From positions 1 to 64,000 of the forward strand of contig NZ_SBFF01000002.1 in NCBI RefSeq assembly GCF_004151485.1: a DNA stretch of 64,000 nt, in the 5' to 3' direction. The position numbers were made by a program, and so were the translations under genes. Under the pieces are notes generated by a model that was given only the letters and a program-made list of their open reading frames with translations, made no database searches and was not told the DNA's origin. The stretch comes from Sphingosinicella sp. CPCC 101087. GTDB lineage: Bacteria; Pseudomonadota; Alphaproteobacteria; Sphingomonadales; Sphingomonadaceae. Below, one piece after another: positions 1 to 64,000 of the stretch. Position 1 is the stretch's first letter. Each line of letters starts with the position of its first letter.

Positions 1-2
1 CC

Positions 3-89
3 CTCCAGGGACAAAGACGCGCCGAAGTCATCCAAATGGTCGAAAACGCCGCAAACAATAGACCTAATATCGTCAGGCAGGCGTCTTAA
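3..89 (+). CDS. possible 3' end of an unidentified gene
   Basis: One forward frame is open from the left edge to a TAA at 87-89, giving about 28 residues ending in NIVRQAS. The stop lies 9 bases before the end of the converging peptidase gene, the spacing expected of two tail-to-tail genes. The fragment is too short to assign to a family, and a chance open frame of this length is quite possible. Confidence 0.3.
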   Translation, partial: LQGQRRAEVIQMVENAANNRPNIVRQAS

Positions 90-98
90 GGTCGGTTT

Positions 99-2237
99 CT
101 AGGACCCTGGCGGCTCCTGCCTCTGCGCTCCGGCGGGGCTGGTGGCCGTCAGGTGCTCGTCGTACCAGGCGAGGGACCGGTCCAGGAAATCCGCGATATG
201 CTGGGTCTCGCGCATGCCATGGCCCTCGCGGGGGTAACGCAGCATGACGGCCTCGACGCCGACATCGCGCAGGGCGATGAAATATTGCTCGATCTCGGCC
301 ACGTTCACGAGCAGGTCCGCGTCGCCATGGCTAAGCAGCACCGGCGTGCGCACCCGATCGACGAATCGGATCGGAGAACGCAGCCACAGCATGTCCATGA
401 TACCGCCGGTATGCGGTTTGCCGAAATATTCCTGCTCGAGATAATCGTGATAGACGGACATGTAATTGTGGCTGACGAGGTTGGAGATGCTCGCCCAGGG
501 TATCGCCGCCTTGAAACGCGGGGTCTGGGTGATCAGCCAGTTGGTCAGCTGGCCGCCATAGCTGCCGCCTTCCACGCCTAGCCGATCGCCGTCGAGCCAC
601 GAATGTCGGGCCAGAGCCGCGTCGACGCCCGCCAATATGTCCATCGCTTCCCCGCCATTCTGATCGCGCGCGATGAGGTTGGTGAAGCTCTGGCCGTAGC
701 CGGTCGATCCGCGATAGTTCACCATCAGAGAAGCGTAGCCTCGGCTCGCGAGCGCCTGCGTCTTGGCCGTGAAGGCGGGGCCCTGCTGGCCATGGGGTCC
801 GCCATGGATAACGACGATCATCGGATATTTGCGGTTCGCGTCGAAGTCGATCGGCTTGGTCAGGAAGGCCTCGATCTCCCGGTCGTCATAGGTCCGGAAG
901 GTGAAGGACTCGACCTCGGCGATCTGCTTGCGCCCGAGCAGGTGGGCATTGAGCTCGGTGAGCTTCGCCGATCTCTCGGATCGTGCAGGGCGCAGGAGGT
1001 GAAGCTGCGGCAGGTCGCCGGGCGTCGCCATCGCAGCGATCGCGTCCCCGTTTGCCGCGACCGCGAAGCTGCCGACGGAGCCGCGCTCCGAGTCCGCCGG
1101 GCCGACCCGTTTCGCCACGCCGCCGGTTGCCGGCATTCGATAGAGGCCCACCGTGCCGCGGGATTGAACCGTCGTGTAGAGCCAGCGGCCGTCGGGCGAC
1201 CAGGAAGGGGTGCCCTGAACGCTGTCCACGACCGCGCCGATCTCCTCGCGCCGGCCGGTTTCCACATCGATCGTCCAGACATGGGGTTCTTCCATGTTGG
1301 TTTCGGACGAAGTGACGGGCCGCATCAGGCCCAGGAAGGCGATCGTTCGCCCGTCAGGCGACCAGCGCGCGGCATATTCCACGCCCCGCGTCTCGGTGAG
1401 CCGCCTGACCGACTTCGTTTCCACGTCGATCGTGTAGATGTCGTAATTGTGCGTGCTATCGGGGTCCAATTCCGGGTTCGCCAGATAGAGCAAGGTGCGG
1501 CTGTCGGGTGCCCAGTCGAGCGAATGCTCGTAATTGTCGCCCTGGGTGAGTTGGGTGACTTCGCCCGTGGCGACATCGGCAACGAAGAGGTGGAGGCGCT
1601 TATTGTCGTTGAAGCGTTCCGGCCATCCGCGTGCCGGACGATACCAGTAGCGGGTGATGACGATCGGATCGGCTTCCATCGGCGGATCGGTCGCCGCGAC
1701 CGCCGACACATAGGCGATCCGTCTCCCGTCCGGCGACCAGGCGAAGCCAGTACTGGCGCGCGGCAGCGGATGATTGGTGGCGTCGATGCTCGCGAAGGGT
1801 CGCGATTGCGACCCGTCGGCGTTCGCGATCACCAAGCCATTCTCGCTTCGATAGGCAACTCTCGAGCCATCGGGCGACCAGCGCGGAGATCCGCCCTCGA
1901 TCCCTTCCGCGCTGCCCCATGGCCGTGAGACGCCGGTGCGGCGATCCAGCATGAAGATCCGCGTGTAAGGCGCTCCGATGCGATCCGCATGCTGTACGGT
2001 GAACAGCACCGAACGACCGTCTGGGGAGAGCTGGGGATCGGATGCGGAGCGGAGGTGAAACAGGTCTGCGCTGGTGAAGCGCGGGCCGGCCTCCGGCGGC
2101 GGCACTGGCTGTTGTGGTAGGGTGGAGACTTGCGGCGACGGCTGCGGCGCCGCCTGGCCCGGGACAGCCGCTGCGGCCTGAAACAGGACAGCGGCGAGAG
2201 CCGCGGCGTGTCGGATGTTCAGCTTGCGCCTCGTCAT
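99..2237 (-). CDS. S9 family prolyl oligopeptidase-type serine peptidase, exported
   Basis: 712 residues. An N-terminal signal peptide (Ala-rich stretch about residues 10-30) points to export. Next comes a beta-propeller with at least six WSPDG-type blade repeats (about residues 60-430), then an alpha/beta-hydrolase domain. The nucleophile motif GGSYGG puts the serine near residue 559; the acid is in HGDADLLV (about 641) and the histidine in REGHG (about 673), so the triad is complete. This is the acylaminoacyl-peptidase/DPP-IV-like branch, which releases short N-terminal units from peptides. The frame stays open far upstream, but the ATG at 2237 has a good GAGAGGGGG site and starts a signal peptide, so I use it. 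It is divergent from the DUF5695 gene with 108 bases between starts. Substrate is unknown. Confidence 0.93.
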   Translation of the reverse strand: MTRRKLNIRHAAALAAVLFQAAAAVPGQAAPQPSPQVSTLPQQPVPPPEAGPRFTSADLFHLRSASDPQLSPDGRSVLFTVQHADRIGAPYTRIFMLDRRTGVSRPWGSAEGIEGGSPRWSPDGSRVAYRSENGLVIANADGSQSRPFASIDATNHPLPRASTGFAWSPDGRRIAYVSAVAATDPPMEADPIVITRYWYRPARGWPERFNDNKRLHLFVADVATGEVTQLTQGDNYEHSLDWAPDSRTLLYLANPELDPDSTHNYDIYTIDVETKSVRRLTETRGVEYAARWSPDGRTIAFLGLMRPVTSSETNMEEPHVWTIDVETGRREEIGAVVDSVQGTPSWSPDGRWLYTTVQSRGTVGLYRMPATGGVAKRVGPADSERGSVGSFAVAANGDAIAAMATPGDLPQLHLLRPARSERSAKLTELNAHLLGRKQIAEVESFTFRTYDDREIEAFLTKPIDFDANRKYPMIVVIHGGPHGQQGPAFTAKTQALASRGYASLMVNYRGSTGYGQSFTNLIARDQNGGEAMDILAGVDAALARHSWLDGDRLGVEGGSYGGQLTNWLITQTPRFKAAIPWASISNLVSHNYMSVYHDYLEQEYFGKPHTGGIMDMLWLRSPIRFVDRVRTPVLLSHGDADLLVNVAEIEQYFIALRDVGVEAVMLRYPREGHGMRETQHIADFLDRSLAWYDEHLTATSPAGAQRQEPPGS

Positions 2238-2345
2238 CGATCCCCCTCTCTGCAGCAAGTTCGTATACTTTATTCCGACAAGCGACAATGCTATTTGAAG
2301 GTCGGGGGCTATGCCCGATGGTCGCGAAGAGGGGAGCAGGCCCGA

Positions 2346-5132
2346 ATGGTGCGCAGGCGTTTCAAGCGCGGTGGGGTCGCGGCAGCGCTGATGGCGCTGC
2401 TCGCGGGCACGGCGAGTCCGCTGGCGGCGATCGACGCCGCTCCGCCTGAGGCCGAAGCCGGAAGCCCGAGCACAGAGATACGCCTCGAGACGCGCGACTT
2501 CGCGCTTGTCCTCGATCGCACTTCGCAGACCCTGATTTCGCTCGCGCCCAAAGGGGCCGATGGGTTCGACTTTGCCCCTGCCGGGCGGCGGGCAGAGCGG
2601 CGGGGTGACGGCTATTATCATTTGGGTGACCTCGACCTGAAGCTGAGGTTCGCCGGCGATGAAGCGTGGCAGGATTTCTCGACGGCGTTTCGCCGTGCGC
2701 CGGTGCGCCCGCTCGAGGCGGGCGGAACGATCCTGGCGGCGGCGGACCTCACGCCCACTCTGGGCGCGACGATGCCGTTGCGCATCGAACGCCGCTGGGC
2801 GGCGGAGGAGGGGCGGCTCGTGCTCCGCTTCCGCCTCGTCAATCGGGCCGATCGGGCGGTCGAGATTGGCGGCCTCGGCATCCCGATGGTCTTCGACAAC
2901 ATCCTCACCGGACGGTCTCTGGCCGAAGCCCACGAGCAAGCGAGCTTTGCCGATCCGTATATCGGGCAGGACGCCGGTTTTCTCCAGGTGACGCGCCTCA
3001 ACGGAAAGGGTCCCGTGCTGCTCGTCCTGCCGGAGCGCGGCACACCGTTCGAAGCCTACAAGCCGATCCTCGACGAGAAGGGCGCCGACGGTCGTCCAAC
3101 GATGTTCAACGATGCGACCGAGCGTGCGCAGACTTTCGAGGGATTTTACGACTGGATGGTTGCCAGTCGTGCCTTCGCCGAAGACGAGTGGAGGGGCGCC
3201 CGGCAATGGAACGAGCCCACCACCTTGACGCTCGCGCCCGGCGAGACGCGCGACATCGGCCTTCGATTCGTGCTCTCCCCCTCCATTCGGGAAATCGAGG
3301 ACACGTTGGTTGCTCAGGATCGACCCGTGGCGGTCGGCGTGCCGGGCTACGTGTTGCCGATGGATCTCGGGGCCGACCTCTTCCTCAATGCTCCCGAAGG
3401 CGTCCGCGCCGTCAGCAGCGAGCCGGCCGGTGCGATCGAGATCGGGCAAGCGCCGCCGGTCAACGGCTGGCGCCGCTACCGGCTGCGTGGGCGCATGTGG
3501 GGCCGGGCCAGGCTGCGAATCGATCATGAGGACGGCTCGGTGCAGACCGTCCACTATTTCGTGACCAAGCCGGCGGCGGAGGCGGTCGCGGACATGGGGC
3601 GATTCCTGACGACGCGGCAATGGTATGACGACCCGGCCGATCCCTTCGGGCGCGGCCCATCAATCATGAGCTATGACAAGGAGGCGGGCGCCATCGTCCT
3701 GCAGGATCCGCGCGCCTGGATCGCGGGGCTCAGCGACGAAGGCGGGGCCGGTTCGTGGCTTGCGGCGGTCATGAAGCAGCTCGGCGCGCCGGATCCCGAG
3801 GAGCTCGCCAAGATCGAGCGATTCGTCACCGAGACGCTCGACGGCGGCCTCCAGATCAACGAAGGCCCGAATGCCTTCGGCGTGCGAAAGAGTCTCTTCT
3901 TCCATGATCCGGAAGAGTTGCCCGAATTCGCTTACGACCCCTCCATCGACTGGAGCACATGGGCCTCATGGGACCGGGAGCAGGCCCATTCGGTCGTCCG
4001 ATCGTTCAATTATGTCCATGTGGCGGCTGCCCACTGGGTGCTCTACCGGCTGGCCCGCTACCACGAAGGCCTGGTGAAGGCGCATGACTGGCAATGGTAT
4101 CTGGACCGCGCCTACGAAACCGCCATCGCCATGGTCCGCCTCGCGCCCCGGTACGCACAGTTCGGACAGATGGAAGGCGACGTTTATGTCGACATCCTTC
4201 GAGACTTGCGCCGCGAGGGGATGGATCGGGAAGCTCGCGCGCTCGAATCCGTCATGCGCGCCCGTGCCGAACGCTGGGCGGCCGAGACTTATCCCTTCGG
4301 GAGCGAGATGCCGTGGGATTCGACCGGCCAGCCCGAAGTTTATGCCTGGATGCGCCATTTCGGCTACGACGAGAAAGCGGAGCTCACGCGCGAGGTGATC
4401 CTCGGCTACGACCCGACGCTTCCCCACTGGGGCTATAACGGCAATGCGCGCCGCTACTGGGACTTCGTTTACGCTGGTAAGACCAGGCGTCTGGAGCGGC
4501 AGATCCACCACTACGGATCCTCCAACAATGCCATACCCCTGTTCGATTCCTATCGCCGCGATCCGACTGACCAATATCTGCTGCGCGTCGCTTATGGCGG
4601 GCTGATGGGATCGCTTTCCAATATCGACCGCGAGGGCTTCGCCTCGGCGGCCTTTCACGCGAATCCCGACATGATGCGGTTCGACGGCTATAGCGGCGAC
4701 TATGGCGTGAGCTTCTTCGGGCATGCCTATGCGACGGCATCTTACCTCGTCGACCATCCGACCTTCGGCTGGATCGGCTATGGCGGTGAAGTGGAGCGTG
4801 ACGGGACCGAAGTCGGCATCGTCCCGCGGGACAGCTTCCGAAGCCGATTGTTCGTCGCGCCGGCAGGCCTCTGGCTGACGCTCGACGCGGGGAAATTCCG
4901 GCGCGTCGATTATGATGCCGCGAGCGGCCTCGTGCGCATCCACCTCGATCCGGCAGACCCGCATACGCCCAGGGCTTATTTGAACGTCGAAACGACGGCC
5001 GCCGGCAAGCGACTTTACCGGCCGGCAGGCGACCTGCCGCAAGTCCGCGGCGCTTTTGTCATCGGCCTCACTTCCTCGCCCACGACCGTCGAATTGAGGC
5101 CGACCGGGGGTGAGTCGCCAGCCGCTCCCTAG
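2346..5132 (+). CDS. DUF5695 domain protein, exported, glycosidase-like
   Basis: 928 residues. The ATG at 2346 follows GAGGGGAG and begins a clear signal peptide (basic MVRRRFKRGG, then an Ala/Leu core to about residue 30). The rest resembles the large DUF5695 family: an N-terminal beta-sandwich-like part, then a long Trp/Tyr-rich helical part (about 430-880) with blocks such as IMSYDKEAG, AWIAGLSDE and HYGSSNNAIPL. Architecture and aromatic content suggest an alpha/alpha-toroid carbohydrate-active protein acting outside the cytoplasm; that role is inference. The frame is open upstream of 2346, but that part is basic, low in complexity and overlaps the divergent peptidase gene. It ends 8 bases from the converging YeiH gene. 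Confidence 0.8.
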   Translation: MVRRRFKRGGVAAALMALLAGTASPLAAIDAAPPEAEAGSPSTEIRLETRDFALVLDRTSQTLISLAPKGADGFDFAPAGRRAERRGDGYYHLGDLDLKLRFAGDEAWQDFSTAFRRAPVRPLEAGGTILAAADLTPTLGATMPLRIERRWAAEEGRLVLRFRLVNRADRAVEIGGLGIPMVFDNILTGRSLAEAHEQASFADPYIGQDAGFLQVTRLNGKGPVLLVLPERGTPFEAYKPILDEKGADGRPTMFNDATERAQTFEGFYDWMVASRAFAEDEWRGARQWNEPTTLTLAPGETRDIGLRFVLSPSIREIEDTLVAQDRPVAVGVPGYVLPMDLGADLFLNAPEGVRAVSSEPAGAIEIGQAPPVNGWRRYRLRGRMWGRARLRIDHEDGSVQTVHYFVTKPAAEAVADMGRFLTTRQWYDDPADPFGRGPSIMSYDKEAGAIVLQDPRAWIAGLSDEGGAGSWLAAVMKQLGAPDPEELAKIERFVTETLDGGLQINEGPNAFGVRKSLFFHDPEELPEFAYDPSIDWSTWASWDREQAHSVVRSFNYVHVAAAHWVLYRLARYHEGLVKAHDWQWYLDRAYETAIAMVRLAPRYAQFGQMEGDVYVDILRDLRREGMDREARALESVMRARAERWAAETYPFGSEMPWDSTGQPEVYAWMRHFGYDEKAELTREVILGYDPTLPHWGYNGNARRYWDFVYAGKTRRLERQIHHYGSSNNAIPLFDSYRRDPTDQYLLRVAYGGLMGSLSNIDREGFASAAFHANPDMMRFDGYSGDYGVSFFGHAYATASYLVDHPTFGWIGYGGEVERDGTEVGIVPRDSFRSRLFVAPAGLWLTLDAGKFRRVDYDAASGLVRIHLDPADPHTPRAYLNVETTAAGKRLYRPAGDLPQVRGAFVIGLTSSPTTVELRPTGGESPAAP

Positions 5133-5140
5133 CGCGCCGG

Positions 5141-6181
5141 CTATCCTCTCGACATGGCGATCAGGGCGGCCAGCGCGAAGGCTGCGAGCAGGACGCTCTG
5201 GAGGAGCAGCGCCAGCATCTGGCGGGGACCGACCGCGCACAATCGCGCGAAGGAGAGTTTCGCGCCAAGCGAGGCGATGCCGATCAGCAGGCACCAGCGT
5301 GAAGCCTCGGTCAGCGCGTCGACCCCATATTGGGGGAGGAGGCCGAGCGAAGACAAGGTCGCCAAAGCGGCGAAGCTCACCAGGAAGTAAGGCAGGATCG
5401 GCACTCTTGCGGTCGAACCCCCGCCCACCCGACGCTGCGCTGCCCAGCCCACGAGGATGACGACCGGCGCAAGGCAAGCGACGCGGATCAGTTTGACGGC
5501 CGTTGCGGTCTCGCCGGCAGGATCGGAAACGCTGAAGCCTGCGCCCACCGCCTGAACGACCTCGTGCAGGGTGGCGCCTAGGAAGATTCCGATTTCCGTC
5601 GGCCCCAGGCCCAGGGCTGCGCCGAGGGCGGGATAGGCGATCATGGCCACCGTCCCGAGGATGGTCACCGCCGCGACCGTCGCGGCCACATCCTCGCTGC
5701 CGGCTTCCTTCTTCGGCAGCACGGCCGCAATCGCCAGGATGGCGGAGGCGCCGCAGATCGCGACGCCGCCGGCGGCGAGCAATGCCGGTCCGCGGCCGAG
5801 GCCGACGGCCCGCCCAAGCGGATAGCCAGCGCACAAGGTTACAGCCACGGCGCCGACGGCCAGGAAGAACGAGCCGAGTCCGAGTCCGGCGAGGTCGGCG
5901 AACGTCACCTGGACGCCAAGAAGGGCCACGCCGAGCCGAAGCACGCCCCGGCTTCCCATCTCGAGGCCCGGCTCCGCCGGTCCTCTTGTGGCAAGGCCGG
6001 CCATGGCCATGCCGAAGGCGAGGGCGAGAAACACGGACGGCAGGGCGAAAGTGCCGTCCAGCAATCGCGCCGCCCAGGCGATGGCGACGGCCAGCAACAG
6101 GCCGGGAGCGTAGCCGGCTGCCCGCCGCGCGGCGGTCGCGACCGTGCCGCTGCCGATTGCCGGGCTAGGAACGGGCGCCAT
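5141..6181 (-). CDS. YeiH/YadS-type putative sulfate exporter family membrane protein
   Basis: 346 residues, almost entirely hydrophobic, with about ten predicted membrane segments. It matches the UPF0324/YeiH family in length and in conserved blocks such as VALLGVQVT, GGVAICGASAI and GATLHEVVQAVGAG. The family is annotated as putative sulfate exporters, but substrate evidence is thin. The gene starts inside the end of the upstream DUF6356 gene (17-base overlap), so the two are probably translated from one leftward transcript. An Lrp-type regulator is divergent just beyond. In other bacteria yeiH often sits beside a LysR regulator; here the neighbour is Lrp/AsnC. Confidence 0.88.
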   Translation of the reverse strand: MAPVPSPAIGSGTVATAARRAAGYAPGLLLAVAIAWAARLLDGTFALPSVFLALAFGMAMAGLATRGPAEPGLEMGSRGVLRLGVALLGVQVTFADLAGLGLGSFFLAVGAVAVTLCAGYPLGRAVGLGRGPALLAAGGVAICGASAILAIAAVLPKKEAGSEDVAATVAAVTILGTVAMIAYPALGAALGLGPTEIGIFLGATLHEVVQAVGAGFSVSDPAGETATAVKLIRVACLAPVVILVGWAAQRRVGGGSTARVPILPYFLVSFAALATLSSLGLLPQYGVDALTEASRWCLLIGIASLGAKLSFARLCAVGPRQMLALLLQSVLLAAFALAALIAMSRG

Positions 6182-6416
6182 GCGCCCGCCCGCCTATCTC
6201 TCTTTTGCTCGCGCCGGGGCGGCGCGCATTCATCTCAGAAGACAAGGCCGTCACGGCATTGCTCCCCGTTCGCTCGAACAGGAAGGGCAGCAGGCCGTGT
6301 ACCAGGCAGGCGAGGCCGGCGCCGATCAGCCGGATTCCGAACCGCGCCGCGGCAAGCAGATGCTCCGCATAGCTCTCTCCCACCGCGGCAGGATGATCGC
6401 TAAAGGGATTTCGCAT
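6165..6416 (-). CDS. DUF6356 family small membrane protein
   Basis: 83 residues. The N-terminus has the pattern I know from the sphingomonad DUF6356 family: NPFSDHPAAVGESYAEH, then one hydrophobic segment (about residues 25-47, ending LVHGLLPFLF). Function is unknown. The ATG at 6416 has an excellent site (AGGAG, 6-7 bases upstream). The 3' end overlaps the start of the YeiH gene by 17 bases, so it is the first gene of a two-gene unit and shares a 104-base divergent promoter region with the Lrp regulator. Confidence 0.8.
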   Translation of the reverse strand: MRNPFSDHPAAVGESYAEHLLAAARFGIRLIGAGLACLVHGLLPFLFERTGSNAVTALSSEMNARRPGASKREIGGRAHGARS

Positions 6417-6520
6417 CGGCCGGCTCCTCGCTATTCTGTAGGTGGACAATAGCAGCGTGTTCGGCAGCGATCCTCCCAAAGTTGTCGCCAATCTAACCGG
6501 AACGGGAGATTCCTTTCGCC

Positions 6521-7000
6521 ATGAGTGCAAGATCCGGAAAGCTCGATCGTCTCGACATCAGGATCCTCGATGCGCTCCAGGAAGATGCCGACCGCTCGCT
6601 CGGCGAATTGTCGGAGGCCGTCGGTCTGTCCGCCAACGCCTGCTGGAAGCGGGTCAAACGCCTCGAGGAAGCCGGCATCATCGAGCGGCGCGTTGCCCTG
6701 CTGAATCGCGACAGGCTCGGTCTCGGCGTGACGGCGCTCGTCTCCGTCAGCACGTCGCAGCATGACGAAAGCTGGCTTCAACGATTCGCGGAGGGGGTGA
6801 AGCTCATCCCCGAGGTCGTCGAATTCTACCGCATGAGCGGGCAGATCGACTATATGCTCAAGATCGTCTGCACCGACATCAGCGACTACGACCGCATCTA
6901 CAAGAAGCTGATCAAGGCGGCCCCGCTCAGCGACGTCAGCGCCGCCTTCGCGATGGAGCAGATCAAGTGTACGACGCGGGTACCTCTGGACGGGCTGTAG
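6521..7000 (+). CDS. Lrp/AsnC family transcriptional regulator
   Basis: 159 residues, the usual length. Residues about 8-65 form the AsnC-type helix-turn-helix (LDRLDIRILDALQEDADRS, then LSANACWKRVKRLEEAGII), followed by the alpha/beta effector domain (RAM) with MSGQIDYMLKIVCTDISDYD. Members bind amino acids or related small molecules and control nearby transport or catabolic genes. It is divergent from the DUF6356-YeiH pair, so that pair is the obvious target, with autoregulation likely. The ligand cannot be read from sequence. A GGGAG site precedes the ATG. Confidence 0.93.
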   Translation: MSARSGKLDRLDIRILDALQEDADRSLGELSEAVGLSANACWKRVKRLEEAGIIERRVALLNRDRLGLGVTALVSVSTSQHDESWLQRFAEGVKLIPEVVEFYRMSGQIDYMLKIVCTDISDYDRIYKKLIKAAPLSDVSAAFAMEQIKCTTRVPLDGL

Positions 7001-7127
7001 CCCCGCCGGCGCGTCAGCGAGACTTTCTGCTCAGGCTAATACTGCATTGCCTCGGAAGGCCGGCGCAAGGCACCGGAGGCGGCGGCGATCGCTTGGGCCT
7101 GATGAGGCAGGAGTGAGGCCGAGCGAC

Positions 7128-7601
7128 TCATTGCGATTTACCAGCTTCCTCCCTTTCGCCTTCGTCGCGCTTGAGCGGCGAAAGGACCCACAAGGTGACG
7201 ATGGTGACAACCGACAGCATCACCGCGACATCCGCGCTGCCGAGGCCCACCGAGATGCCGATTGCACCGGTCACCCACAGGCTTGCCGCCGTCGCCGTCC
7301 CTTTCACCGAATCCTTGAGGCGCAGAATGGCGCCGCCGCCGATGAATCCCATGCCTGTGATCAATCCCTCGACGATCCGGGCCATCGCCTCCGGGCTGTC
7401 GACGGTCAGCGATTCCGCCGCCTGGACGAAGCCGCAGGTGGCCACCGCGACCAACGGGAAGGTGCGAAGGCCCGCGCTTCTTTCCTCGCGCTCGCGGTTC
7501 CAGCCGATCGGGAAGGCCAGGGCATAAGCGAGCGCGAGCGCGAACATATGCGGCAGCAGGCTGAAATCGTCCCTGCCGAGCAGCTCCATCACGTCGTCCA
7601 T
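7128..7601 (-). CDS. MgtC/SapB family membrane protein
   Basis: 157 residues with four to five membrane segments. Conserved family blocks are present: GWNREREERSAGLRTFPLVAV, ESLTVDSPEAMARIVEGLITGMGFIGGGAIL, and VKGTATAASLWVTGAIGISVG. This is the short form, without the C-terminal ACT-like domain of virulence-type MgtC. Family members affect magnesium homeostasis and F-type ATP synthase; the role here is not established. The ATG at 7601 has GGGAGGACG ahead of it, which settles the start against a longer open frame. It is divergent from the TauE/SafE-like gene. Confidence 0.9.
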   Translation of the reverse strand: MDDVMELLGRDDFSLLPHMFALALAYALAFPIGWNREREERSAGLRTFPLVAVATCGFVQAAESLTVDSPEAMARIVEGLITGMGFIGGGAILRLKDSVKGTATAASLWVTGAIGISVGLGSADVAVMLSVVTIVTLWVLSPLKRDEGEREEAGKSQ

Positions 7602-7784
7602 CTTCGTCCTCCCGCAGGCCCGAGAGGCAGAACGTTGTCCGCCATCCCGGTGCCCCACCCTCTACAGACCCCCTTCTGGCCTGATGCCGCCCTTTTGCCT
7701 ATGCCCGTGATCAGGTCCGGACGTTGCCGGAGGAGGTGGCATGATCCGGCTCGATCCTGAGCGCGAACGGCGGAGGCGCGGCCG

Positions 7785-8525
7785 TTGAACGGCGACATGC
7801 TCGTCTGGATCGCTCTGGCGATGGCGATCGCCGCCGCGCTTTATTCGTCGGTCGGGCATGGCGGCGCTTCCGCCTATCTGGCGATCATGGCCCTGTTCGC
7901 GGTCGCGCCCGAGACGATGCGGCCGACGGCGCTGGCGCTCAATCTCGTCGTCTCCGGCTTTGCGGCGTTCAGCTTCGCCCGGCGCGGACAGACCAACTGG
8001 CGCCTGCTGGCCGCCTTCGCGGTCACGGCGGTTCCGGCCGCGTTTCTCGGCGGCAGCATGGAGCTCTCGCCGGGCCTCTATCGTCCGTTGATCGGCATGA
8101 TGCTGCTTGCCGCGGCGGTCCGCCTGTTCTGGCAGCCCGAGCGGCTCGCCGCCCGGGCGACCCATGCGCCCCCGCTCGCGGTCAGCCTGCCGGCCGGCGC
8201 CGCGCTCGGCCTGCTCGCCGGCCTCACCGGCACCGGCGGCGGCATTTTTCTCAGCCCGCTCATCATCCTGTTCGGCTGGGAGAATGCGCGCCGAACTTCG
8301 GGCGTCGCCGCGGCCTTCATCTTCCTCAATTCCGCCGCCGGCTTGCTCGGCAACGCCGCCGGCATGCGTCACCTGCCCCCCGAGCTGCCGATCCTGGTCG
8401 GAGCCGTTGCCGCCGGCGCGGTGGTCGGCACGTGGCTTGGCGTCGCGCGGCTGCCGCGCCGACGGTTGTTGCAGGCGCTGGGTGCCGTGCTGGTCATTGC
8501 CGGCCTCAAGCTGCTGCTGCAGTGA
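7785..8525 (+). CDS. TSUP (TauE/SafE) family sulfite/organosulfur exporter-like protein
   Basis: 246 residues, seven to eight membrane helices, with the two half-repeats typical of TauE/SafE: YSSVGHGGASAYLAIMAL near the N-terminus and GLLAGLTGTGGGIFLSPLIIL near residue 145. The family exports sulfite, sulfoacetate and related anions. I take the TTG at 7785 because GGCGGAGG sits at the right distance; an ATG four codons later (7797) is the alternative and would be poorly spaced. With YeiH 2 kb away this makes two candidate sulfur-anion exporters close together, though no sulfur-metabolism enzyme is nearby. Confidence 0.9.
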   Translation: MNGDMLVWIALAMAIAAALYSSVGHGGASAYLAIMALFAVAPETMRPTALALNLVVSGFAAFSFARRGQTNWRLLAAFAVTAVPAAFLGGSMELSPGLYRPLIGMMLLAAAVRLFWQPERLAARATHAPPLAVSLPAGAALGLLAGLTGTGGGIFLSPLIILFGWENARRTSGVAAAFIFLNSAAGLLGNAAGMRHLPPELPILVGAVAAGAVVGTWLGVARLPRRRLLQALGAVLVIAGLKLLLQ

Positions 8526-8781
8526 ATCGGGCGGAGCGCCTGTGCGAAGTCCAGTCGACATCAGTTGGGCCGAGTGACCGGCTGCGACTTCACCCGCGTT
8601 CGAGACCATCCGCGCCGGCTCAACGTGAGAACGTCCCACCCGTCGGTTGATGGCCTCCCGGTCCCGCGTTATAGGAGGCTGGCGGCGCGCGGCGCGGCAC
8701 ATCCTCCATTGCAGGCGGGTTTCCGGATGGGGGAGGGCTCCAACTCAGCGGGCGCGGCCACACATCCTGGGAAGGCGGAAC

Positions 8782-9057
8782 GTGAACTCACAGGCGGATC
8801 TCTGGCTCGAAGCGCTGGCGATGCTCGCGGTGATCGTCGCCATTCCCTTCTACATGGGCATGGTCCATCTCGGCATCGTCGAAGTGCTCGCTTATGTCGC
8901 GGTCGGCGCGCTCTCCATGTCGGTCGGCGAGGCGCTCCAGTCGCGCGGCTTCACGGCGCTGCGCCTCGACGACCTGCTCTACGATATCGGCCTCTGGATG
9001 GTCGCGACCGCGACCCTCGGCGGCGCCGCTTACGCGGCGGCCCTGATCCTCATCTAG
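8782..9057 (+). CDS. hypothetical small membrane protein (91 aa)
   Basis: Family not recognised. From a GTG at 8782, preceded by GGAAGGCGGA, the product is 91 residues: a short polar start (NSQADLWLEAL), two hydrophobic hairpin segments (about 10-45), a short basic/acidic linker (LQSRGFTALRLDDLLYD) and a third hydrophobic segment to the C-terminus. It stands alone, 256 bases after the exporter gene, and is followed by a strong symmetrical terminator. The frame is open upstream to 8647, but that part is Arg-rich and not protein-like. No catalytic motif is visible. Confidence 0.6.
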   Translation: MNSQADLWLEALAMLAVIVAIPFYMGMVHLGIVEVLAYVAVGALSMSVGEALQSRGFTALRLDDLLYDIGLWMVATATLGGAAYAAALILI

Positions 9058-9089
9058 GCGGCGGCCGACAAGCTATCGACACCTCCCTG

Positions 9090-9122
9090 TGCGTCATCCT
9101 GGCTTTCCGTCAGGATGACGCA
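9090..9122. terminator. bidirectional stem-loop terminator between converging genes
   Basis: A perfect inverted repeat with 11-base arms at 9091-9101 and 9111-9121 (GCGTCATCCTG and its complement), extended by one T-A pair, closes a 9-base loop. It sits midway between converging genes ending at 9057 and 9147. No run of T follows on either strand, so it is a symmetrical stem of the kind common between convergent genes in this lineage and may also be a REP-type unit. Confidence 0.7.
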
Positions 9123-9146
9123 TCGAGGTTCCGGCCACCCGGTCCA

Positions 9147-10991
9147 CTACGCCTGCTGCGAGGCCACCCAGCGGTCCACTTCCTGCTCCAGGATGGTGAG
9201 CGGCAGCGCGCCCTTCAGAAGGATCTGGTGAAACGCTTTGAGATCGAACCGGTCGCCCAGCGCCTGCTCGGCCTCGCCGCGCAGCCGTAGCCAGACGGTG
9301 TGGCCGACCTTGTAGCTGCACGCCTGGCCCGGCGAGGCGCAATAGCGGTCGATCTCACGCTGCGTGCGCGGAACCGGGAAGCCGGTGGTCCGCACCATAT
9401 AGTCTGTCGCCTGCTCCCGGGTCCACTGTTTGTGGTGCAGACCGGTGTCCACGACCAACCGCGCCGCGCGGAACAGCAGGGACTGGAGCATGCCGGCGCG
9501 GCCCAGCGGGTCGCCTTCATAGACTCCGAGCTCGTCGGCGAGCGATTCCGCATAGAGCGCCCAGCCCTCGGTATAGGCGCCGAACGGGCTCAGCTTGAGC
9601 AGCATCGGCGTGTCCCGGCTTTCCTGAGCCAGGCTGATCTGCAGGTGATGGCCCGGCATCGCCTCGTGATAGGTGAGCGAGGGCAGGCCGTATTTTGGCC
9701 AGTCGTGGGTGCTCTTGAGGTTGATATAATAAAGCGCCGGACGCGACAGGTCGAACGGCGCGGACTGGTAATAGCCGTTGGGGGCGCCGTCCTGGATGAA
9801 TTCTGGAACGCGGACCACGCGGATCTGCGCCCGCGGTAGCGAGGCGAAGGCGCGGGGCAGGAGGGCGTCGACCTGCTCGATCTGGCGGTTGAGGTCGGCG
9901 AGCAGGGCCTCGCGGCCCTCGTCCGTATCGGGATAGAGCTGGCTGGGATCGTTGTTGAGCGTCGTCAGCTGGGCGCTGACGTCGGCGCCGGCCACGCCCT
10001 GCGCCCGCAAGATCTCGGCCAGGCGCGACTGGATGTCGGCGACCTGCGAAAGGCCGAGCTGGTGGACCTCCTCGGGACTCATGTCGGTCGTCGTCGCGGA
10101 GCGCACGGCGGAGGCATAATATTCGGCGCCCTGCGGTAGCCGCCACACGCCGGCCTGGTCGGTCGCGCGCCCGCGCAGCTCCTCGACGAGGGCGATCTGG
10201 CGATCCAGCGCCGGGTAGACCCGCTCCGTCACGATCGCCTGCGCACGTCGGGCATGGTCGCCGCCGACATTCGCCTCGCGCGCCTTGCGCTCGATCGAGG
10301 TGACGAGGATCGACTCGGCCGCCGGGACCTGGCGTAGCGCGCGCAGCTGGTCGAGCGCCGTGTCGAGGCAGAAGGACGGGGCAAAGACTCCGCGACCGGC
10401 ATCCTCGCGCTGCTTCTCCGAATTCTGGTCGAGCGCGGTCTCGAAGGCCTCGAGCCGCGCCAGATAGGCGTCGGCGTCGGCGGCGTTCGCGACCCGGTGA
10501 TGCTGGTCGAGGAAGTCCGGAACGTTCTGGTAGGCGCCGTCCTGCTGGCTGATCACATAAGGCGAATAGCCGATGCTGTTATTGCCGTAGTTGAAGTTGG
10601 AAAGGCCGTTGATGATATTGCTGCCGAGGAAGCCGACCGTATCGTAATGGAGCGCGCTCGCCTCGGAGAGCTGGCTGCGATCGATCGCCTTGAGCTCGCG
10701 ATCATAGCCCCGGAAGGTGGCGAGGTCGCGCGCCTGGGAAGCGCTCGAATAATCGGAGAGCTCGGATCGTAGTCCCGCGCGCTCGCCCGTATCGAGGCCT
10801 AACTGAGTGGCGAATTCCGGAGAGGTCTCCATCACGTTGTAGAACATGCGCTCGAGCAGGTTTGCGAGCCGGGCGTCGGCCGTACCGGCCGTCTGTGCTG
10901 CCGCCTGGGCGAAGGCCCGCGCCGGAAGGCCGCCGGCAAAAGCGAGTGTGGTGGTCGCGCCGAGCGCGCCGATGAAGGTCCGTCTGTCCAT
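9147..10991 (-). CDS. DUF885 family metallopeptidase-like protein, Tat-type signal
   Basis: 614 residues. The ATG at 10991 (GGAGCGGGA upstream) opens a twin-arginine-like signal (MDRRTFIG, then an Ala/Leu core to about residue 30), so the protein is probably exported folded. The body matches DUF885: a long helical region, then the metal-binding block YHEAMPGHHLQ near residue 443, and later GWALYAESLADELG. The HExxxGH arrangement and downstream Glu are those of the gluzincin-like DUF885 fold, so a zinc-dependent peptidase is likely. Substrate is unknown. It is divergent from the DUF72 gene. Confidence 0.9.
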   Translation of the reverse strand: MDRRTFIGALGATTTLAFAGGLPARAFAQAAAQTAGTADARLANLLERMFYNVMETSPEFATQLGLDTGERAGLRSELSDYSSASQARDLATFRGYDRELKAIDRSQLSEASALHYDTVGFLGSNIINGLSNFNYGNNSIGYSPYVISQQDGAYQNVPDFLDQHHRVANAADADAYLARLEAFETALDQNSEKQREDAGRGVFAPSFCLDTALDQLRALRQVPAAESILVTSIERKAREANVGGDHARRAQAIVTERVYPALDRQIALVEELRGRATDQAGVWRLPQGAEYYASAVRSATTTDMSPEEVHQLGLSQVADIQSRLAEILRAQGVAGADVSAQLTTLNNDPSQLYPDTDEGREALLADLNRQIEQVDALLPRAFASLPRAQIRVVRVPEFIQDGAPNGYYQSAPFDLSRPALYYINLKSTHDWPKYGLPSLTYHEAMPGHHLQISLAQESRDTPMLLKLSPFGAYTEGWALYAESLADELGVYEGDPLGRAGMLQSLLFRAARLVVDTGLHHKQWTREQATDYMVRTTGFPVPRTQREIDRYCASPGQACSYKVGHTVWLRLRGEAEQALGDRFDLKAFHQILLKGALPLTILEQEVDRWVASQQA

Positions 10992-11117
10992 GGAAGAATC
11001 CCGCTCCCCGAATTGAGTCGTCGATGCGGATTGCTTCCACCTCCGGCCCGCCGGCGCAAGGGCAGAAGATGGAAACGGCCCTTGCCGCGCAGCGGCGGCG
11101 GCAGATAAGGGACGGCG

Positions 11118-11924
11118 GTGACTGGATCGATTCACGTCGGCGTCGGTGGCTGGGACTTCGATCCCTGGCGGGGGACCTTCTATCCTCCGGGCCTGCCGAA
11201 GACGAAGCAGCTCGAATATTCAGGCGCTCATCTGACCGCGACGGAAATCAACGCCACCTTCTACAAGCTGCAGTCGCCCGAGCTGTTCGAACGCTGGGGC
11301 AAGGCGGTGCCGGACGGCTTCAAATTTGCGATCAAGGCCTCGCGCTTCTGCACCAACCGCAAGGTCCTGGGCGATGCCGGCGAGGCGATCGGCCGGTTCG
11401 TCGCTCAAGGCTTCACCAACCTTGGTGACAAACTGGGCCCGATCCTCTGGCAGCTCGCGCACACCAAGCGCTTCGATCCCGATGAGATCGGCGCCTTTCT
11501 CGCTTTGCTTCCCGCCAGCCAGGACGGAGTTGCGCTTCGGCATGCGCTGGAGGTGCGGCACGAGACCTTCCGCAATCCCGAATTCGTCGCCATCGCCAAG
11601 GCAGCGGGAGTCGCGATCGTCTTCGCCGATCACGAGACCTATCCGCAGATCGCCGATCTCACCTCGGATTTCGTCTATGCCCGGTTGCAGCGCACGCGCG
11701 AGGACGAGCCGGCCGGCTATTCCGGGACCGAACTGGACCGTTGGGCCCGGACCTTGCGCGGCTGGGCGGACGGCGAAGCGCCGCCGGGCCTAGATTATGC
11801 CGGAGATTCGTCCGCACCCAAGCAACCGCGTGAAGTCTTCGCCTTCGTCATCAGCGGTGCCAAGGTCCGCAACCCTCTCGCGGCGCAGGGCCTGATCGAG
11901 CGGGTGGGAGGCGGCGCGCCTTGA
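11118..11924 (+). CDS. DUF72 domain (YecE-like) protein
   Basis: 268 residues from a GTG at 11118. It carries the DUF72 TIM-barrel signatures: GVGGWDFDPWRGTFYPPGLP at the N-terminus, then EINATFYKLQSPE, FKFAIKASRF, LGPILWQL, LEVRHETF and FVYARLQ. The biochemical function is unsettled; the fold resembles sugar-phosphate-type TIM barrels. Its stop overlaps the TTG start of the aldehyde dehydrogenase gene (TTGA), so the two are translationally coupled. Confidence 0.9.
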   Translation: MTGSIHVGVGGWDFDPWRGTFYPPGLPKTKQLEYSGAHLTATEINATFYKLQSPELFERWGKAVPDGFKFAIKASRFCTNRKVLGDAGEAIGRFVAQGFTNLGDKLGPILWQLAHTKRFDPDEIGAFLALLPASQDGVALRHALEVRHETFRNPEFVAIAKAAGVAIVFADHETYPQIADLTSDFVYARLQRTREDEPAGYSGTELDRWARTLRGWADGEAPPGLDYAGDSSAPKQPREVFAFVISGAKVRNPLAAQGLIERVGGGAP

Positions 11925-13441
11925 CCGCTTTCGATTCCGCCGTCGAGGCGAAGACGTTGCTGGAAGGGTTGGGAGTCGATTCGACCGCCGGCACCTGGGA
12001 ATCGCGCTCGCCGATCGACGGCGGACCGATCGGCCGTGTCGACGCCGCCGACGGCGAGGCGGTCGCGGCCGCGATCGGCCGCGCGCACGAGGCTTTCCTC
12101 CAATGGCGGCTGGTGCCGCCTCCCCGCCGCGGCGAGCTCGTACGGTTGTTCGGCGAGACGCTGCGCGAGGAGAAAGCGGCGCTGGGGCGGTTGGTCAGCC
12201 TCGAGGCGGGCAAGATCCTCCAGGAGGGCCTCGGCGAGGTCCAGGAGATGATCGACATTTGCGACTTCGCAGTCGGCCTGTCCCGTCAACTCTATGGTCT
12301 CACCATCGCCACCGAACGGCCCGGCCACCGGATGATGGAGACCTGGCATCCGCTCGGCGTCGTCGGGGTGATCTCGGCCTTCAATTTTCCGGTCGCGGTC
12401 TGGGCATGGAACGCCTGTCTCGCTCTGGTCTGCGGCGACAGCCTCGTCTGGAAGCCGTCGGAGAAGACGCCGCTCACCGCCGCGGCGGTGGGGGCCCTGT
12501 TCCGCCGCGCCGCCGAGCGTTTCGGCGATGCGCCCGCCGGCCTGCTCGAGGTCGTGCACGGTGGACGCGAGACGGGTGGGGCCCTGGTGGACGATCCGCG
12601 CGTGGCACTGGTTTCGGCGACCGGCTCGACGCGGATGGGCCGCGAAGTCGGCCCCCGCGTCGCCGCCCGCTTCGGCCGGACCCTGCTCGAGTTGGGCGGG
12701 AATAATGGCATGGTCGTCACCCCCTCGGCCGATCTCGAGCTCGCCGAGCGCGCCATCGCCTTCGCCGCCGTCGGCACGGCCGGTCAACGCTGCACCTCGC
12801 TGCGGCGCCTGATCGTCCATGACGATATCAAGGACGCGCTGCTCGCCCGGCTGAAGCGGATCTGGTCGGGCATCCCGGTTGGCAATCCGCTCGACCCGGG
12901 CGTGCTGGTCGGACCCCTGATCGACCGCATGGCCTTCGAGGCGATGGAGAAGGTCCTTGCGGAGGCGCGAGCGCAGGGTGGCATCGTCACTGGCGGCGAG
13001 CGCCTTCACGCCGAGAGCTGGCCCGACGCTTATTATGTCCGGCCGGCTCTGGTCGAGATGGCGGGCCAGTCCGACGTGGTGATGCGCGAAACTTTCGCGC
13101 CGATCCTCTACGTCCTCGGCTTTCGCGAGCTGGACGAGGCGATCGCCCTTCACAATGCGGTGCCGCAGGGCCTTGCCTCGGCGATCTTCACCACGGATTT
13201 GCGCGAAGCGGAGCTGTTCCTGTCGGCCGCCGGATCCGATTGCGGGATCGCCAACGTCAATATCGGCCCGTCGGGTGCGGAGATCGGCGGCGCATTCGGC
13301 GGAGAGAAGGAGACGGGCGGTGGCCGCGAAAGCGGATCCGACGCGTGGCGCGCCTATATGCGACGCGCCACGAACACGATCAATTATGGTCGCGACCTGC
13401 CCCTCGCCCAGGGAATCGAATTCTCGCTCCCCGTCGCCTGA
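11921..13441 (+). CDS. aldehyde dehydrogenase, ALDH7 / aminoadipate-semialdehyde dehydrogenase type
   Basis: 506 residues. ALDH motifs are intact: ISAFNFPVAVWAWNA (cofactor region), WKPSEKTPLTA, the glutamate block LLELGGNNG, and the catalytic cysteine in GTAGQRCTSLRRL (about C291). The NN after LELGG and the RCTSLRRL context are typical of ALDH7, which oxidises alpha-aminoadipate semialdehyde (piperideine-6-carboxylate) with NAD in lysine breakdown; betaine or general aldehyde substrates are alternatives. Translation starts at a TTG that overlaps the stop of the DUF72 gene, so expression is tied to it. No other lysine-catabolic gene is nearby. Confidence 0.92.
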   Translation: MTAFDSAVEAKTLLEGLGVDSTAGTWESRSPIDGGPIGRVDAADGEAVAAAIGRAHEAFLQWRLVPPPRRGELVRLFGETLREEKAALGRLVSLEAGKILQEGLGEVQEMIDICDFAVGLSRQLYGLTIATERPGHRMMETWHPLGVVGVISAFNFPVAVWAWNACLALVCGDSLVWKPSEKTPLTAAAVGALFRRAAERFGDAPAGLLEVVHGGRETGGALVDDPRVALVSATGSTRMGREVGPRVAARFGRTLLELGGNNGMVVTPSADLELAERAIAFAAVGTAGQRCTSLRRLIVHDDIKDALLARLKRIWSGIPVGNPLDPGVLVGPLIDRMAFEAMEKVLAEARAQGGIVTGGERLHAESWPDAYYVRPALVEMAGQSDVVMRETFAPILYVLGFRELDEAIALHNAVPQGLASAIFTTDLREAELFLSAAGSDCGIANVNIGPSGAEIGGAFGGEKETGGGRESGSDAWRAYMRRATNTINYGRDLPLAQGIEFSLPVA

Positions 13442-13630
13442 AGGGTCGTCCGGCCTGCTCTGACCGCTGCTCCGACCGGGTACCCGGGCATAACCACCTG
13501 TTTTGAACGCCTTTTCAGGCCGGTCCTGAAGTCGGCTTCGCAGCAGGCGATCCGATCTACTGTTGATCGAGGTTCTGAGCGATTTGTTAACCGCGCACCT
13601 GCTATTTCCCCGGCCCTCGGGGAGAACGAG

Positions 13631-15169
13631 GTGGGTTACTCGCGCAAGATTGGTCCGCCAATCGTGTCTGCAGCTGTCGCGACGCTCGTCCTGACGAACT
13701 TTGCGACCGTCACTGTCGTGCGCGACGGCGCCCGCCAGGGGCTCGAGCTGTTCGACACGATCTGGCCAATCGCGCTGACGTCCGCGGTCGCGGTCATTCT
13801 CGTCATGTCGCTCCTTCACCGTTCGCTCGTGGAGCTGGTCCAGGAACTGGAGCATCGCGAGGCCGCCGCCCAGCATCTGGCCCTTCACGATCAGCTGACG
13901 AGCCTCGCCAACCGCGCGTTGCTGGAGGATCGTCTCGGCCAGGCGCTGACCCGATATCGCCGAACGGGCGAGCAGGTCGCTCTGCTGATGCTGGACCTCG
14001 ACCGGTTCAAGCAGGTCAACGATACGCTTGGGCACAATGCCGGGGACCGGCTTGTCCAGGAAGTCGGCGAACGCCTCCGTTCTCTGGTTCGCGAGACCGA
14101 CACCGTCGCCCGGATCGGCGGCGACGAGTTTGCGATCGTGCAGATCAGCCCCAAGGGTGAGGCCGACATTCGTCGCCTGTGCGAGAGGATCATCGAGGTC
14201 ATCCGCAAGCCCTTCGTGATCGGCGATCGCGAGGCGCGAGTCGGGGTCAGCATCGGCGCGGTCTTCGCCAGCCGTGAGGTATTCGAAGCCTCCGAGCTGC
14301 TGCGCAAGGCCGACATCACCATGTACCGCGCGAAGGCGGCCGGCCGCGACTGCTTCCGCATTTTCACCGAGGCGATGGACGCCGACGTCCAGCGAAGAGA
14401 CCAGATCGAGAGCAGCCTGCGCACAGAGCTTCGCGACGGCTCTGGGCTGCACCTCCATTTCCAGCCGATCGTCGACAGCGGCGGTGCGCCGGTCGGACTG
14501 GAAGGACTGCTGCGCTGGAATCATGCGATTCTGGGGGCGCTGCCGCCCGCCGAAGTCATTCCGATCGCCGAGGAATGCGGCATCATCGACGAGATCGGCC
14601 TGATCGCCTTTCGCGAGGCCTGCCGCGTCGCGCGGCGCTGGCCCGACCTGGTTGTCGCGGTCAACCTTTCGCCGGTGCAGTTTCGGGGGGCGGCGCTGCC
14701 CGCGACGCTGCGGCGCATCGCCGGCGAGGAGGAGGTCGATCCCACCCAGCTCGAGCTCGAAATCACCGAAGGCCTGTTCATCGAGCACGGGACGCTCTGC
14801 GCCCAGGCGATGCAGGAGATGCGCCGAGCGGGCTTCCGGATCGTCCTCGACGATTTCGGCACCGGCTATTCCTCGCTGAGCTGTCTGCGCACCTTTCCGG
14901 TCGACAAGATCAAGCTCGACCACAGCTTCATCGACCTGGCCGAGCGGGATCAGAGCGTCGCCATCATTCGCGCCGCCGCGACACTGGGACATGCCATGGG
15001 CCTCGAGGTCGTGGCCGAAGGGATTTCCTGCGCCGAGGAGGAGCAGATCGCGCTCGAGGCTGGCTGCGATGCCCTTCAGGGCTATCATTACGCCGCCGCC
15101 ATGCCGGCCGACGAGATTGCCGCCTGGCTCGAGGCCCGGCGCTCGTCCGCCATCTCCGACGCGGCCTGA
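13631..15169 (+). CDS. membrane-anchored GGDEF-EAL cyclic-di-GMP protein
   Basis: 512 residues from GTG. Two membrane segments (about 10-30 and 44-62) flank a short periplasmic piece, then a brief helical linker. The GGDEF domain (about 80-235) has an intact GGDEF motif near residue 163, with no obvious RxxD inhibitory site. The EAL domain (about 250-500) has EGL in place of EAL (near 291) but keeps the flanking E, L and R (EGLLRW), plus LEITE, DDFGTGYSSL and VVAEGI. Both cyclase and phosphodiesterase activity are therefore possible. There is no sensory domain beyond the short periplasmic loop. It appears monocistronic. Confidence 0.94.
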   Translation: MGYSRKIGPPIVSAAVATLVLTNFATVTVVRDGARQGLELFDTIWPIALTSAVAVILVMSLLHRSLVELVQELEHREAAAQHLALHDQLTSLANRALLEDRLGQALTRYRRTGEQVALLMLDLDRFKQVNDTLGHNAGDRLVQEVGERLRSLVRETDTVARIGGDEFAIVQISPKGEADIRRLCERIIEVIRKPFVIGDREARVGVSIGAVFASREVFEASELLRKADITMYRAKAAGRDCFRIFTEAMDADVQRRDQIESSLRTELRDGSGLHLHFQPIVDSGGAPVGLEGLLRWNHAILGALPPAEVIPIAEECGIIDEIGLIAFREACRVARRWPDLVVAVNLSPVQFRGAALPATLRRIAGEEEVDPTQLELEITEGLFIEHGTLCAQAMQEMRRAGFRIVLDDFGTGYSSLSCLRTFPVDKIKLDHSFIDLAERDQSVAIIRAAATLGHAMGLEVVAEGISCAEEEQIALEAGCDALQGYHYAAAMPADEIAAWLEARRSSAISDAA

Positions 15170-15185
15170 TCGCCATAGGGCGATC
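15168..15185. terminator. stem-loop overlapping the GGDEF-EAL stop codon
   Basis: GATCGCC at 15168-15174 and GGCGATC at 15179-15185 form a perfect 7-base stem with a 4-base loop, starting on the second base of the TGA stop. No T run follows, so termination is only a possibility. Confidence 0.35.
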
Positions 15186-15429
15186 TCCTCCCCTGGAGTC
15201 GAGCGGAAGGCGGGCCGCAACCGGATCTCAGGCGGCGGACGCGGCTATCTTGAACCTCCATCCGACTCGGATTCGCTTCCGGCCGGGTCCACCGCCAGCA
15301 AGCGGAATTTCGGGCCATGCTCGCGGCAATCCCATGCAGGCATTATCGCGCAATTTTATGCGCAACCCGTGCCGGCCCATGGACAACCGGGCCGTGCGTC
15401 CACCGGCCTTCAACGAAATTACGCCGCGT

Positions 15430-15681
15430 TCATTCCTGCATCAGAGCGTCGTTCCCAGTCGCCTGCCGCGTCACTTCGTGGCCGGACATGGCCAGCTTCT
15501 CGGCCAGATAGCGGGCGAGTTCGTGCCGTGCGTGCTCGCGCTTGACCTGGTCCCGTGCCTCTCCGGTGCGGGTCCAAAGGTCTCGGAGCAGCCCGGGCCG
15601 GCGCTGTCCTACGACAGTGAGCCAGATGGCGATCGATTTGGAAAGCTCGTCGACGGAGACGGTGATACGCGAATCGGACAT
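15430..15681 (-). CDS. hypothetical small protein downstream of ilvD
   Basis: 83 residues from ATG at 15681; a GTG at 15717 in the same frame is an alternative start. The sequence is charged and mostly helical (VSVDELSKSIAIWL, REHARHELARYLAEKLAMSGHE) with normal composition for a soluble protein, and I do not recognise the family. It lies 92 bases downstream of ilvD on the same strand and could be the last gene of that transcript. There is no good Shine-Dalgarno site before either start, which lowers confidence. Confidence 0.45.
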   Translation of the reverse strand: MSDSRITVSVDELSKSIAIWLTVVGQRRPGLLRDLWTRTGEARDQVKREHARHELARYLAEKLAMSGHEVTRQATGNDALMQE

Positions 15682-15773
15682 GCGGAACATATAACGAACA
15701 ACATCGGGCCGAGCCACCGCCGTGACCAGCAGGGCTCGGCCTGCTGCCGCCGCAAGAAGGCGCGCGGTTGCGC

Positions 15774-17627
15774 CTAGTCCTTCTCTACCTGGCTTACGTC
15801 CCGTACCGCGCCGCGCGCCGCGTTGGTGGTGAGCGCGGCATAGGCGCGGAGCGCCGGAGAGACGTTGCGCTTGCGGCCGAAGGGCTTCCAGGCCTTGCTG
15901 CCTCGCGCGACCATCTCGTCACGGCGCGCCGCGAGTTCGGCTTCGTCCACGTCGAGCCTGATGATGCGATTCGGGATGTCGATCAGGATGGGGTCACCCG
16001 TCTTCGCCAAAGCGATGAGTCCGCCTTCGGCAGCCTCCGGCGAGACATGGCCGATGGAGAGGCCCGACGTGCCGCCGGAGAAGCGCCCGTCCGTGACGAG
16101 GGCGCAGGCTTTTCCCAGGCCCTTCGATTTCAGGTAGCTGGTCGGATAGAGCATTTCCTGCATGCCCGGCCCGCCCTTCGGCCCCTCATAGCGGATGACC
16201 ACCACGTCGCCTGCCTTCACCTCGTTGCCGAGAATGCCGGCGACAGCGGCGTCCTGGCTCTCGTAGACGCGTGCGGTTCCGCGAAAGGTCAGGATGCTCT
16301 CGTCCACGCCCGCGGTCTTCACGATGCAGCCCTCGGGAGCGATGTTGCCGTACAGCACCGCGAGGCCGCCATCCTTGGAGAAGGGATGCGCCGCCGCGCG
16401 GATGACGCCGGCCTCCCGGTCGAGATCTAGCTCCTTCCAGCGGTTGTTCTGGCTGAATGCGACGGTGGTGCGGACACCTCCCGGCGCGGCCTTGTAGAAT
16501 TGGCGGACGCTCTCGCTTTCGGTGCGGACGATGTCCCAGCGCTCGAGCGCGTCACCCAGCGTCTTCGAATGAACGGTCGGCAGGTTGGCATCGACCAGAC
16601 CCGCGCGCTCCAACTCGCCGAGAATGGCCATGATGCCGCCGGCGCGGTGGACGTCCTCCATGTGGACGTCCTGCTTGGCCGGCGCGACCTTGCACAGGCA
16701 GGGCACCCGACGCGAGAGCCGGTCGATGTCCGCCATGGTGAAGCCGATATCGCCTTCATGGGCCGCGGCGAGCAGGTGCAGCACCGTGTTCGTGGAACCG
16801 CCCATGGCGATGTCGAGGCTCATCGCATTTTCGAATGCCGCGAAGCTCGCGATGCTGCGCGGCAGAGCGGAGGCATCCTCCTGCTCGTACCAGCGCCGGG
16901 CAAGATCGACGATCGTGTGCCCCGCCTCGCGGAACAGCTTCTCGCGGTCGGCATGGGTGGCGAGGACGGAGCCGTTGCCGGGCAGCGAAAGGCCGAGCGC
17001 CTCGGTCAGGCAGTTCATGCTGTTCGCGGTGAACATACCGGAGCAGGAGCCGCAGGTCGGGCAGGCCGCCCGCTCGATCACCCCCACCTCTTCGTCGGTG
17101 TAGCTGTCGTCGGCGGCGGCGACCATGGCATCCACGAGGTCGAGGGCGACGGTCTGGCCCTGAATGTCTGCCTTGCCTGCTTCCATCGGCCCGCCCGAGA
17201 CGAAGACGGTCGGGATGTTGAGGCGCATCGACGCCATCAGCATGCCCGGCGTGATCTTGTCGCAGTTGGAGATGCACAAGAGCGCATCGGCGCAATGCGC
17301 GTTGGCCATATATTCGACGCTGTCCGCGATCAGGTCGCGGCTGGGCAGCGAATAGAGCATGCCGTCATGGCCCATGGCGATGCCGTCATCGACGGCGATG
17401 GTGTTGAATTCCTTGGCAACTCCGCCCGCGGCCTCGATCTCACGCGCGACGAGCTGGCCGAGGTCCTTGAGGTGGACGTGGCCAGGCACGAACTGCGTGA
17501 AGCTGTTGGCGATGGCGATGATCGGCTTGCCGAAATCCTCGTCCGTCATGCCTGTGGCGCGCCACAGGCCGCGCGCGCCGGCCATGTTGCGGCCGTGGGT
17601 GCTGGTGCGTGAACGATAGTGAGGCAC
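15774..17627 (-). CDS. ilvD: dihydroxy-acid dehydratase
   Basis: 617 residues. IlvD dehydrates 2,3-dihydroxy-isovalerate and 2,3-dihydroxy-3-methylvalerate to the 2-oxo acids in valine and isoleucine synthesis. Cluster cysteines are in place: [11 protein letters not shown] (about 118 and 122) and [17 protein letters not shown] (about 189-195), the [2Fe-2S] IlvD type. The N-terminus [20 protein letters not shown] matches the family when translation starts at the GTG at 17627, which has AAGGA six bases upstream; the TTG at 17642 would add residues not normal for the family. No other ilv gene is in the window. A LysR regulator is divergent and is the likely regulator. Confidence 0.96.
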
Positions 17628-17689
17628 GGCCTGTCCTTGCAAAATGGCGACTGCTCCACGAGCCTTACCGATTTGGGATTGAGTTGAGA

Positions 17690-17697
17690 AATATATT
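17690..17697. promoter_or_regulatory. AT-rich dyad in the ilvD-LysR divergent control region
   Basis: The 103 bases between the divergent starts contain a short AT-rich island (17681-17710) that stands out against GC-rich surroundings. At its centre is the self-complementary octamer AATATATT. A LysR operator or a -10 region is the natural reading; no full T-N11-A box is certain. Confidence 0.35.
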
Positions 17698-17730
17698 ATA
17701 GATGGAGTAGAAGGTCGCAGGGCATATCAG

Positions 17731-18630
17731 ATGGACTTGCGCCAGCTTCGCCATTTCCTCGCGGTCGCGGAGACGCTCCATTTCGGGCGGGCCGCGGACC
17801 TTCTGGGCATGACCCAACCGCCGCTCAGTCAGTCGATCATGGCACTGGAACGCGAGCTCGGCGCGGCGCTGTTCACGCGGTCCAGGCGCAGCGTCGCGCT
17901 GACGGCCTTCGGTCGGCAGTGGCTGGAACATGTCCGCCCGGCGGTGGAGAAGGTTGCGGAGCTGCCGGACATCGCGCGTCGCCTGCGGGACGGAAGGGCG
18001 GGACGGCTTGCCCTCTCGTTCGTCAGCACGGCGGACTACAGCGTGCTGCCGCGGCTGGTCCAAAGCTATTCGGCGGCTTTCCCCGACGTCGAGGTCACCC
18101 TTGTCGAAGCGACCAGCGACGTGCAGATCGAAGCGCTGCTCGGCGGCCGCTTCGATGCTGGCATCCTGATCTCCACCCGGCCTGCCTTGCCGGCGCCGCT
18201 CGACTATCGGCCGCTGCTGCGCGAACCGCTCGTCGCCGCCGTCCCGGAAGCCTGGATCGGGGAAGGCCGCCTGTCCATGGCCGGCGAGAGCCTTCAAGGC
18301 GACGACTGGATGGATCAACCGCTCATCATCTTCCCTTCACGCGTGTCGCCGGCCTTCCACGATCTCGTGCTGGGATTCTACCGTTCCAGGGGACGCCAGC
18401 CGGTCATCCGGCAGGAGGCCATCCAGATGCAGACCATCATCAGCCTGGTCTCCGCCGGCATGGGCCTGGCGCTGGTTCCGGCCTCGCTCCGGCATCTCGC
18501 CCGAACGGGAGTGCGCTATGTCGGTCTCGCCTCGGAGCCGCCCTGCCTCGAGACGGGACTCGCCTGGCGGAAGGCGGATGACAGCGCGACTTTGTCCTCG
18601 TTGATCGCCATAGCCGAGGCGCAACGGTAG
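17731..18630 (+). CDS. LysR family transcriptional regulator
   Basis: 299 residues. The N-terminal winged helix (MDLRQLRHFLAVAETLHFGRA, then TQPPLSQSIMALERELGAALF) is classical LysR. The periplasmic-binding-like effector domain covers about 90-295 (GRLALSFVSTADYSVLPRLV, FDAGILI, MQTIISLVSAGMGLALVPASL). The effector domain resembles the BenM/CatM/IlvR side of the family. Divergence from ilvD suggests control of branched-chain amino acid synthesis, possibly with a pathway intermediate as co-inducer; that is inference. The stop is 45 bases from the converging flippase gene. Confidence 0.92.
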   Translation: MDLRQLRHFLAVAETLHFGRAADLLGMTQPPLSQSIMALERELGAALFTRSRRSVALTAFGRQWLEHVRPAVEKVAELPDIARRLRDGRAGRLALSFVSTADYSVLPRLVQSYSAAFPDVEVTLVEATSDVQIEALLGGRFDAGILISTRPALPAPLDYRPLLREPLVAAVPEAWIGEGRLSMAGESLQGDDWMDQPLIIFPSRVSPAFHDLVLGFYRSRGRQPVIRQEAIQMQTIISLVSAGMGLALVPASLRHLARTGVRYVGLASEPPCLETGLAWRKADDSATLSSLIAIAEAQR

Positions 18631-18675
18631 ACGCCTCCGGCCGATCGCGGTCATCTCTACATTTGGATCTGGGTC

Positions 18676-19881
18676 CTAGGCGATAAAGCCGCGCGCCACG
18701 ACCTTTCGTGCCAGCAGGGCGCTCGGGATGCTGCCGATGACGCAGCCGATCGCGCTCCCGCAGATCAGGCCCATGAGCCCCCACCGCGCGCCGAACCATG
18801 CGCCGAGAATGCTGGCGGCGATGGTCACCCAGCTCATCCAGCTGAGCCGTCTCACTTCCGGCGCGGTTCCACAGGCGACCACGGCCGATTGAGGCACGCT
18901 TTCGAGGAGCTTCGCGATGCCGTTGAGGCAGGCGGCGAATAGTATCGGTCGTTCCAGCTCATACCGGCCGTCGGTCAGAACCCATGCAACGGTGGGCGCC
19001 AGGGCGACGACGAGCACCGACGCGATCAGCAATGTCGCGGCCAGGGACTTTCCCTCGGCGATCAGCAGGCCGAAGCGGGCCGACCTCTCGGAGGCGGCAC
19101 GAAGTCTTGGGACGAGCGCGAAGCTCGAGCCGGACCGCAGCAGCCTGAACGGGAAGATCGCCACCGAGGCGATGACGGCAAAGGTCGCGAGCGCTTCATA
19201 GTCCAGGACATGCGGGATCACGAAACGCTCGATCTGCACGAGCAGCGCCCCGGCCGCGGCGGCCACCATCAGTGACAGCGCTTCTCCGCGCGGAACGATG
19301 TCCTGGTCCGCTCCATCCACGCGGCCATGTCTCATAAGAGCGGCCCAGGTCAGGGCGGCAGCGACAGCAGCGGCGCCGGCCAGGATGATCAAGGGCGTTA
19401 CCGCCGACGCCAACGGAAGGGCGAAGCCCAGCACGCCCGCAATGAGGAGCGACCAGCTCGCCACGTTGGTCGCCCCGAGAGGAAGCGCGGCCCAGCCATG
19501 TCGCCGAAGGCCCATTCCCGCGGCCATGGCCATCCCGCCGCCCAGGATTGCGGTACCAAGGGATATCGTAAAGCCGAGTGCAGGCCCATAGATGGCGGAC
19601 GTGGCGAGGCAGGCGAAGACCGCGACAAGGCTGCATGAGGCGAGTACGCGCAGCAGCAAGCGAGGTCCAGGATCCAGGCGACGCCGTAGCAGCACCTGAT
19701 CGACGCCTAGCGGGGCAAGCCAGATGAACAGGTTGTAGACGGCGATGGCGAGCGCGAGCTGGCCGAATTCGGCGGCGGGCAGTTCGCGGGCAAGGAGAAG
19801 ATTGCCGAAGGTGAAGGCGGCGCCCGCGAAGGCGAAGCCCAGGCTGGCGCCCACCGACTTGGATCGGATCAGCGACAGCAT
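18676..19881 (-). CDS. polysaccharide (Wzx-like) flippase, MOP superfamily
   Basis: 401 residues with about twelve membrane helices and no soluble domain. The N-terminus (SLGFAFAGAAFTFGNLLLARELPAAEFGQLALA) is typical of oligosaccharide flippases that move polyprenyl-diphosphate-linked repeat units to the periplasmic face. It follows the GT39 gene by 28 bases on the same strand and faces away from the eight-gene glycan operon, so it is the probable exporter for that pathway. It is shorter than many Wzx proteins (about 420-500) but lacks no helix that I can see. Confidence 0.85.
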   Translation of the reverse strand: MLSLIRSKSVGASLGFAFAGAAFTFGNLLLARELPAAEFGQLALAIAVYNLFIWLAPLGVDQVLLRRRLDPGPRLLLRVLASCSLVAVFACLATSAIYGPALGFTISLGTAILGGGMAMAAGMGLRRHGWAALPLGATNVASWSLLIAGVLGFALPLASAVTPLIILAGAAAVAAALTWAALMRHGRVDGADQDIVPRGEALSLMVAAAAGALLVQIERFVIPHVLDYEALATFAVIASVAIFPFRLLRSGSSFALVPRLRAASERSARFGLLIAEGKSLAATLLIASVLVVALAPTVAWVLTDGRYELERPILFAACLNGIAKLLESVPQSAVVACGTAPEVRRLSWMSWVTIAASILGAWFGARWGLMGLICGSAIGCVIGSIPSALLARKVVARGFIA

Positions 19882-19909
19882 CTATCGACCTGCGGGAGCG
19901 GGTGAATGA

Positions 19910-21592
19910 TCACGCAGAGCGGTCCGCAATCCTGGCACGAAGATAAGGACATCGGGCGCCTCTAGGTGAGTGCCGCCAGCGATACAGATGGAAACCTTCC
20001 ACGCCCGGGCCGGTCGGCTGGGCGAAATCTTCGATGGCGCGGGTTACGTCCGGGGGGACGGCGTAGTGAACGCCCCATCGCTCATTCGGCACCAAGATTG
20101 CGCCATCCGGATAGCAGGCCGCAATTTCTGCCAGCAGGGCGCCACTGCCGACGACGCGGCGGCCGGTTCGAAAGTCACGCCCGAACTCCACCGCCGGCAC
20201 GATGTCGCTGATGCGGCTTCGATTTATCAGCAGATCGAATGTTCCGAGATAGTGGACTGCCCGAAGGTCGTCGGCGACTACGAACAATGAAGGATTGCCG
20301 ATCGCGTTGCGCAACTCGCTTGATGCGCCCTGCCACGGCCAATCGGGGGGCGGCGAAACGAGGCTTGCGGGCCGTATGGCTGCTTGATGCGCATCGACCG
20401 CGATTCGCTTCACGCTGCGCGCGATCGACCAGTTGCCGGCTATGGCGGCAAAAGCGACGAGCCCGAGCAGGACAGTCGTGACGATCGGACGCGCGGAAAG
20501 GGAAATCGTCGCCCGACCCATCCTGTCCATCGCTGCCGATCGCGACGCGACGAGCCGGGAAAGTGCCGATAGCATCAGATCGGTAGCGATCGCCGCAAGG
20601 ACGAAAAAGAAGGGCAGGGCGTAAAGAAGATAACGGAAGCTCTTCATCCCCGCCAGCGAATGCGCGATGAATGGGACCGCAATGAGCGCAAGGCAGAAAT
20701 AGCCTGCCCGCAGCCGACGCAACACAACGAATCCAACCGACGCGAGCGCAAGCACGGTCAGGATCGGCATTCGCGTGACGAAATTGCGCGCATAAAAGAG
20801 AATATCGTTCCGGTGCTCCTCGGCCCACAGCGAGGTTTGGCGAAACTCGCTCGCCAGGGGCGATGCGACCCCGAGGGCAACCAGGGCGAATAGGAGCGCG
20901 ATGGCCGCCACGACCAGCAGGGACCGGAAGCGCCTTTCCGACATGGCCGACATGGCGGCGGGACGGGTCAGGACATAGCCGACGACGAACAGGCCCAACC
21001 CTGCCAAGTGGATGAGGGTCGTCACCTGCAGATGCAATGCGGCGACATAGCAGACGGCGGCACCAAGCAGGCGGAGGACGGAAGGCCCGAGCGGGCGCCC
21101 GGAACAGAGTGCTCCATATGTGGCGGTGGCGCCCAGCCAGATCAGGAGCGCGTGCAAGGTGTAGAATCGGGCGAATTGAGATTGCTCGATGGCGCTATCC
21201 GCAAAGCAGAGCATCAGCGCGGCGAGCCATGCCGTCCGCAGGTTGACGTTTATTGCCGTCCAATGGAACATGATCGGGACGAGCAAGGCTCCGGCGAGAA
21301 GTGCGGGAAGCCGCGCCACGAACATGCCGGCCTCGCCAAAAACGAGGAATGTGAGACCGGTAAGCGCCGTATAGCCGGCTGCGCGAGGGTAGGCGCCGTC
21401 GAGAATCGCGAGGCTGCCGTCATCGGCCCAGGATTGGCCGGCAAGTAGATGATAGAACTCATCCACGTGAACGGGCATGCTCCCATTCCCCAGCAGGCGG
21501 ACGAGCAGAGCGATGAGAAAGAGAGCGAACGTCTGATAGGCCAGTGCCCGCCCGCCCGAGGCCGGGGCAGGCATGTCGCGAGGGTGCCGCAT
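19910..21592 (-). CDS. GT39 (GT-C fold) membrane glycosyltransferase
   Basis: 560 residues with ten or more membrane helices. The first periplasmic loop carries the acidic pair of GT39/ArnT enzymes in PVHVDEFYHLLAG, and the next conserved block SAIEQSQFARFYTLHALL follows at the usual distance. Such enzymes move a sugar from polyprenyl phosphate to lipid, glycan or protein in the periplasm. The GT2 gene at 22290 would make the donor. I chose the ATG at 21592; the frame is open upstream, but that part is Cys-rich and not family-like. An ATG six codons later is also possible. A soluble C-terminal part (about residues 430-560) may bind acceptor. Confidence 0.87.
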   Translation of the reverse strand: MRHPRDMPAPASGGRALAYQTFALFLIALLVRLLGNGSMPVHVDEFYHLLAGQSWADDGSLAILDGAYPRAAGYTALTGLTFLVFGEAGMFVARLPALLAGALLVPIMFHWTAINVNLRTAWLAALMLCFADSAIEQSQFARFYTLHALLIWLGATATYGALCSGRPLGPSVLRLLGAAVCYVAALHLQVTTLIHLAGLGLFVVGYVLTRPAAMSAMSERRFRSLLVVAAIALLFALVALGVASPLASEFRQTSLWAEEHRNDILFYARNFVTRMPILTVLALASVGFVVLRRLRAGYFCLALIAVPFIAHSLAGMKSFRYLLYALPFFFVLAAIATDLMLSALSRLVASRSAAMDRMGRATISLSARPIVTTVLLGLVAFAAIAGNWSIARSVKRIAVDAHQAAIRPASLVSPPPDWPWQGASSELRNAIGNPSLFVVADDLRAVHYLGTFDLLINRSRISDIVPAVEFGRDFRTGRRVVGSGALLAEIAACYPDGAILVPNERWGVHYAVPPDVTRAIEDFAQPTGPGVEGFHLYRWRHSPRGARCPYLRARIADRSA

Positions 21593-21833
21593 CACCCTAA
21601 CGTACCTGCTCGTACGCACCGGACCCGCGCCTGCCACGACGATCAAGCTGCACAGGCCGAGCTTCACACATGATCCACATGCCCGGCATGCCCCGACAGA
21701 GATTCGTCGGCTCATTGTGCCACAAAGCTCTTGCATTCAAACAGCGGGTTTGACGGCTGGGCTGGTCCGTTGCCCGTGGCCGGCCTGTCTTGGCCCGCGA
21801 CCTGAACAAGAATGCGTGCTGCCAAGCTTGCCG

Positions 21834-21879
21834 GCCGACCGGTCCGTGGAGAGGCCCTAGCAGAGCACGGCCGGTCGGC
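21834..21879. other. bulged hairpin in the glycan control region
   Basis: GCCGACCGG-t-CCGTG at 21834-21848 pairs with CACGGCCGGTCGGC at 21866-21879: fourteen base pairs with a single bulged base and a 17-base loop. It would lie in the leader of a leftward transcript to GT39 or upstream of the rightward operon. No T run follows on either side. Confidence 0.5.
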
Positions 21880-21975
21880 GCTCTCCGGTTTCCCGCGCGG
21901 ACCTCATCTCAACGAGTCATCTCTAAAATGGCACAGCTCCCCGAAATCCGCCCCTATTTTGGGGTTCGATACGAA

Positions 21976-22003
21976 TTGACAGGCAAGATCGTCCTGCGAT
22001 ACG
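21976..22003 (+). promoter_or_regulatory. candidate rightward promoter with consensus -35
   Basis: A perfect TTGACA at 21976-21981 is followed 16 bases later by GATACG (21998-22003), a weak -10. The octamer CGATACGA occurs at 21967-21974 and again at 21997-22004, exactly 30 bases apart, abutting the -35 and covering the -10. It would give a leader of about 280 bases before the first GT2 gene. Confidence 0.3.
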
Positions 22004-22172
22004 AGCGGCAAATATCGGTCATCTCGATAGGACCCCTGTCGGCCTTTTGGCAGGAACTGAACTGTTGAGAGGCGAAGTCGCTAAGCATCAATTATTTCGA
22101 ATCACTGTGGAGTGTCCGCAGAAATAAGAGGGTTGCTCCAGAATGATGGGCGCAGCACTCGATAGTCTTGTT

Positions 22173-22210
22173 GCAGTTATTTGAGAACTGCATTTACGAT
22201 TCTTTACATT
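22173..22210 (+). promoter_or_regulatory. probable promoter and operator of the eight-gene glycan operon
   Basis: TTGAGA (22182-22187), a 17-base spacer and TACATT (22205-22210) make a good sigma-70-type promoter, with transcription expected near 22217, about 73 bases before the first start codon. A perfect inverted repeat, TGCAGTT at 22173-22179 and AACTGCA at 22187-22193 with a 7-base centre, covers the -35 box. A repressor or activator bound there would control the operon. Its regulator is not in the window. Confidence 0.5.
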
Positions 22211-22289
22211 TCATAGCGAACCATCGCCGTCACAAAGGGTTATAGCAGCGCCGCTCGTGGGGGGGCTCAGCCTTGGTGGAGTTCGATAC

Positions 22290-23249
22290 ATGGTTGCGGT
22301 GTCCATCATCGTGCCGATGTACGATGAAGAAGAGAATGTGGACCCGCTTCATTCGGCGGTGACCCAGGCTCTGGCTGTCTGCGACCTCGATTACGAGCTG
22401 GTGCTCGTCGACGACGGAAGCAAGGACCGAACCTGCGAGCGAGCCGTTGCGCTCGTGCGACGGGATCGGCGCGTCCGGGTCGTCAAGTTTCGCAGGAACT
22501 ACGGCCAGACGGCGGCCATGGCCGCTGGGGTTGAGGTGGCGCGCGGAGACGTCCTGGTGACGATGGACGGCGACCTCCAGAACGACCCCGCCGATATTCC
22601 CCGCCTGCTCGAGTGCATCGACAATGGCTATGACATCGCGATCGGGTGGCGTCGCCGGCGGCGGGACGGCAGCGCCCGCGTGCTCGTCTCGAAAATCGCC
22701 AACCGGATCATGACACGCATCATGGGCATAGCGGTCAGGGACAGCGGCTGCTCCTTGAAGGCCTATCGTGCGCAGCTGATCAAGGGAATTCCGATGTATG
22801 GCGAGATGCATCGATTCCTTCCTGCCTTGTCGCAACTTGCTGGTGCGCGGCTGATCGAGCTCGAAGTGAACCATCGCCCCCGCCGGTTCGGGATCTCCAA
22901 GTATGGATTTTCGCGAATCCAGAAGGTCATGCTCGACATGATCTCCATTCGGGCGCTGCTGAGTTACGCACGCGCGCCGCTGACCTGGCATCTCAAGGCG
23001 GTCGCTCTTTCGTCTTTGCTGACCGTCGTCGTGGTCGGGTACGTCTTCATGGGCCAGCACGACAGCTATGTCGTTATTGGAGGGGTCGCGATGTTATTGG
23101 CGTCGCTGACGCTCTTTCTGATGGTGTGGGGACTGGCCGGCGGTCTCTTCGCGGCGATCGAGCCCAACGTAAGAACCTACGCCCAGATTGCGGCGAGCCT
23201 GTCGGCCCGTCTTCCGCAGCACAAGCCGGCGCGTCCGCACGCGTCATGA
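22290..23249 (+). CDS. GT2 glycosyltransferase, ArnC/DPM1-like polyprenyl-phosphate sugar synthase
   Basis: 319 residues. The catalytic GT-A domain (about 1-220) is canonical: VSIIVPMYDEEENV, VLVDDGSKDRT, KFRRNYGQTAAMAAG, and the metal-binding DxD in MDGDLQNDP. Two membrane helices near the C-terminus (about 240-300) fit enzymes that load undecaprenyl phosphate with a sugar on the cytoplasmic side. The ATG at 22290 has GGTGGAG upstream and starts exactly at the family N-terminus. First gene of the operon, its stop overlaps the next start (ATGA). With the divergent GT39 gene it makes a donor-synthase/GT-C pair. Confidence 0.92.
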   Translation: MVAVSIIVPMYDEEENVDPLHSAVTQALAVCDLDYELVLVDDGSKDRTCERAVALVRRDRRVRVVKFRRNYGQTAAMAAGVEVARGDVLVTMDGDLQNDPADIPRLLECIDNGYDIAIGWRRRRRDGSARVLVSKIANRIMTRIMGIAVRDSGCSLKAYRAQLIKGIPMYGEMHRFLPALSQLAGARLIELEVNHRPRRFGISKYGFSRIQKVMLDMISIRALLSYARAPLTWHLKAVALSSLLTVVVVGYVFMGQHDSYVVIGGVAMLLASLTLFLMVWGLAGGLFAAIEPNVRTYAQIAASLSARLPQHKPARPHAS

Positions 23250-24211
23250 ATGCGCCATGTCCCTCGCTCGAGAACGTCGAGGTCTCCGTGATCGTCCCGG
23301 TGGTCGATCGGACGGATCCGGCTGAGGCAGTCTGGCGGGCTTATCGCACAGTGCTGATGAGCACCGAGCGGTCGTTCGAGTTCATCTATGTTCTGGACGG
23401 CCCGCACCCCGAATATGCCGAGGCTCTTGCCCGCATCAGCGAGCAGGAGTTTCCGCTCCACGTCGTGCAGTTCAACCGGCCTTTCGGCCAGGTGGCCTGT
23501 CTGCTGGAAGGCGTCAGGCGTGCCCGGGGGAACACGCTGCTCATTCTCCCGGCCTATTTCCAGGTTGCGCCCGAGGCGATTCCGACACTTCTCGATCGAA
23601 TGGGCTCGGTGGACGTGGCGGCCGCCTACCGGGACCGCAGCCGTGACAATTCGCTCGGTCGCCTGCGCGGCTGGTGGTTCGAGATGTTCGCACGCATGGC
23701 TGGCTCTCGTTTCAGAGATCCCGGCTGCGCTGTGCGTGCGGTCAAGCGGCACGTCTTCGATGAGTTGCAGCTGCATCACGAGCAACATCCATTTCTGCCG
23801 ATGCTGGCGGAGCAACTCGGGTTCAAGGTCGCCCAAGTTTCCCTGCCCCAGGCGCAGACGGATCGACGCCTTCGGAGGCATCGTCCGCTCACCTATCTCA
23901 GCATCATTCTCGATCTCGTGGCGCTCAGCTTCCTGACGAGGTTCATGCAGAAGCCGTTCCGCTTCTTCGGATCGCTGGGCGCGATCTTTATCGCCCTCGG
24001 TGTCGCGACCGGAATCTTCATGATGGTCCAGCGCCAGATGGGGCAGGAAATGGCAGACCGGCCAATCCTTGTATTGACCGTGCTGCTCATCGTGCTCGGC
24101 ATCCAGATCGCCGCGGTAGGATTGATCGCCGAGATCATCATCTTCACGCGCAATCGCAGCCAGACGGTCTATCGAATCGACAAGATCATCGCGCAGCCGG
24201 ACGAGGAATGA
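23246..24211 (+). CDS. degenerate GT2-like membrane protein, DxD motif lost
   Basis: 321 residues, same architecture as the preceding gene: N-terminal GT-A domain, then two membrane helices (about 230-300) and an ArnC-like tail (RSQTVYRIDKII). Lined up with its neighbour, VLVDDGS reads IYVLDGP, and MDGDLQNDP reads LPAYFQVAP, so the nucleotide- and metal-binding aspartates are gone while the surrounding fold is kept (VVQFNRPFGQVACLLEGVRRARG). It is probably a non-catalytic partner or a pseudo-enzyme of the first GT2. The ATGA overlaps on both sides imply tight co-translation. A divergent active family is possible but less likely. Confidence 0.8.
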   Translation: MNAPCPSLENVEVSVIVPVVDRTDPAEAVWRAYRTVLMSTERSFEFIYVLDGPHPEYAEALARISEQEFPLHVVQFNRPFGQVACLLEGVRRARGNTLLILPAYFQVAPEAIPTLLDRMGSVDVAAAYRDRSRDNSLGRLRGWWFEMFARMAGSRFRDPGCAVRAVKRHVFDELQLHHEQHPFLPMLAEQLGFKVAQVSLPQAQTDRRLRRHRPLTYLSIILDLVALSFLTRFMQKPFRFFGSLGAIFIALGVATGIFMMVQRQMGQEMADRPILVLTVLLIVLGIQIAAVGLIAEIIIFTRNRSQTVYRIDKIIAQPDEE

Positions 24212-25347
24212 TGGTTCGGGCCGATGTCGTGATCATCGGATGCGGAATGCAGGGAGCGACGATGGCCCTGGCGGCGGCACGCAGCGGGCTGAAGCCGGTC
24301 CTCGTCGAGCGGGACAGGATCGCGAGCGGCGCCACCGGCAATAGCTACGGGTTCATCCACGGCGGACTTCGCTACCTCCAGACCATGCATCTTGGGCGCT
24401 GGCGGCGTTCGCGCCGAGCCCAGGCCTGGTTCTTGAAGAGCTATCCCGACCTCGTGCGGCCGCTGCGCTGCATCATGCCGCTCTACCGGGGCCGCATACG
24501 CTCGCCGAACGCCTTTCGCATACTCGCTGCCGCGGAATCCTTGCTGTCCGGCGCCGCCGGCGATGCCCCCCGGCTGTCGCCGCCCGTTCTGCTCTCGGCG
24601 GACGATGTGCCGAGTGAATATCCGATCCCCAGACAGGATCTGGCCGGCGCGGCTGTTTGGCACGATCTCGTGGTTCCCGACATGAAGGCGCTTCTTCTCG
24701 CCATCCTGTCGGACGCGGAGGTAACCGGCTCGGCGCTGATCGAGGAGGCGGAAGTCCGGGACGTCATGGTCGTGAATGACCGTGTCCGGGGCGTGCGCAT
24801 TGTCCGGCCCGATCGCTCGTTCGAGGAGATAGCGACCTCGCAAGTCATCGTCTGCACCGGGTCCTGGACTTTGCCGAATCTGGCTGGTGGAGAGCCCGCC
24901 AGCACGGCCGTCTTGGCGTTCAATCTGCTTCTCGACGCCCCGTTTCCGCTGGATGCGGCGCTCGCCGTCTCCGAAATACCCGGTCGCGGGCGCAGCTATT
25001 TCCTTAGGCCCTATGAAGGCGGGACGTTGGTCGGGACCTTCTATCGGGCCGCTCCTGGAGCAAGCCATCCGGAAGTGGAACCCAGCGACGTCGCCGCCTT
25101 TCGGAAGTCGATCGAACGAGCCCTGCCGGGCTCCGCCCTCGCTTCCGCGCCTGTTCGGCGCGTCATGGCCGGGCTGTTGCCCGACCGCGACGGCACGGGT
25201 CGAAGCTTGTCGACCGAGGATGTCGTGTCGACCAGCGGTCCGGCAGGCTTTTGCAGAATGCTGGGAACCAAGCTGACGACGGCACCCCTGCTGAGCTTCG
25301 AGACGGCGGCGAAGCTCTGGCCAAGCCGGGCCCAAGGAACCGCATGA
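24208..25347 (+). CDS. FAD-dependent oxidoreductase, GlpD/DAO-like
   Basis: 379 residues. The Rossmann FAD-binding start VVIIGCGMQGATMALAAARSG is followed by SGATGNSYGFIHGGLRYLQ, very close to the IHGGLRYL block of aerobic glycerol-3-phosphate dehydrogenase, and later by IVCTGSW and MAGLLPDRDG. It lacks the C-terminal extension of full-length GlpD (about 500 residues). Within a glycan operon it probably oxidises a sugar- or polyol-phosphate or a lipid-linked residue; the substrate is unknown. Start and stop overlap the neighbouring genes by 4 bases each, with ATGATG at the start. Confidence 0.85.
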   Translation: MMVRADVVIIGCGMQGATMALAAARSGLKPVLVERDRIASGATGNSYGFIHGGLRYLQTMHLGRWRRSRRAQAWFLKSYPDLVRPLRCIMPLYRGRIRSPNAFRILAAAESLLSGAAGDAPRLSPPVLLSADDVPSEYPIPRQDLAGAAVWHDLVVPDMKALLLAILSDAEVTGSALIEEAEVRDVMVVNDRVRGVRIVRPDRSFEEIATSQVIVCTGSWTLPNLAGGEPASTAVLAFNLLLDAPFPLDAALAVSEIPGRGRSYFLRPYEGGTLVGTFYRAAPGASHPEVEPSDVAAFRKSIERALPGSALASAPVRRVMAGLLPDRDGTGRSLSTEDVVSTSGPAGFCRMLGTKLTTAPLLSFETAAKLWPSRAQGTA

Positions 25348-26099
25348 CCGGATCCGCCGACGTCATCGCGATCGACGCGCACGTCCATCTTCACGACGAA
25401 GCGGATGCGCAGCGGACGCTTGAACTTGCATTGGAGACCTTCCGGCGCGCTGCCGGCCGCGTGGATGTGGCGGTCTGCATGCTCGCCGAACGCACGGGCT
25501 TCAACGTGTTCGAATCGCTTCGCACGAAGCTTGTGGGAACGGCCGAAGCAGAGTCGATCTGGCTCGATGGAAGCCGGCGGCTGCTCGTGCTGGCGGGGCG
25601 TCAGATCGTGAGCGCGGAGGGGCTGGAGATACTGGGCCTCGCCGCGCTTGTCCCGGACCGGCTCGAGGGCAGGCCGGCGCGCGAGATCATTGCCGATCTC
25701 CTGGAGATCGGCGCGTTGCCCGTGCTTCCCTGGGGCGCGGGAAAATGGATCGGCCGGCGCGGCCGGCTCGTCGATCGGTTGATCGGCGAGACGACGGGAA
25801 TCTTCCTCGGAGACAATGGCGGCCGGCCGATCTTCTGGCCCGTTCGCCGCTTCGCACGCGGCGTTCGCGTGGTTGCCGGCTCCGATCCGCTGCCGGTCGC
25901 CGGAGCATGGACGGCCATCGGCAGCTTCGGGAGCCTTTTGCACGGGGCGCTTCCCATAGACACTCCGGCCGCCGCACTGCGCCGCTGCCTGCGCGATCCG
26001 GAAATCAGGCTGGTGCGTTATGGCAGGCTGGCGACTCCGCTTCGCTTCGCCTTCGATCAGGCGCGGCTTCGAAGCGGCGGCCGCGGGAGCCCGGGATGA
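25344..26099 (+). CDS. amidohydrolase/PHP-like putative metal-dependent hydrolase
   Basis: 251 residues, not assignable to a named family. The start has a metal-ligand pattern of amidohydrolase or PHP barrels, IDAHVHLHDEAD (residues about 8-19). Further blocks are LPVLPWGAGKW, FLGDNGGRP and VVAGSDPLP, spaced as strand ends of a TIM barrel, with an Asp in the last one that could be the catalytic metal ligand. It sits between the GlpD-like oxidoreductase and a GT4 gene with ATGA overlaps on both sides. A role in trimming or deacylating a pathway intermediate is a guess. Confidence 0.65.
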   Translation: MTGSADVIAIDAHVHLHDEADAQRTLELALETFRRAAGRVDVAVCMLAERTGFNVFESLRTKLVGTAEAESIWLDGSRRLLVLAGRQIVSAEGLEILGLAALVPDRLEGRPAREIIADLLEIGALPVLPWGAGKWIGRRGRLVDRLIGETTGIFLGDNGGRPIFWPVRRFARGVRVVAGSDPLPVAGAWTAIGSFGSLLHGALPIDTPAAALRRCLRDPEIRLVRYGRLATPLRFAFDQARLRSGGRGSPG

Positions 26100-27295
26100 G
26101 GATCCTGTTCCTGGCGCCTCACCCCTTCTTCGCGGAACGCGGAACGCCGATCGCGGTGCGGCAGGCGGTGACCGTTCTTTGCAAGCACGGTCACGAGATC
26201 GATCTGCTCACGTATCACGAAGGCGAGGATATCGAAATTCCGGGCGCCCGCCTCATTCGCATCAGGCCGGGACCGGGCATCAGGAACGTGCCGATCGGCT
26301 TCTCCCTGAGGAAGCTGGTTTGCGACGCCTGGATGGCATTGGCCGCATTCCGGCTCGTGCGCCGTCACGATTACGACGTTGTCCATGCGGTGGAAGAGGC
26401 CGTCTTCATCGGCTTGATGTGCCGCACCTTGCGCCGGTTCAAGCTCGTCTACGACATGGACTCGCTGATGCCCGACCAGATCGCCGAGAAATGGCCTTGG
26501 GCGAGAAGCTTGCTGCCGCCCCTGCGTTGGTTCGAAGGCCAGGCGATCCGGCGATCGGATCTCGTCCTTGCCGTCTGCCAGGCGGTCGCCGACCGGGCGG
26601 CCTCAACGACTGCCCCCTCCCGCGTCCACCTCCTGCCGGACATGGCGTTCGATGGCGAAGGGACGGAGACGGGCGAGATCGAGGCGCTTCGCGGCCTGTT
26701 TCGGGCCGAGGCGCCGCTGGCGCTCTACGTGGGCAATCTCGAGCATTATCAGGGCATCGACCTGATGCTCGAGGCCGTTGCGCAGCTTCCGCCCGAAAAG
26801 CCGTGCAATCTGGTCGTCATCGGCGGAGGCGAGGGCGCTACCCGGCATTATTCCGAAAAGGCTTCGGAGATGCGGATCGGCGAGCGGGTCCGCTTCCTCG
26901 GACATCGCCCCCTGAGCATGCTCGGCCATTATCTCGAGCAGGCCGACATCCTGTGCTCGCCGCGTCTGCGCGGCGTCAACACGCCGATGAAGATCTATTC
27001 CTACATGGCCTCCGGCCGGGCGGTCCTGGCCACGGACATCCCGAGTCATAGCCAGGTCCTCGATCCCGGCTGCGCGCTTCTGGCGCCGGCCACGCCATCG
27101 GCATTCGCGACGGGCCTGGCCCGGTTGCTCGACGATCCCGAGTTGCGCGAGACGTTGGGGAGGAGCGCGGCGGGAAAGGCGGCCCGGCTCTATAGCGCTT
27201 CGGCCTTCGCCGACCGGTTGACGCGCGCATATGCAACGATCGCTGGCCCGGAAGCTGTGCAGGACGAGATGTGCCCATGTCCGCCGACCGGATAG
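26096..27295 (+). CDS. GT4 family glycosyltransferase
   Basis: 399 residues with two Rossmann domains (GT-B fold). The N-terminal domain begins MRILFLAPHPFFAERGTPIAVRQ, with the glycine-rich loop typical of GT4. The C-terminal domain has LYVGNLEHYQGIDLMLEA, VVIGGGEG, VRFLGHRPL, and the donor-binding block MKIYSYMASGRAVLATD, where Ser replaces the more usual Glu. It is a soluble or membrane-associated enzyme using a nucleotide sugar on the cytoplasmic side. The start overlaps the previous stop (ATGA), and its 3' end overlaps the acyltransferase gene by 25 bases. Confidence 0.9.
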   Translation: MRILFLAPHPFFAERGTPIAVRQAVTVLCKHGHEIDLLTYHEGEDIEIPGARLIRIRPGPGIRNVPIGFSLRKLVCDAWMALAAFRLVRRHDYDVVHAVEEAVFIGLMCRTLRRFKLVYDMDSLMPDQIAEKWPWARSLLPPLRWFEGQAIRRSDLVLAVCQAVADRAASTTAPSRVHLLPDMAFDGEGTETGEIEALRGLFRAEAPLALYVGNLEHYQGIDLMLEAVAQLPPEKPCNLVVIGGGEGATRHYSEKASEMRIGERVRFLGHRPLSMLGHYLEQADILCSPRLRGVNTPMKIYSYMASGRAVLATDIPSHSQVLDPGCALLAPATPSAFATGLARLLDDPELRETLGRSAAGKAARLYSASAFADRLTRAYATIAGPEAVQDEMCPCPPTG

Positions 27296-29226
27296 CATCG
27301 CACCATCGGGCCGAGGGCCAGTCTGCAGAGAAGGCTCACCCCGACATACAGCCTGGACTGAAGTATCGGCCCGACATCGATGGATTGCGTGCCGTCGCCG
27401 TTCTGGCGGTCGTCGCCTACCATGCGGGCATCGAAACAGTGAGCGGGGGCTTCGTCGGAGTCGACGTCTTCTTCGTCATCTCGGGTTTCCTCATAGGCTC
27501 GATCATACTCGACGAGGCGCGCGAGGGCCGCTTCTCCCTTTCGCGATTCTACGAACGCCGCATCCGAAGGCTGTTCCCGGCGCTCGTGGTCGTGCTGTTC
27601 GCGACATTCGCGGTCGCCACCGCACACGCCTTGCCGACGGAGCTGGCGCAACTGGGCCGCAGCATGCTGGCCACGCTCTTCTTCGTATCGAACATCTTTT
27701 TCTGGCGGCATTCCGACTATTTCGACGCTCCTGCCGAGACGCAGCCGCTGCTCCATACCTGGTCGCTCGCCATAGAAGAGCAATTCTATCTCTTCATTCC
27801 CATCGCGCTCGTCCTGCTCGTCCGCCACGCACCGCGGCAGCTCAACGCCCTGACCCTTGCCGGAACGCTTATCTCACTCCTGCTCTGCATCTGGGCGACA
27901 CGACACTTTCAGACGGCAAGCTTCTATCTGCTGCCGACACGCGCCTGGGAGCTCTTCCTCGGCATCCTCGTCGCGCTGGGGCTCTTTCCCCGAATGGACA
28001 GCACTCTGATCCGCAACTTCGCGGCGGCGGCCGGGCTGGCGATGGTGGGCGCTGCCGTTTTCCTGTTCACGAGCGAGACGACCTTTCCCGGGGCCAGCGC
28101 CCTGTTGCCGACCATCGGCACGTTTCTGGTCATCGGGGCCGGCCGGTCGGGGCCTACTCTCGTCGGACGCCTGCTTTCGCTGAGGCCCGTCGTCTTCGTC
28201 GGCCTCATTTCCTACTCGCTCTATCTCTGGCACTGGCCGATCCTGGTGTTCCAGCGCAGCGACTCCTTCCTCGTCGAGAGCGCCAGGCCCGAAGTCGGTA
28301 CGGGCGTCGCGATCGCGCTGTCTTTCGTCGTCGCCACCCTTTCCTGGCGCTTCGTCGAGCGGCCATTCCGTTCCAGGGCGAACTTCCGCGCCCCGAAAAT
28401 CTATCGGGTGGCGGCCGGGGCAGGGGCCGTTGCCGCCGCGACCGCATTCGTCGCCGTGGGCACTGGCGGCCTACCGCAGCGCCTGCCCTCCCAGGCGCAG
28501 GCGGTTGCGAGCGTTCTCGCTTATGATCCCGAAGACCAGTATCGGACCGGTCGATGCATGATCTCGTCGGGCTTCGACATCGGCGATTTCGCGGAGGACT
28601 GCCTGGCGAAATCGAGCACCGAGCGCAATTATCTGCTCGTCGGGGACAGCCATGCGGCCCATCTGTGGTACGGGTTGGATGCCGTGCTCTCGGGCGTCAA
28701 CGTCATGCAGGCGACATCATCCGGCTGCCGGCCCTTTGCCGAGGAGCCTGACGCGTTTCCGCGGTGCCGGCAGGTGATGGACCGGGTCTTCGGGGACCGC
28801 CGGACCCTTGTCGGCGTCGACAAGCTCCTCATCGCCGCGCAATGGGGAAAAGACGATGTAGCGAACCTGGCTCGAACCCTCGACTGGGCGCGCGAGCAGG
28901 GCGTCGAGGTCGTGCTGTTCGGGCCGATCGTCCAGTATCGGAGCGCCGTGCCCCGGATCCTCGCGCAGCAGAGGTGGCACGGCCCGTCCGACCTGCTCGG
29001 TCGACAGCGCCTGTCGCACCTGGCCGCGCTCGATCGCCGCCTGGCACGGATCGCCGGGGCCAAGGGTGTGCGCTACGTATCGCTCTGGTCGATGATGTGC
29101 CGACATCCCGGCTGCCTGGCTTACGATCGTGCCGGCAAGCCGCTGCAATTCGACGATGGTCACCTGACGGCGCAAGGATCAATCCTTGTCGCGCGCCTCC
29201 TGGTCGACGAAGGATTGCTGAGTTGA
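27271..29226 (+). CDS. AT3-SGNH O-acyltransferase (OafA/YrhL type)
   Basis: 651 residues. The acyltransferase-3 membrane domain (about 30-380, ten helices) begins YRPDIDGLRAVAVLAVVAYHAG, with the key histidine in YHAG and the RRIRRLFPAL block. A periplasmic SGNH domain (about 430-651) follows, with LVGDSHAAHLW and the late Asp/His motif DDGHLTAQGS. These fused proteins acetylate sugars of O-antigen or exopolysaccharide outside the cytoplasm. I use the GTG at 27271 (AGGA six bases upstream); an ATG two codons later is the alternative. The start lies inside the GT4 gene. Confidence 0.92.
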   Translation: MPMSADRIASHHRAEGQSAEKAHPDIQPGLKYRPDIDGLRAVAVLAVVAYHAGIETVSGGFVGVDVFFVISGFLIGSIILDEAREGRFSLSRFYERRIRRLFPALVVVLFATFAVATAHALPTELAQLGRSMLATLFFVSNIFFWRHSDYFDAPAETQPLLHTWSLAIEEQFYLFIPIALVLLVRHAPRQLNALTLAGTLISLLLCIWATRHFQTASFYLLPTRAWELFLGILVALGLFPRMDSTLIRNFAAAAGLAMVGAAVFLFTSETTFPGASALLPTIGTFLVIGAGRSGPTLVGRLLSLRPVVFVGLISYSLYLWHWPILVFQRSDSFLVESARPEVGTGVAIALSFVVATLSWRFVERPFRSRANFRAPKIYRVAAGAGAVAAATAFVAVGTGGLPQRLPSQAQAVASVLAYDPEDQYRTGRCMISSGFDIGDFAEDCLAKSSTERNYLLVGDSHAAHLWYGLDAVLSGVNVMQATSSGCRPFAEEPDAFPRCRQVMDRVFGDRRTLVGVDKLLIAAQWGKDDVANLARTLDWAREQGVEVVLFGPIVQYRSAVPRILAQQRWHGPSDLLGRQRLSHLAALDRRLARIAGAKGVRYVSLWSMMCRHPGCLAYDRAGKPLQFDDGHLTAQGSILVARLLVDEGLLS

Positions 29227-29951
29227 ACCGCCCACCTCCTGACATCGCGACGTCTTCCGACGGTTATGCCTCCCGCTTTGAAGGCGCTGCCGGAAAATAC
29301 CTTCTCGATGTGCAGGAGCACGGAGTGCTCGCACTGCTCGCGACCGATCCGCCGGATTCCGGATCGACGCTTCTCGACGTGGGGGGCGGGCATGCCCAGC
29401 TGGCGCCCCCCCTTGCGGCCGCCGGCTATTCGGTCACCGTCGCCGGCAGCGATTCGAGCTGTGCGAGGAGGCTGCGGGCCGACGCGCGTGCGGACGCCGT
29501 GGATTTCGTCGCCTGCGACCTCCTGTCCATGCCGTTCGACGAACGGCAATTCGATGTGGTGACGAGCGTGCGCCTCATGTCGCATGTCGAGGATTGGCGG
29601 CGGCTGGTGAGCGAGCTCTGCCGCGTCGCCGACAAGGCGGTGATCATCGATTATCCGGTCTATTCCAGCGTCAACGCGCTGTCGCTGCTCGCATTTCCGA
29701 TCAAACGCCTGATCGAGAAGAACACGCGCACCTACAGGACATTCTTTGCGCGCGAACTTCGATCCGCCTTTGCCGCGCACGGATTTCGGCAAAGGCGCGA
29801 CTGGCGGCAGTTTGTGCTTCCGATGGCTTTGCACAGAGCCCTGCCGCAGCCTCAGCTCGCGCAGAGGATGGAGAAGATGTTCCGCTCCGCCGGCGTGACC
29901 CGGCTGGTCGGCAATCCCGTTCTCGCCCGATTCGACCGAGTGGCACGATGA
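29223..29951 (+). CDS. SAM-dependent class I methyltransferase
   Basis: 242 residues from a TTG that overlaps the previous stop (TTGA). The SAM-binding motif is LLDVGGGHAQLAPPLAAAG (about 45-62), followed by an acidic second strand, VACDLLSMPFDERQFDVVTSV (motif II region) and the strand VIIDYP. It is a small soluble enzyme, most likely methylating a sugar of the glycan; another acceptor cannot be excluded. The next gene begins within its stop (ATGA). Confidence 0.85.
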   Translation: MNRPPPDIATSSDGYASRFEGAAGKYLLDVQEHGVLALLATDPPDSGSTLLDVGGGHAQLAPPLAAAGYSVTVAGSDSSCARRLRADARADAVDFVACDLLSMPFDERQFDVVTSVRLMSHVEDWRRLVSELCRVADKAVIIDYPVYSSVNALSLLAFPIKRLIEKNTRTYRTFFARELRSAFAAHGFRQRRDWRQFVLPMALHRALPQPQLAQRMEKMFRSAGVTRLVGNPVLARFDRVAR

Positions 29952-30940
29952 GCATCGCGCGAACCGTTGCGGTGACGGGCGCCACCGGGTTTACGGGCCA
30001 GGCGCTCGCGAAAAGACTGGCGGCCGACGGGCACCAGGTGCGCGCCTTGGCGCGCGCCGGATCGGTGCTTCCGCCGGAGGCGGGCATCAAGAGGATCGAC
30101 GGGGACCTTCAGGACCCCGAAGCGCTCGCCCGACTGGTGGAGGGCGCCGACACGGTGTTTCACATCGCGGCCATGTATCGGTCGGAAGGCAGCTACGACG
30201 AGTTCCTCGCGGTCAATTATGAGGCGACGCGCGCGCTCGTCGAGGCCAGCCGCCGGGCCAAGGTGCGACGCTTCGTCCATTGCTCGACGATCGGCGTCCA
30301 CGGCAGCGTCGAGCGCAGCCCGGCCGACGAAACCGCCGCCATCAGCCCGCGCGACCCCTATCAGGAGACAAAGGCGCTCGCGGAACGATATTGTTTCGAG
30401 GAGATGGGCCGCGGAGGTCTGGAGATCGTGATCATACGCCCCTGCGCCATCTACGGCCCGGGCGATACGCGCATGCTGAAGATGTTTCGGATGATACGGC
30501 GCGGCCTCTTCTTCTTCGTCGGCGATGGAGCGGCCAACTTCCATCCGGTCTATATCGACGACCTCGTCGACGCTTTCGTGTCGAGCATGGAAACGCCGGA
30601 CGCCGCCGGTGAGGTGTTCATCATCGGAGGGCCCCGCTATCTGCCGTTGCGGGACTATGTCGCCGCCGCCGCACGAGCGCTGGGCCGCAAGCCCCCGAGG
30701 CTGCATCTACCCTACAGGCCCATGAATCTGTTGGCCCGGACCGTCGAGGCGGTGTGCGCTCCGCTCGGGCTCCAGCCCCCGCTGCACAGGCGGCGGCTGA
30801 CGTTCTTCAAGCACAATCGTGCCTTTACGAGCGAGAAGGCCCGGATGAAGCTTGGCTACCGTCCCAAGGTCGACCTGGACGAGGGATTTCGGCGCACGGT
30901 CTCCTGGTATCGGCAGACCGGCCTCTTGCCTCCGCGGTGA
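29948..30940 (+). CDS. NAD-dependent epimerase/dehydratase family protein (extended SDR)
   Basis: 330 residues. The nucleotide-binding motif [18 protein letters not shown] is at the N-terminus, the active-site Ser lies in CSTIGVHG, and the Tyr-x-x-x-Lys pair is in YQETKALAE. Substrate-side blocks [12 protein letters not shown] and [13 protein letters not shown] follow. Extended SDRs of this kind interconvert nucleotide sugars, or in some pathways lipid-linked ones, by epimerisation, dehydration or reduction. It is the last gene of the operon. The tail (about 255-330) resembles the 3-beta-HSD-like subgroup, so a non-nucleotide substrate is possible. Confidence 0.88.
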
Positions 30941-31068
30941 GGGCGCGGCCGATCGGCTTCGGGATCGACAGCGCGCGGCGCGACGATGCTCGATGCCCCG
31001 CGCCCGCTCGGCACCAGCCGCCTTCCCGCGCGTTCACCGGCCGAATCCAAAAAATGCGGAGACGCGCC

Positions 31069-31719
31069 ATGAGCCGGGTCCTGGTCCTCTATCATTCCAC
31101 CTATGGCCATATCGAGACGATGGCCTATGCCGTGGCCGAGGGCGCGCGCGAGGCGGGCGCCGAAGTCGTGGTCAAGCGGGTGCCGGAGCTGGTCCCCGAA
31201 GAGCTCGCCCGCAAGTCCGGCTACAAGCTCGACCAGCAAGCCCCCATTGCCACCGTGGACGAGCTTGTCGACTATGATGCGATCATCATTGGCGTGGGCA
31301 CGCGCTACGGCCGCATGGCGTCGCAGATGGCGAACTTCCTCGATCAGACCGGCTCGCTCTGGGCGAAGGGCTCGCTCAATGGAAAGGTCGGGTCGGCCTT
31401 CACCTCCACCGCAACCCAGCATGGCGGACAGGAGACGACGCTGATGGCGATCCACACGAACCTTTTCCATCTGGGGCTGGTCGCGGTCGGTCTGCCTTAC
31501 GCCTTCGCCGGGCAGATGACGCTCGACGAGATTACCGGCGGCAGCCCTTATGGGGCGACCACCATCGCCGCCAGCGACGGGTCGCGCCAGCCGAGCGAGA
31601 ATGAGCTGGCCGGCGCCCGCTTCCAGGGCCGGCACGTGGCGGAGATCGCCAACCGCCTGTTCCCGAACGGCGTCGGGAGGGAAGGGGAGAAGGTCGAGGA
31701 GGTCACCTTCGGCAGCTGA
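31069..31719 (+). CDS. wrbA: NAD(P)H:quinone oxidoreductase, type IV (WrbA)
   Basis: 216 residues of flavodoxin-like fold. The FMN phosphate loop [12 protein letters not shown] is at the N-terminus, followed by [40 protein letters not shown] and [11 protein letters not shown], all diagnostic of WrbA. It reduces quinones by two electrons with NAD(P)H and protects against redox cycling. It is slightly longer at the C-terminus than E. coli WrbA (198 residues). The ATG at 31069 has GGAGACG upstream. It stands alone after the glycan operon. Confidence 0.95.
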
Positions 31720-31805
31720 TCCGTGCGCGTCGCGGCGACGGCCGGCACCTGGGGCTGACTCGGGCCTCGGCTCCGGCTTGGCCGCAAGCGGGGGGCCGCG
31801 ATCGG

Positions 31806-32501
31806 CTAACGCCTGAGCCAGTCCCCCAGCGGCGAGACCAGGGGTGCATGGAGCGACGTGACTACCGCCCAGAATGCCAGGCCGAGGACCAGTGTGGTCC
31901 AGTTCGGCGTCGCGGCGCGCCACGGCACCCGCCCCGAAAGCAAAGCCGCGAAGGGCAGGAAAGAAGTCTTCGCCTGCCAGGCTTTCCAGGCCGGCCCGAG
32001 CAAGCGGCCCTTCTTGCGATCCTGGCCGATCGATCCGGCCACCGCCAGGACGAGAATGCCGACCGCGACGATCAGGTTGCGGGCGCTTCCCGAGAGGGAG
32101 ATGTGGACCAGCGCCCACAGGATGAAGCTCCAGTTCATCGGATGGCGGGTGATCGCGAACACGCCGCACGGCGGCGGGATTTCCTCGGGCCGCGCGCCGG
32201 GATGGGGAAAGGCCGGATTGCGGACCAGCGACCCCGCGAGGAGGAGGCTCGCCGCGAGCATGATCGCCGATGCGATCGGCCACCACCACAAGGGCGCCAC
32301 CCAGGCTGGGCTCGGGTCGGCGGCGGCGCGCCAAGCCAGGATCATCCAGGCGAGGGTGGCAAATGCGACCAGCGAATAAGCCCCGAGAAAGCCGCGCTCG
32401 CCGAGCCGTGCGACCAGGGACCTCCGAAGCGGATGCGACATCAGAAGATGGGTGCCGACGAAGGCGGCCGTCGCCCCAGCGAGGCTGAGGGCCGGGTTCA
32501 T
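31806..32501 (-). CDS. NnrU family membrane protein
   Basis: 231 residues and about six membrane helices. It has the NnrU pattern: an N-terminal FVGTHLLMSHPLRR, central FAITRHPMNWSFILWALVHI with conserved His and Pro, and a KKGRLLGPAWKAW cytoplasmic turn resembling isoprenylcysteine methyltransferase-like proteins. NnrU was first described near nitric-oxide reduction genes; no denitrification gene is nearby, so the role here is open. It lies 16 bases upstream of the end of the amidohydrolase operon on the same strand. Confidence 0.88.
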   Translation of the reverse strand: MNPALSLAGATAAFVGTHLLMSHPLRRSLVARLGERGFLGAYSLVAFATLAWMILAWRAAADPSPAWVAPLWWWPIASAIMLAASLLLAGSLVRNPAFPHPGARPEEIPPPCGVFAITRHPMNWSFILWALVHISLSGSARNLIVAVGILVLAVAGSIGQDRKKGRLLGPAWKAWQAKTSFLPFAALLSGRVPWRAATPNWTTLVLGLAFWAVVTSLHAPLVSPLGDWLRR

Positions 32502-32517
32502 CGCCGGCTGCCCTCGG

Positions 32518-33893
32518 TCACCTGTCGTAGGCGTTCGGAAGCGCGCCTTCCTGCGGCTGGCGGTAGCGGTCGCGGAGCCGGGTCTGCCGGTTCTCCAGAT
32601 TCTGCTGGACGCCGTCGATCCACACCGCCTCGACGCCGGTGGCGAGCTCGAGCGGGTCGCCGTCCCAGATCACCACGTCGCCGCGTCGCCCCGGCCGCAG
32701 CGATCCGATCTCGCCGCCCAGGCCGATCGCCTCGGCCGGCCGCGAACTGATCGCCGCGAACGCCTCGTTCCAGCTGAGGCCGCTATGGCCCGGGACGCGA
32801 CCGATTCCGACGAGATTGCCGGCAAATTGGGTCGAGACGCGGACCTGCCGCGATTCGTCCTCATTGTTCATGCCGATCGCGACCGGGACTCCGGCGGCGA
32901 GCATCCGGCCGATATTGGACTGGGTGGCAGCGAGCTGCTCGAAGCTCGACGGCAAGTCCTGCAGGGCATTGGCGATCACCGGCACTTGCGCGGCGGCGAT
33001 CTGCTCGGCCACGCGCCAGCCTTCGGCGACTCCGACGAGGACCAGGCGCAGCCGCGGGAATTCCTGCTTGAGCGCCAAAGTCTGCAGGATGTCGCTCGCC
33101 CGCTCGACGTGCACGAGCAGCAGCTGCCGTCCCTGCAGGACGGGCACCAAAGCGGCTGCGTCGAACCGGGTCAGCAGCACGTCCTCGGGCCGCCGCGCGT
33201 CCGGCAGGATATAGGGATTTTCCGAAATATCCTCAATCGGCGCGTCGGATTCGCGCGTTTCCCGCGTCGCGCCGCCGCCGATCGGAAGCCTGAGGTCGCG
33301 CGCCTCGCGCAAGGCGTTGCGCAAAAGCACGTGGGCGGAGGCGCGGCTGCCGCCGGCATCCTGCGCTCCCTCCTCGCCCAGCTCGATGAACTGGAAGGCG
33401 CGCGCGCGAGTGATCGGCTGCATGTCCGAACCTAGGTCGATCACCGCACCCTGACCCGCGAAGATGCTGCGCCCCGTTGCCGGGGAGACGATCGCGCGCG
33501 TTACGCCCGCAGCGCGGTTGACCGCGATCGAAACCGCTTGGGGGTTGATCGCCGGGACGACGTCGATCGCTGCGCTGAACGGCGAGTTGGTCGCCTGTAT
33601 GTCATTGGTGGCGTCCACCGCGTCGACCTCGGTAAGGCCGATCCTGGAGAAGCCGGCGACTATGCCCGGCGTCACCCATTTGCCGGTGGCGTCGATCACT
33701 GTTGCTCCTGCCGGCACGGTCACGCCGGCGCCGGCGGCGGCGACGCGGCCGTCGCGGATCACCACGGTGCCTCCGTCGATCGGTTCGGAGCCGTCGCCGA
33801 CGACGACACGCCCGCCGGTGATCGCCACCGTCTGGGCGGCGAGGGGTGCGGAGGCGAGGGCGGCTACGCCAGCCAGGAAATGCGCCAGCGCCT

Positions 33894-33897
<4 letters not shown>
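32518..33897 (-). CDS. amidohydrolase-like protein lacking metal ligands (exported pseudo-enzyme)
   Basis: 459 residues with a signal peptide (cleavage near SAPLAAQ). The amidohydrolase frame is evident: the N-terminal beta-sandwich ITGGRVVVGDG, WVTPGIV, and the C-terminal IGSLRPGRRGDVVIWDGDPLE. Where the next gene upstream has the metal-binding HSH, this one reads AGFSR. The later VHNH pair reads VHVE, and the HSDDPN Asp block reads GMNNED. Catalysis by the usual binuclear site is therefore unlikely, and the protein may partner its paralogue. Its ATG overlaps the paralogue's stop (ATGA). It is the third gene of the POT operon. Confidence 0.85.
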
Positions 33898-35293
<1,396 letters not shown>

Positions 35294-35294
<1 letters not shown>

Positions 35295-36964
35295 CAGGCC
35301 CTCCCAGGCGTCGGCTTGGTTTCCGTTTCCGGATGCATACCGGGCGCGGCTGGCTCTGCAAGCTCGCTTTGGCCGGCAAGGTCATCCTCGTCGCGGAGCG
35401 TCGACAGATGCATCAGTCGCTTCACGAGCGGCGAGATCAGCACGACGAAGATCCCGATCGCGATCGCGATCCAGCCGATCGTCGAATAGACCGACATCGT
35501 CCCTTCCTGCGTCATCGCGCCATGCTCGCCGCCAGTCGCCGCGCCGATCATGCCGGCGACGAAATTGCCTCCGGCGGTGGCGAAGAACCAGGCGCCCATG
35601 ATCAGGCTAGCCAGGTAGCGGGGCGCCAGCCGGTTCATCGCCGAAAGGCCGACCGGCGACAGGCACAGCTCGCCCATCGTGTGGAGCAGGTAGACGAGGA
35701 AGATGAACAGCACAGGCGTGGGATTGCCCATGCCGACCGACATCGCGCCCGCCACCAGCACCAGGAAGCCCGCGCCGAGCTGGATCAGGCCTAGGCCGAA
35801 CTTGGCCGGTGTCGACGGCTCCAGGCCCCGCTTGCCGAGCGCGGTCCACATCCAGGCGAAGAGCGGCGCCAGCAGGATGATGTAGATCGGGTTGATCGAC
35901 TGGAACAGCGACGCCGGGACGCCGGCTCGGTCGACATAGCGGTCGGTGTAGAGGTTGAGCGAGCCGCCGGCCTGCTCGAACAGGCCCCAGAAGAGCGGTT
36001 GCAGGGCGATGAGGAAGATGATCGCGAAGATCCGGTCGCGTGCCTCCGGGTCGAGCTTGAACGCCTGCATCAGCACATAGCCCAGCAAGGCGATGCCCAT
36101 GACGAGCAGCAGTCCTCCGACGACGCTCTGATATTGGATGAGCACCCACATCACCGCGATCGCGACGAGGCCGATGGCGTAGAGCAGCCATTCGAGCTTC
36201 AGGCCGGCCACCGGCCGGCGCAAGGCAGCGGCGTCCGGCGCCTCGCCGCGGCCGAGCAGCAGCGGCTTGCCGATGACGAAGACGATCAGGCCGAGCAGCA
36301 TGCCGACGCCCGCCGCGCCGAAGCCGTACTGCCAGCCCAAAGTCTGGCCGAGATAGCCGGCGAGGATCGTGCCCACCGCCGCGCCGGTGTTAATGCCCAT
36401 GTAGAAGATGGTGTAGGCGCCGTCGCGGCGCACGTCGGTGCGCGGATAGAGCTGTCCGACGATCACCGAGATGTTGGCCTTGAGGAAGCCCGATCCGACG
36501 ATGATGAAGGAAAGCGCCAGCCAGAAGACGTTGATCGTCGCGTCATTCTGGCCGCCCGTGCCTTCGAACGCCATCAGGAAGTGCCCGCAGGTCAGCAGGA
36601 CCGCGCCGAACAGAACCGCCTTGCGCTGGCCGAGATAGCGGTCGGCGAGATAGCCGCCGAGCACCGGCGTGATGTAGACCAGGCTCGTATAGGCGCCGTA
36701 GATGATGTTCGAGGCATCGTCCGCGAACAGCCAGTGCTGCGTCAGGTAGAAGATCAGGAGGGCGCGCATTCCGTAATAGGAGAAGCGCTCCCACATCTCG
36801 GCGAAGAACAGGATGTAGAGGCCCTTGGGGTGGTTCAGCACCTCGGGCTTCGGACGCGTGACCAGATAGGCGCCGGCGATGAGAAATATGGCGAGCACGG
36901 TCGCGGCGATCGCCGCGATCCAATCGCCCTCTGCCCAAAGGGATATGTCCTTGAAGCCGTTCAC
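35294..36964 (-). CDS. POT/PTR2 family proton-coupled peptide transporter
   Basis: 556 residues with about fourteen membrane helices. The proton-coupling ExxER motif is present in EMWERFSYYGMRALLIFYL, along with GGYLADRYLGQRKA and FYMGINTGAAVG. It imports di- and tripeptides with protons. I use the GTG at 36964, where AGAGAGG is well placed; the frame is open upstream but loses family likeness. First gene of a three-gene operon with two amidohydrolase paralogues, it is preceded by 393 bases without a gene. Confidence 0.92.
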
Positions 36965-37357
36965 GCTCACCTCTCTGATCGCTGCTGGTCGCCGCGCGGC
37001 GCTCCGAATGGCGCTGTACCCTAACGCCCTGTCTCGACTTGTGAAGCGGGATTGTTGCCCATCCCGGCTGCTGGAGAGGTGGAAACGGGGTCGAAGGCCA
37101 GCCATCGCGGGTTGAATTTTGCTGTGAGCGGCCGGGGCGGGCGATGGAATCGCGGCCCTGATATTCCTTCCCGAATTCGGCCGGGAAGGATCCCCGTCCG
37201 TCTTTGGCGGGTGGCGGAGCATCGTGAGGTGCCGACTTCTTCGTGGCTTCGATCATCGGGGCCGACTGGACTTCGATGCGTTTATCCTGAAACAGCGTTC
37301 GTCCGGCCATCGGCCCGAACGGTACCGGGCCTGGGGCCGCTCAGCAAAAGGACCGCC
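36965..37357. other. gene-less divergent region (393 bases) with a hairpin
   Basis: This separates the POT operon from the nitroreductase gene. I see no credible gene on either strand. A stem with 9-base arms (TCCTTCCCG at 37165-37173 and its complement at 37182-37190, 8-base loop) lies near the middle, without a T run. It may be an operator or part of a leader for either gene. Confidence 0.5.
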
Positions 37358-37936
37358 ATGTTCAACGACCGATCCTCCACGCTCGACCTGCTCAGGACGC
37401 GGCGCTCCGGCCGGCCGCGCGACTTGGTCGATCCCGGCCCGAGCCCCGACGAGCTGCGCCGGATATTGGAGATCGCGATCCGCTCGCCCGATCATGGCAA
37501 GCTCCATCCGTGGCGTTTCGTGCACGTGCCCCGGTCGCGTCGGGACTCCTTTGCCGCGATGCTGCAGGATGCCTATCGTCTCGGCACGCCCACTCCCGGC
37601 CGGCTGGAGGTGGAGGCTGTCGACCGCTTCGCCCACCAGGCGCCCGAGCTCGTCGTCGCTTTGTCGAGTCCCAAGGACAATGCCAAAATCCCGCTGTGGG
37701 AACAGGAGCTGTCCTGCGGCGCGGCCTGCATGAACCTGATCCTTGCCGCCCATGCCTTCGGCTATGCGGCGGGCTGGGTCACCGGCTGGGCGGCTTATTC
37801 CGACGCCGTTCTGCGCGCCTTCGGCGCTCCGCCGGAGCGCATTGCCGGGTTCATCTTCATCGGGACCCCGGCAATCACGCTCGAGGAGCGGCCGAGGCCC
37901 GAATATGAGGAGGTGGTGAGCGAGTGGCAGCACTGA
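37358..37936 (+). CDS. nitroreductase family protein
   Basis: 192 residues, FMN-dependent nitroreductase fold. N-terminal LLRTRRSGRPRDLVDPGP and ILEIAIRSPDHGKLHPWRF match the FMN-binding start of the family; CGAACMNLILAAHAFGYAAGWVTG and the C-terminal FIFIGTPA are also typical. It resembles the YdjA type, which is small and uses NAD(P)H. The natural substrate is unknown. The ATG at 37358 has AAGGA seven bases upstream; the frame is open far upstream without likeness. Confidence 0.92.
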   Translation: MFNDRSSTLDLLRTRRSGRPRDLVDPGPSPDELRRILEIAIRSPDHGKLHPWRFVHVPRSRRDSFAAMLQDAYRLGTPTPGRLEVEAVDRFAHQAPELVVALSSPKDNAKIPLWEQELSCGAACMNLILAAHAFGYAAGWVTGWAAYSDAVLRAFGAPPERIAGFIFIGTPAITLEERPRPEYEEVVSEWQH

Positions 37937-38091
37937 CGCGCGTCCGACTTACCCGGGGCGCGCTACCCATCTCGCGGCGCGGCGGCCGACGGACTGGCGC
38001 TCATGCGCAACGTTCCGCCGCTCGACCGGCTGTCGTTGCGTGTCGGGAACCAAACTGTATATAGGCCCCCCAATCCCTCGGAACAGTGCGA

Positions 38092-41000
38092 ATGAGATTC
38101 AATCCCGGATTGAAGCACGAGCCGTGGCTGTACGGCGCCCTTGTCATGTTCCTGGCGGTGCCCTTCGCCGCCGATCTTCTGCTGCCGCTCGGTACCGCCG
38201 TCTGGGTCATCTATCTCCTTCCGACGGTCTTCGCCTATTTTGCGTCGCGGCCGCTCGTGCCGCTCGCGGTCGCCGGCCTTTCGACCTTCCTGGTCGTCAT
38301 CGGCTTTTTTCTGGCGCCGACCGGCGTCGATCCCGAAATTGCCCAGCTGAACCGCACGCTCGGGCTGGTGACGACGTGGCTGCTGGCCGGTGTCGGCTTC
38401 CTCTTCATTCGCAATCGGCTGGCGATCCGCACACAGGAGTGGCTCCAGGCCGGGCAGGTGGGTCTGGCGCAAGCGGTGGGAGGCGAGCAGCCGCTGCATG
38501 AGCTGAGCGCCAGCGCGCTGCGCTTCCTGGCCGAATATGTCGACGCTTCGGCCGGCGCGATGTTCATCCGCGAGGGCGACGAGTTCCGTCGCTACGCGAC
38601 CTACGGCGTTCCGGAAGACGCACGGGTACCGGAGCGTTTCCGCCTGTCGGACGGATTGCTTGGCCAGGCGGCGCAGGATCGGCGCGGCTTCATCGTCGAC
38701 GACGTGCCCGAGGATTATCTCTACTTCGGATCTTCGTTCGGTCAGTCTCGGCCGCGCCAGCTCCTTATCGCGACCGCCTGTACGGACGGCGAAGTCAATG
38801 CGGTGGTCGAGCTCGGCCTTCGGCGCGGCGGGACCGGCGAAGTGTCCGAGCTCCTGGATCGCATTTCGGACCAGCTGGGCGTCACCGTCCGATCCGGCAA
38901 ATATCGCGCACGCCTGCAGGAACTTCTCGAAGAAACCCAGCAGCAGGCGGAGGAGCTCCAGGCGCAAAGCGAAGAACTGCGTTCGAGCAACGAGGAGCTC
39001 GAAGCGCAGAGCAAGGCATTGCTGGAGTCGCAGGCTCGACTAGAGGCGCAGCAGTCCGAGCTCGAGGAAGCCAATTCCCAGCTGGAGGAACAGGCGCAGG
39101 CACTCGAGACGCAGCGCGATGACCTTGCGCGCGCCCAAGGCTCTCTCAAGACGCAGGCGCTGGAGCTCGAGCAGGCGAGCCGCTACAAGTCGGAATTCCT
39201 GGCGAACATGTCGCACGAGCTGCGCACGCCATTGAACTCGCTGCTGATCATGGCGCGCCTGCTGGCGGAGAATCGGACCGGCAATCTGACCCCCGATCAG
39301 GTCAGACATGCCGAGACGATCGAAACCTCCGGCAACGATCTGCTCGCGCTGATCAACGACGTGCTCGACATCTCCAAGATCGAGGCGGGGCGGCTCGAGC
39401 TGCAGCCGCGTCGGATCCGGGTCGCGCCGCTCGTGGAAAAGCTCAAGGCCGCCTTCGATGCCGCCGCCGACGCCAAGGGTCTGGCGCTCCGGACCGAGAT
39501 CGCGCCGAATATGCCCGCTGAGGTCGAGACCGATCCGCAACGCGTCGAGCAGGTGCTCAAGAACTTCCTGTCGAACGCGATCAAGTTCACCGAGCGGGGC
39601 GAAATCGTCCTCAGCGTCGCTGCGGTGGACGACGGGCGGTTCGCCTTCACAGTGCGCGATACGGGGGTCGGAATCGCGCCCGATCAGCAGCAGGTGATCT
39701 TCGAGGCGTTCCGCCAGGCGGACGGCACCGTCAGCCGCAAGCATGGCGGCACCGGCCTCGGCCTTTCGATTTCCCGAGAGCTGGCCCGGTTGCTGGGTGG
39801 CGAGGTCGACGTCGCGAGCGCGGTCGGCGAGGGAAGCGCGTTCAGCCTGGTCCTGCCGAAAATCTATGACGCGGCTCTGGTCAAGGAGGCGCCTCCGCGC
39901 CGGCCGGCGAGCCCCTCGGCATCCGCGACCGAGCGGACCGTCCCCTCGACATCGAAGAGCGCGCCACCGCCCTTTGATGACGATCGCGAGCGGCTTTCCG
40001 GAGACAAGCGCGTGATCCTGGTCGTGGAAGACGACCCGGCGTTCGCCAAGATCCTCTGCGATCTCACGCGCGAGCTGGGCTTCCAGTGCCTGGTTGCAGG
40101 CACGGCGGACGAGGGTGCGCTGATGGCCCGCCAGTACCTTCCCGACGCCGTGATCCTCGACATGAGCCTTCCAGATCATACCGGGCTTTCGGTGCTTGAC
40201 CGGATCAAGCGGGACGTGCGCACGCGCCACATTCCGGTCCACGTGGTGTCGGTGAAAGAGGATACGCTGCCGGCCCTCTCCGGCGGCGCCGTCGGCTATC
40301 TCCTGAAGCCGGTGAAGCGCGAGCAGCTGATCGAGATGCTCGAAGGGCTCGAGGCGCGCATGGCGCAGCGGATGCGGCGCGTGCTGGTGGTCGAGGACGA
40401 CACGCAGCAGGCGCAAAGCATCAAGCTGCTCCTTGCCTCGCGCGAGGTCGAGACGATCGAGGCACACACGGCCGCGGCCTGCCTGGAACGGCTGGGCCTG
40501 GAAACGTTCGACTGCATGGTGCTCGACCTCAATCTCCCGGACACGTCCGGGCTCGACCTGCTCGAGCGTCTCAGCGTCGACGAGAGCGTCGGTTTTCCTC
40601 CGGTGATCATCTACACAGGCCGCGACCTCTCGCCGGACGAGGAGCTGCGGCTTCGCAAATATTCGAAGTCGATCATCGTCAAGGGCGCCAAGTCGCCCGA
40701 GCGACTGCTCGACGAAGTGACATTGTTCCTGCACCAGGTCGTGTCGGATCTGCCGGAGTCGCAGCAGAAGCTGATCGAAAGGTCGCTCAATCGGGATTCC
40801 GCGCTCGAAGGGCGGCAAATCCTGGTTGTGGAGGACGACATCCGCAACGTCTATGCGCTCACCAGCCTGTTCGAGCCGCACGGGGTTCGGATCCGGATCG
40901 CCCGCAACGGGCGTGAAGCGCTGAAGGCCTTGGAGGAGAGCCTGTCGGACGCAGGACACACAATCGATCTGGTCCTGATGGATGTCATGATGCCCGAGAT

Positions 41001-41193
41001 GGACGGGCTCACCGCCATGCGCGAGATCCGCACCCACGAGCGCTGGAAGAACTTGCCGATCATCGCGCTCACCGCCAAGGCAATGGCGCGCGACCAGCTG
41101 GAGTGCCTGGCGGCGGGCGCGAACGACTATCTCGCCAAGCCGCTCGACGTGGATAAGCTGCTCTCGCTGGTGCGGGTCTGGATGCCGCGATGA
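38092..41193 (+). CDS. hybrid sensor histidine kinase: membrane-GAF-coil-HisKA-HATPase-REC-REC-REC
   Basis: 1033 residues. Four membrane helices (about 12-110) are followed by a GAF-like domain (about 130-275), a long Gln/Glu-rich coiled coil (about 278-365), and HisKA with phosphate acceptor H375 in SHELRTPLN. The HATPase part has NAIKFT, DTGVGI and GTGLGLS. Three receivers follow at about 641-755, 762-885 and 912-1030. The first and third have the full Asp/Lys set; the second reads VKGAKSP where LKP is usual. The GAF-coil-triple-receiver plan resembles kinases associated with cell envelope or stress signalling. The ATG at 38092 has GGAAC upstream. Its stop overlaps cheR. Confidence 0.93.
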   Translation: MRFNPGLKHEPWLYGALVMFLAVPFAADLLLPLGTAVWVIYLLPTVFAYFASRPLVPLAVAGLSTFLVVIGFFLAPTGVDPEIAQLNRTLGLVTTWLLAGVGFLFIRNRLAIRTQEWLQAGQVGLAQAVGGEQPLHELSASALRFLAEYVDASAGAMFIREGDEFRRYATYGVPEDARVPERFRLSDGLLGQAAQDRRGFIVDDVPEDYLYFGSSFGQSRPRQLLIATACTDGEVNAVVELGLRRGGTGEVSELLDRISDQLGVTVRSGKYRARLQELLEETQQQAEELQAQSEELRSSNEELEAQSKALLESQARLEAQQSELEEANSQLEEQAQALETQRDDLARAQGSLKTQALELEQASRYKSEFLANMSHELRTPLNSLLIMARLLAENRTGNLTPDQVRHAETIETSGNDLLALINDVLDISKIEAGRLELQPRRIRVAPLVEKLKAAFDAAADAKGLALRTEIAPNMPAEVETDPQRVEQVLKNFLSNAIKFTERGEIVLSVAAVDDGRFAFTVRDTGVGIAPDQQQVIFEAFRQADGTVSRKHGGTGLGLSISRELARLLGGEVDVASAVGEGSAFSLVLPKIYDAALVKEAPPRRPASPSASATERTVPSTSKSAPPPFDDDRERLSGDKRVILVVEDDPAFAKILCDLTRELGFQCLVAGTADEGALMARQYLPDAVILDMSLPDHTGLSVLDRIKRDVRTRHIPVHVVSVKEDTLPALSGGAVGYLLKPVKREQLIEMLEGLEARMAQRMRRVLVVEDDTQQAQSIKLLLASREVETIEAHTAAACLERLGLETFDCMVLDLNLPDTSGLDLLERLSVDESVGFPPVIIYTGRDLSPDEELRLRKYSKSIIVKGAKSPERLLDEVTLFLHQVVSDLPESQQKLIERSLNRDSALEGRQILVVEDDIRNVYALTSLFEPHGVRIRIARNGREALKALEESLSDAGHTIDLVLMDVMMPEMDGLTAMREIRTHERWKNLPIIALTAKAMARDQLECLAAGANDYLAKPLDVDKLLSLVRVWMPR

Positions 41194-42050
41194 GTCCTGC
41201 TTTGCTTCCTCACGAGGAGATCGAGCTCGAGTTGCTCCTGGAAGCGATCTGGCGCCAGTATCATTACGATTTTCGCGGTTATTCGCGCGCATCGCTCCGG
41301 CGGCGTCTGGCACGGGCGCAGTCCCGGTTCGGCTGCGCGAGCCTGTCCCAGCTTCAGCACCGCATGCTGCGCGAGCCCGCCGTCTTCGCCGAATTGATGG
41401 GCTTTCTCACCATCCAGGTCAGCGAGATGTTCCGCGACCCGGGCTATTTCCGGGCGTTGCGCGAGAAGGTCGTGCCGCACCTGCGAACCTATCCTTCACT
41501 GAAGGTCTGGATCGCAGGCTGCGCGAATGGCGAGGAATTCTATTCGTTGGCCATCCTGTTCCGCGAGGAAGGGCTGGAGGAAAGGACCATCTTCTACTGC
41601 ACGGATATCAGCCCCGCCGCGCTGGAGAAGGCGCGGGCCGGGGTGTATGAGCTGGACCGCATTCCACAATTCACTGCGAACCACCGCCATTCAGGCGGAA
41701 GGTCGTCGCTGTCGGATTATTACACCGCAGCCTATGGCGCCGCCATGTTCGACAAATCGCTGCGCGCACGCGCCGTGTTCGCCGAGCACAGCCTCGCCAC
41801 CGACGAGGTATTCGCCGAGGTCCACCTCGTGTCGAGCCGGAACGTCCTCATATATTTCGATCGTGACCTGCAGGATCGGGCGCTCGGCCTGTTCGGGGAT
41901 TCGCTGGTGCGCGGTGGCTTTCTCGGCCTCGGTTCGAAGGAGACCTTGCGCTTCTCGCATCAGGCCGCCCGTTTTGCGGAGTATGATCCCGGCGAGAAAG
42001 TCTATCGCAGGATCCCGCAAGCCGCTCGGGAGATTAGCCATGCGGCTTGA
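41190..42050 (+). CDS. CheR-type protein-glutamate methyltransferase
   Basis: 286 residues. It has the CheR N-terminal helical domain (YHYDFRGYSRASLRRRLARAQ) and SAM-binding domain (VWIAGCANGEEFYSLAIL, FYCTDISPAALEKAR, VHLVSSRNVLIYFD). CheR methylates receptor glutamates, but no chemoreceptor, CheB or CheW is in the window. Overlap with the hybrid kinase (ATGA) and by 11 bases with the HWE kinase shows it belongs to this signalling unit. It may methylate a non-chemotaxis target or act as a scaffold, as in other kinase-CheR clusters. Confidence 0.92.
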   Translation: MSPALLPHEEIELELLLEAIWRQYHYDFRGYSRASLRRRLARAQSRFGCASLSQLQHRMLREPAVFAELMGFLTIQVSEMFRDPGYFRALREKVVPHLRTYPSLKVWIAGCANGEEFYSLAILFREEGLEERTIFYCTDISPAALEKARAGVYELDRIPQFTANHRHSGGRSSLSDYYTAAYGAAMFDKSLRARAVFAEHSLATDEVFAEVHLVSSRNVLIYFDRDLQDRALGLFGDSLVRGGFLGLGSKETLRFSHQAARFAEYDPGEKVYRRIPQAAREISHAA

Positions 42051-43884
42051 TCCGGTGAAACTGTTGATTGTCGATGATGTCGAGGAGAATCTGAACGCGC
42101 TGGAAGCGCTGCTCGGCGGCGACGGAATCGAGCTGCTCCGGGCGCAGACCGGGCCCGAGGCGCTCGAATTGCTGCTGCTGCATGAAGTCGCGCTCGCTCT
42201 GCTCGACGTGCAGATGCCCGGCATGGATGGCTTCGAGCTGGCAGAACTGATGCGCGGCACCGAACGCACGCGCGGCATACCGATCATCTTCCTGACCGCC
42301 GTCGCGACCGACGAGCGTCGCCGGTTCCGCGGATATGAGACGGGTGCCGTCGATTATCTGCTCAAGCCCGTCGATGCGCACATCGTGCGAAGCAAGGTAG
42401 AGATTTTCTGTGAGCTGGCGCGCCAGCGGCAGGAGTTGGCGCGCCAGCGCGATGCGCTTGCCGCGGCGCTGAACCGGCTGCAGGCGCATGGCGACAACTC
42501 TCCGCTCGCCATCGTCGAGTTCGATCCGGACCTGCATATTCTCGCCTGGTCCCAGGGTGCCGAGCGACTGTTCGGACGCAGCGCCAGCCAGGCGGTCGGA
42601 CGCCGCCCCGCGGAGCTGCACTGGCTTCCCCAGGAGGATGATTCCGCGCTCGCAGAGTTGGTCGCGGATATGGCCCGTGGCCGACGTCTCCGCGAGATGT
42701 GTGGCTACCGCGTGATGCATGCGGACGGCAGGCTGTTCGACTGCGAATGGTATTGTTCGGCGCTGCTTGACGGGAGCGGCCGGCTCTCCTCCATCAATGT
42801 CCAGATCCTCGACGTTACCGAGCGCAAGCGGGCGGAGGAAACGCAGCGGCTGCTGATCGGCGAGCTCAATCACCGCGTGAAGAACACGCTGGCCTCGGTC
42901 CAGGCGATCGCCACGCAGACACTGCGCCACTCCTCGGGCCCTTCCGAGTTCGCGCCGATCTTCATCGGCCGCATTCATGCTCTGGCCCGCGCGCATTCGC
43001 TGCTCAGCGGAACCACGTGGAAGGGCGCCAACCTGCGCGACATGGTCGAGGCGCAGCTTCAGATCGGGACGATCGACGCGGCGCGGTTGGACGTGTCGGG
43101 CCCGGACCTGGATCTCGCGGCGGAGCCGGCGCTTCACCTCGCCCTGGTTCTCCACGAGCTCGCGACGAACGCGAACAAATATGGCGCGCTCTCAAATTCC
43201 GTGGGCAAGGTGCAGCTCGGCTGGCGGGTCGAGAACGACATGCTGGAGATCGACTGGATCGAGATCGGCGGTCCGCCGGTGAGCCCGCCGTCGCGGCGCG
43301 GATTCGGCACGGCTTTGATCGAACGCAGCATCAAGGCCGAGCGCGGCACGTCGCATGCTTCTTATGGTCCCGAGGGTGTCCATTGGAAGCTTCGCCTCCC
43401 CATCGGTGCGGGCGCTTCAAGCCGCAGCAAGATCAAGTCGCCGGAAGCTGCCAGGTGCGTGCGCCCTGCTTCGGCCCCGACGAGATCCGCGTCCCGGTCG
43501 GTCGAGGGCAGGCGCTTCCTTGTGATAGAGGACGAGCCCCTGGTTGCGTTGGAGCTTGTTTCGATCCTGCGCGACGCAGGCGCAGAAGTAATCGGGCCTG
43601 CCGCGACCGCCGATCAGGCACTGGAATTCATCGGCAAGATCCCGATCGATGGCGCATTGTTGGACGGCAATCTGCAAGGGGAGATGGTGGACGATATCGC
43701 CCAGGCGCTGGTCAGGAGCGAAATTCCGTTCCTGTTCGTCAGCGGCTATGAGGCGAGCCACCTGCCGGCAGGCTTTACGGCGGCGGCTCTGGAAAAGCCC
43801 TTCGATCCTGGCAAGCTCGTGGCGGCCGCTGCCGATCTGATCGCCGTTGACGCAAGATGTGAAAATCCGGCTGCCGCGACTTGA
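42040..43884 (+). CDS. REC-PAS-HWE histidine kinase-REC signalling protein
   Basis: 614 residues. An N-terminal receiver (about 6-125; LLIVDDVEENLNALEALL, LLDVQMPGMDGFE, LLKPVD) is followed by a PAS domain (about 150-265), an HWE/HisKA2 kinase core with H278 in GELNHRVKNTLASVQ, and a C-terminal receiver (about 493-605; LVIEDEPLVALELVSIL, LLDGNLQG, LEKPFD). The ATP lid region has the HWE-family RRGFGTALIERS. HWE kinases are an alphaproteobacterial type used in light and general stress responses. The two receivers could link it to the upstream hybrid kinase in a phosphorelay. GGGAG precedes the ATG. Confidence 0.93.
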   Translation: MRLDPVKLLIVDDVEENLNALEALLGGDGIELLRAQTGPEALELLLLHEVALALLDVQMPGMDGFELAELMRGTERTRGIPIIFLTAVATDERRRFRGYETGAVDYLLKPVDAHIVRSKVEIFCELARQRQELARQRDALAAALNRLQAHGDNSPLAIVEFDPDLHILAWSQGAERLFGRSASQAVGRRPAELHWLPQEDDSALAELVADMARGRRLREMCGYRVMHADGRLFDCEWYCSALLDGSGRLSSINVQILDVTERKRAEETQRLLIGELNHRVKNTLASVQAIATQTLRHSSGPSEFAPIFIGRIHALARAHSLLSGTTWKGANLRDMVEAQLQIGTIDAARLDVSGPDLDLAAEPALHLALVLHELATNANKYGALSNSVGKVQLGWRVENDMLEIDWIEIGGPPVSPPSRRGFGTALIERSIKAERGTSHASYGPEGVHWKLRLPIGAGASSRSKIKSPEAARCVRPASAPTRSASRSVEGRRFLVIEDEPLVALELVSILRDAGAEVIGPAATADQALEFIGKIPIDGALLDGNLQGEMVDDIAQALVRSEIPFLFVSGYEASHLPAGFTAAALEKPFDPGKLVAAAADLIAVDARCENPAAAT

Positions 43885-44199
43885 TGCGCTCCTCGGGGCC
43901 ATGGTCCCGCAGACGTGGCTGGAGTCGTTTCCCGAAGCTTCGTTCCAGGCGGCAACATCAGTTCGTGAGCGTTTTTCGCGCGTGCCGCCTGGCCCACCGA
44001 CCAGGTTTCTGGAGGCGACCAGGCCGGTCGGCCAAGGAACTTCGTTGAGCGCAAGCTTCAGAACCGACACGCGGCCCAGCTCGACAAGTCTGCGGACTTC
44101 TGAACATCGGACGCCGGCATCCGGTGCGAGGGCGGCAATTGTCAGTCTAGCGAACAATCTGGACTTGACCCGGGTGGTGTGTTAGTCCAGCACTACGCA
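43885..44199. other. gene-less stretch between the kinase and GntR genes (315 bases)
   Basis: No supported gene. The reverse strand carries a frame with a faint MerR-like helix-turn-helix pattern (LTIAALAPDAGV), too short and without further likeness to call. The right end holds the inverted repeat in front of the GntR gene. Confidence 0.4.
44159..44190. promoter_or_regulatory. inverted repeat operator candidate before the GntR gene
   Basis: CTGGACT at 44159-44165 and AGTCCAG at 44184-44190 form a perfect 7-base inverted repeat around an 18-base centre that also holds a TTGACC -35-like box (44165-44170). It ends ten bases before the GntR start codon, the position expected of an autoregulatory operator. 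No convincing -10 box is seen. Confidence 0.4.
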
Positions 44200-44544
44200 A
44201 TGAACGAAGAGCGCCCAGTCTATCTCCGCCTGCGAGATCGCATTGCCGCCATGATCCTCGACGGACAGGTGCGCGACGGCGACCCGCTCCCTTCGGTGCG
44301 CAGCCTGGCGGCGGATTTCGGAGCCAATCCTCTTACGGTCGCAAAGGCCTATCAGACCTTCCAGGAGGAGGGGCTCGTGGTGGTGAAGCGCGGGGTCGGC
44401 ATGTTCGTCGCCGCAGGGGCGGCCGATCGTCTGCGCGCCTCCGAGCGTAAGGACTTCCTCGAGAGAAGATGGCCGCGCATCGTCTCGCACATGCGGCGAC
44501 TCGGGCTCGACGCTCAGGATCTGGTCGAGCGTGCGCTGACCTGA
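44200..44544 (+). CDS. GntR family regulator, YtrA subfamily
   Basis: 114 residues, the short YtrA type: a winged helix (VYLRLRDRIAAMILDGQVRDG, LPSVRSLAADFGANPLTVAKAYQTFQEEGLV) and a two-helix tail. This subfamily usually controls a neighbouring ABC exporter; none is present here. The ATG at 44200 begins at the family N-terminus (MNEERPVYLRLRD) and lacks a clear Shine-Dalgarno site, so translation may be weak or leaderless. A GTG seven codons earlier lies inside the inverted repeat and is less likely. Confidence 0.9.
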   Translation: MNEERPVYLRLRDRIAAMILDGQVRDGDPLPSVRSLAADFGANPLTVAKAYQTFQEEGLVVVKRGVGMFVAAGAADRLRASERKDFLERRWPRIVSHMRRLGLDAQDLVERALT

Positions 44545-44623
44545 GCTCGCCTGCGAAATGCGGGCGCCTCGGCATTCGCGGCAGAGTTCGCGGAATGCGC
44601 GCGCGGATGAGTTACCTGCCGCG

Positions 44624-44671
44624 GAAAGGACCACGATCCTTTCGGCAGAAAATTTCGCCGGAAGGATCGTG
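44624..44671 (+). other. competing inverted repeats after the GntR gene (attenuator-like)
   Basis: A 15-base stem with one G-T wobble joins 44632-44646 (CACGATCCTTTCGGC) to 44657-44671 across a 10-base loop. The same TCCTTTC (44637-44643) can instead pair with GAAAGGA at 44624-44630. Two exclusive hairpins sharing one strand is the arrangement of attenuators and switches. It is also a possible terminator of the GntR gene, but no T run follows. Confidence 0.5.
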
Positions 44672-44726
44672 CGGCTCCTGTAACAATCGAAACAATATTC
44701 TCCATGTCCCGGCATCCGGCTGAAAC

Positions 44727-44825
44727 CTGGCGAGGCCAGAGCGGCTGCGACCGCCGGCGCGGGGCACGACATGCCCCCCCGTACGCCCCGGGCCGGCGGT
44801 TGCCTGAAGAATCGGTGGGCCCGAT
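44727..44825 (+). other. structured leader upstream of the 39-residue peptide gene
   Basis: Three further stems lie in a row: CTGGC/GCCAG (44727-44739); a long GC stem of 12 pairs with one wobble (44747-44758 with 44792-44803), extended after a single G-G mismatch by six more pairs (44760-44765 with 44785-44790); and ATCGG/CCGAT (44811-44825), which ends just before the ribosome site at 44827-44836. The spacing suggests a folded RNA leader. I do not recognise a known riboswitch or small RNA family. Confidence 0.5.
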
Positions 44826-44839
44826 CAAAGGACGAGAAT

Positions 44840-44959
44840 ATGCATCCGTTTCGCGCCTTCCTGCTCTCCTTCGCCGCCGGACTGGCGGTCCTTTTTGCTG
44901 GCCATGGAGCCATCTCCGTCGCGTTTGCCGAGCCGCCGCCGGACCGGATCACCGTCTGA
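44840..44959 (+). CDS. small membrane or secreted peptide (39 aa), unrecognised
   Basis: 39 residues: a short basic start (MHPFRAF), one hydrophobic segment (LLSFAAGLAVLFAGHGAISVAFA) and a polar tail (EPPPDRITV). The segment could be a membrane anchor or a signal peptide cleaved after FA. AAGGACGAG lies 4-12 bases upstream of the ATG, a strong site for so small a frame. It follows the run of stem-loops and stands between the GntR regulator and the MliC-like gene. Family unknown. Confidence 0.55.
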   Translation: MHPFRAFLLSFAAGLAVLFAGHGAISVAFAEPPPDRITV

Positions 44960-45050
44960 ACCTTGCCTCGAGCATCATGCGCCGGCCGCGTCGCTTGATT
45001 TCGTCCTTGCGCTGCCGCACCATCGATACCTGAGCTGAAGGGAGGAAGCG

Positions 45051-45485
45051 ATGAAGTCGTCGTCAGCCTGTGCGGCCCTGGTGCTGTTGTCGATGCCCGC
45101 CATCGTGTACGGCGCCGGCACGTCGGCACCCCGCAAGGCCGCGCCGGCGATCGTCCCCTATCTGTGCCAGGACGGCGGAGTCGCGAATGTCGTCTATGAA
45201 AATGGCGGAGACTATCGGCACGCTCGGGCGCTGATCAGCTATGACGCGCGCACGCTCGAAATGTCCGCGGCGCCCGCTTTATACGGGGTCCGCTACCGCA
45301 CCGCAGTCGCGGGCGAACCGGCACTGGCCTGGTCCCTGCGCGGCGAGGAGGCGCGGCTGACCGAATCTCCGGACGCGGACGGCTATACGCGCCCAGAGCG
45401 GGAGCTCGCTCGCTGCGTCCGGCTGAGGCGGCTCGACATGACCGGTGCCCAGGAAAATGGCGCGGCGCACGGTGATTCTCACTGA
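45051..45485 (+). CDS. MliC-like lysozyme-inhibitor family protein, exported
   Basis: 144 residues with a signal peptide (cleavage near VYGAG). The mature part fits the MliC/PliC pattern: YLCQDGGVANVVYEN at its start, a central ALYGVRYRTA, LAWSLRGEEARLTES, and a C-terminal Cys in ELARCVRL that could bridge to the first. Such proteins inhibit c-type lysozyme in the periplasm. There is no lipobox, so it is probably soluble periplasmic rather than membrane-bound. A strong GGGAGGAAG site precedes the ATG. Similarity is by pattern only. Confidence 0.65.
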   Translation: MKSSSACAALVLLSMPAIVYGAGTSAPRKAAPAIVPYLCQDGGVANVVYENGGDYRHARALISYDARTLEMSAAPALYGVRYRTAVAGEPALAWSLRGEEARLTESPDADGYTRPERELARCVRLRRLDMTGAQENGAAHGDSH

Positions 45486-45630
45486 CCGGTTCGCGAGACT
45501 GTGACCGATTTGCCGCACCGAACCCGCCGTTCAGCGGGAGGACATTGACTCCCCGTTAAAATAACGCGCCATGGCGCCTATGTCAGCGCGCCGGTCGAGG
45601 GTTCCGGCGGCAGCGGGGTCGAGCATTTTG

Positions 45631-46776
45631 ATGGTGAAGGACAGTCGGAGCCTGTTGGCCGCGCTCGGCGCTATCCTCCTGTCATCCACGGCGGGCGCGT
45701 ACGCGCAGAACAGCAGTGACGGCATCATCGGTCCGCCGCAGCTCAAGGATTTCAGCCTCCAACCGCGGGAGACGATCGTTCCCGGGCGACCGCCGAGCGA
45801 AGCGGAGCCCGTCACGGTCGCGCCGCCGCCGCCCGTCGTCGCGCCAGGTCCGGCCGAAGCCCGTCCCGAGCCGCCGCAACGCGCCGCCGCACCGACTCCG
45901 GCTGACCGGCCGCGGCAGGAGCCTTCCGCGTCAAGCGCCCGATCGTCGGCTCCCGAGTCGCCCGCGGAAGGGCCCGCTGCTCCTCAGCCTGCGCCGGAGA
46001 CCGAATCGACGGCGCCCGCTCCGATCGCCGCAGCGCCGGCGCCGTACTCGGCCCCTGCCGGTGCGGTGGCGCCTATCGCGCCGGCTGAGAGCGAATCTTC
46101 GTCGGGTGGAACGCCTTACTGGTACTTCGCCTTGCCCGCCGTCGCTCTGGCGCTGCTCGGCCTCGCGTTCGTCCGCCGTCGCCGTGCCTTTGCCGGGCCT
46201 GTGGGCGAACCGGCGGCCGCTTCCTTGGCTGCGCCGCCGCCGGCTCCACCCCGGCCCGATCCGGTGCCGCGGCCCTGGCTGGAGCTCGCGCTGAAGGCCG
46301 AGCGCGCCGCCTTCACCGCGGCCGAAGCCGAGATCGCCTTCGAGCTGGAGATCAGCAACAAGGGCGGGAGCGCGGCGCGCAACCTCAGGATCGACGTGAA
46401 ATTGTTCAATGCGGGCGCCGAGCAGGACAAGGAGATCGGGGCCTTCTTCCGCACGGCAGGGCGCGAGAGCACCAAGGTCAAGCTCCCCGGCGTTGCCGCC
46501 GGCGTCAGCGGAGTCATCCAGGGCACTGTCGGCATGAAGCGCGAGGATATCCGGGCGATGCGCCTCGACGAGCGGCTGCTGTTCATTCCGGTGATCGCCG
46601 TCAACGTGCTTTACGACTGGGGCGACGGCCGGACCGGCCAGACGTCGAAATCCTACATCATCGGCCGCGAGACTCAGGCAGCCGGCGAGAAGATGGGCGC
46701 CTTCCGCGTCGACCAGGGCCCGCGCATCTGGCGCACGGTGGGTCAGCGCCCGACCAAGCTCGCCCGGCGCGTCTGA
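45631..46776 (+). CDS. hypothetical proline-rich membrane protein with C-terminal beta domain
   Basis: 381 residues from ATG 45631, whose N-terminus is a signal peptide (LLAALGAILLSSTAGAYAQ). Residues about 30-150 are rich in Pro, Ala and Glu and probably extended. A membrane segment (YWYFALPAVALALLGLAFV, about 160-180) followed by RRRR puts the C-terminal part in the cytoplasm. That part (about 210-370) looks like a beta-sandwich of the CARDB type (FELEISNKGGSAARNLRIDVKLF). Function unknown. An ATG at 45571 in the same frame is an alternative start; neither has a strong ribosome site. Confidence 0.75.
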   Translation: MVKDSRSLLAALGAILLSSTAGAYAQNSSDGIIGPPQLKDFSLQPRETIVPGRPPSEAEPVTVAPPPPVVAPGPAEARPEPPQRAAAPTPADRPRQEPSASSARSSAPESPAEGPAAPQPAPETESTAPAPIAAAPAPYSAPAGAVAPIAPAESESSSGGTPYWYFALPAVALALLGLAFVRRRRAFAGPVGEPAAASLAAPPPAPPRPDPVPRPWLELALKAERAAFTAAEAEIAFELEISNKGGSAARNLRIDVKLFNAGAEQDKEIGAFFRTAGRESTKVKLPGVAAGVSGVIQGTVGMKREDIRAMRLDERLLFIPVIAVNVLYDWGDGRTGQTSKSYIIGRETQAAGEKMGAFRVDQGPRIWRTVGQRPTKLARRV

Positions 46777-46795
46777 GCCGTAGAGCCTCCCGGAA

Positions 46796-46913
46796 CGGAG
46801 TCATCCCGACGCCTGTCCCGGCCAGCGCCCGGGAAAAATCGGGACTCCTGAATCGAAGCCGTCATGAGCAAGGCCGGTGTTCATGGGTTCCGGCTCACGC
46901 CGGAATGACTCCG
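46796..46913. repeat. REP/MITE-like palindromic intergenic element
   Basis: A 118-base segment is bounded by a perfect 9-base terminal inverted repeat, CGGAGTCAT at 46796-46804 and ATGACTCCG at 46905-46913. Inside are a TTCCGGC/GCCGGAA stem (46888-46905, 4-base loop) and a TCCCGG/CCGGGA stem on the left side. It sits between converging genes. Composition and the CGGCTCACGCCGG core resemble intergenic repeats scattered in sphingomonad genomes; no second copy is in the window. Confidence 0.6.
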
Positions 46914-46929
46914 GGGTGCGCCAGCCTTG

Positions 46930-48630
46930 TCAGGCGGCGAACGCCTCCTCGCTGACCGAATAGAGGATGTCGGCGCCGGCCATGGCTGCGGCGAACTTTC
47001 CCTGAGCCTCCGGCACGACATGGTCGAGAAAGTAGAGCGCTGCGGCCCGCTTCATCGCGGCGAACTCCGCATTGCCGTCATAGCCGTCGAGGGCGGTGAG
47101 CTGCCGGGCCATCAGCCATCCGGCCACGGCGGTCGCGAGCATCGTGAGGAATGGATAGGAGGCCGCAAGCCGATCGTCGGCCGGCGCGGCCACGAGGCGC
47201 TCGCCCGCTTCGGCGCAGCTGCCGACCAGCCGCTCCAGCGCCGGCCGCCCTTGCGCGTCGGCGCGCATGTCGGCGATCAACCGGCCGAGCACCTCGCCGC
47301 CCTCCAATCCGATCTTGCGCCCCACCAGGTCGGCCGCCTGTATGCCGTTCGTGCCTTCGTAGATGGGCGAGATGCGGGCGTCGCGAAAATGCTGGGCGGC
47401 GCCGGTCTCCTCGACATAGCCCATTCCGCCATGGACCTGGAGCGCCAGGCTGGTCACCTCGACGCCGACATCGGTGCCATAGGCCTTGACCAGCGGCGTC
47501 AGCAGGTCGGCCCGCGCCTGAGCGGCCGCGTCGCCGACACCTGCCCGGTCGATCTGGCCCGAAGCGTAATAAGCGAGCGCCCGCGCCCCTTGGGTCAGCG
47601 CCTTCATCCTGAGCAGCATCCGCCGCACGTCGGGATGCTCGACGATCCGCGCCGGCCGGCCCTCGCGCGAGCCCTGCACCCGGTCGCGGGCATAAGCGAC
47701 CGCCTGCTGCATCGCCCGCTCCGCGATGGAGACGCCTTGCAGGCCGACATAGAGGCGGGCGTTGTTCATCATCGTGAACATCGCCGCCATGCCCTTATTC
47801 TCCTCGCCGATCAGCCAGCCCGTGCAGCGGTCCTCGTCGCCATAGGACATGACGCAGGTCGGCGCGGCGTGGATGCCGAGCTTGTGTTCGATCGAGACGC
47901 AGCGAAGGTCGTTCGGGCTCCCGTCGGGCAGGATCCGGGGCACCAGGAACAGCGAGATGCCCTTGGTGCCGCGCGGTGCGTCGGGCAGGCGGGCGAGCAC
48001 CAGGTGCACGATATTGTCCGCGAGATCGTGGTCGCCGAAGGTAATGAAGATCTTCTGGCCCTTGATCCGATAGCTGCCGTCATCCGCCGGCTCGGCGCGG
48101 GTCTTGAGCGCCCCCACGTCCGACCCGGCCTGGGGTTCGGTCAGGTTCATCGTGCCGCTATATTCACCGCTGACCAGCTTCGGCAGCCAGGCCTGCTGCA
48201 GCGCCGCGCTTCCATGGTGGAGCAAGGCTTCGACCGCCCCTGGCGACAGCATCACGACCAGCGAGAAGCCCATGTTCGCCGATCCGAGATCCTCCATCAC
48301 TACCGTCGCGAGGCTCAGCGGAAGGCCCTGTCCGCCGAACTCGACCGGTCCGGCGATCGTGTTCCAGCCGCCTTCGACATAGGCGCGATAGGCCTCCCGA
48401 AAGCCCTCCGGAAGAACGACCCCGTCGGGAGTCCATTTCGCGCCAACCTCGTCGCCGACCCGGTTCAAGGGCGCGAACACGCCCGCGGCGAAGTCGCCGG
48501 CGCCGGAGACGATCGCGTCGACCAAGTCCGGCGTCGCTTCGGAGAAGGGGGAATGATGGGCCAGCTCTTCGATGCCGACGATGTGCCGGAGCAGAAATTT
48601 CTGTTCCTCGACGGGAGGCGAATAGGTCAT
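46930..48630 (-). CDS. acyl-CoA dehydrogenase, long form
   Basis: 566 residues, the longer acyl-CoA dehydrogenase type with an extended C-terminal domain. Motifs: NLTEPQAGSDVGALKTRAE, GQKIFITFGDHD, RLYVGLQGVSIAERAMQQAVAYARDR, QVHGGMGYVEE, and the catalytic-base region ISPIYEGTNGIQAADLVGRK. It is an FAD enzyme of fatty-acid or related acyl-CoA oxidation and passes electrons to ETF. The ATG at 48630 matches the family start (YSPPVEEQKFLL). It is divergent from the Sua5 gene, 55 bases between starts. Confidence 0.94.
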   Translation of the reverse strand: MTYSPPVEEQKFLLRHIVGIEELAHHSPFSEATPDLVDAIVSGAGDFAAGVFAPLNRVGDEVGAKWTPDGVVLPEGFREAYRAYVEGGWNTIAGPVEFGGQGLPLSLATVVMEDLGSANMGFSLVVMLSPGAVEALLHHGSAALQQAWLPKLVSGEYSGTMNLTEPQAGSDVGALKTRAEPADDGSYRIKGQKIFITFGDHDLADNIVHLVLARLPDAPRGTKGISLFLVPRILPDGSPNDLRCVSIEHKLGIHAAPTCVMSYGDEDRCTGWLIGEENKGMAAMFTMMNNARLYVGLQGVSIAERAMQQAVAYARDRVQGSREGRPARIVEHPDVRRMLLRMKALTQGARALAYYASGQIDRAGVGDAAAQARADLLTPLVKAYGTDVGVEVTSLALQVHGGMGYVEETGAAQHFRDARISPIYEGTNGIQAADLVGRKIGLEGGEVLGRLIADMRADAQGRPALERLVGSCAEAGERLVAAPADDRLAASYPFLTMLATAVAGWLMARQLTALDGYDGNAEFAAMKRAAALYFLDHVVPEAQGKFAAAMAGADILYSVSEEAFAA

Positions 48631-48685
48631 GCGGGTTCCGCCGGAAGTTGCGCTGCTTGGACCCGCGCTATAGCCCGCGTGGGAC

Positions 48686-49627
48686 ATGGTGCAAACGCAG
48701 CTCCTTCCCTACGGGCCCGAGGCGATCGCGGAGGCGGCGCGGCTGATTCGAGCGGGGCTGCCGGTCGCCGTTCCCACCGAGACCGTCTACGGCCTCGCCG
48801 CCGATGCGACCGACGGTGCGGCCGTAGCGCGCATCTACGAAGCGAAGGGAAGGCCGGCCTTCAATCCCTTGATCGTCCACGTCCGCGATCTCGACCAGGC
48901 GATGGTGCTTGCCGAAGTCGATGCTGCTGCGCGAAACTTGGCCGAGATCTACTGGCCGGGTCCGCTCACCTTGGTGCTGCCGGTCCGGAACGGGTCCTCG
49001 GCTGCCTCTCTGGTGACGGCAGGCCTGCCCACGATCGCCCTCCGGGTGCCGTCGCATCCGGCGATGCGGGACTTGCTGGCGGCGACCGGCAAGCCGCTCG
49101 CCGCGCCGTCCGCTAATGCAAGCGGCCGGATCAGCCCGACCCGCGCCGAGCATGTCCTGGCGAGCCTCGGCGGCCGCATTCCCCTTGTCGTCGACGCCGG
49201 ACCGACCGCGCATGGACTCGAATCGACCATCGTGGCGGTCGGACCCGAAGGGCTGCGGCTGCTGAGGCCGGGGCCGATCGATCTCGGCCTTGCCGCTTCC
49301 ACCACCCCCGGCCCGATCGAGGCGCCCGGACAGCTTGCCAGTCATTATGCGCCAGGCAAGCCGGTCAGGCTCGAAGCAAGCGCTGCTGCGGCAGACGAAT
49401 GGCTGATCGGGTTCGGGGAGGTTCGAGGCGATTCCAGCCTGAGCGGTTCGGGCGACCTCGTCGAAGCCGCCGCCGCCTTGTTCGAACGTCTTCACGAGGC
49501 GGATGGGGCCGATCGTCCCAGGATCGCCGTCGCGCCGATCCCGGACGAGGGAATCGGCGCCGCGATCAACGATCGGCTCAGGCGCGCCGCGGCGCCGCTT
49601 CGGCCCGGCAGACCGAAAGTCCGCTAG
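48686..49627 (+). CDS. L-threonylcarbamoyladenylate synthase, Sua5 type
   Basis: 313 residues: the YrdC domain (about 10-200; VAVPTETVYGLAADATDG, KGRPAFNPLIVHV, WPGPLTLVLP, APSANASGRISPT) followed by the linker SHYAPGKPVRL and a C-terminal Sua5 domain. It makes threonylcarbamoyl-AMP from threonine, bicarbonate and ATP, the first step of the t6A37 modification of ANN-decoding tRNAs, and is normally essential. The stop is 115 bases from the converging msrA; that gap holds a CCATCC/GGATGG stem (49658-49677). Confidence 0.94.
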   Translation: MVQTQLLPYGPEAIAEAARLIRAGLPVAVPTETVYGLAADATDGAAVARIYEAKGRPAFNPLIVHVRDLDQAMVLAEVDAAARNLAEIYWPGPLTLVLPVRNGSSAASLVTAGLPTIALRVPSHPAMRDLLAATGKPLAAPSANASGRISPTRAEHVLASLGGRIPLVVDAGPTAHGLESTIVAVGPEGLRLLRPGPIDLGLAASTTPGPIEAPGQLASHYAPGKPVRLEASAAAADEWLIGFGEVRGDSSLSGSGDLVEAAAALFERLHEADGADRPRIAVAPIPDEGIGAAINDRLRRAAAPLRPGRPKVR

Positions 49628-49742
49628 CGCGATCGCGCATGGCTTCGGAATCCAGGGCCATCCGCCGGCGAGGATGGAAGGTTCGCGTTGGTGGAGTCCG
49701 GCGTTCGTCGGCAGGGCGCAATAGCGTTGCTCGGAGCCTGCC

Positions 49743-50291
49743 TCATCCCTCCGCCGGCTGGCTTTTCAGCCGTTCCGCGAAGCTTTTGCGCAGCTTGCGA
49801 AGCTTGGGCGGGATGACGGCCAGGCAATAGGGGCTGCGCTGTCCCTCGCCCTCCCAATAGCCTTGGTGGTAATCTTCGGCCGGATACCATTGGCCCAGCG
49901 GCTCGATCCGGGTGACGATCGGCGCGTCCCAATCGGCCTGCGCGCGCTGGATGGCGCGCTGTGCGGCTTCCTCCTGCTCGGGCGAATGCGGGAAGATGGC
50001 CGATCGATACTGGGTTCCGACGTCGTTCCCCTGGCGGTTGAGCTGGGTAGGATCATGGGTGGCGAAGAAGATGTCGAGCAGGTCGTCGTAGCTGATCGCT
50101 TCGTCATCGTAGGTGATCCGGATCGCTTCGGCGTGGCCGGTGTCGCCATCGCAGACCTGGCGATAGGTCGGATTGGCGATGTGTCCGCCGGTATAGCCGC
50201 TCTCGACGGCGGTCACGCCGATCACGTCGTTGAACACCGCCTCGGTGCACCAGAAGCATCCGCCGGCGAGGGTGGCTTGCTGGGTGGCCAT
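49743..50291 (-). CDS. msrA: peptide-methionine (S)-S-oxide reductase
   Basis: 182 residues. The active-site motif GGCFWCTE puts the catalytic Cys at residue 12, followed by [26 protein letters not shown] and [23 protein letters not shown], all diagnostic. A late Cys in SPYCLAVI is the probable resolving residue. It repairs oxidised methionine with thioredoxin. The ATG at 50291 has GGAGGAGACAGG upstream and no signal peptide, so it is cytoplasmic. Confidence 0.96.
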
Positions 50292-50376
50292 ATCCTGTCT
50301 CCTCCTGGGTGGCTCGGCGCACTCCCGCCAGGCAAGCGGCCCGGCGACTCGAAAGATGCGCTCGTACGACAACGCC

Positions 50377-52368
50377 TCAGCGCGGCTTGTGCTTCGCTTC
50401 GGAGGCCGTGGGCAAGGTGAATCGGAAGATGGCGCCGCCGCCCGGGCGATTCTCTGCCCAGATTTTCCCCCCGTGCAGCTCGACGATGGTTCGACTGATC
50501 GGAAGGCCGATCCCCATTCCGGCGCTCTTGGTCGTCATGAAGCGTGAGAACAGATTGCCGAAATGCTCCGGCCTTATCCCCGGGCCGTCATCGGCGACCG
50601 CGACCTCCACCATGTCCCCCATGGCGCGGGTCGAGAGGACGATCTCGCCTTCAGGGTTTTGCTCCATCGCGTCGATCGCGTTTCGGATAAGGTTGATCAG
50701 GACCTGCTGGATCTGGATCCGGTCCGCGTGCACGCATCGCGCCGCCGGATCGAGCTCGAGCCGGTGGCTTATCCCCAGCGAGCGCTCGTCGACGAAGCCG
50801 AGCACGCTCGCTTCCTCGATCAGCCGAGGAAGATCCTCGACGGTCACCGCCACCGCGCCGCGCGACACGAGTTCCCGCAGGCGCCGGAGGATCTCGCCGG
50901 CACGCTGCGTCGCCGAGCCGGCCGATTCGAGCGCCGCGACGAGCTCGACCGCCTGATCCGTCTCCGCGTCGACGAGCCGTCTTGCACCACTGATGAAATT
51001 GCTGGCCGCGGTGAGCGGCTGATTGAGCTCGTGCGCGAGAGTCGAGGCCATCGCGCCCATCGCGCTGAGGCGCGAGACATGGATAAGCTCGGACTGCATC
51101 CGGATTATCTCTTCCTCGGCGCGGTTGCGCTCGGTGACGTCCGCCATCGCACCCACGGCCCGGAGGGCACGTCCGTCCGCATTGCGGATGATGAACCCGC
51201 GGTCGAGAATGTCGGCATAGCCGCCGTCGCTGCGCTGGAACCGGTAGCTTGCCGACCAGTGACTGCGATGCCCGTGAAGCGCCCGGCGAAAACTTTCGGA
51301 AATCCGCTCACGATCGTCGGGATGGAGGCGGGTCACCCACCATGACAGGCGGGTATGGCCGATCGGCGCCTCGGGGGAGCCGAAGATCCTGGCGCTGTTG
51401 TCGCTCCAGTCGAGTATGTCGTTGTCGACGTCATAGTCCCAGACGGCATCGTTGGTCGCCTGGACCGCCAGCCGGTAGCGCTGCTCGGCGTCACGCCGGG
51501 CCTGCTCTGCCTGTCTCTCCTCATGTATGTCCTCGCTGACCCCGTACCAGCGGACGATCCGTCCGGCCGGGTCTCGGAGAGGTGCCGCGCGCAGCCGATA
51601 GAAGCGATAGTCCCCGCCGCGCACGACGAGCCGACACTCCGCGCTATAGGGCTCGCCGGTCGCCACCGCCTCCATCCAGCTCGATTCGATCCGCTCGCGG
51701 TCGTCGGGGTGGATCGCCAGGCTCGGCTCGACCGTCGGATCCATCCCGGTCACTTCGGCGTAGCGTGGGCTCAGCATCAGTCCGCTGCCGTCCGGCTCCA
51801 CTGACCAGACGATCTGGCGGGTCAACTCCAGCGTGAAGCGGTGCAGCTGCTCGCTCTCGCGCAGCCGGCTTTCGGCCGCGTAGCGCGCCTGCTCCGCCTC
51901 TTGCTCCTCATGGACGTCCTGGGTCAGGCCGTACCAGCACAGGATCCGCCCGTCCTCGCTCCGTTCGGCCACCGCCCGCGCGAGCGCCATCCTTACCGCT
52001 CCGTCCGCGCGGAGGCTGCGGAATTGCACGAACAGCTTGTCGCCGGTCCGGAGGCTGTGGGCCCAGGCCTCCTGGAAAAGCTCTCGATCCTCGGGATGGA
52101 TCGCCTCGATCCATGCTCCGCCCAATAACCTGTCTTCCGGGATGCCGGTCAGCGGCGAAAAGCCCGAGCTGATCGCGATGAGTCGGCCTTCGGAATCGGC
52201 GTACCATGCCAGCTGTCCGCTGATCGCGGCCGAGATCCGGTACATCTTCTCGCTGCACCGCAATCGCGCAACCTCGGCCTCGAGACGGCGAAGCTCCGAG
52301 CGCAGGGCGTCGGAGTCGAGCCCTGCTGTCGCCTTGCTGCCCTGCGCGCGCGAGGCGCTCATCTTCAT
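50377..52368 (-). CDS. multi-PAS sensor histidine kinase, FixL-like
   Basis: 663 residues, soluble. A short N-terminal coil is followed by three PAS domains (about 45-155, 170-285, 300-415), each ending in a PAC-type segment (DVHEE, DIHEE, DVTER). The kinase core is the FixL/NtrB type with H446 in [15 protein letters not shown], then [20 protein letters not shown] and [16 protein letters not shown]. The PAS domains carry HPDDRE, common in PAS_3, and I see no clear haem-binding pattern, so oxygen sensing is not implied. Its start overlaps the stop of the fixJ-like gene (ATGA), an obvious cognate pair. Confidence 0.93.
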
Positions 52369-53087
52369 TCCTTCGCTGCCGGCGCCGCCTCCAGCCCGGC
52401 TTCGAGGGCAAGCGTCAGCGCCTCGGCGAGGCTTGCCACTTGAAGGCGGTCCATCATGTTGCCGCGATGCATTTCCACCGTCCTGAGGCTGATGCCCAGG
52501 CGCGCGGCAAGCTGCTTGTTGGACTCGCCCGCGAGCAGGCCGCGAAGGACGTCCGTCTCCCGCGCGGTGAGCTGGCCGACGCGGTCGCGCGCGACGCGCC
52601 GCTTGCGTCCGCTCGCCTCGCGCGCATCCAGCAGCTCGAAGGCGCGGGCGAAGCAGCCGAGCAAGGCTTCCTCGGAAAAGGGCTTTTCAATGAAGTCGAT
52701 CGCCCCGAGCTTCATCGCCCGCACCGCGACCGGCACCTCGCCGTGACCTGTCATGACGATGATCGGCCAGTCTATTTCCCGGCTTCCCAGCTCCGCCATG
52801 ACGTGAAAGCCGTCCATTTGCGGCATCCTGAGGTCGAGCAGGATGCAACCCGGCTGAAGGTCCGGAAGGGCGTCCAGGAAATCTTCTCCCGATCCGAACG
52901 GATGGGAACGGATATCGGAAGCGCCCAGCATGAAGCTCAAGGAGCGGCGAACGTCGCGATCGTCGTCGACTATGTAGACGAAGTGGGAATTCAGCTCGAT
53001 ATCCTCGTTCAGCCGGGGTCTGACTTGACGGCCCCCAAATGGCCGTTTGTCCGTCGGAGCGCAATAGAAGCGCCGGCGGCTCGCCAA
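52365..53087 (-). CDS. FixJ-type response regulator (REC-LuxR HTH)
   Basis: 240 residues in the longest form. The receiver (about 35-150) has VYIVDDDRDVRRSLSFML, the phosphorylated Asp in LLDLRMPQMDGF, MTGHGEVPVAVRAMKLGAIDFIEKPF and its Lys. The LuxR/FixJ helix-turn-helix (about 165-230) reads LTARETDVLRGLLAGESNKQLAARLGISLRTVEMHRG. It is co-translated with the following multi-PAS kinase. The start is not settled: the TTG at 53087 adds about 30 unmatched residues. The family start lies near a CTG at 52994, which has GAGG eight bases upstream but is a rare start codon. Confidence 0.9.
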   Translation of the reverse strand: MASRRRFYCAPTDKRPFGGRQVRPRLNEDIELNSHFVYIVDDDRDVRRSLSFMLGASDIRSHPFGSGEDFLDALPDLQPGCILLDLRMPQMDGFHVMAELGSREIDWPIIVMTGHGEVPVAVRAMKLGAIDFIEKPFSEEALLGCFARAFELLDAREASGRKRRVARDRVGQLTARETDVLRGLLAGESNKQLAARLGISLRTVEMHRGNMMDRLQVASLAEALTLALEAGLEAAPAAKE

Positions 53088-53151
53088 CTTTTCAACGCCG
53101 TCGGGGCGCAGAGGCCCTGACGCCGGTGTCGCGGCCGCGCGTGAGAACCAG

Positions 53152-54030
53152 TCAGGAGGGCGGGCGCTTGGGAAGCCGCTGTTTCACGCGCGCCATGCCG
53201 GCCCACGGGTCTTCCTTGCGCCGGGCGAGCAGGTCCGCGGCCGTCTCCACCGAGAAGAGCGCTGGATCGAGGTCGGGGCCGACCTGATCCCAATCGATCG
53301 GCATCGCCACTGGAGCGCCGCGGCGGGCGCGCGTCGAATAAGGTGCAACCGCGGTCGCCGTCGGATCATTGCGCAGATAGTCGATGAAGATGCGCCCGAC
53401 CCGCTCCGCCTTCGCCGCGCGTGTCAGATAGAGGTCCGGTGAGTCGGCGGCCATTTGCTCCGACAGGGATTTCGCCCAGTCCTTTACGAAGGCCCACTCA
53501 TGTTGCGGCTCGATCGGCAGCACGACATGCAGGCCCTTGCCGCCCGTGGTCTTGACGAAGCTGACGAGGCCGAGAGCATCGAGCCGCTCGCGGACGTCGA
53601 TCGCCGCCGCCGCCACGGCCCGAAACGCGGTGCCCTCGCCGGGATCGAGGTCGAAGATGACTCGGTCTGGCCGGCCCGGACGATCGGCCGTGACGCCCCA
53701 CGGATGGATTTCGAGCACACCGATCTGCACGAGCGCGATGAGGCCTGGAAGGTCGCGGATGAACAGATAGGGATTATCAAATCCCGGAATCACGATCTTC
53801 TCGATCTGCCGGGGCGTGCCGGCGCCGGCGTGGCGCTGGTAGAAGCAGTTCTTCTGGCGCCCGGTCGGGCATCGTACCATCGTTATCGGCCGCATTGCGA
53901 CGTGAGGGAGCATGTGGGGCGCGACCGCGACATAGTGATCGGCGAGATCGCTCTTGGTAATGCCTTGTTCGGGGAAGAGCACTTTGTCCGGATGGCTGAG
54001 CCGGACGCCTTCGACGATCCGCTCGCTCAT
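53152..54030 (-). CDS. LigD polymerase domain protein (non-homologous end joining)
   Basis: 292 residues, a stand-alone LigD primase-polymerase (PrimPol) domain. HPDKVLFPEQGITKSDL is the family start; the catalytic Asp pair is in VIFDLDPGEG and the conserved His in GGKGLHVVLP, with a third acidic cluster near IDWDQVG. It fills gaps with ribonucleotides or deoxyribonucleotides during end joining. The ATG overlaps the stop of the ligase gene (ATGA). The ribosome site is poor, as is usual for a coupled start. No nuclease domain and no Ku gene are in the window. Confidence 0.92.
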   Translation of the reverse strand: MSERIVEGVRLSHPDKVLFPEQGITKSDLADHYVAVAPHMLPHVAMRPITMVRCPTGRQKNCFYQRHAGAGTPRQIEKIVIPGFDNPYLFIRDLPGLIALVQIGVLEIHPWGVTADRPGRPDRVIFDLDPGEGTAFRAVAAAAIDVRERLDALGLVSFVKTTGGKGLHVVLPIEPQHEWAFVKDWAKSLSEQMAADSPDLYLTRAAKAERVGRIFIDYLRNDPTATAVAPYSTRARRGAPVAMPIDWDQVGPDLDPALFSVETAADLLARRKEDPWAGMARVKQRLPKRPPS

Positions 54031-55070
54031 CGGAACGCGAGCCGCGAGGCCAGCTCGGCGGGAGGCGCTTCGTGGCGCAGCTGATCCATCCGGCATTGAC
54101 GGGGTGCTTTGTCGGGGCGCCAGCGCAGAAACTTGGTGCCGTGGCGGAAGCGATCGCCGGAGACATGATCGTAGCGCACCTCGGCGACCAGTTCCGGCCT
54201 CACCGGCTTCCATTCCGCCGATCGCTCGGTGTTCCAGCGGCTCGGCCCGCCGGGGGCGCGACCGGTGAAGCCGGGAGGTTCGACCATCTTCTCGAGCCGC
54301 GTGGTGAGGGCGGGCTTTTCGCCGGCGGGAATGGCCGAGGTGAAGCCGACATGATGGAGCTTCCCATCCTCGTCGTGGAGGCCGAGCAGCAACGATCCGA
54401 CCAGCTTGCCCTTGGCGGCATAGCGGAAGCCACCGACAACGCAGTCCGCAGTCTTCATCTGCTTCACCTTGAGCATCGCCCGTTCCCCCGACTCATAAGC
54501 GCCATCGCGCCGCTTGGCGATCACGCCATCGAGCGCGCCGCCGGCCTCGTCGAGCCAGGCTTGCGCCAGGCGCCGGTCCAGAGTGCAGGGAGAGATGAGC
54601 AGGTCGTCGCGCCCAGCGCGCCGGTGGAAGCTCTCGAGGTTGCGCCTCCGCGCGTCGAGCGGCTGCTGCCGGAGCGCCTTGCCCTCATGCTCCAGACAGT
54701 CGAACAGCATCAGTTGAGCAGGGGTTTCCGCCGCGAGCTTGCGGATCCGGCTCTCCGCGGGATGGAGGCGCATCTGCAACGCATCGAAGGACAGGATCCC
54801 GCCGAGGGGGATGATCAACTCGCCGTCGAGCACGAAGGACCGGGATTCGACGGACCTCACCGCCGCGACGATCTCGGGGAAATAGCGTTCGAGCGGCCGC
54901 TCCGCCTTGGATTGCAGGACCACCTCGTCGCCGTCTCGAAAGACGAGGCAGCGGAAGCCGTCCCATTTGGGCTCGAACTGCCAGCCTTCGCCGTCCGGAA
55001 GCGAATCGACCAGCTTGGCCTCCATCGGCGGGAGCGGCGGCTTCGTCGACAGGCGATCGAAGGCGGGCAT
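54027..55070 (-). CDS. ATP-dependent DNA ligase (LigD ligase domain / LigC-like)
   Basis: 347 residues: adenylation domain plus OB fold. The adenylated Lys is K35 in FEPKWDGFR; other nucleotidyltransferase motifs are FVLDGELI, LMLFDCLE, LDGVIAKRRDGAYESGERAMLKVK. The C-terminal part (GFTSAIPAGEK, EWKPVRPELVAEVRYDH, FLRWRPDK) is the OB domain. It seals breaks in end joining with the polymerase encoded immediately downstream. The ATG at 55070 has AAGAGGAGA upstream; an open frame continues for 2 kb past this start but is antisense to other genes. Confidence 0.93.
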   Translation of the reverse strand: MPAFDRLSTKPPLPPMEAKLVDSLPDGEGWQFEPKWDGFRCLVFRDGDEVVLQSKAERPLERYFPEIVAAVRSVESRSFVLDGELIIPLGGILSFDALQMRLHPAESRIRKLAAETPAQLMLFDCLEHEGKALRQQPLDARRRNLESFHRRAGRDDLLISPCTLDRRLAQAWLDEAGGALDGVIAKRRDGAYESGERAMLKVKQMKTADCVVGGFRYAAKGKLVGSLLLGLHDEDGKLHHVGFTSAIPAGEKPALTTRLEKMVEPPGFTGRAPGGPSRWNTERSAEWKPVRPELVAEVRYDHVSGDRFRHGTKFLRWRPDKAPRQCRMDQLRHEAPPAELASRLAFR

Positions 55071-55155
55071 GAATCTCCTCTTCCTGCGGCGGAGACGCTC
55101 GGGACTGGGCGCGGTTCCGGCACGCCTCGCCGCTGCCGGAAAAGAGTCGTTAGGA

Positions 55156-55171
55156 ATTGTTCCGCAACAAT
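55156..55171. promoter_or_regulatory. short palindrome between ligase and L,D-transpeptidase genes
   Basis: ATTGTT and AACAAT with a 4-base centre form a perfect inverted repeat in the 210-base divergent region, 85 bases upstream of the ligase start and 110 upstream of the transpeptidase start. It is an operator candidate; no promoter boxes are clear around it. Confidence 0.35.
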
Positions 55172-55280
55172 GCGGTAGAGCGCGGCGCTGTCGCGGCAAA
55201 GCGTTGGGAAATAACATCTCTTTCATTGAGGCGAGCGGAAAATCGGGTAGGTTCTGGCCCATGACCGGGGAGGGTGTTTC

Positions 55281-55958
55281 ATGTCGTTGACGCGTCGGCA
55301 GATCATCGAGGCAGGAGCCGCGACCGGAGCGCTCGGCTTGATGACGAGCTCGCCGCTGCTCGCGCAGGTCGTCGCTTCGGCGGCGCCCACCGCGCCGGCA
55401 CCAGCCGCGCCGGTTCCGGCCCGTCCTCGCGTCATGGTCGATCCGATCCTCGATCCGCGGATCGTGACCCGGGCTCGTGCCGCCTTCGATCGGCACCGCC
55501 CGTGGATACGCCACGGCGAGGTGGTCGCCATCGTCGATTTCACCCGGGTCTCCGCGGATCCCCGCTTCTTCCTTCTCGACACCAATACCGGACGCGTGAC
55601 ACGTCACCTGGTCTCGCACGGACGCGGCTCCGATCCGGGCCATACCGGCTTCCTGCATAGCTTTTCGAACCGCGTCGGTTCCGAGGCGACCTCCAACGGC
55701 GCCTATGTGACCAGCGAATATTATCACGGAAAATACGGCCGCTCGATGCGGGTGCGCGGCCTGGATCCGTCGAACAGCAATGCGGAGGCGCGGGCGATCG
55801 TCGTTCACACTGCCTGGTATGCGGAACCCGGCGTCGTCGCACAGACCGGGCGCTTGGGCCGGAGCGAAGGCTGCTTCGCGCTTCCGCATCAGAGCCTCCA
55901 GGAGACCTTGGCCCGGCTCGGTCCCGGGCACTTCCTCTATGCCGACAGGGTCGCCTGA
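55281..55958 (+). CDS. murein L,D-transpeptidase catalytic domain protein (YkuD_2), exported
   Basis: 225 residues with a twin-arginine-like signal (SLTRRQIIEAG, core to about residue 28). The mature part matches the YkuD_2 family: VSHGRGSDPGHTG, FSNRVGSEATSNGAYVT, and the catalytic block RLGRSEGCFALP with the nucleophile near Cys198 and His in IVVHTAWY. It would cross-link or edit peptidoglycan in the periplasm. GGGGAGGG precedes the ATG. The 3' end overlaps the converging flavoenzyme gene by 22 bases. Confidence 0.9.
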   Translation: MSLTRRQIIEAGAATGALGLMTSSPLLAQVVASAAPTAPAPAAPVPARPRVMVDPILDPRIVTRARAAFDRHRPWIRHGEVVAIVDFTRVSADPRFFLLDTNTGRVTRHLVSHGRGSDPGHTGFLHSFSNRVGSEATSNGAYVTSEYYHGKYGRSMRVRGLDPSNSNAEARAIVVHTAWYAEPGVVAQTGRLGRSEGCFALPHQSLQETLARLGPGHFLYADRVA

Positions 55959-57475
55959 TCCGGGTCTGACTGTGCCTTCCCGTGCGGCTGGAGAGCCTTC
56001 ACGGCCGGGCCGTGAATGACCGATCCGTCTACCGCGTAGCGGGAGCCGTGACAGGGACAATCCCAGCTTCGATCGGTCGAATTCCATCCGACCAGGCATC
56101 CCATATGCGTGCACACGGCCGACAAGGCGTGAATCTGCCCGTCCGGGGCGCGATAGGCGGCGACGTTCCGGCCATCGATCTTGAGGATCGCGCCCTCGCC
56201 GGGCTCTAGCGCATCGAGGCCCCCGGGCTTGGGCGCGAGATAGCCGCCAACCAGGTCGCGTGCGACTTCGGCATTGTTCTTCACGAACTCGGCTCCGCCG
56301 GCGATGGGCTTGACCCGACGGGCGTCGAACAGCTCCAGCCATGGATTGTCGCGATCGCTGATCAGGTCGGCGAGCAGGTTCGCGGCGGCGGTTCCGGTGG
56401 TGATTCCCCATGCGTTGAATCCGGTCGCCACCAGGCAGGCGCCCGGCGAGCGCGACGACCAGCCGACGAACGGCGCGTGATCGATCGGCGCATAATCCTC
56501 GTTGGTCCACCGATACTCCGCGACCATCCCGAAATGTTGGGCGGCGAAGCGCTCGATCTCGATGAAGGCCTCCTGCTCCTGCTGCACATGGCCGTGCTTG
56601 AAGCTCGGTCCCGCGCAGATGATCCAGTCCTGGCCCTGATCGTCGCGGTGGCCGCGTACCGAGTGGCGCGGGCTCTCGACGTTGATATACATTCCGCGCG
56701 GCAGCCGGCCGGCTTCGACCCTGCCCATGATCACCGGATGCATGAAAGGGTGGGTTTCGGCGTAGAGGAGGCCGGTCTGGCCTAGCGGAAGATGGGTGGC
56801 CATGACGACATGCCTTGCCTCGACGGTGCCGGTCTCGGTGGAGACCTTGTGCGCTTCCCAGTCCACCACTCGCGATTGCTCGAAAACGTGGCCGCCGTCG
56901 CCGGGCAGGGTGGCCGCCAACCCCTTGACGTAGCGGACCGGATGAAACTGAGCTTGGTCTTCCCAGCGCATTGCCGCCCGGACGTCGAACGGAAGGCCGG
57001 TGTCGCGGGTCAGCGAGGCCGGCAGGCCGAGGCGGCGGGCGAGGTCGACCTCCTGCTCGATCTCCGCCACATGCCGCTCGTCCCTCGTATACGTGACGGC
57101 GGCGCAGCGCTCCAGATTGCATGACAGGCCGTGGCGGCCGACGAGATCGACGATTGTCCTCAGGCCGGTTTCGTTCGCTTCGGCATAATGGGCAGCGCCC
57201 TTCTCGCCGAACTTTCGAGCAATCTTCGTATAAGCCACATTGTGCTGCGAGGTGACTTTCGCGGTCGACTTTCCGGTCACCTCCTCACCGACGTGGCGCG
57301 CTTCGACCAGCGCGAAGCTGATGTCGCGGTCCTTCAGCATTCGCGCCAGCGTTACTCCGACGATCCCGCCGCCGATGATGGCGACGTCCGCCTGGACCGT
57401 GCCGGAAAGCGGCGGATAGGACGTCCTCGGCGTGGTGGCGTTCCAATAGGATTGGTGATGAGCGGCCTGCGGCAT
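55937..57475 (-). CDS. FAD-dependent oxidoreductase with C-terminal Rieske [2Fe-2S] domain
   Basis: 512 residues. The DAO domain (about 30-395) begins ADVAIIGGGIVGVTLARML and contains GKSTAKVTSQHN, typical of the DadA-like group fused to Rieske. The Rieske domain (about 420-505) has both ligand pairs, CTHMGC (Cys455, His457) and CPCHGS (Cys475, His476). There is no signal peptide. Substrate is unknown; members are annotated as putative amine or glycine oxidases. The ATG at 57475 has GGAGGAAC upstream. The stop lies inside the end of the transpeptidase gene. Confidence 0.92.
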   Translation of the reverse strand: MPQAAHHQSYWNATTPRTSYPPLSGTVQADVAIIGGGIVGVTLARMLKDRDISFALVEARHVGEEVTGKSTAKVTSQHNVAYTKIARKFGEKGAAHYAEANETGLRTIVDLVGRHGLSCNLERCAAVTYTRDERHVAEIEQEVDLARRLGLPASLTRDTGLPFDVRAAMRWEDQAQFHPVRYVKGLAATLPGDGGHVFEQSRVVDWEAHKVSTETGTVEARHVVMATHLPLGQTGLLYAETHPFMHPVIMGRVEAGRLPRGMYINVESPRHSVRGHRDDQGQDWIICAGPSFKHGHVQQEQEAFIEIERFAAQHFGMVAEYRWTNEDYAPIDHAPFVGWSSRSPGACLVATGFNAWGITTGTAAANLLADLISDRDNPWLELFDARRVKPIAGGAEFVKNNAEVARDLVGGYLAPKPGGLDALEPGEGAILKIDGRNVAAYRAPDGQIHALSAVCTHMGCLVGWNSTDRSWDCPCHGSRYAVDGSVIHGPAVKALQPHGKAQSDPDQATLSA

Positions 57476-57533
57476 GTGCGTTCCTCCGGGTGGCACTTCG
57501 GAGAACCCGCTGGAGATGCGCCTGTTCCGGCGC

Positions 57534-58388
57534 TCAGGCCGGAGGCGGAGCCGGGATCAGCAGGTCGACGATCAATCGCCAGCCTTCGTGCCGCTTCTGC
57601 CAGATTCGGGCAGAATGACCCCCTTGCTGATCCTCGCCCGCGGTCCAGCGCGCCTCGCCCCAGGTGAAGGCCAGATCGCCGGCCTGCGACGCGACGCCGC
57701 CGAGCGGACGCAGCGAAAGCCGGCGCGGCTGGCGGGCAAGTTCCATTTCCTGTTCCGTGCGGCCCGAAAAGGAGGGGGTGCGCGAGCCTCCGACCAACCC
57801 GTCCTCGGCAAGAAGGTCGAGCCGGGCGCGGACCGCGTCCCGCTCGGCCGCGGCCGCCAAATCCGCCTCGATCGGCGCGAGCTCGGCCAGCGCGCGTTGC
57901 GGCGAGCCCGCGGCGGCCGTGGCCGGCGCAAGGCGGACCACTTCGCCGTCGCCATCGCTTGCCATCACCGAGTCCAGGCCGGGCCCGCCGTCATAGATCC
58001 AGCGCCACTCGCCTCCGGGCTGGCGCTGCCACACGGTGAAATAGCGCACCGGAATGCTGGCCCCACCGGTCGTGAAGCCGAGATCCCCGCTGACCGCAGC
58101 TCCCGCAAATTGCGGCGACCAGGAGAGCGGCGGTCCGGCGGGCGGTTCGTCCGGCAAGGCCTGGAGAAGGGGCCGTGCGGGAGTTGGACCGGGCTGGAAG
58201 ATGAAGCCGTCCGTGGCGGCAAAGGCAAGGAAGCCGCGCTTGAAGCCATGCTTGCGGGTCTCCTCGGCAAAGGCGCGCTCGGCGGCGATCACCTCCTCCA
58301 CGGCCGGCTGCGCAAGCGATGATGAGGCGGCCGGGCCCATGCCGGCGGCGGCCACGCCTGCGATTAGTCCCAATATCCACCCGGCCAT
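57534..58388 (-). CDS. hypothetical exported protein with two NTF2/SnoaL-like modules
   Basis: 284 residues with a signal peptide (MAGWILGLIAGVAAAGM to about residue 25). Two modules follow, each ending in the strand pattern of DUF4440/SnoaL-like proteins: YFTVWQRQPGGEWRWIYDGG (about 115-135) and ARIWQKRHEGWRLIVDLL (about 258-276), each preceded by a GDLGFTTG or GDLAFTWG turn. This fits a tandem NTF2-like fold of unknown role. AGGAG sits seven bases before the ATG at 58388. It is 58 bases downstream of the flavin-Rieske gene's start, on the same strand. Confidence 0.7.
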   Translation of the reverse strand: MAGWILGLIAGVAAAGMGPAASSSLAQPAVEEVIAAERAFAEETRKHGFKRGFLAFAATDGFIFQPGPTPARPLLQALPDEPPAGPPLSWSPQFAGAAVSGDLGFTTGGASIPVRYFTVWQRQPGGEWRWIYDGGPGLDSVMASDGDGEVVRLAPATAAAGSPQRALAELAPIEADLAAAAERDAVRARLDLLAEDGLVGGSRTPSFSGRTEQEMELARQPRRLSLRPLGGVASQAGDLAFTWGEARWTAGEDQQGGHSARIWQKRHEGWRLIVDLLIPAPPPA

Positions 58389-58505
58389 CGTGAAGCTCCT
58401 GCGTGCGGCCTCGGCCACAGCGCGGGCATTTCACGGCGGTCGCGGGATGCGGCGGCCTATTCGGCCAAGCGGCGCCGTTCTTCGATGAAGGCGGAGTCGC
58501 CCTTC

Positions 58506-59789
58506 CTAGGGGGCGGCCTCTTCCGAGGCGGCGGTCTGCACGCCGCCGGTCGTCGCGCTGTTCAGCGCCTGCCGGACCGGCGCATCCCGGCCGTATATAT
58601 CGGCGTAGGTGACGATGTCCCCGTCGGTCGTGGCGGCCGCGGTGAAATAGGCGATATAGACCGGCACCGGCTCGACGAAGTCGGCGCGGGTCGTCTCGCC
58701 GGTCGCGATCGTCTCGTCGATTTCCGCCCGGTCCCACTGACCGGTCGGGCCGAGCAGCAATGCCGCGAAATCACGGACGTTCTGGGTGCGGATGCAGCCA
58801 TGGCTGAACGCCCGAACCGGACGCGCGAACAGGTTCTGGGCCGGCGTGTCGTGCAGGAAGATGGCGTGATCGTTGGGCATCTCGATCTTCAGCCGCCCAA
58901 GGGCGTTGCGAGGGCCGGGCGGCTGTCGCACATAGACCTTGCCGTCGTCGCCGCGCCGCACCTGGTAGCCGCCGAAGCTTCCGCCCATTTCGCGCACGAT
59001 GCTCTGCGGTACGTTCCACCATGGATTGAAGGTCACCGCCACGGCATTGGCCATGAGCTGCGGCGTCGGCGTGCGCCGGGCGCCGACGACGGTCCGGTGG
59101 CGCGCGATCACCCGGCCGTCCTCGACGATTGCAGCGGTGAAGGCCGGGACGTTGACGATGACGTGGCGCGGCCCGAGGTTCCGCGGCATCCAGCGCCAGC
59201 GCTCCATGTTCGCACGTATGAGGTGGCGGCGGGCCTCGTCGCTTTCGGGCGTCCGGGCCAACGCCTCCCTGAGTCCGGTATATTGCGGATGGGTCGGAAG
59301 CAGCGAATCGAGCAGCCGGGCCACGTCGCCTTGCGAGGCCTGCGAGAGCAGGAGCTGCTGACGGTTTCCGTCCAGCGCGCTGTCCGGCATGTGCCAGTCG
59401 ACGCGGCCGTCGCCGCGGACATACCCGCCGCTGAGGTCTGCCGACAGGCGCAGGAAGATCTGGTTGGCGACGGAGGTGAGGGCGCCGGGGTCGCCCTGCG
59501 CCAGAGCGGTGCGGATCCGCTCGGGCTGATAGGCGGCCGGGTCGAGCCCTTCCTTTCCGATTCCCTCGACATATTCGAGCAACGCTTCGGCGGCACGCGG
59601 CTGCCAGACATGCGCCATCGGTGGCGCCACCGGGGAGCGGGGCGTCAGCACGGGCATGGTGGGCGTCGGCGTAGCCGGCGCCTCGGTCCGTGGCTCGGAC
59701 TGGGCGAAGGCAGCCGTCTGGATCGCCCCCGGCATGGTGGGCGAAGCAAGCAGAAGGGCAAGCGCGGCGGGTCGGAAATATCGGTTCAT
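58506..59789 (-). CDS. L,D-transpeptidase, YcbB/LdtD-like, exported
   Basis: 427 residues. A signal peptide (to about residue 29) and a Pro/Thr linker precede a helical scaffold domain (about 60-215) and the YkuD catalytic domain (about 220-370). The active site AFSHGCIRTQN puts the nucleophile at Cys332, with the conserved His three residues earlier region (FLHDTP) also present. The scaffold includes ERWRWMPR, a hallmark of LdtD-like enzymes that make 3-3 cross-links in peptidoglycan. AGGAGAAGAGG precedes the ATG. It is the second L,D-transpeptidase within 4 kb. Confidence 0.94.
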   Translation of the reverse strand: MNRYFRPAALALLLASPTMPGAIQTAAFAQSEPRTEAPATPTPTMPVLTPRSPVAPPMAHVWQPRAAEALLEYVEGIGKEGLDPAAYQPERIRTALAQGDPGALTSVANQIFLRLSADLSGGYVRGDGRVDWHMPDSALDGNRQQLLLSQASQGDVARLLDSLLPTHPQYTGLREALARTPESDEARRHLIRANMERWRWMPRNLGPRHVIVNVPAFTAAIVEDGRVIARHRTVVGARRTPTPQLMANAVAVTFNPWWNVPQSIVREMGGSFGGYQVRRGDDGKVYVRQPPGPRNALGRLKIEMPNDHAIFLHDTPAQNLFARPVRAFSHGCIRTQNVRDFAALLLGPTGQWDRAEIDETIATGETTRADFVEPVPVYIAYFTAAATTDGDIVTYADIYGRDAPVRQALNSATTGGVQTAASEEAAP

Positions 59790-59832
59790 GACCTCTTCTC
59801 CTACGAGACCGGGCGGCTTCGCGCTAGAGCAT

Positions 59833-59873
59833 GATCGTCCGCGACGCTATATTCCGTCGCACGATCCTCGCAA
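59833..59873 (-). promoter_or_regulatory. probable promoter of the LdtD-like gene with internal inverted repeat
   Basis: Read leftward, TTGCGA (59873-59868), a 16-base spacer and TATAGC (59851-59846) form a plausible promoter about 55 bases before the start codon. An inverted repeat, GATCGT-cc-GCGACG (59833-59846) against CGTCGCACGATC (59855-59866), surrounds the -10 box, so a bound regulator would block it. Confidence 0.4.
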
Positions 59874-59993
59874 TGTAACGCGCTGTTATTGATGCCGTTT
59901 CCGCCGGCACGCGAAAAGTAGGGGCCTCAGCGTCCCGCCGGCCGGGGAAGGTGCTGCCGCGTCGGGCGCGACGGCACCCTCCCGAGGGCCGGG

Positions 59994-60401
59994 TCAGACC
60001 GCGACCGGGTTGCGATGCACCCAGCCGAAATAGGCGGCGACGAGCGCGAGCAGCGCGTGGAGCCAGATGTCGTTCTGATAGAGCGGCACCAGTCCGAACA
60101 GGGTGTTCAGTGTCGGGATGAAGCCGGCGACCATCAGCAGCGCGTAGATGATCGCGACGCTACGTGCATAGAGGACGGCGCCGCCGGTCGAACGCGAAGC
60201 CGCCAGCCCCCAGATCCCGAACAGGATGTGCACGGCGTTGTGGAGCTCGTTGATCGGGAACAGACCGAGCAACAGTCTGCCATTGCCCATCACTTCGGGA
60301 TGCCCTTCATGTAGCGGCTGGACGAGCCCGGGTATGAAGCCGGCCACCCCGACGACGAGGAAGACGATTCCGAAAATCAACGCAAAGGTGCGAGTGTTCA
60401 T
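59994..60401 (-). CDS. DUF4383 domain membrane protein
   Basis: 135 residues with four membrane helices. The N-terminus FALIFGIVFLVVGVAGFIPG and the central LFPINELHNAVHILFGIWGLAA are the recognisable DUF4383 blocks, and the C-terminus ends NDIWLHALLALVAAYFGW. Function is unknown. The ATG at 60401 has AGGAGAGGCGG upstream. It lies 100 bases after the start side of the symporter's end, same strand, probably transcribed separately. Confidence 0.85.
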   Translation of the reverse strand: MNTRTFALIFGIVFLVVGVAGFIPGLVQPLHEGHPEVMGNGRLLLGLFPINELHNAVHILFGIWGLAASRSTGGAVLYARSVAIIYALLMVAGFIPTLNTLFGLVPLYQNDIWLHALLALVAAYFGWVHRNPVAV

Positions 60402-60501
60402 TCCGCCTCTCCTAGTTTGGCTGTTTTCTACGCACACGCCTTCAGGAGACTGGAAAATACGGCATGCGCCGGCTTTCCGGAAGTGATTTCAGGGCGATAT
60501 C

Positions 60502-61773
60502 TCAGGCGCCCTGCTCCAGCAGCCGGTCCTCCTCGGTTTCAGCTTCGGTGTAGCCGCTGCGATGGGAGACGGTCCCGGTGGCGGCGACGTCCATGCTGAC
60601 ATTTCCGAGCGTTCGCACGAGATCCGGCAGGGTCTCGACAGCGATGAGCAAAGCGAGGGGCTCGATCGGCACGCCCATCGCCATGCAGATTGGCGCGATC
60701 GACGTGACGAAGCTGGCCTGGCCTGGAATTCCTGCTGCGCCCATGGTGGTGGTCGCCGCCGCGGCGATACCGATCGCGAGCACGCCCGGAGTCAATTCCG
60801 TTCCGAACCAGTAGGCGATGTATATCGCGACCGCGAGGTTCATCGCCGGCCCGGTCATCCTGAACACGGCGACGGCCATCGGCAGCAGCACGCCCGAAGC
60901 GGCGACGGGAATGTCGAGCTTCGCTGCAGCGCGGAGCATCGCCGGCAGCGAGGCCAGCGAGGATTGGGTGCTGAGCGCCACTGCCTGGCTCGGCGCGATC
61001 GCACGAGTGAATCGGACGGGTGAAATGCCCGCACCGATCCAGGCGACCGGCCACGATGCGAGCCAGACGACCACGCCGACGGCCGAGACGATCAGGACAT
61101 AATGGAGCAAGGCGCCGAACGCCTCGCCGCCGGCGCGAGCGCCAACGACATAAGCCAGCGCAAAAACGCCGATCGGTCCGATCCAAAGTACCCAGCCGAT
61201 CACCACCAGCATCGTGTCGGCGACCGCCCTGAAGAAGCCGACCAGCAGCTCGCGCGGCTCGGTCGGCAGACGGGTAAGGGCGAAGGCGAAGACCAGAGTG
61301 AACAGCATCAACGGCAGGATCGCCTCCTCGGCCGCCGCGGCGACCGGGTTGGCCGGCACGATCGAGGTCAGGAAGTCGGCAAATCCGGGCACTTCTCCTA
61401 CCGGCGCGCTCACGCTCAGGGCCGCTCGCAGGGCAGCGATCGAATCTGCCGGAAGCGGGAACATCTCGAGGAAGAGCGGGGTCAGCAGCGCTGCGGTTAG
61501 GGCCGAGATCCACAGCAAGGTGACGAACAGGACCAAAGCGCGGGTCGCCAGCTTTCCGGCCCGCGCCGCCTCCGCCGAGGCCGCGATCCCGGTCACCAGC
61601 AAGGAGACGACAAGCGGCACGATCGTCATTCTCAGCGCGTTCAGCCACATGCCGCCGATCGGTTCGGCGATGGCCGTAGCCCCGGCCACCCAGTTCGGGC
61701 CGAGCCCGGGACTGACGATGCCGAGCAACAGGCCGAGGACGAGGGCGAGCAGGATGCGGGTCGGTTGCGCCAT
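60502..61773 (-). CDS. dicarboxylate/amino acid:cation symporter (DAACS family)
   Basis: 423 residues, eight membrane helices plus re-entrant loops, as in GltP/DctA. Conserved blocks: [20 protein letters not shown], the serine-rich loop [37 protein letters not shown] and [20 protein letters not shown]. It takes up C4-dicarboxylates or acidic amino acids with protons or sodium. AAGGA precedes the ATG. The C-terminal tail is long and acidic ([12 protein letters not shown]). It is divergent from glmM, 122 bases between starts. Confidence 0.93.
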
Positions 61774-61895
61774 GCGCAGTCCTTACCGGGCTCGGCGCCT
61801 CTGCGAAAGCATCCCGCCGCCGGGTCGGCTTTCACCCCGGCCTACCACGCGCTATCAGGCCCTTGGATTGGATCCCAAAAGGGGCGGACGAGAGT

Positions 61896-63230
61896 ATGAC
61901 GCGTAAGTTCTTCGGCACGGACGGCATTCGAGGCCTGACCAACACGATGCCGATGACGGCCGAGATGGCGCTTCGGATCGGCCAGGCGGCCGGCGCGCAC
62001 TTCCTGCGCGGCGACCACCGCCACCGGGTAGTGATCGGCAAGGACACCCGGCTGTCGGGCTATATGATGGAAACCGCGCTGATCGCCGGCTTTACCAGCG
62101 TCGGCATGGACGTGGTCATGGTCGGCCCGGTGCCGACTCCGGCGGTGGCGTTGCTGACCCATTCGATGCGCGCGGACCTCGGCGTGATGATCTCGGCCAG
62201 CCATAACAAGTTCGTCGACAATGGCATCAAGCTGTTCGGGCCGGACGGTTTCAAGCTGTCCGACGAGGACGAGGCGGCGATCGAGGCACTGCTCGAAAAG
62301 GCGCCGCGACTGGTGCCGGCGGCCGAGATCGGTCGATCGAAGAAGATCGAGGATGCGCGTGGCCGATACATCCATGCCGCCAAGCTGACCTTCCCGCCGG
62401 AACTCACCTTGTCCGGCCTTCGGATCGTGATCGATTGCGCCAACGGCGCCGCCTACCAGGTGGCTCCTTCGGCTCTTTGGGAGTTGGGCGCTGAGGTGGA
62501 GGCGATCGGCGTCTCGCCCAACGGCGTCAACATCAACGACCAGTGCGGCTCGACCGACACCGCGCTGCTGCGCCGCACGGTAGTCGAGAGCGGCGCCGAT
62601 CTCGGCCTGGCGCTGGACGGAGACGCGGACCGGTTGATCGTCGTCGACGAGAAAGGCGAAGAGGTGGATGGCGACCAGTTGATGGCGCTTATCGCTTCCT
62701 CGTGGCACCGGCGCGGGCAGCTGAAGGGCGGTGGAATCGTCGCCACCGTCATGTCGAACCTGGGCCTCGAACGATTTCTCGAAGGGGAGGGGCTGTCGCT
62801 CGAGCGCACCAAGGTGGGCGACCGCTACGTTCTCGAGACGATGCGAACCAAGGGCTATAATGTCGGCGGGGAGCAGTCCGGCCACATCATCCTCACCGAT
62901 CATGCGCGGACCGGCGACGGGCTGGTGGCGGCCCTGCAGGTCCTCGCCTGCCTGGTGCGCAGCGGCGAGCGGGCAAGCGAGCTGTTGAACCTGTTCGACC
63001 CCCTGCCGCAGCGGCTGGAAAATGTTCGCTTCGAAGGTGGCGCGCCGCTCGGCAATGCCGCCGTCCAGGCGGCCATTGCCGACGCCGAGGCGCGGCTGGC
63101 CGGTCGGGGCCGCCTGGTGATCCGTAAGTCGGGAACCGAGCCGCTGATCCGGGTGATGGCCGAAGGCGAGGACGAAAGTCTCGTGGACGAGGTGATCGAC
63201 ACGATCTGTGCCGCCGTGAAGGCGGCCTGA
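61896..63230 (+). CDS. glmM: phosphoglucosamine mutase
   Basis: 444 residues, the normal length. It converts glucosamine-6-phosphate to glucosamine-1-phosphate for UDP-GlcNAc, feeding peptidoglycan and lipid A. The N-terminus [11 protein letters not shown] is diagnostic; the phosphorylated serine is Ser102 in [12 protein letters not shown]; the metal loop is DGDADR, and the substrate phosphate loop is [13 protein letters not shown] use the ATG at 61896 (GGACGAGAG upstream) rather than a GTG or TTG further up. It is followed by DUF1272 and thiD on the same strand with tight spacing. Confidence 0.97.
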
Positions 63231-63246
63231 TGCTGGAGAATCCCCG

Positions 63247-63498
63247 ATGCTCGAGCTGAGACCCGATTGCGAGCGCTGCGGCAGGGATCTGCCGCCGGAC
63301 AGCGCCGATGCGCGCATCTGCACCTTCGAATGCACCTTCTGCGCCGGCTGCGTCGAAGGCCCGCTCGGCGGCGTCTGTCCCAATTGCGGCGGCAATTTCG
63401 AACTCCGGCCGATCCGGCCGCGCCACCTGCTCGACAAATATCCGGCTTCGGCAGTCCGCAAGGGTCCTTCGGGCGAGGCTCCGGGCGGACCGGAATGA
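63247..63498 (+). CDS. DUF1272 domain protein (Cys-rich, probable zinc-binding)
   Basis: 83 residues. The family pattern is clear: MLELRPDCERCGRDLPPDS, CTFECTFCAGC and VCPNCGGNF, giving four CxxC-type pairs that probably bind zinc, then a PxRP tail. Function is unknown. It starts 16 bases after glmM, and its stop overlaps the thiD start (ATGA), so all three are likely one transcript. Confidence 0.92.
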   Translation: MLELRPDCERCGRDLPPDSADARICTFECTFCAGCVEGPLGGVCPNCGGNFELRPIRPRHLLDKYPASAVRKGPSGEAPGGPE

Positions 63499-64000
63499 TC
63501 CCGGGCCGCGTGCTGATCGTCGCCGGCTCCGATTCCGGCGGCGGCGCGGGAATCCAGGCCGACATCAAGACGGTCACCATGCTCGGCGGATTCGCGATGA
63601 CCGCGATCACCGCGATCACCGCGCAGGACACGCTCGGTGTCGAGGCCGTTCTGACGATCCCTGCGGAAATGGTGCTGAAGCAGTTCGACATGGTCGTTGC
63701 CGATCTCGGTGCCGATGTGGTGAAGATCGGCATGATCGGCTCGGCCGACACGGCCGAAAAGCTCGCCGGCCGCCTCTCCGCTCTGTCCGGCGTGCCGGTC
63801 GTGTTCGATCCGGTGATGATCGCGTCGAGCGGGTCGGCTCTGGCCGATGCCGCGACGATCGCCGCGCTCGGCCGGCTGGCGCGGATCGCGGAACTGACCA
63901 CGCCCAACCTTCCGGAGCTGGAAAGGCTCACCGGCCGGTCGATTGGCACGCTCGACGAGCTGGAGGGGGCCGCGCTTATCATGGCCGGAACGACCGGCAG
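63495..64000 (+). CDS. thiD: hydroxymethylpyrimidine/phosphomethylpyrimidine kinase, 3' end outside window
   Basis: The first 168 codons are present and the gene runs off the right edge. The ATG at 63495 overlaps the DUF1272 stop. The ribokinase-fold start LIVAGSDSGGGAGIQADIKT is diagnostic of ThiD, followed by MTAITAITAQDTLGV, VKIGMIGSAD, VVFDPVMIASSG and LTTPNLPELERLTG. It phosphorylates HMP and HMP-P in thiamine diphosphate synthesis. The C-terminal ATP-binding GTGC region is not in view. Confidence 0.96.
   Translation, partial: MIPGRVLIVAGSDSGGGAGIQADIKTVTMLGGFAMTAITAITAQDTLGVEAVLTIPAEMVLKQFDMVVADLGADVVKIGMIGSADTAEKLAGRLSALSGVPVVFDPVMIASSGSALADAATIAALGRLARIAELTTPNLPELERLTGRSIGTLDELEGAALIMAGTTG

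What the first reader, a model, noticed from the sequence alone, without database searches (positions are those of the whole stretch)
44624..44959. Chain of strong stem-loops ahead of a 39-residue membrane peptide gene
Five potential stems lie in the 200 bases before the small gene. They are two mutually exclusive hairpins sharing TCCTTTC (44624-44671), a 5-pair hairpin (44727-44739), an 18-pair GC stem with one wobble and one mismatch (44747-44803), and a 5-pair stem touching the ribosome site (44811-44825). A tandem AACAA-tcga-AACAA lies near 44683. No protein gene explains this. It could be a cis-regulatory RNA, a small RNA, or a peptide-toxin-like unit with a blocked ribosome site.
Basis: partly seen in the sequence, partly recalled or inferred. 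Interest (0 to 1): 0.62.

Follow-up and report, generated by a model that had tools for sequence, protein, structure and literature searches.

The report
Two-component-regulated promoter for membrane peptide
The sequence ahead of this tiny membrane-peptide gene is mainly a promoter shared with other small envelope genes and probably switched by a bacterial sensor/regulator pair, with one conserved hairpin at the expected start of the message.

Summary
The stems and the 39-aa gene exist as described (start codon 44840); the + strand folds better than 100 of 100 shuffles. But the key element is the AACAA-tcga-AACAA repeat. It is the core of a ~67-bp promoter (44677-44743): GNMACA-N3-GNMACA, CGRCAT-N4-SNGNNAC, then a -10-like CYAGA. 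The composite pattern occurs 16 times in 26 congeneric genomes, reversed control 0. A 23-site profile hits strongly in 7 of 26 genomes, the same 7 that encode one OmpR-family response regulator at 80% identity or more. In 4 of the 5 of these where the sequence ahead of its PAS hybrid kinase is present, a full site lies there; the fifth (G019) keeps only the first half. All 3 regulator homologues found outside the genus have sites at their loci that were not used in the profile. Of 29 targets examined, 14 are hydrophobic peptides of 61 aa or less. Of the stems, only 44747-44803 is conserved, in 1 of 6 other peptide loci, at the same distance from the promoter. Best reading: a two-component-controlled promoter with a 5'-terminal hairpin, not a riboswitch or toxin.

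The parts
44200..44544 (+). gntR-family (short, YtrA-like by recall) regulator gene upstream; syntenic anchor
   Evidence: Pfam GntR E 3.1e-16; homologue at E 1e-30 or less in 23 of 26 genus genomes
44548..44566 (+). GC hairpin just after the gntR stop, possible 3' end of gntR mRNA (inferred)
   Evidence: 7 pairs in the fold; no T run by eye
44621..44671 (.). overlapping inverted repeats (the two mutually exclusive hairpins); possible insulating terminator (inferred); not conserved
   Evidence: no counterpart in L074 and L073
44677..44743 (+). regulon promoter, match to profile R1 (itself one of the 23 training sites)
   Evidence: 52 bits, E 3e-15 in the 64-kb window, E 2.2e-13 in the whole genome
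44708..44715 (+). CCCGGCAT, third conserved block (consensus CGRCAT)
44720..44726 (+). CTGAAAC, fourth conserved block
44736..44740 (+). CCAGA, -10-like block with the A (44738) found in 23 of 23 aligned sites and 21 of the 24 unfiltered hits
   Evidence: function inferred
44747..44803 (+). long GC stem-loop, predicted to sit at the 5' end of the peptide mRNA; conserved in G024
   Evidence: same offset (+68) from the motif in both genomes
44811..44825 (+). 5-pair stem before the ribosome site; not seen in relatives
   Evidence: by eye
44827..44832 (+). Shine-Dalgarno-like AAAGGA
   Evidence: direct reading
44840..44959 (+). 39-aa membrane peptide gene
   Evidence: found downstream of gntR in 7 of 26 genus genomes; pS > pN in 21 of 21 pairs; best 19-residue hydropathy 1.9
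44995..45023 (+). TTGATT-N17-CACCAT, likely separate promoter of the MliC-like gene
   Evidence: direct reading; similar strings in L054, L055, L005 and L002
45051..45485 (+). MliC-like (lysozyme inhibitor family) gene, next gene downstream
   Evidence: Pfam MliC E 5.7e-6

Best explanation
The interval between gntR and the peptide gene holds a promoter controlled by a two-component system. An OmpR-family response regulator (G000:C34:193000-193716), partnered with a PAS hybrid histidine kinase without an obvious membrane span, binds tandem half-sites GNMACA-N3-GNMACA and the CGRCAT/SNGNNAC blocks at 44680-44726 and recruits RNA polymerase to a weak -10-like CCAGA at 44736-44740. The transcript would start near 44748, so that the stem 44747-44803 is at or next to its 5' end, where it most likely shields the message from 5'-end-dependent decay. 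The message makes a 39-aa membrane peptide. The hairpins upstream of the promoter belong to the gntR mRNA end or are inert. Shown by computation: recurrence, fixed architecture, co-occurrence with the regulator, adjacency to its operon in several genomes, sites at out-of-genus homologues. Inferred: direct binding, activation rather than repression, the start site, the role of the 5' hairpin, the peptide's function.
For: Composite pattern: 16 places in 26 genomes versus 0 reversed; the 12-mer ACAATYGAMACA alone: 24 versus 2. Blocks at fixed spacing; the A at +55, not a search criterion, is in 23 of 23 aligned sites and 21 of 24 unfiltered hits. Profile R1 hits in G000, G001, G006, G008, G009, G019, G024 with best E 4.6e-9 or lower, the same 7 genomes with the regulator at 80-100% identity; the other 19 of 26 show only homologues at 52% or less. 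In G000, G001, G008 and G024 a full site lies ahead of and divergent from the kinase gene of that operon and precedes a 39-50-aa peptide gene (kinase domains). The three genomes outside the genus with a 61-65% homologue each have a match at its locus, none in the training set: E 9.8e-9, 3.2e-6, 1.6e-5 and 1.6e-5 in 36 kb; in two of them the site faces an outer-membrane-type gene (YadA-like; beta-barrel). Controls: 80 gntR loci, 474 kb, gave only L074 (the G024 locus itself, a training site) and one E 0.059 fragment; 24 loci of more distant paralogues gave one E 0.004 fragment. The regulator has Response_reg and Trans_reg_C domains; its best NCBIfam model is OmpR, below cut-off; 2 of the 4 OmpR sites tabulated in PMC3050692 contain TGTAACA (passages).
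Against: No expression or binding data. Profile and co-occurrence were developed in one genus, and relatedness makes 7 of 26 less than independent. In G019 the 353 bases ahead of the kinase are present but keep only the first two half-sites, without the downstream blocks (L306, R1 fragment E 0.021); G006 and G009 could not be judged (contig ends in L303, L305). The 12-mer alone is also enriched in the wider family (97 places outside the own genome versus 21 reversed) without the composite in the 29 loci inspected, so its genus-wide control overstates the case. One of the L302 sites overlaps the end of the kinase gene, and in L300 the gene served is unclear. The control loci mostly reach only 1.5 kb from the paralogue. 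The 9-bp spacing of the first two half-sites is shorter than the 10-bp sub-elements described for OmpR. In G016, G021 and G003 the same peptide has a different upstream region, and in G010 and G017 it follows gntR at -4 and 19 bases, so the peptide does not depend on this control.
Confidence: 0.75

Rival explanations
1. The stretch is a cis-regulatory RNA: mutually exclusive hairpins and the long stem control termination or translation of the peptide gene.
For: z -4.37 on the + strand; the long stem with a TGCCCCCCC loop is conserved in G024 at the same distance from the promoter.
Against: The other stems have no counterpart in G024 and G016; those at 44621-44671 and 44727-44739 lie upstream of the predicted start; no Rfam match; the pattern for the long stem occurs in 2 of 26 genomes only. 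Two sequences allow no covariation test.
Confidence: 0.15
2. The shared promoter is read by an ECF-type sigma factor (GAAAC-N16-CGRCAT) rather than through an OmpR-family regulator.
For: The exact 16-base spacing of GAMAC and CGRCAT resembles ECF promoters (recalled, not tested).
Against: The conserved blocks continue upstream (GNMACA repeat) and downstream to the A at +55; sites track and adjoin a response-regulator gene.
Confidence: 0.1
3. Co-occurrence of promoter and regulator is only shared descent, and another regulator binds the site.
For: All genus sites come from related genomes; other OmpR-family paralogues are present in all 26; G019 lacks a full site ahead of the kinase.
Against: Full sites adjoin this regulator's operon in 4 genus genomes and sites lie at its homologues' loci outside the genus; none above E 0.004 at 24 paralogue loci, though these are short.
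Confidence: 0.12
4. A type I toxin-like unit: a membrane peptide with a blocked ribosome site and an antisense RNA.
For: Short hydrophobic peptide; small stem next to the Shine-Dalgarno.
Against: One DNA copy in the genome, constant position after gntR in 7 genomes; no - strand promoter-like site close by (consensus scan only); the stem is not seen in relatives.
Confidence: 0.03

Closest known systems
EnvZ/OmpR regulon of enteric bacteria
   Same: OmpR-family DNA-binding domain; tandem half-sites, some with TGTAACA (PMC3050692, passages)
   Different: Kinase here is a PAS hybrid, not EnvZ; conserved G positions are 9, 22 and 11 bases apart; many targets are tiny peptides; OmpR model cut-off not reached
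CenKR of Rhodobacter sphaeroides
   Same: OmpR-family system with envelope targets and direct-repeat sites
   Different: Motif TGA-N8-TGA (0 of 23 sites); the authors could not identify CenKR homologues in Sphingomonadales (PMC9275681, passages)
ChvGI of Caulobacter and Sinorhizobium
   Same: Alphaproteobacterial envelope system with a DNA-binding response regulator
   Different: Motif TTGC-N3-GCAA in 0 of 23 sites; GCC-N8-GCC in 6 of 23, not in the conserved blocks (motifs from PMC9731502, passages)
MgrB/SafA-type small membrane proteins under two-component control (recalled)
   Same: Small single-span peptides induced by a two-component system
   Different: No sequence relation tested; feedback on the kinase not tested
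5'-terminal stabilising stem-loops such as that of E. coli ompA mRNA (recalled)
   Same: Strong stem at the expected 5' end of a membrane-protein mRNA
   Different: Start site here is only predicted; decay not measured

Membership tests
OmpR/PhoB-family two-component regulon | regulator with receiver and winged-helix Trans_reg_C domains | tested here: met
   Response_reg 3.1e-28, Trans_reg_C 1.6e-22
OmpR/PhoB-family two-component regulon | adjacent histidine kinase | tested here: met
   PAS, HisKA, HATPase_c, Response_reg in the gene just upstream in L230 and in L234, L236, L304, L306, L301, L302; GAF and PAS in L300
OmpR/PhoB-family two-component regulon | direct-repeat sites upstream of several genes | tested here: met
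OmpR/PhoB-family two-component regulon | phosphorylation-dependent binding and regulation | not testable with these tools
   needs bench work
OmpR proper (equivalog) | score above NCBIfam NF007005 cut-off | tested here: not met
   236.1 bits versus 331
CenR regulon | TGA-N8-TGA motif | tested here: not met
   0 of 23 sites (3 of 23 have TGA-N6-TGA), both strands; motif from PMC9275681
ChvI regulon | TTGC-N3-GCAA (Caulobacter) or GCC-N8-GCC (Sinorhizobium) | tested here: not met
   0 of 23 and 6 of 23 sites; motifs from PMC9731502
Known Rfam cis-regulatory RNA | gathering-score match | tested here: not met
   0 in the window; best near the site E 0.18
Type I toxin-antitoxin | antisense RNA and toxic peptide | tested here: inconclusive
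   no - strand sigma-70-like site close to the gene; toxicity not testable

The most novel reading that the evidence does not exclude
An undescribed sphingomonad two-component system (PAS hybrid kinase plus OmpR-like regulator) whose output is largely a battery of dissimilar membrane or exported peptides of 61 aa or less, and which has captured an older gntR-linked peptide by placing its promoter together with a 5'-terminal hairpin between the two genes; the peptides would act as envelope tuning factors or feed back on signalling.
Probability: 0.3. Interest if true: 0.66.

Novelty: new member of a known kind. Interest (0 to 1): 0.5.

Why it matters
It turns an unexplained structured intergenic stretch into a testable regulatory hypothesis with a candidate regulator, a motif and a list of targets, many of them tiny peptides that annotation easily misses. 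It also shows a conserved small gene whose upstream control differs between close relatives: directly behind gntR, behind another upstream region, or behind this two-component promoter.

Tried and rejected
REP-like or mobile repeat: the stretch has no second copy in its genome (19 weak-hit loci folded, which gave the first clue to the motif in L048). Plasmid relatives: none. Rfam: none. The 12-mer outside the genus: 103 places in 199 family genomes including 6 in the own genome, 21 reversed; 0 of the 29 loci fetched outside the own genome had the CGRCA block at the right place. CenR and ChvI as the binder: motifs do not fit. BvrR (PMC10538546, passages): no resemblance noticed, not tested. Palindromic (CRP-like) reading of TGTNNCAATTGNNACA: the conserved positions fit a direct repeat better (my reading). 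A general 5'-UTR hairpin in the regulon: of 15 leaders taken, one was too short; besides the two of this peptide (z -3.1, -2.8) the 12 others ranged from z -4.0 to +0.5, four of them with at most -1.1 kcal/mol, so it is not general. A paper search for 5' stem-loop stabilisers returned nothing; that idea rests on recall. Searches (listings only) showed no paper that describes this system or motif; that is the extent of the not-in-print statement.

Rows dropped: of the 24 hits, five (L166, L169, L177, L178, L179) were left out of alignment A2 by eye because the downstream blocks were missing or poor; four sites were added, 23 in all. The column counts left out six (those five and L167), 18 rows. 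One search looked at 29 of the 45 R1 matches, those with fetched DNA except L274 (G004, E 0.005). Searches gave the peptide in a wrong frame; repeated in the right frame (nothing but one E 0.068 match). In one search only 7 candidates per genome were scored, so homologues may have been missed.

Full report
What was checked. The sequence features are all there. The + strand of 44545-44860 is more structured than 100 of 100 shuffles. The peptide ORF is 44840-44959. It is not alone: a homologous peptide follows gntR in 7 of the 26 genus genomes (found by a motif search downstream of gntR in the 23 genomes where gntR was found, so more divergent copies could be missed). Named relatives with it are Sphingosinicella terrae, Sphingosinicella sp. 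LHD-64 and a MAG. Synonymous differences exceed non-synonymous ones in 21 of 21 pairs, in some only slightly.

The upstream region is not constant. In G010 the peptide start overlaps the gntR stop; in G017 it is 19 bases away; in G003 and G021 100 and 124; in G000, G024 and G016 295, 292 and 361. The stems at 44621-44671 and 44811-44825 have no counterpart in G024 and G016. G016 has its own, different palindromes (by eye). Only the long stem is shared, with G024: its 5' arm is identical and the loop keeps TGCCCCCCC; the 3' arm differs but still pairs. A pattern for it occurs in 2 of 26 genomes, once in each. With two sequences there is no covariation test.

The recurrent promoter. One weak match in the own genome (seen) showed the tandem AACAA repeat ahead of another gene. 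The 13-mer with up to one mismatch gave 7 places in the genome, control 0. ACAATYGAMACA gave 24 places in 26 genomes against 2 for the reversed pattern; in 199 family genomes it gave 103 against 21, so part of the excess is not specific to this promoter. Alignment without gaps exposed further blocks at fixed distance: GNMACA at -3 and +6, CGRCAT at +27, SNGNNAC at +37, and an A at +55 inside CYAGA-like sequence. Numbering is from the first A of ACAATY, window 44683. The composite pattern gave 16 places against 0. The A at +55 was not a criterion and is in 21 of the 24 unfiltered hits. I read the +53 to +58 block as a degenerate -10 element; this geometry, a direct repeat ending about ten bases before the -10, recalls PhoB-type promoters (recalled). 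The start would be near 44748.

The regulator. Fetching the surroundings of motif genes showed in G000, G024 and G008 that a 39-50-aa peptide gene with the promoter is divergent from a PAS hybrid kinase and an OmpR-family regulator; G001 shows the same order. The G000 kinase has no strong hydrophobic stretch (best 19-residue mean 1.49). The regulator at 80% identity or more is in 7 of 26 genomes; the profile R1 (70 positions, 23 sites, sequence only) has strong hits in the same 7 of 26, plus one fragment at E 0.005 in G004. By labels alone, 1 of 657,800 assignments gives this match (1.5e-6), but relatedness makes that figure too strong. Against it: in G019 the 353 bases before the kinase ORF keep only TGTAACAATTGACAC-like half-sites without the rest; G006 and G009 could not be judged because contigs end there.

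Outside the genus. Among 397 family genomes 4 had a homologue at E 1e-80 or less: G000 and three outside the genus at 61-65%. All three outside loci contain R1 matches, four in all. In L301 the site is between the kinase and a divergent YadA-like gene; in L302 one is at the start of the long kinase ORF and faces a divergent beta-barrel gene, and another overlaps the end of the kinase gene ahead of the regulator; in L300 the site lies in the long kinase ORF region and the gene it serves is not clear. Negative controls gave nothing of comparable strength, though the paralogue loci are short. These three loci were not used in building R1 and are the best test of the link.

The regulon. Of 29 R1 loci examined (of 45 matches), 14 have a candidate first gene of 61 aa or less with a hydrophobic stretch and a Shine-Dalgarno-like sequence (L267-L272, L275, L277-L279, L281, L282, L290, L294, my reading of the table). 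Others include an L,D-transpeptidase in G000 (YkuD), globin-like proteins in G000 and G024 (110 residues of the former match a flavohemoprotein model at E 6.6e-9, far below its cut-off, and no Pfam family), and uncharacterised proteins. For several of the 29 no clear gene start was listed. By eye the small peptides fall into at least three dissimilar groups.

Mechanism. Phosphorylated regulator binds 44680-44726, RNA polymerase uses the weak -10 at 44736-44740, and the mRNA begins with the stem 44747-44803. In G024 the stem starts at the same offset, +68, although the distance from motif to start codon differs (157 versus 247 bases), which ties the stem to the promoter and mRNA 5' end rather than to the ribosome site. 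A role in protecting the 5' end is therefore my preferred inference; attenuation is less likely because no T run follows. Leaders of other targets vary widely, so the stem is a property of this gene, not of the regulon. The MliC-like gene downstream seems to have its own promoter.

Verdict. The stretch is best explained as a promoter of an OmpR-type two-component regulon, undescribed as far as searches show, in Sphingosinicella and relatives. It is a new member of a known kind; its unusual side is the number of tiny peptide targets.

Noticed in passing
window 51562-51599 (-): Partial, GC-rich match to the promoter profile, E 0.001; probably chance.
   Followed up: no
window 44995-45023: TTGATT-N17-CACCAT before the MliC-like gene, with similar strings in four relatives; likely its own promoter.
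   Followed up: partly
window 44165-44186: TTGAC...TGTRTTAS just before the gntR start is shared by the own locus and the six relatives (checked); candidate gntR promoter and autoregulatory site.
   Followed up: partly
L159/L178 (G000:C41:236349): ACAATTGAAACA ahead of a 53-aa membrane-type peptide but without the downstream promoter blocks; a further repeat lies upstream.
   Followed up: partly
L230 4918-5841 (-) and L234 6587-7621 (+): AurF-like (diiron) protein gene directly downstream of the motif-driven peptide beside the regulator operon (Pfam AurF 4.1e-7 for L230; L234 by similarity of sequence).
   Followed up: partly
L162, L163, L173, L185: Leaders of one peptide group share a small CAGCC-loop-GGCTG (or GGTTG) hairpin shortly before the Shine-Dalgarno.
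   Followed up: partly
L002 (G016), gntR-peptide gap: Different palindromes, including GGCAAGGCA-TGCCTTGCC and a CATCCCGGACTTGATCCGGGAT element, fill the equivalent gap.
   Followed up: no
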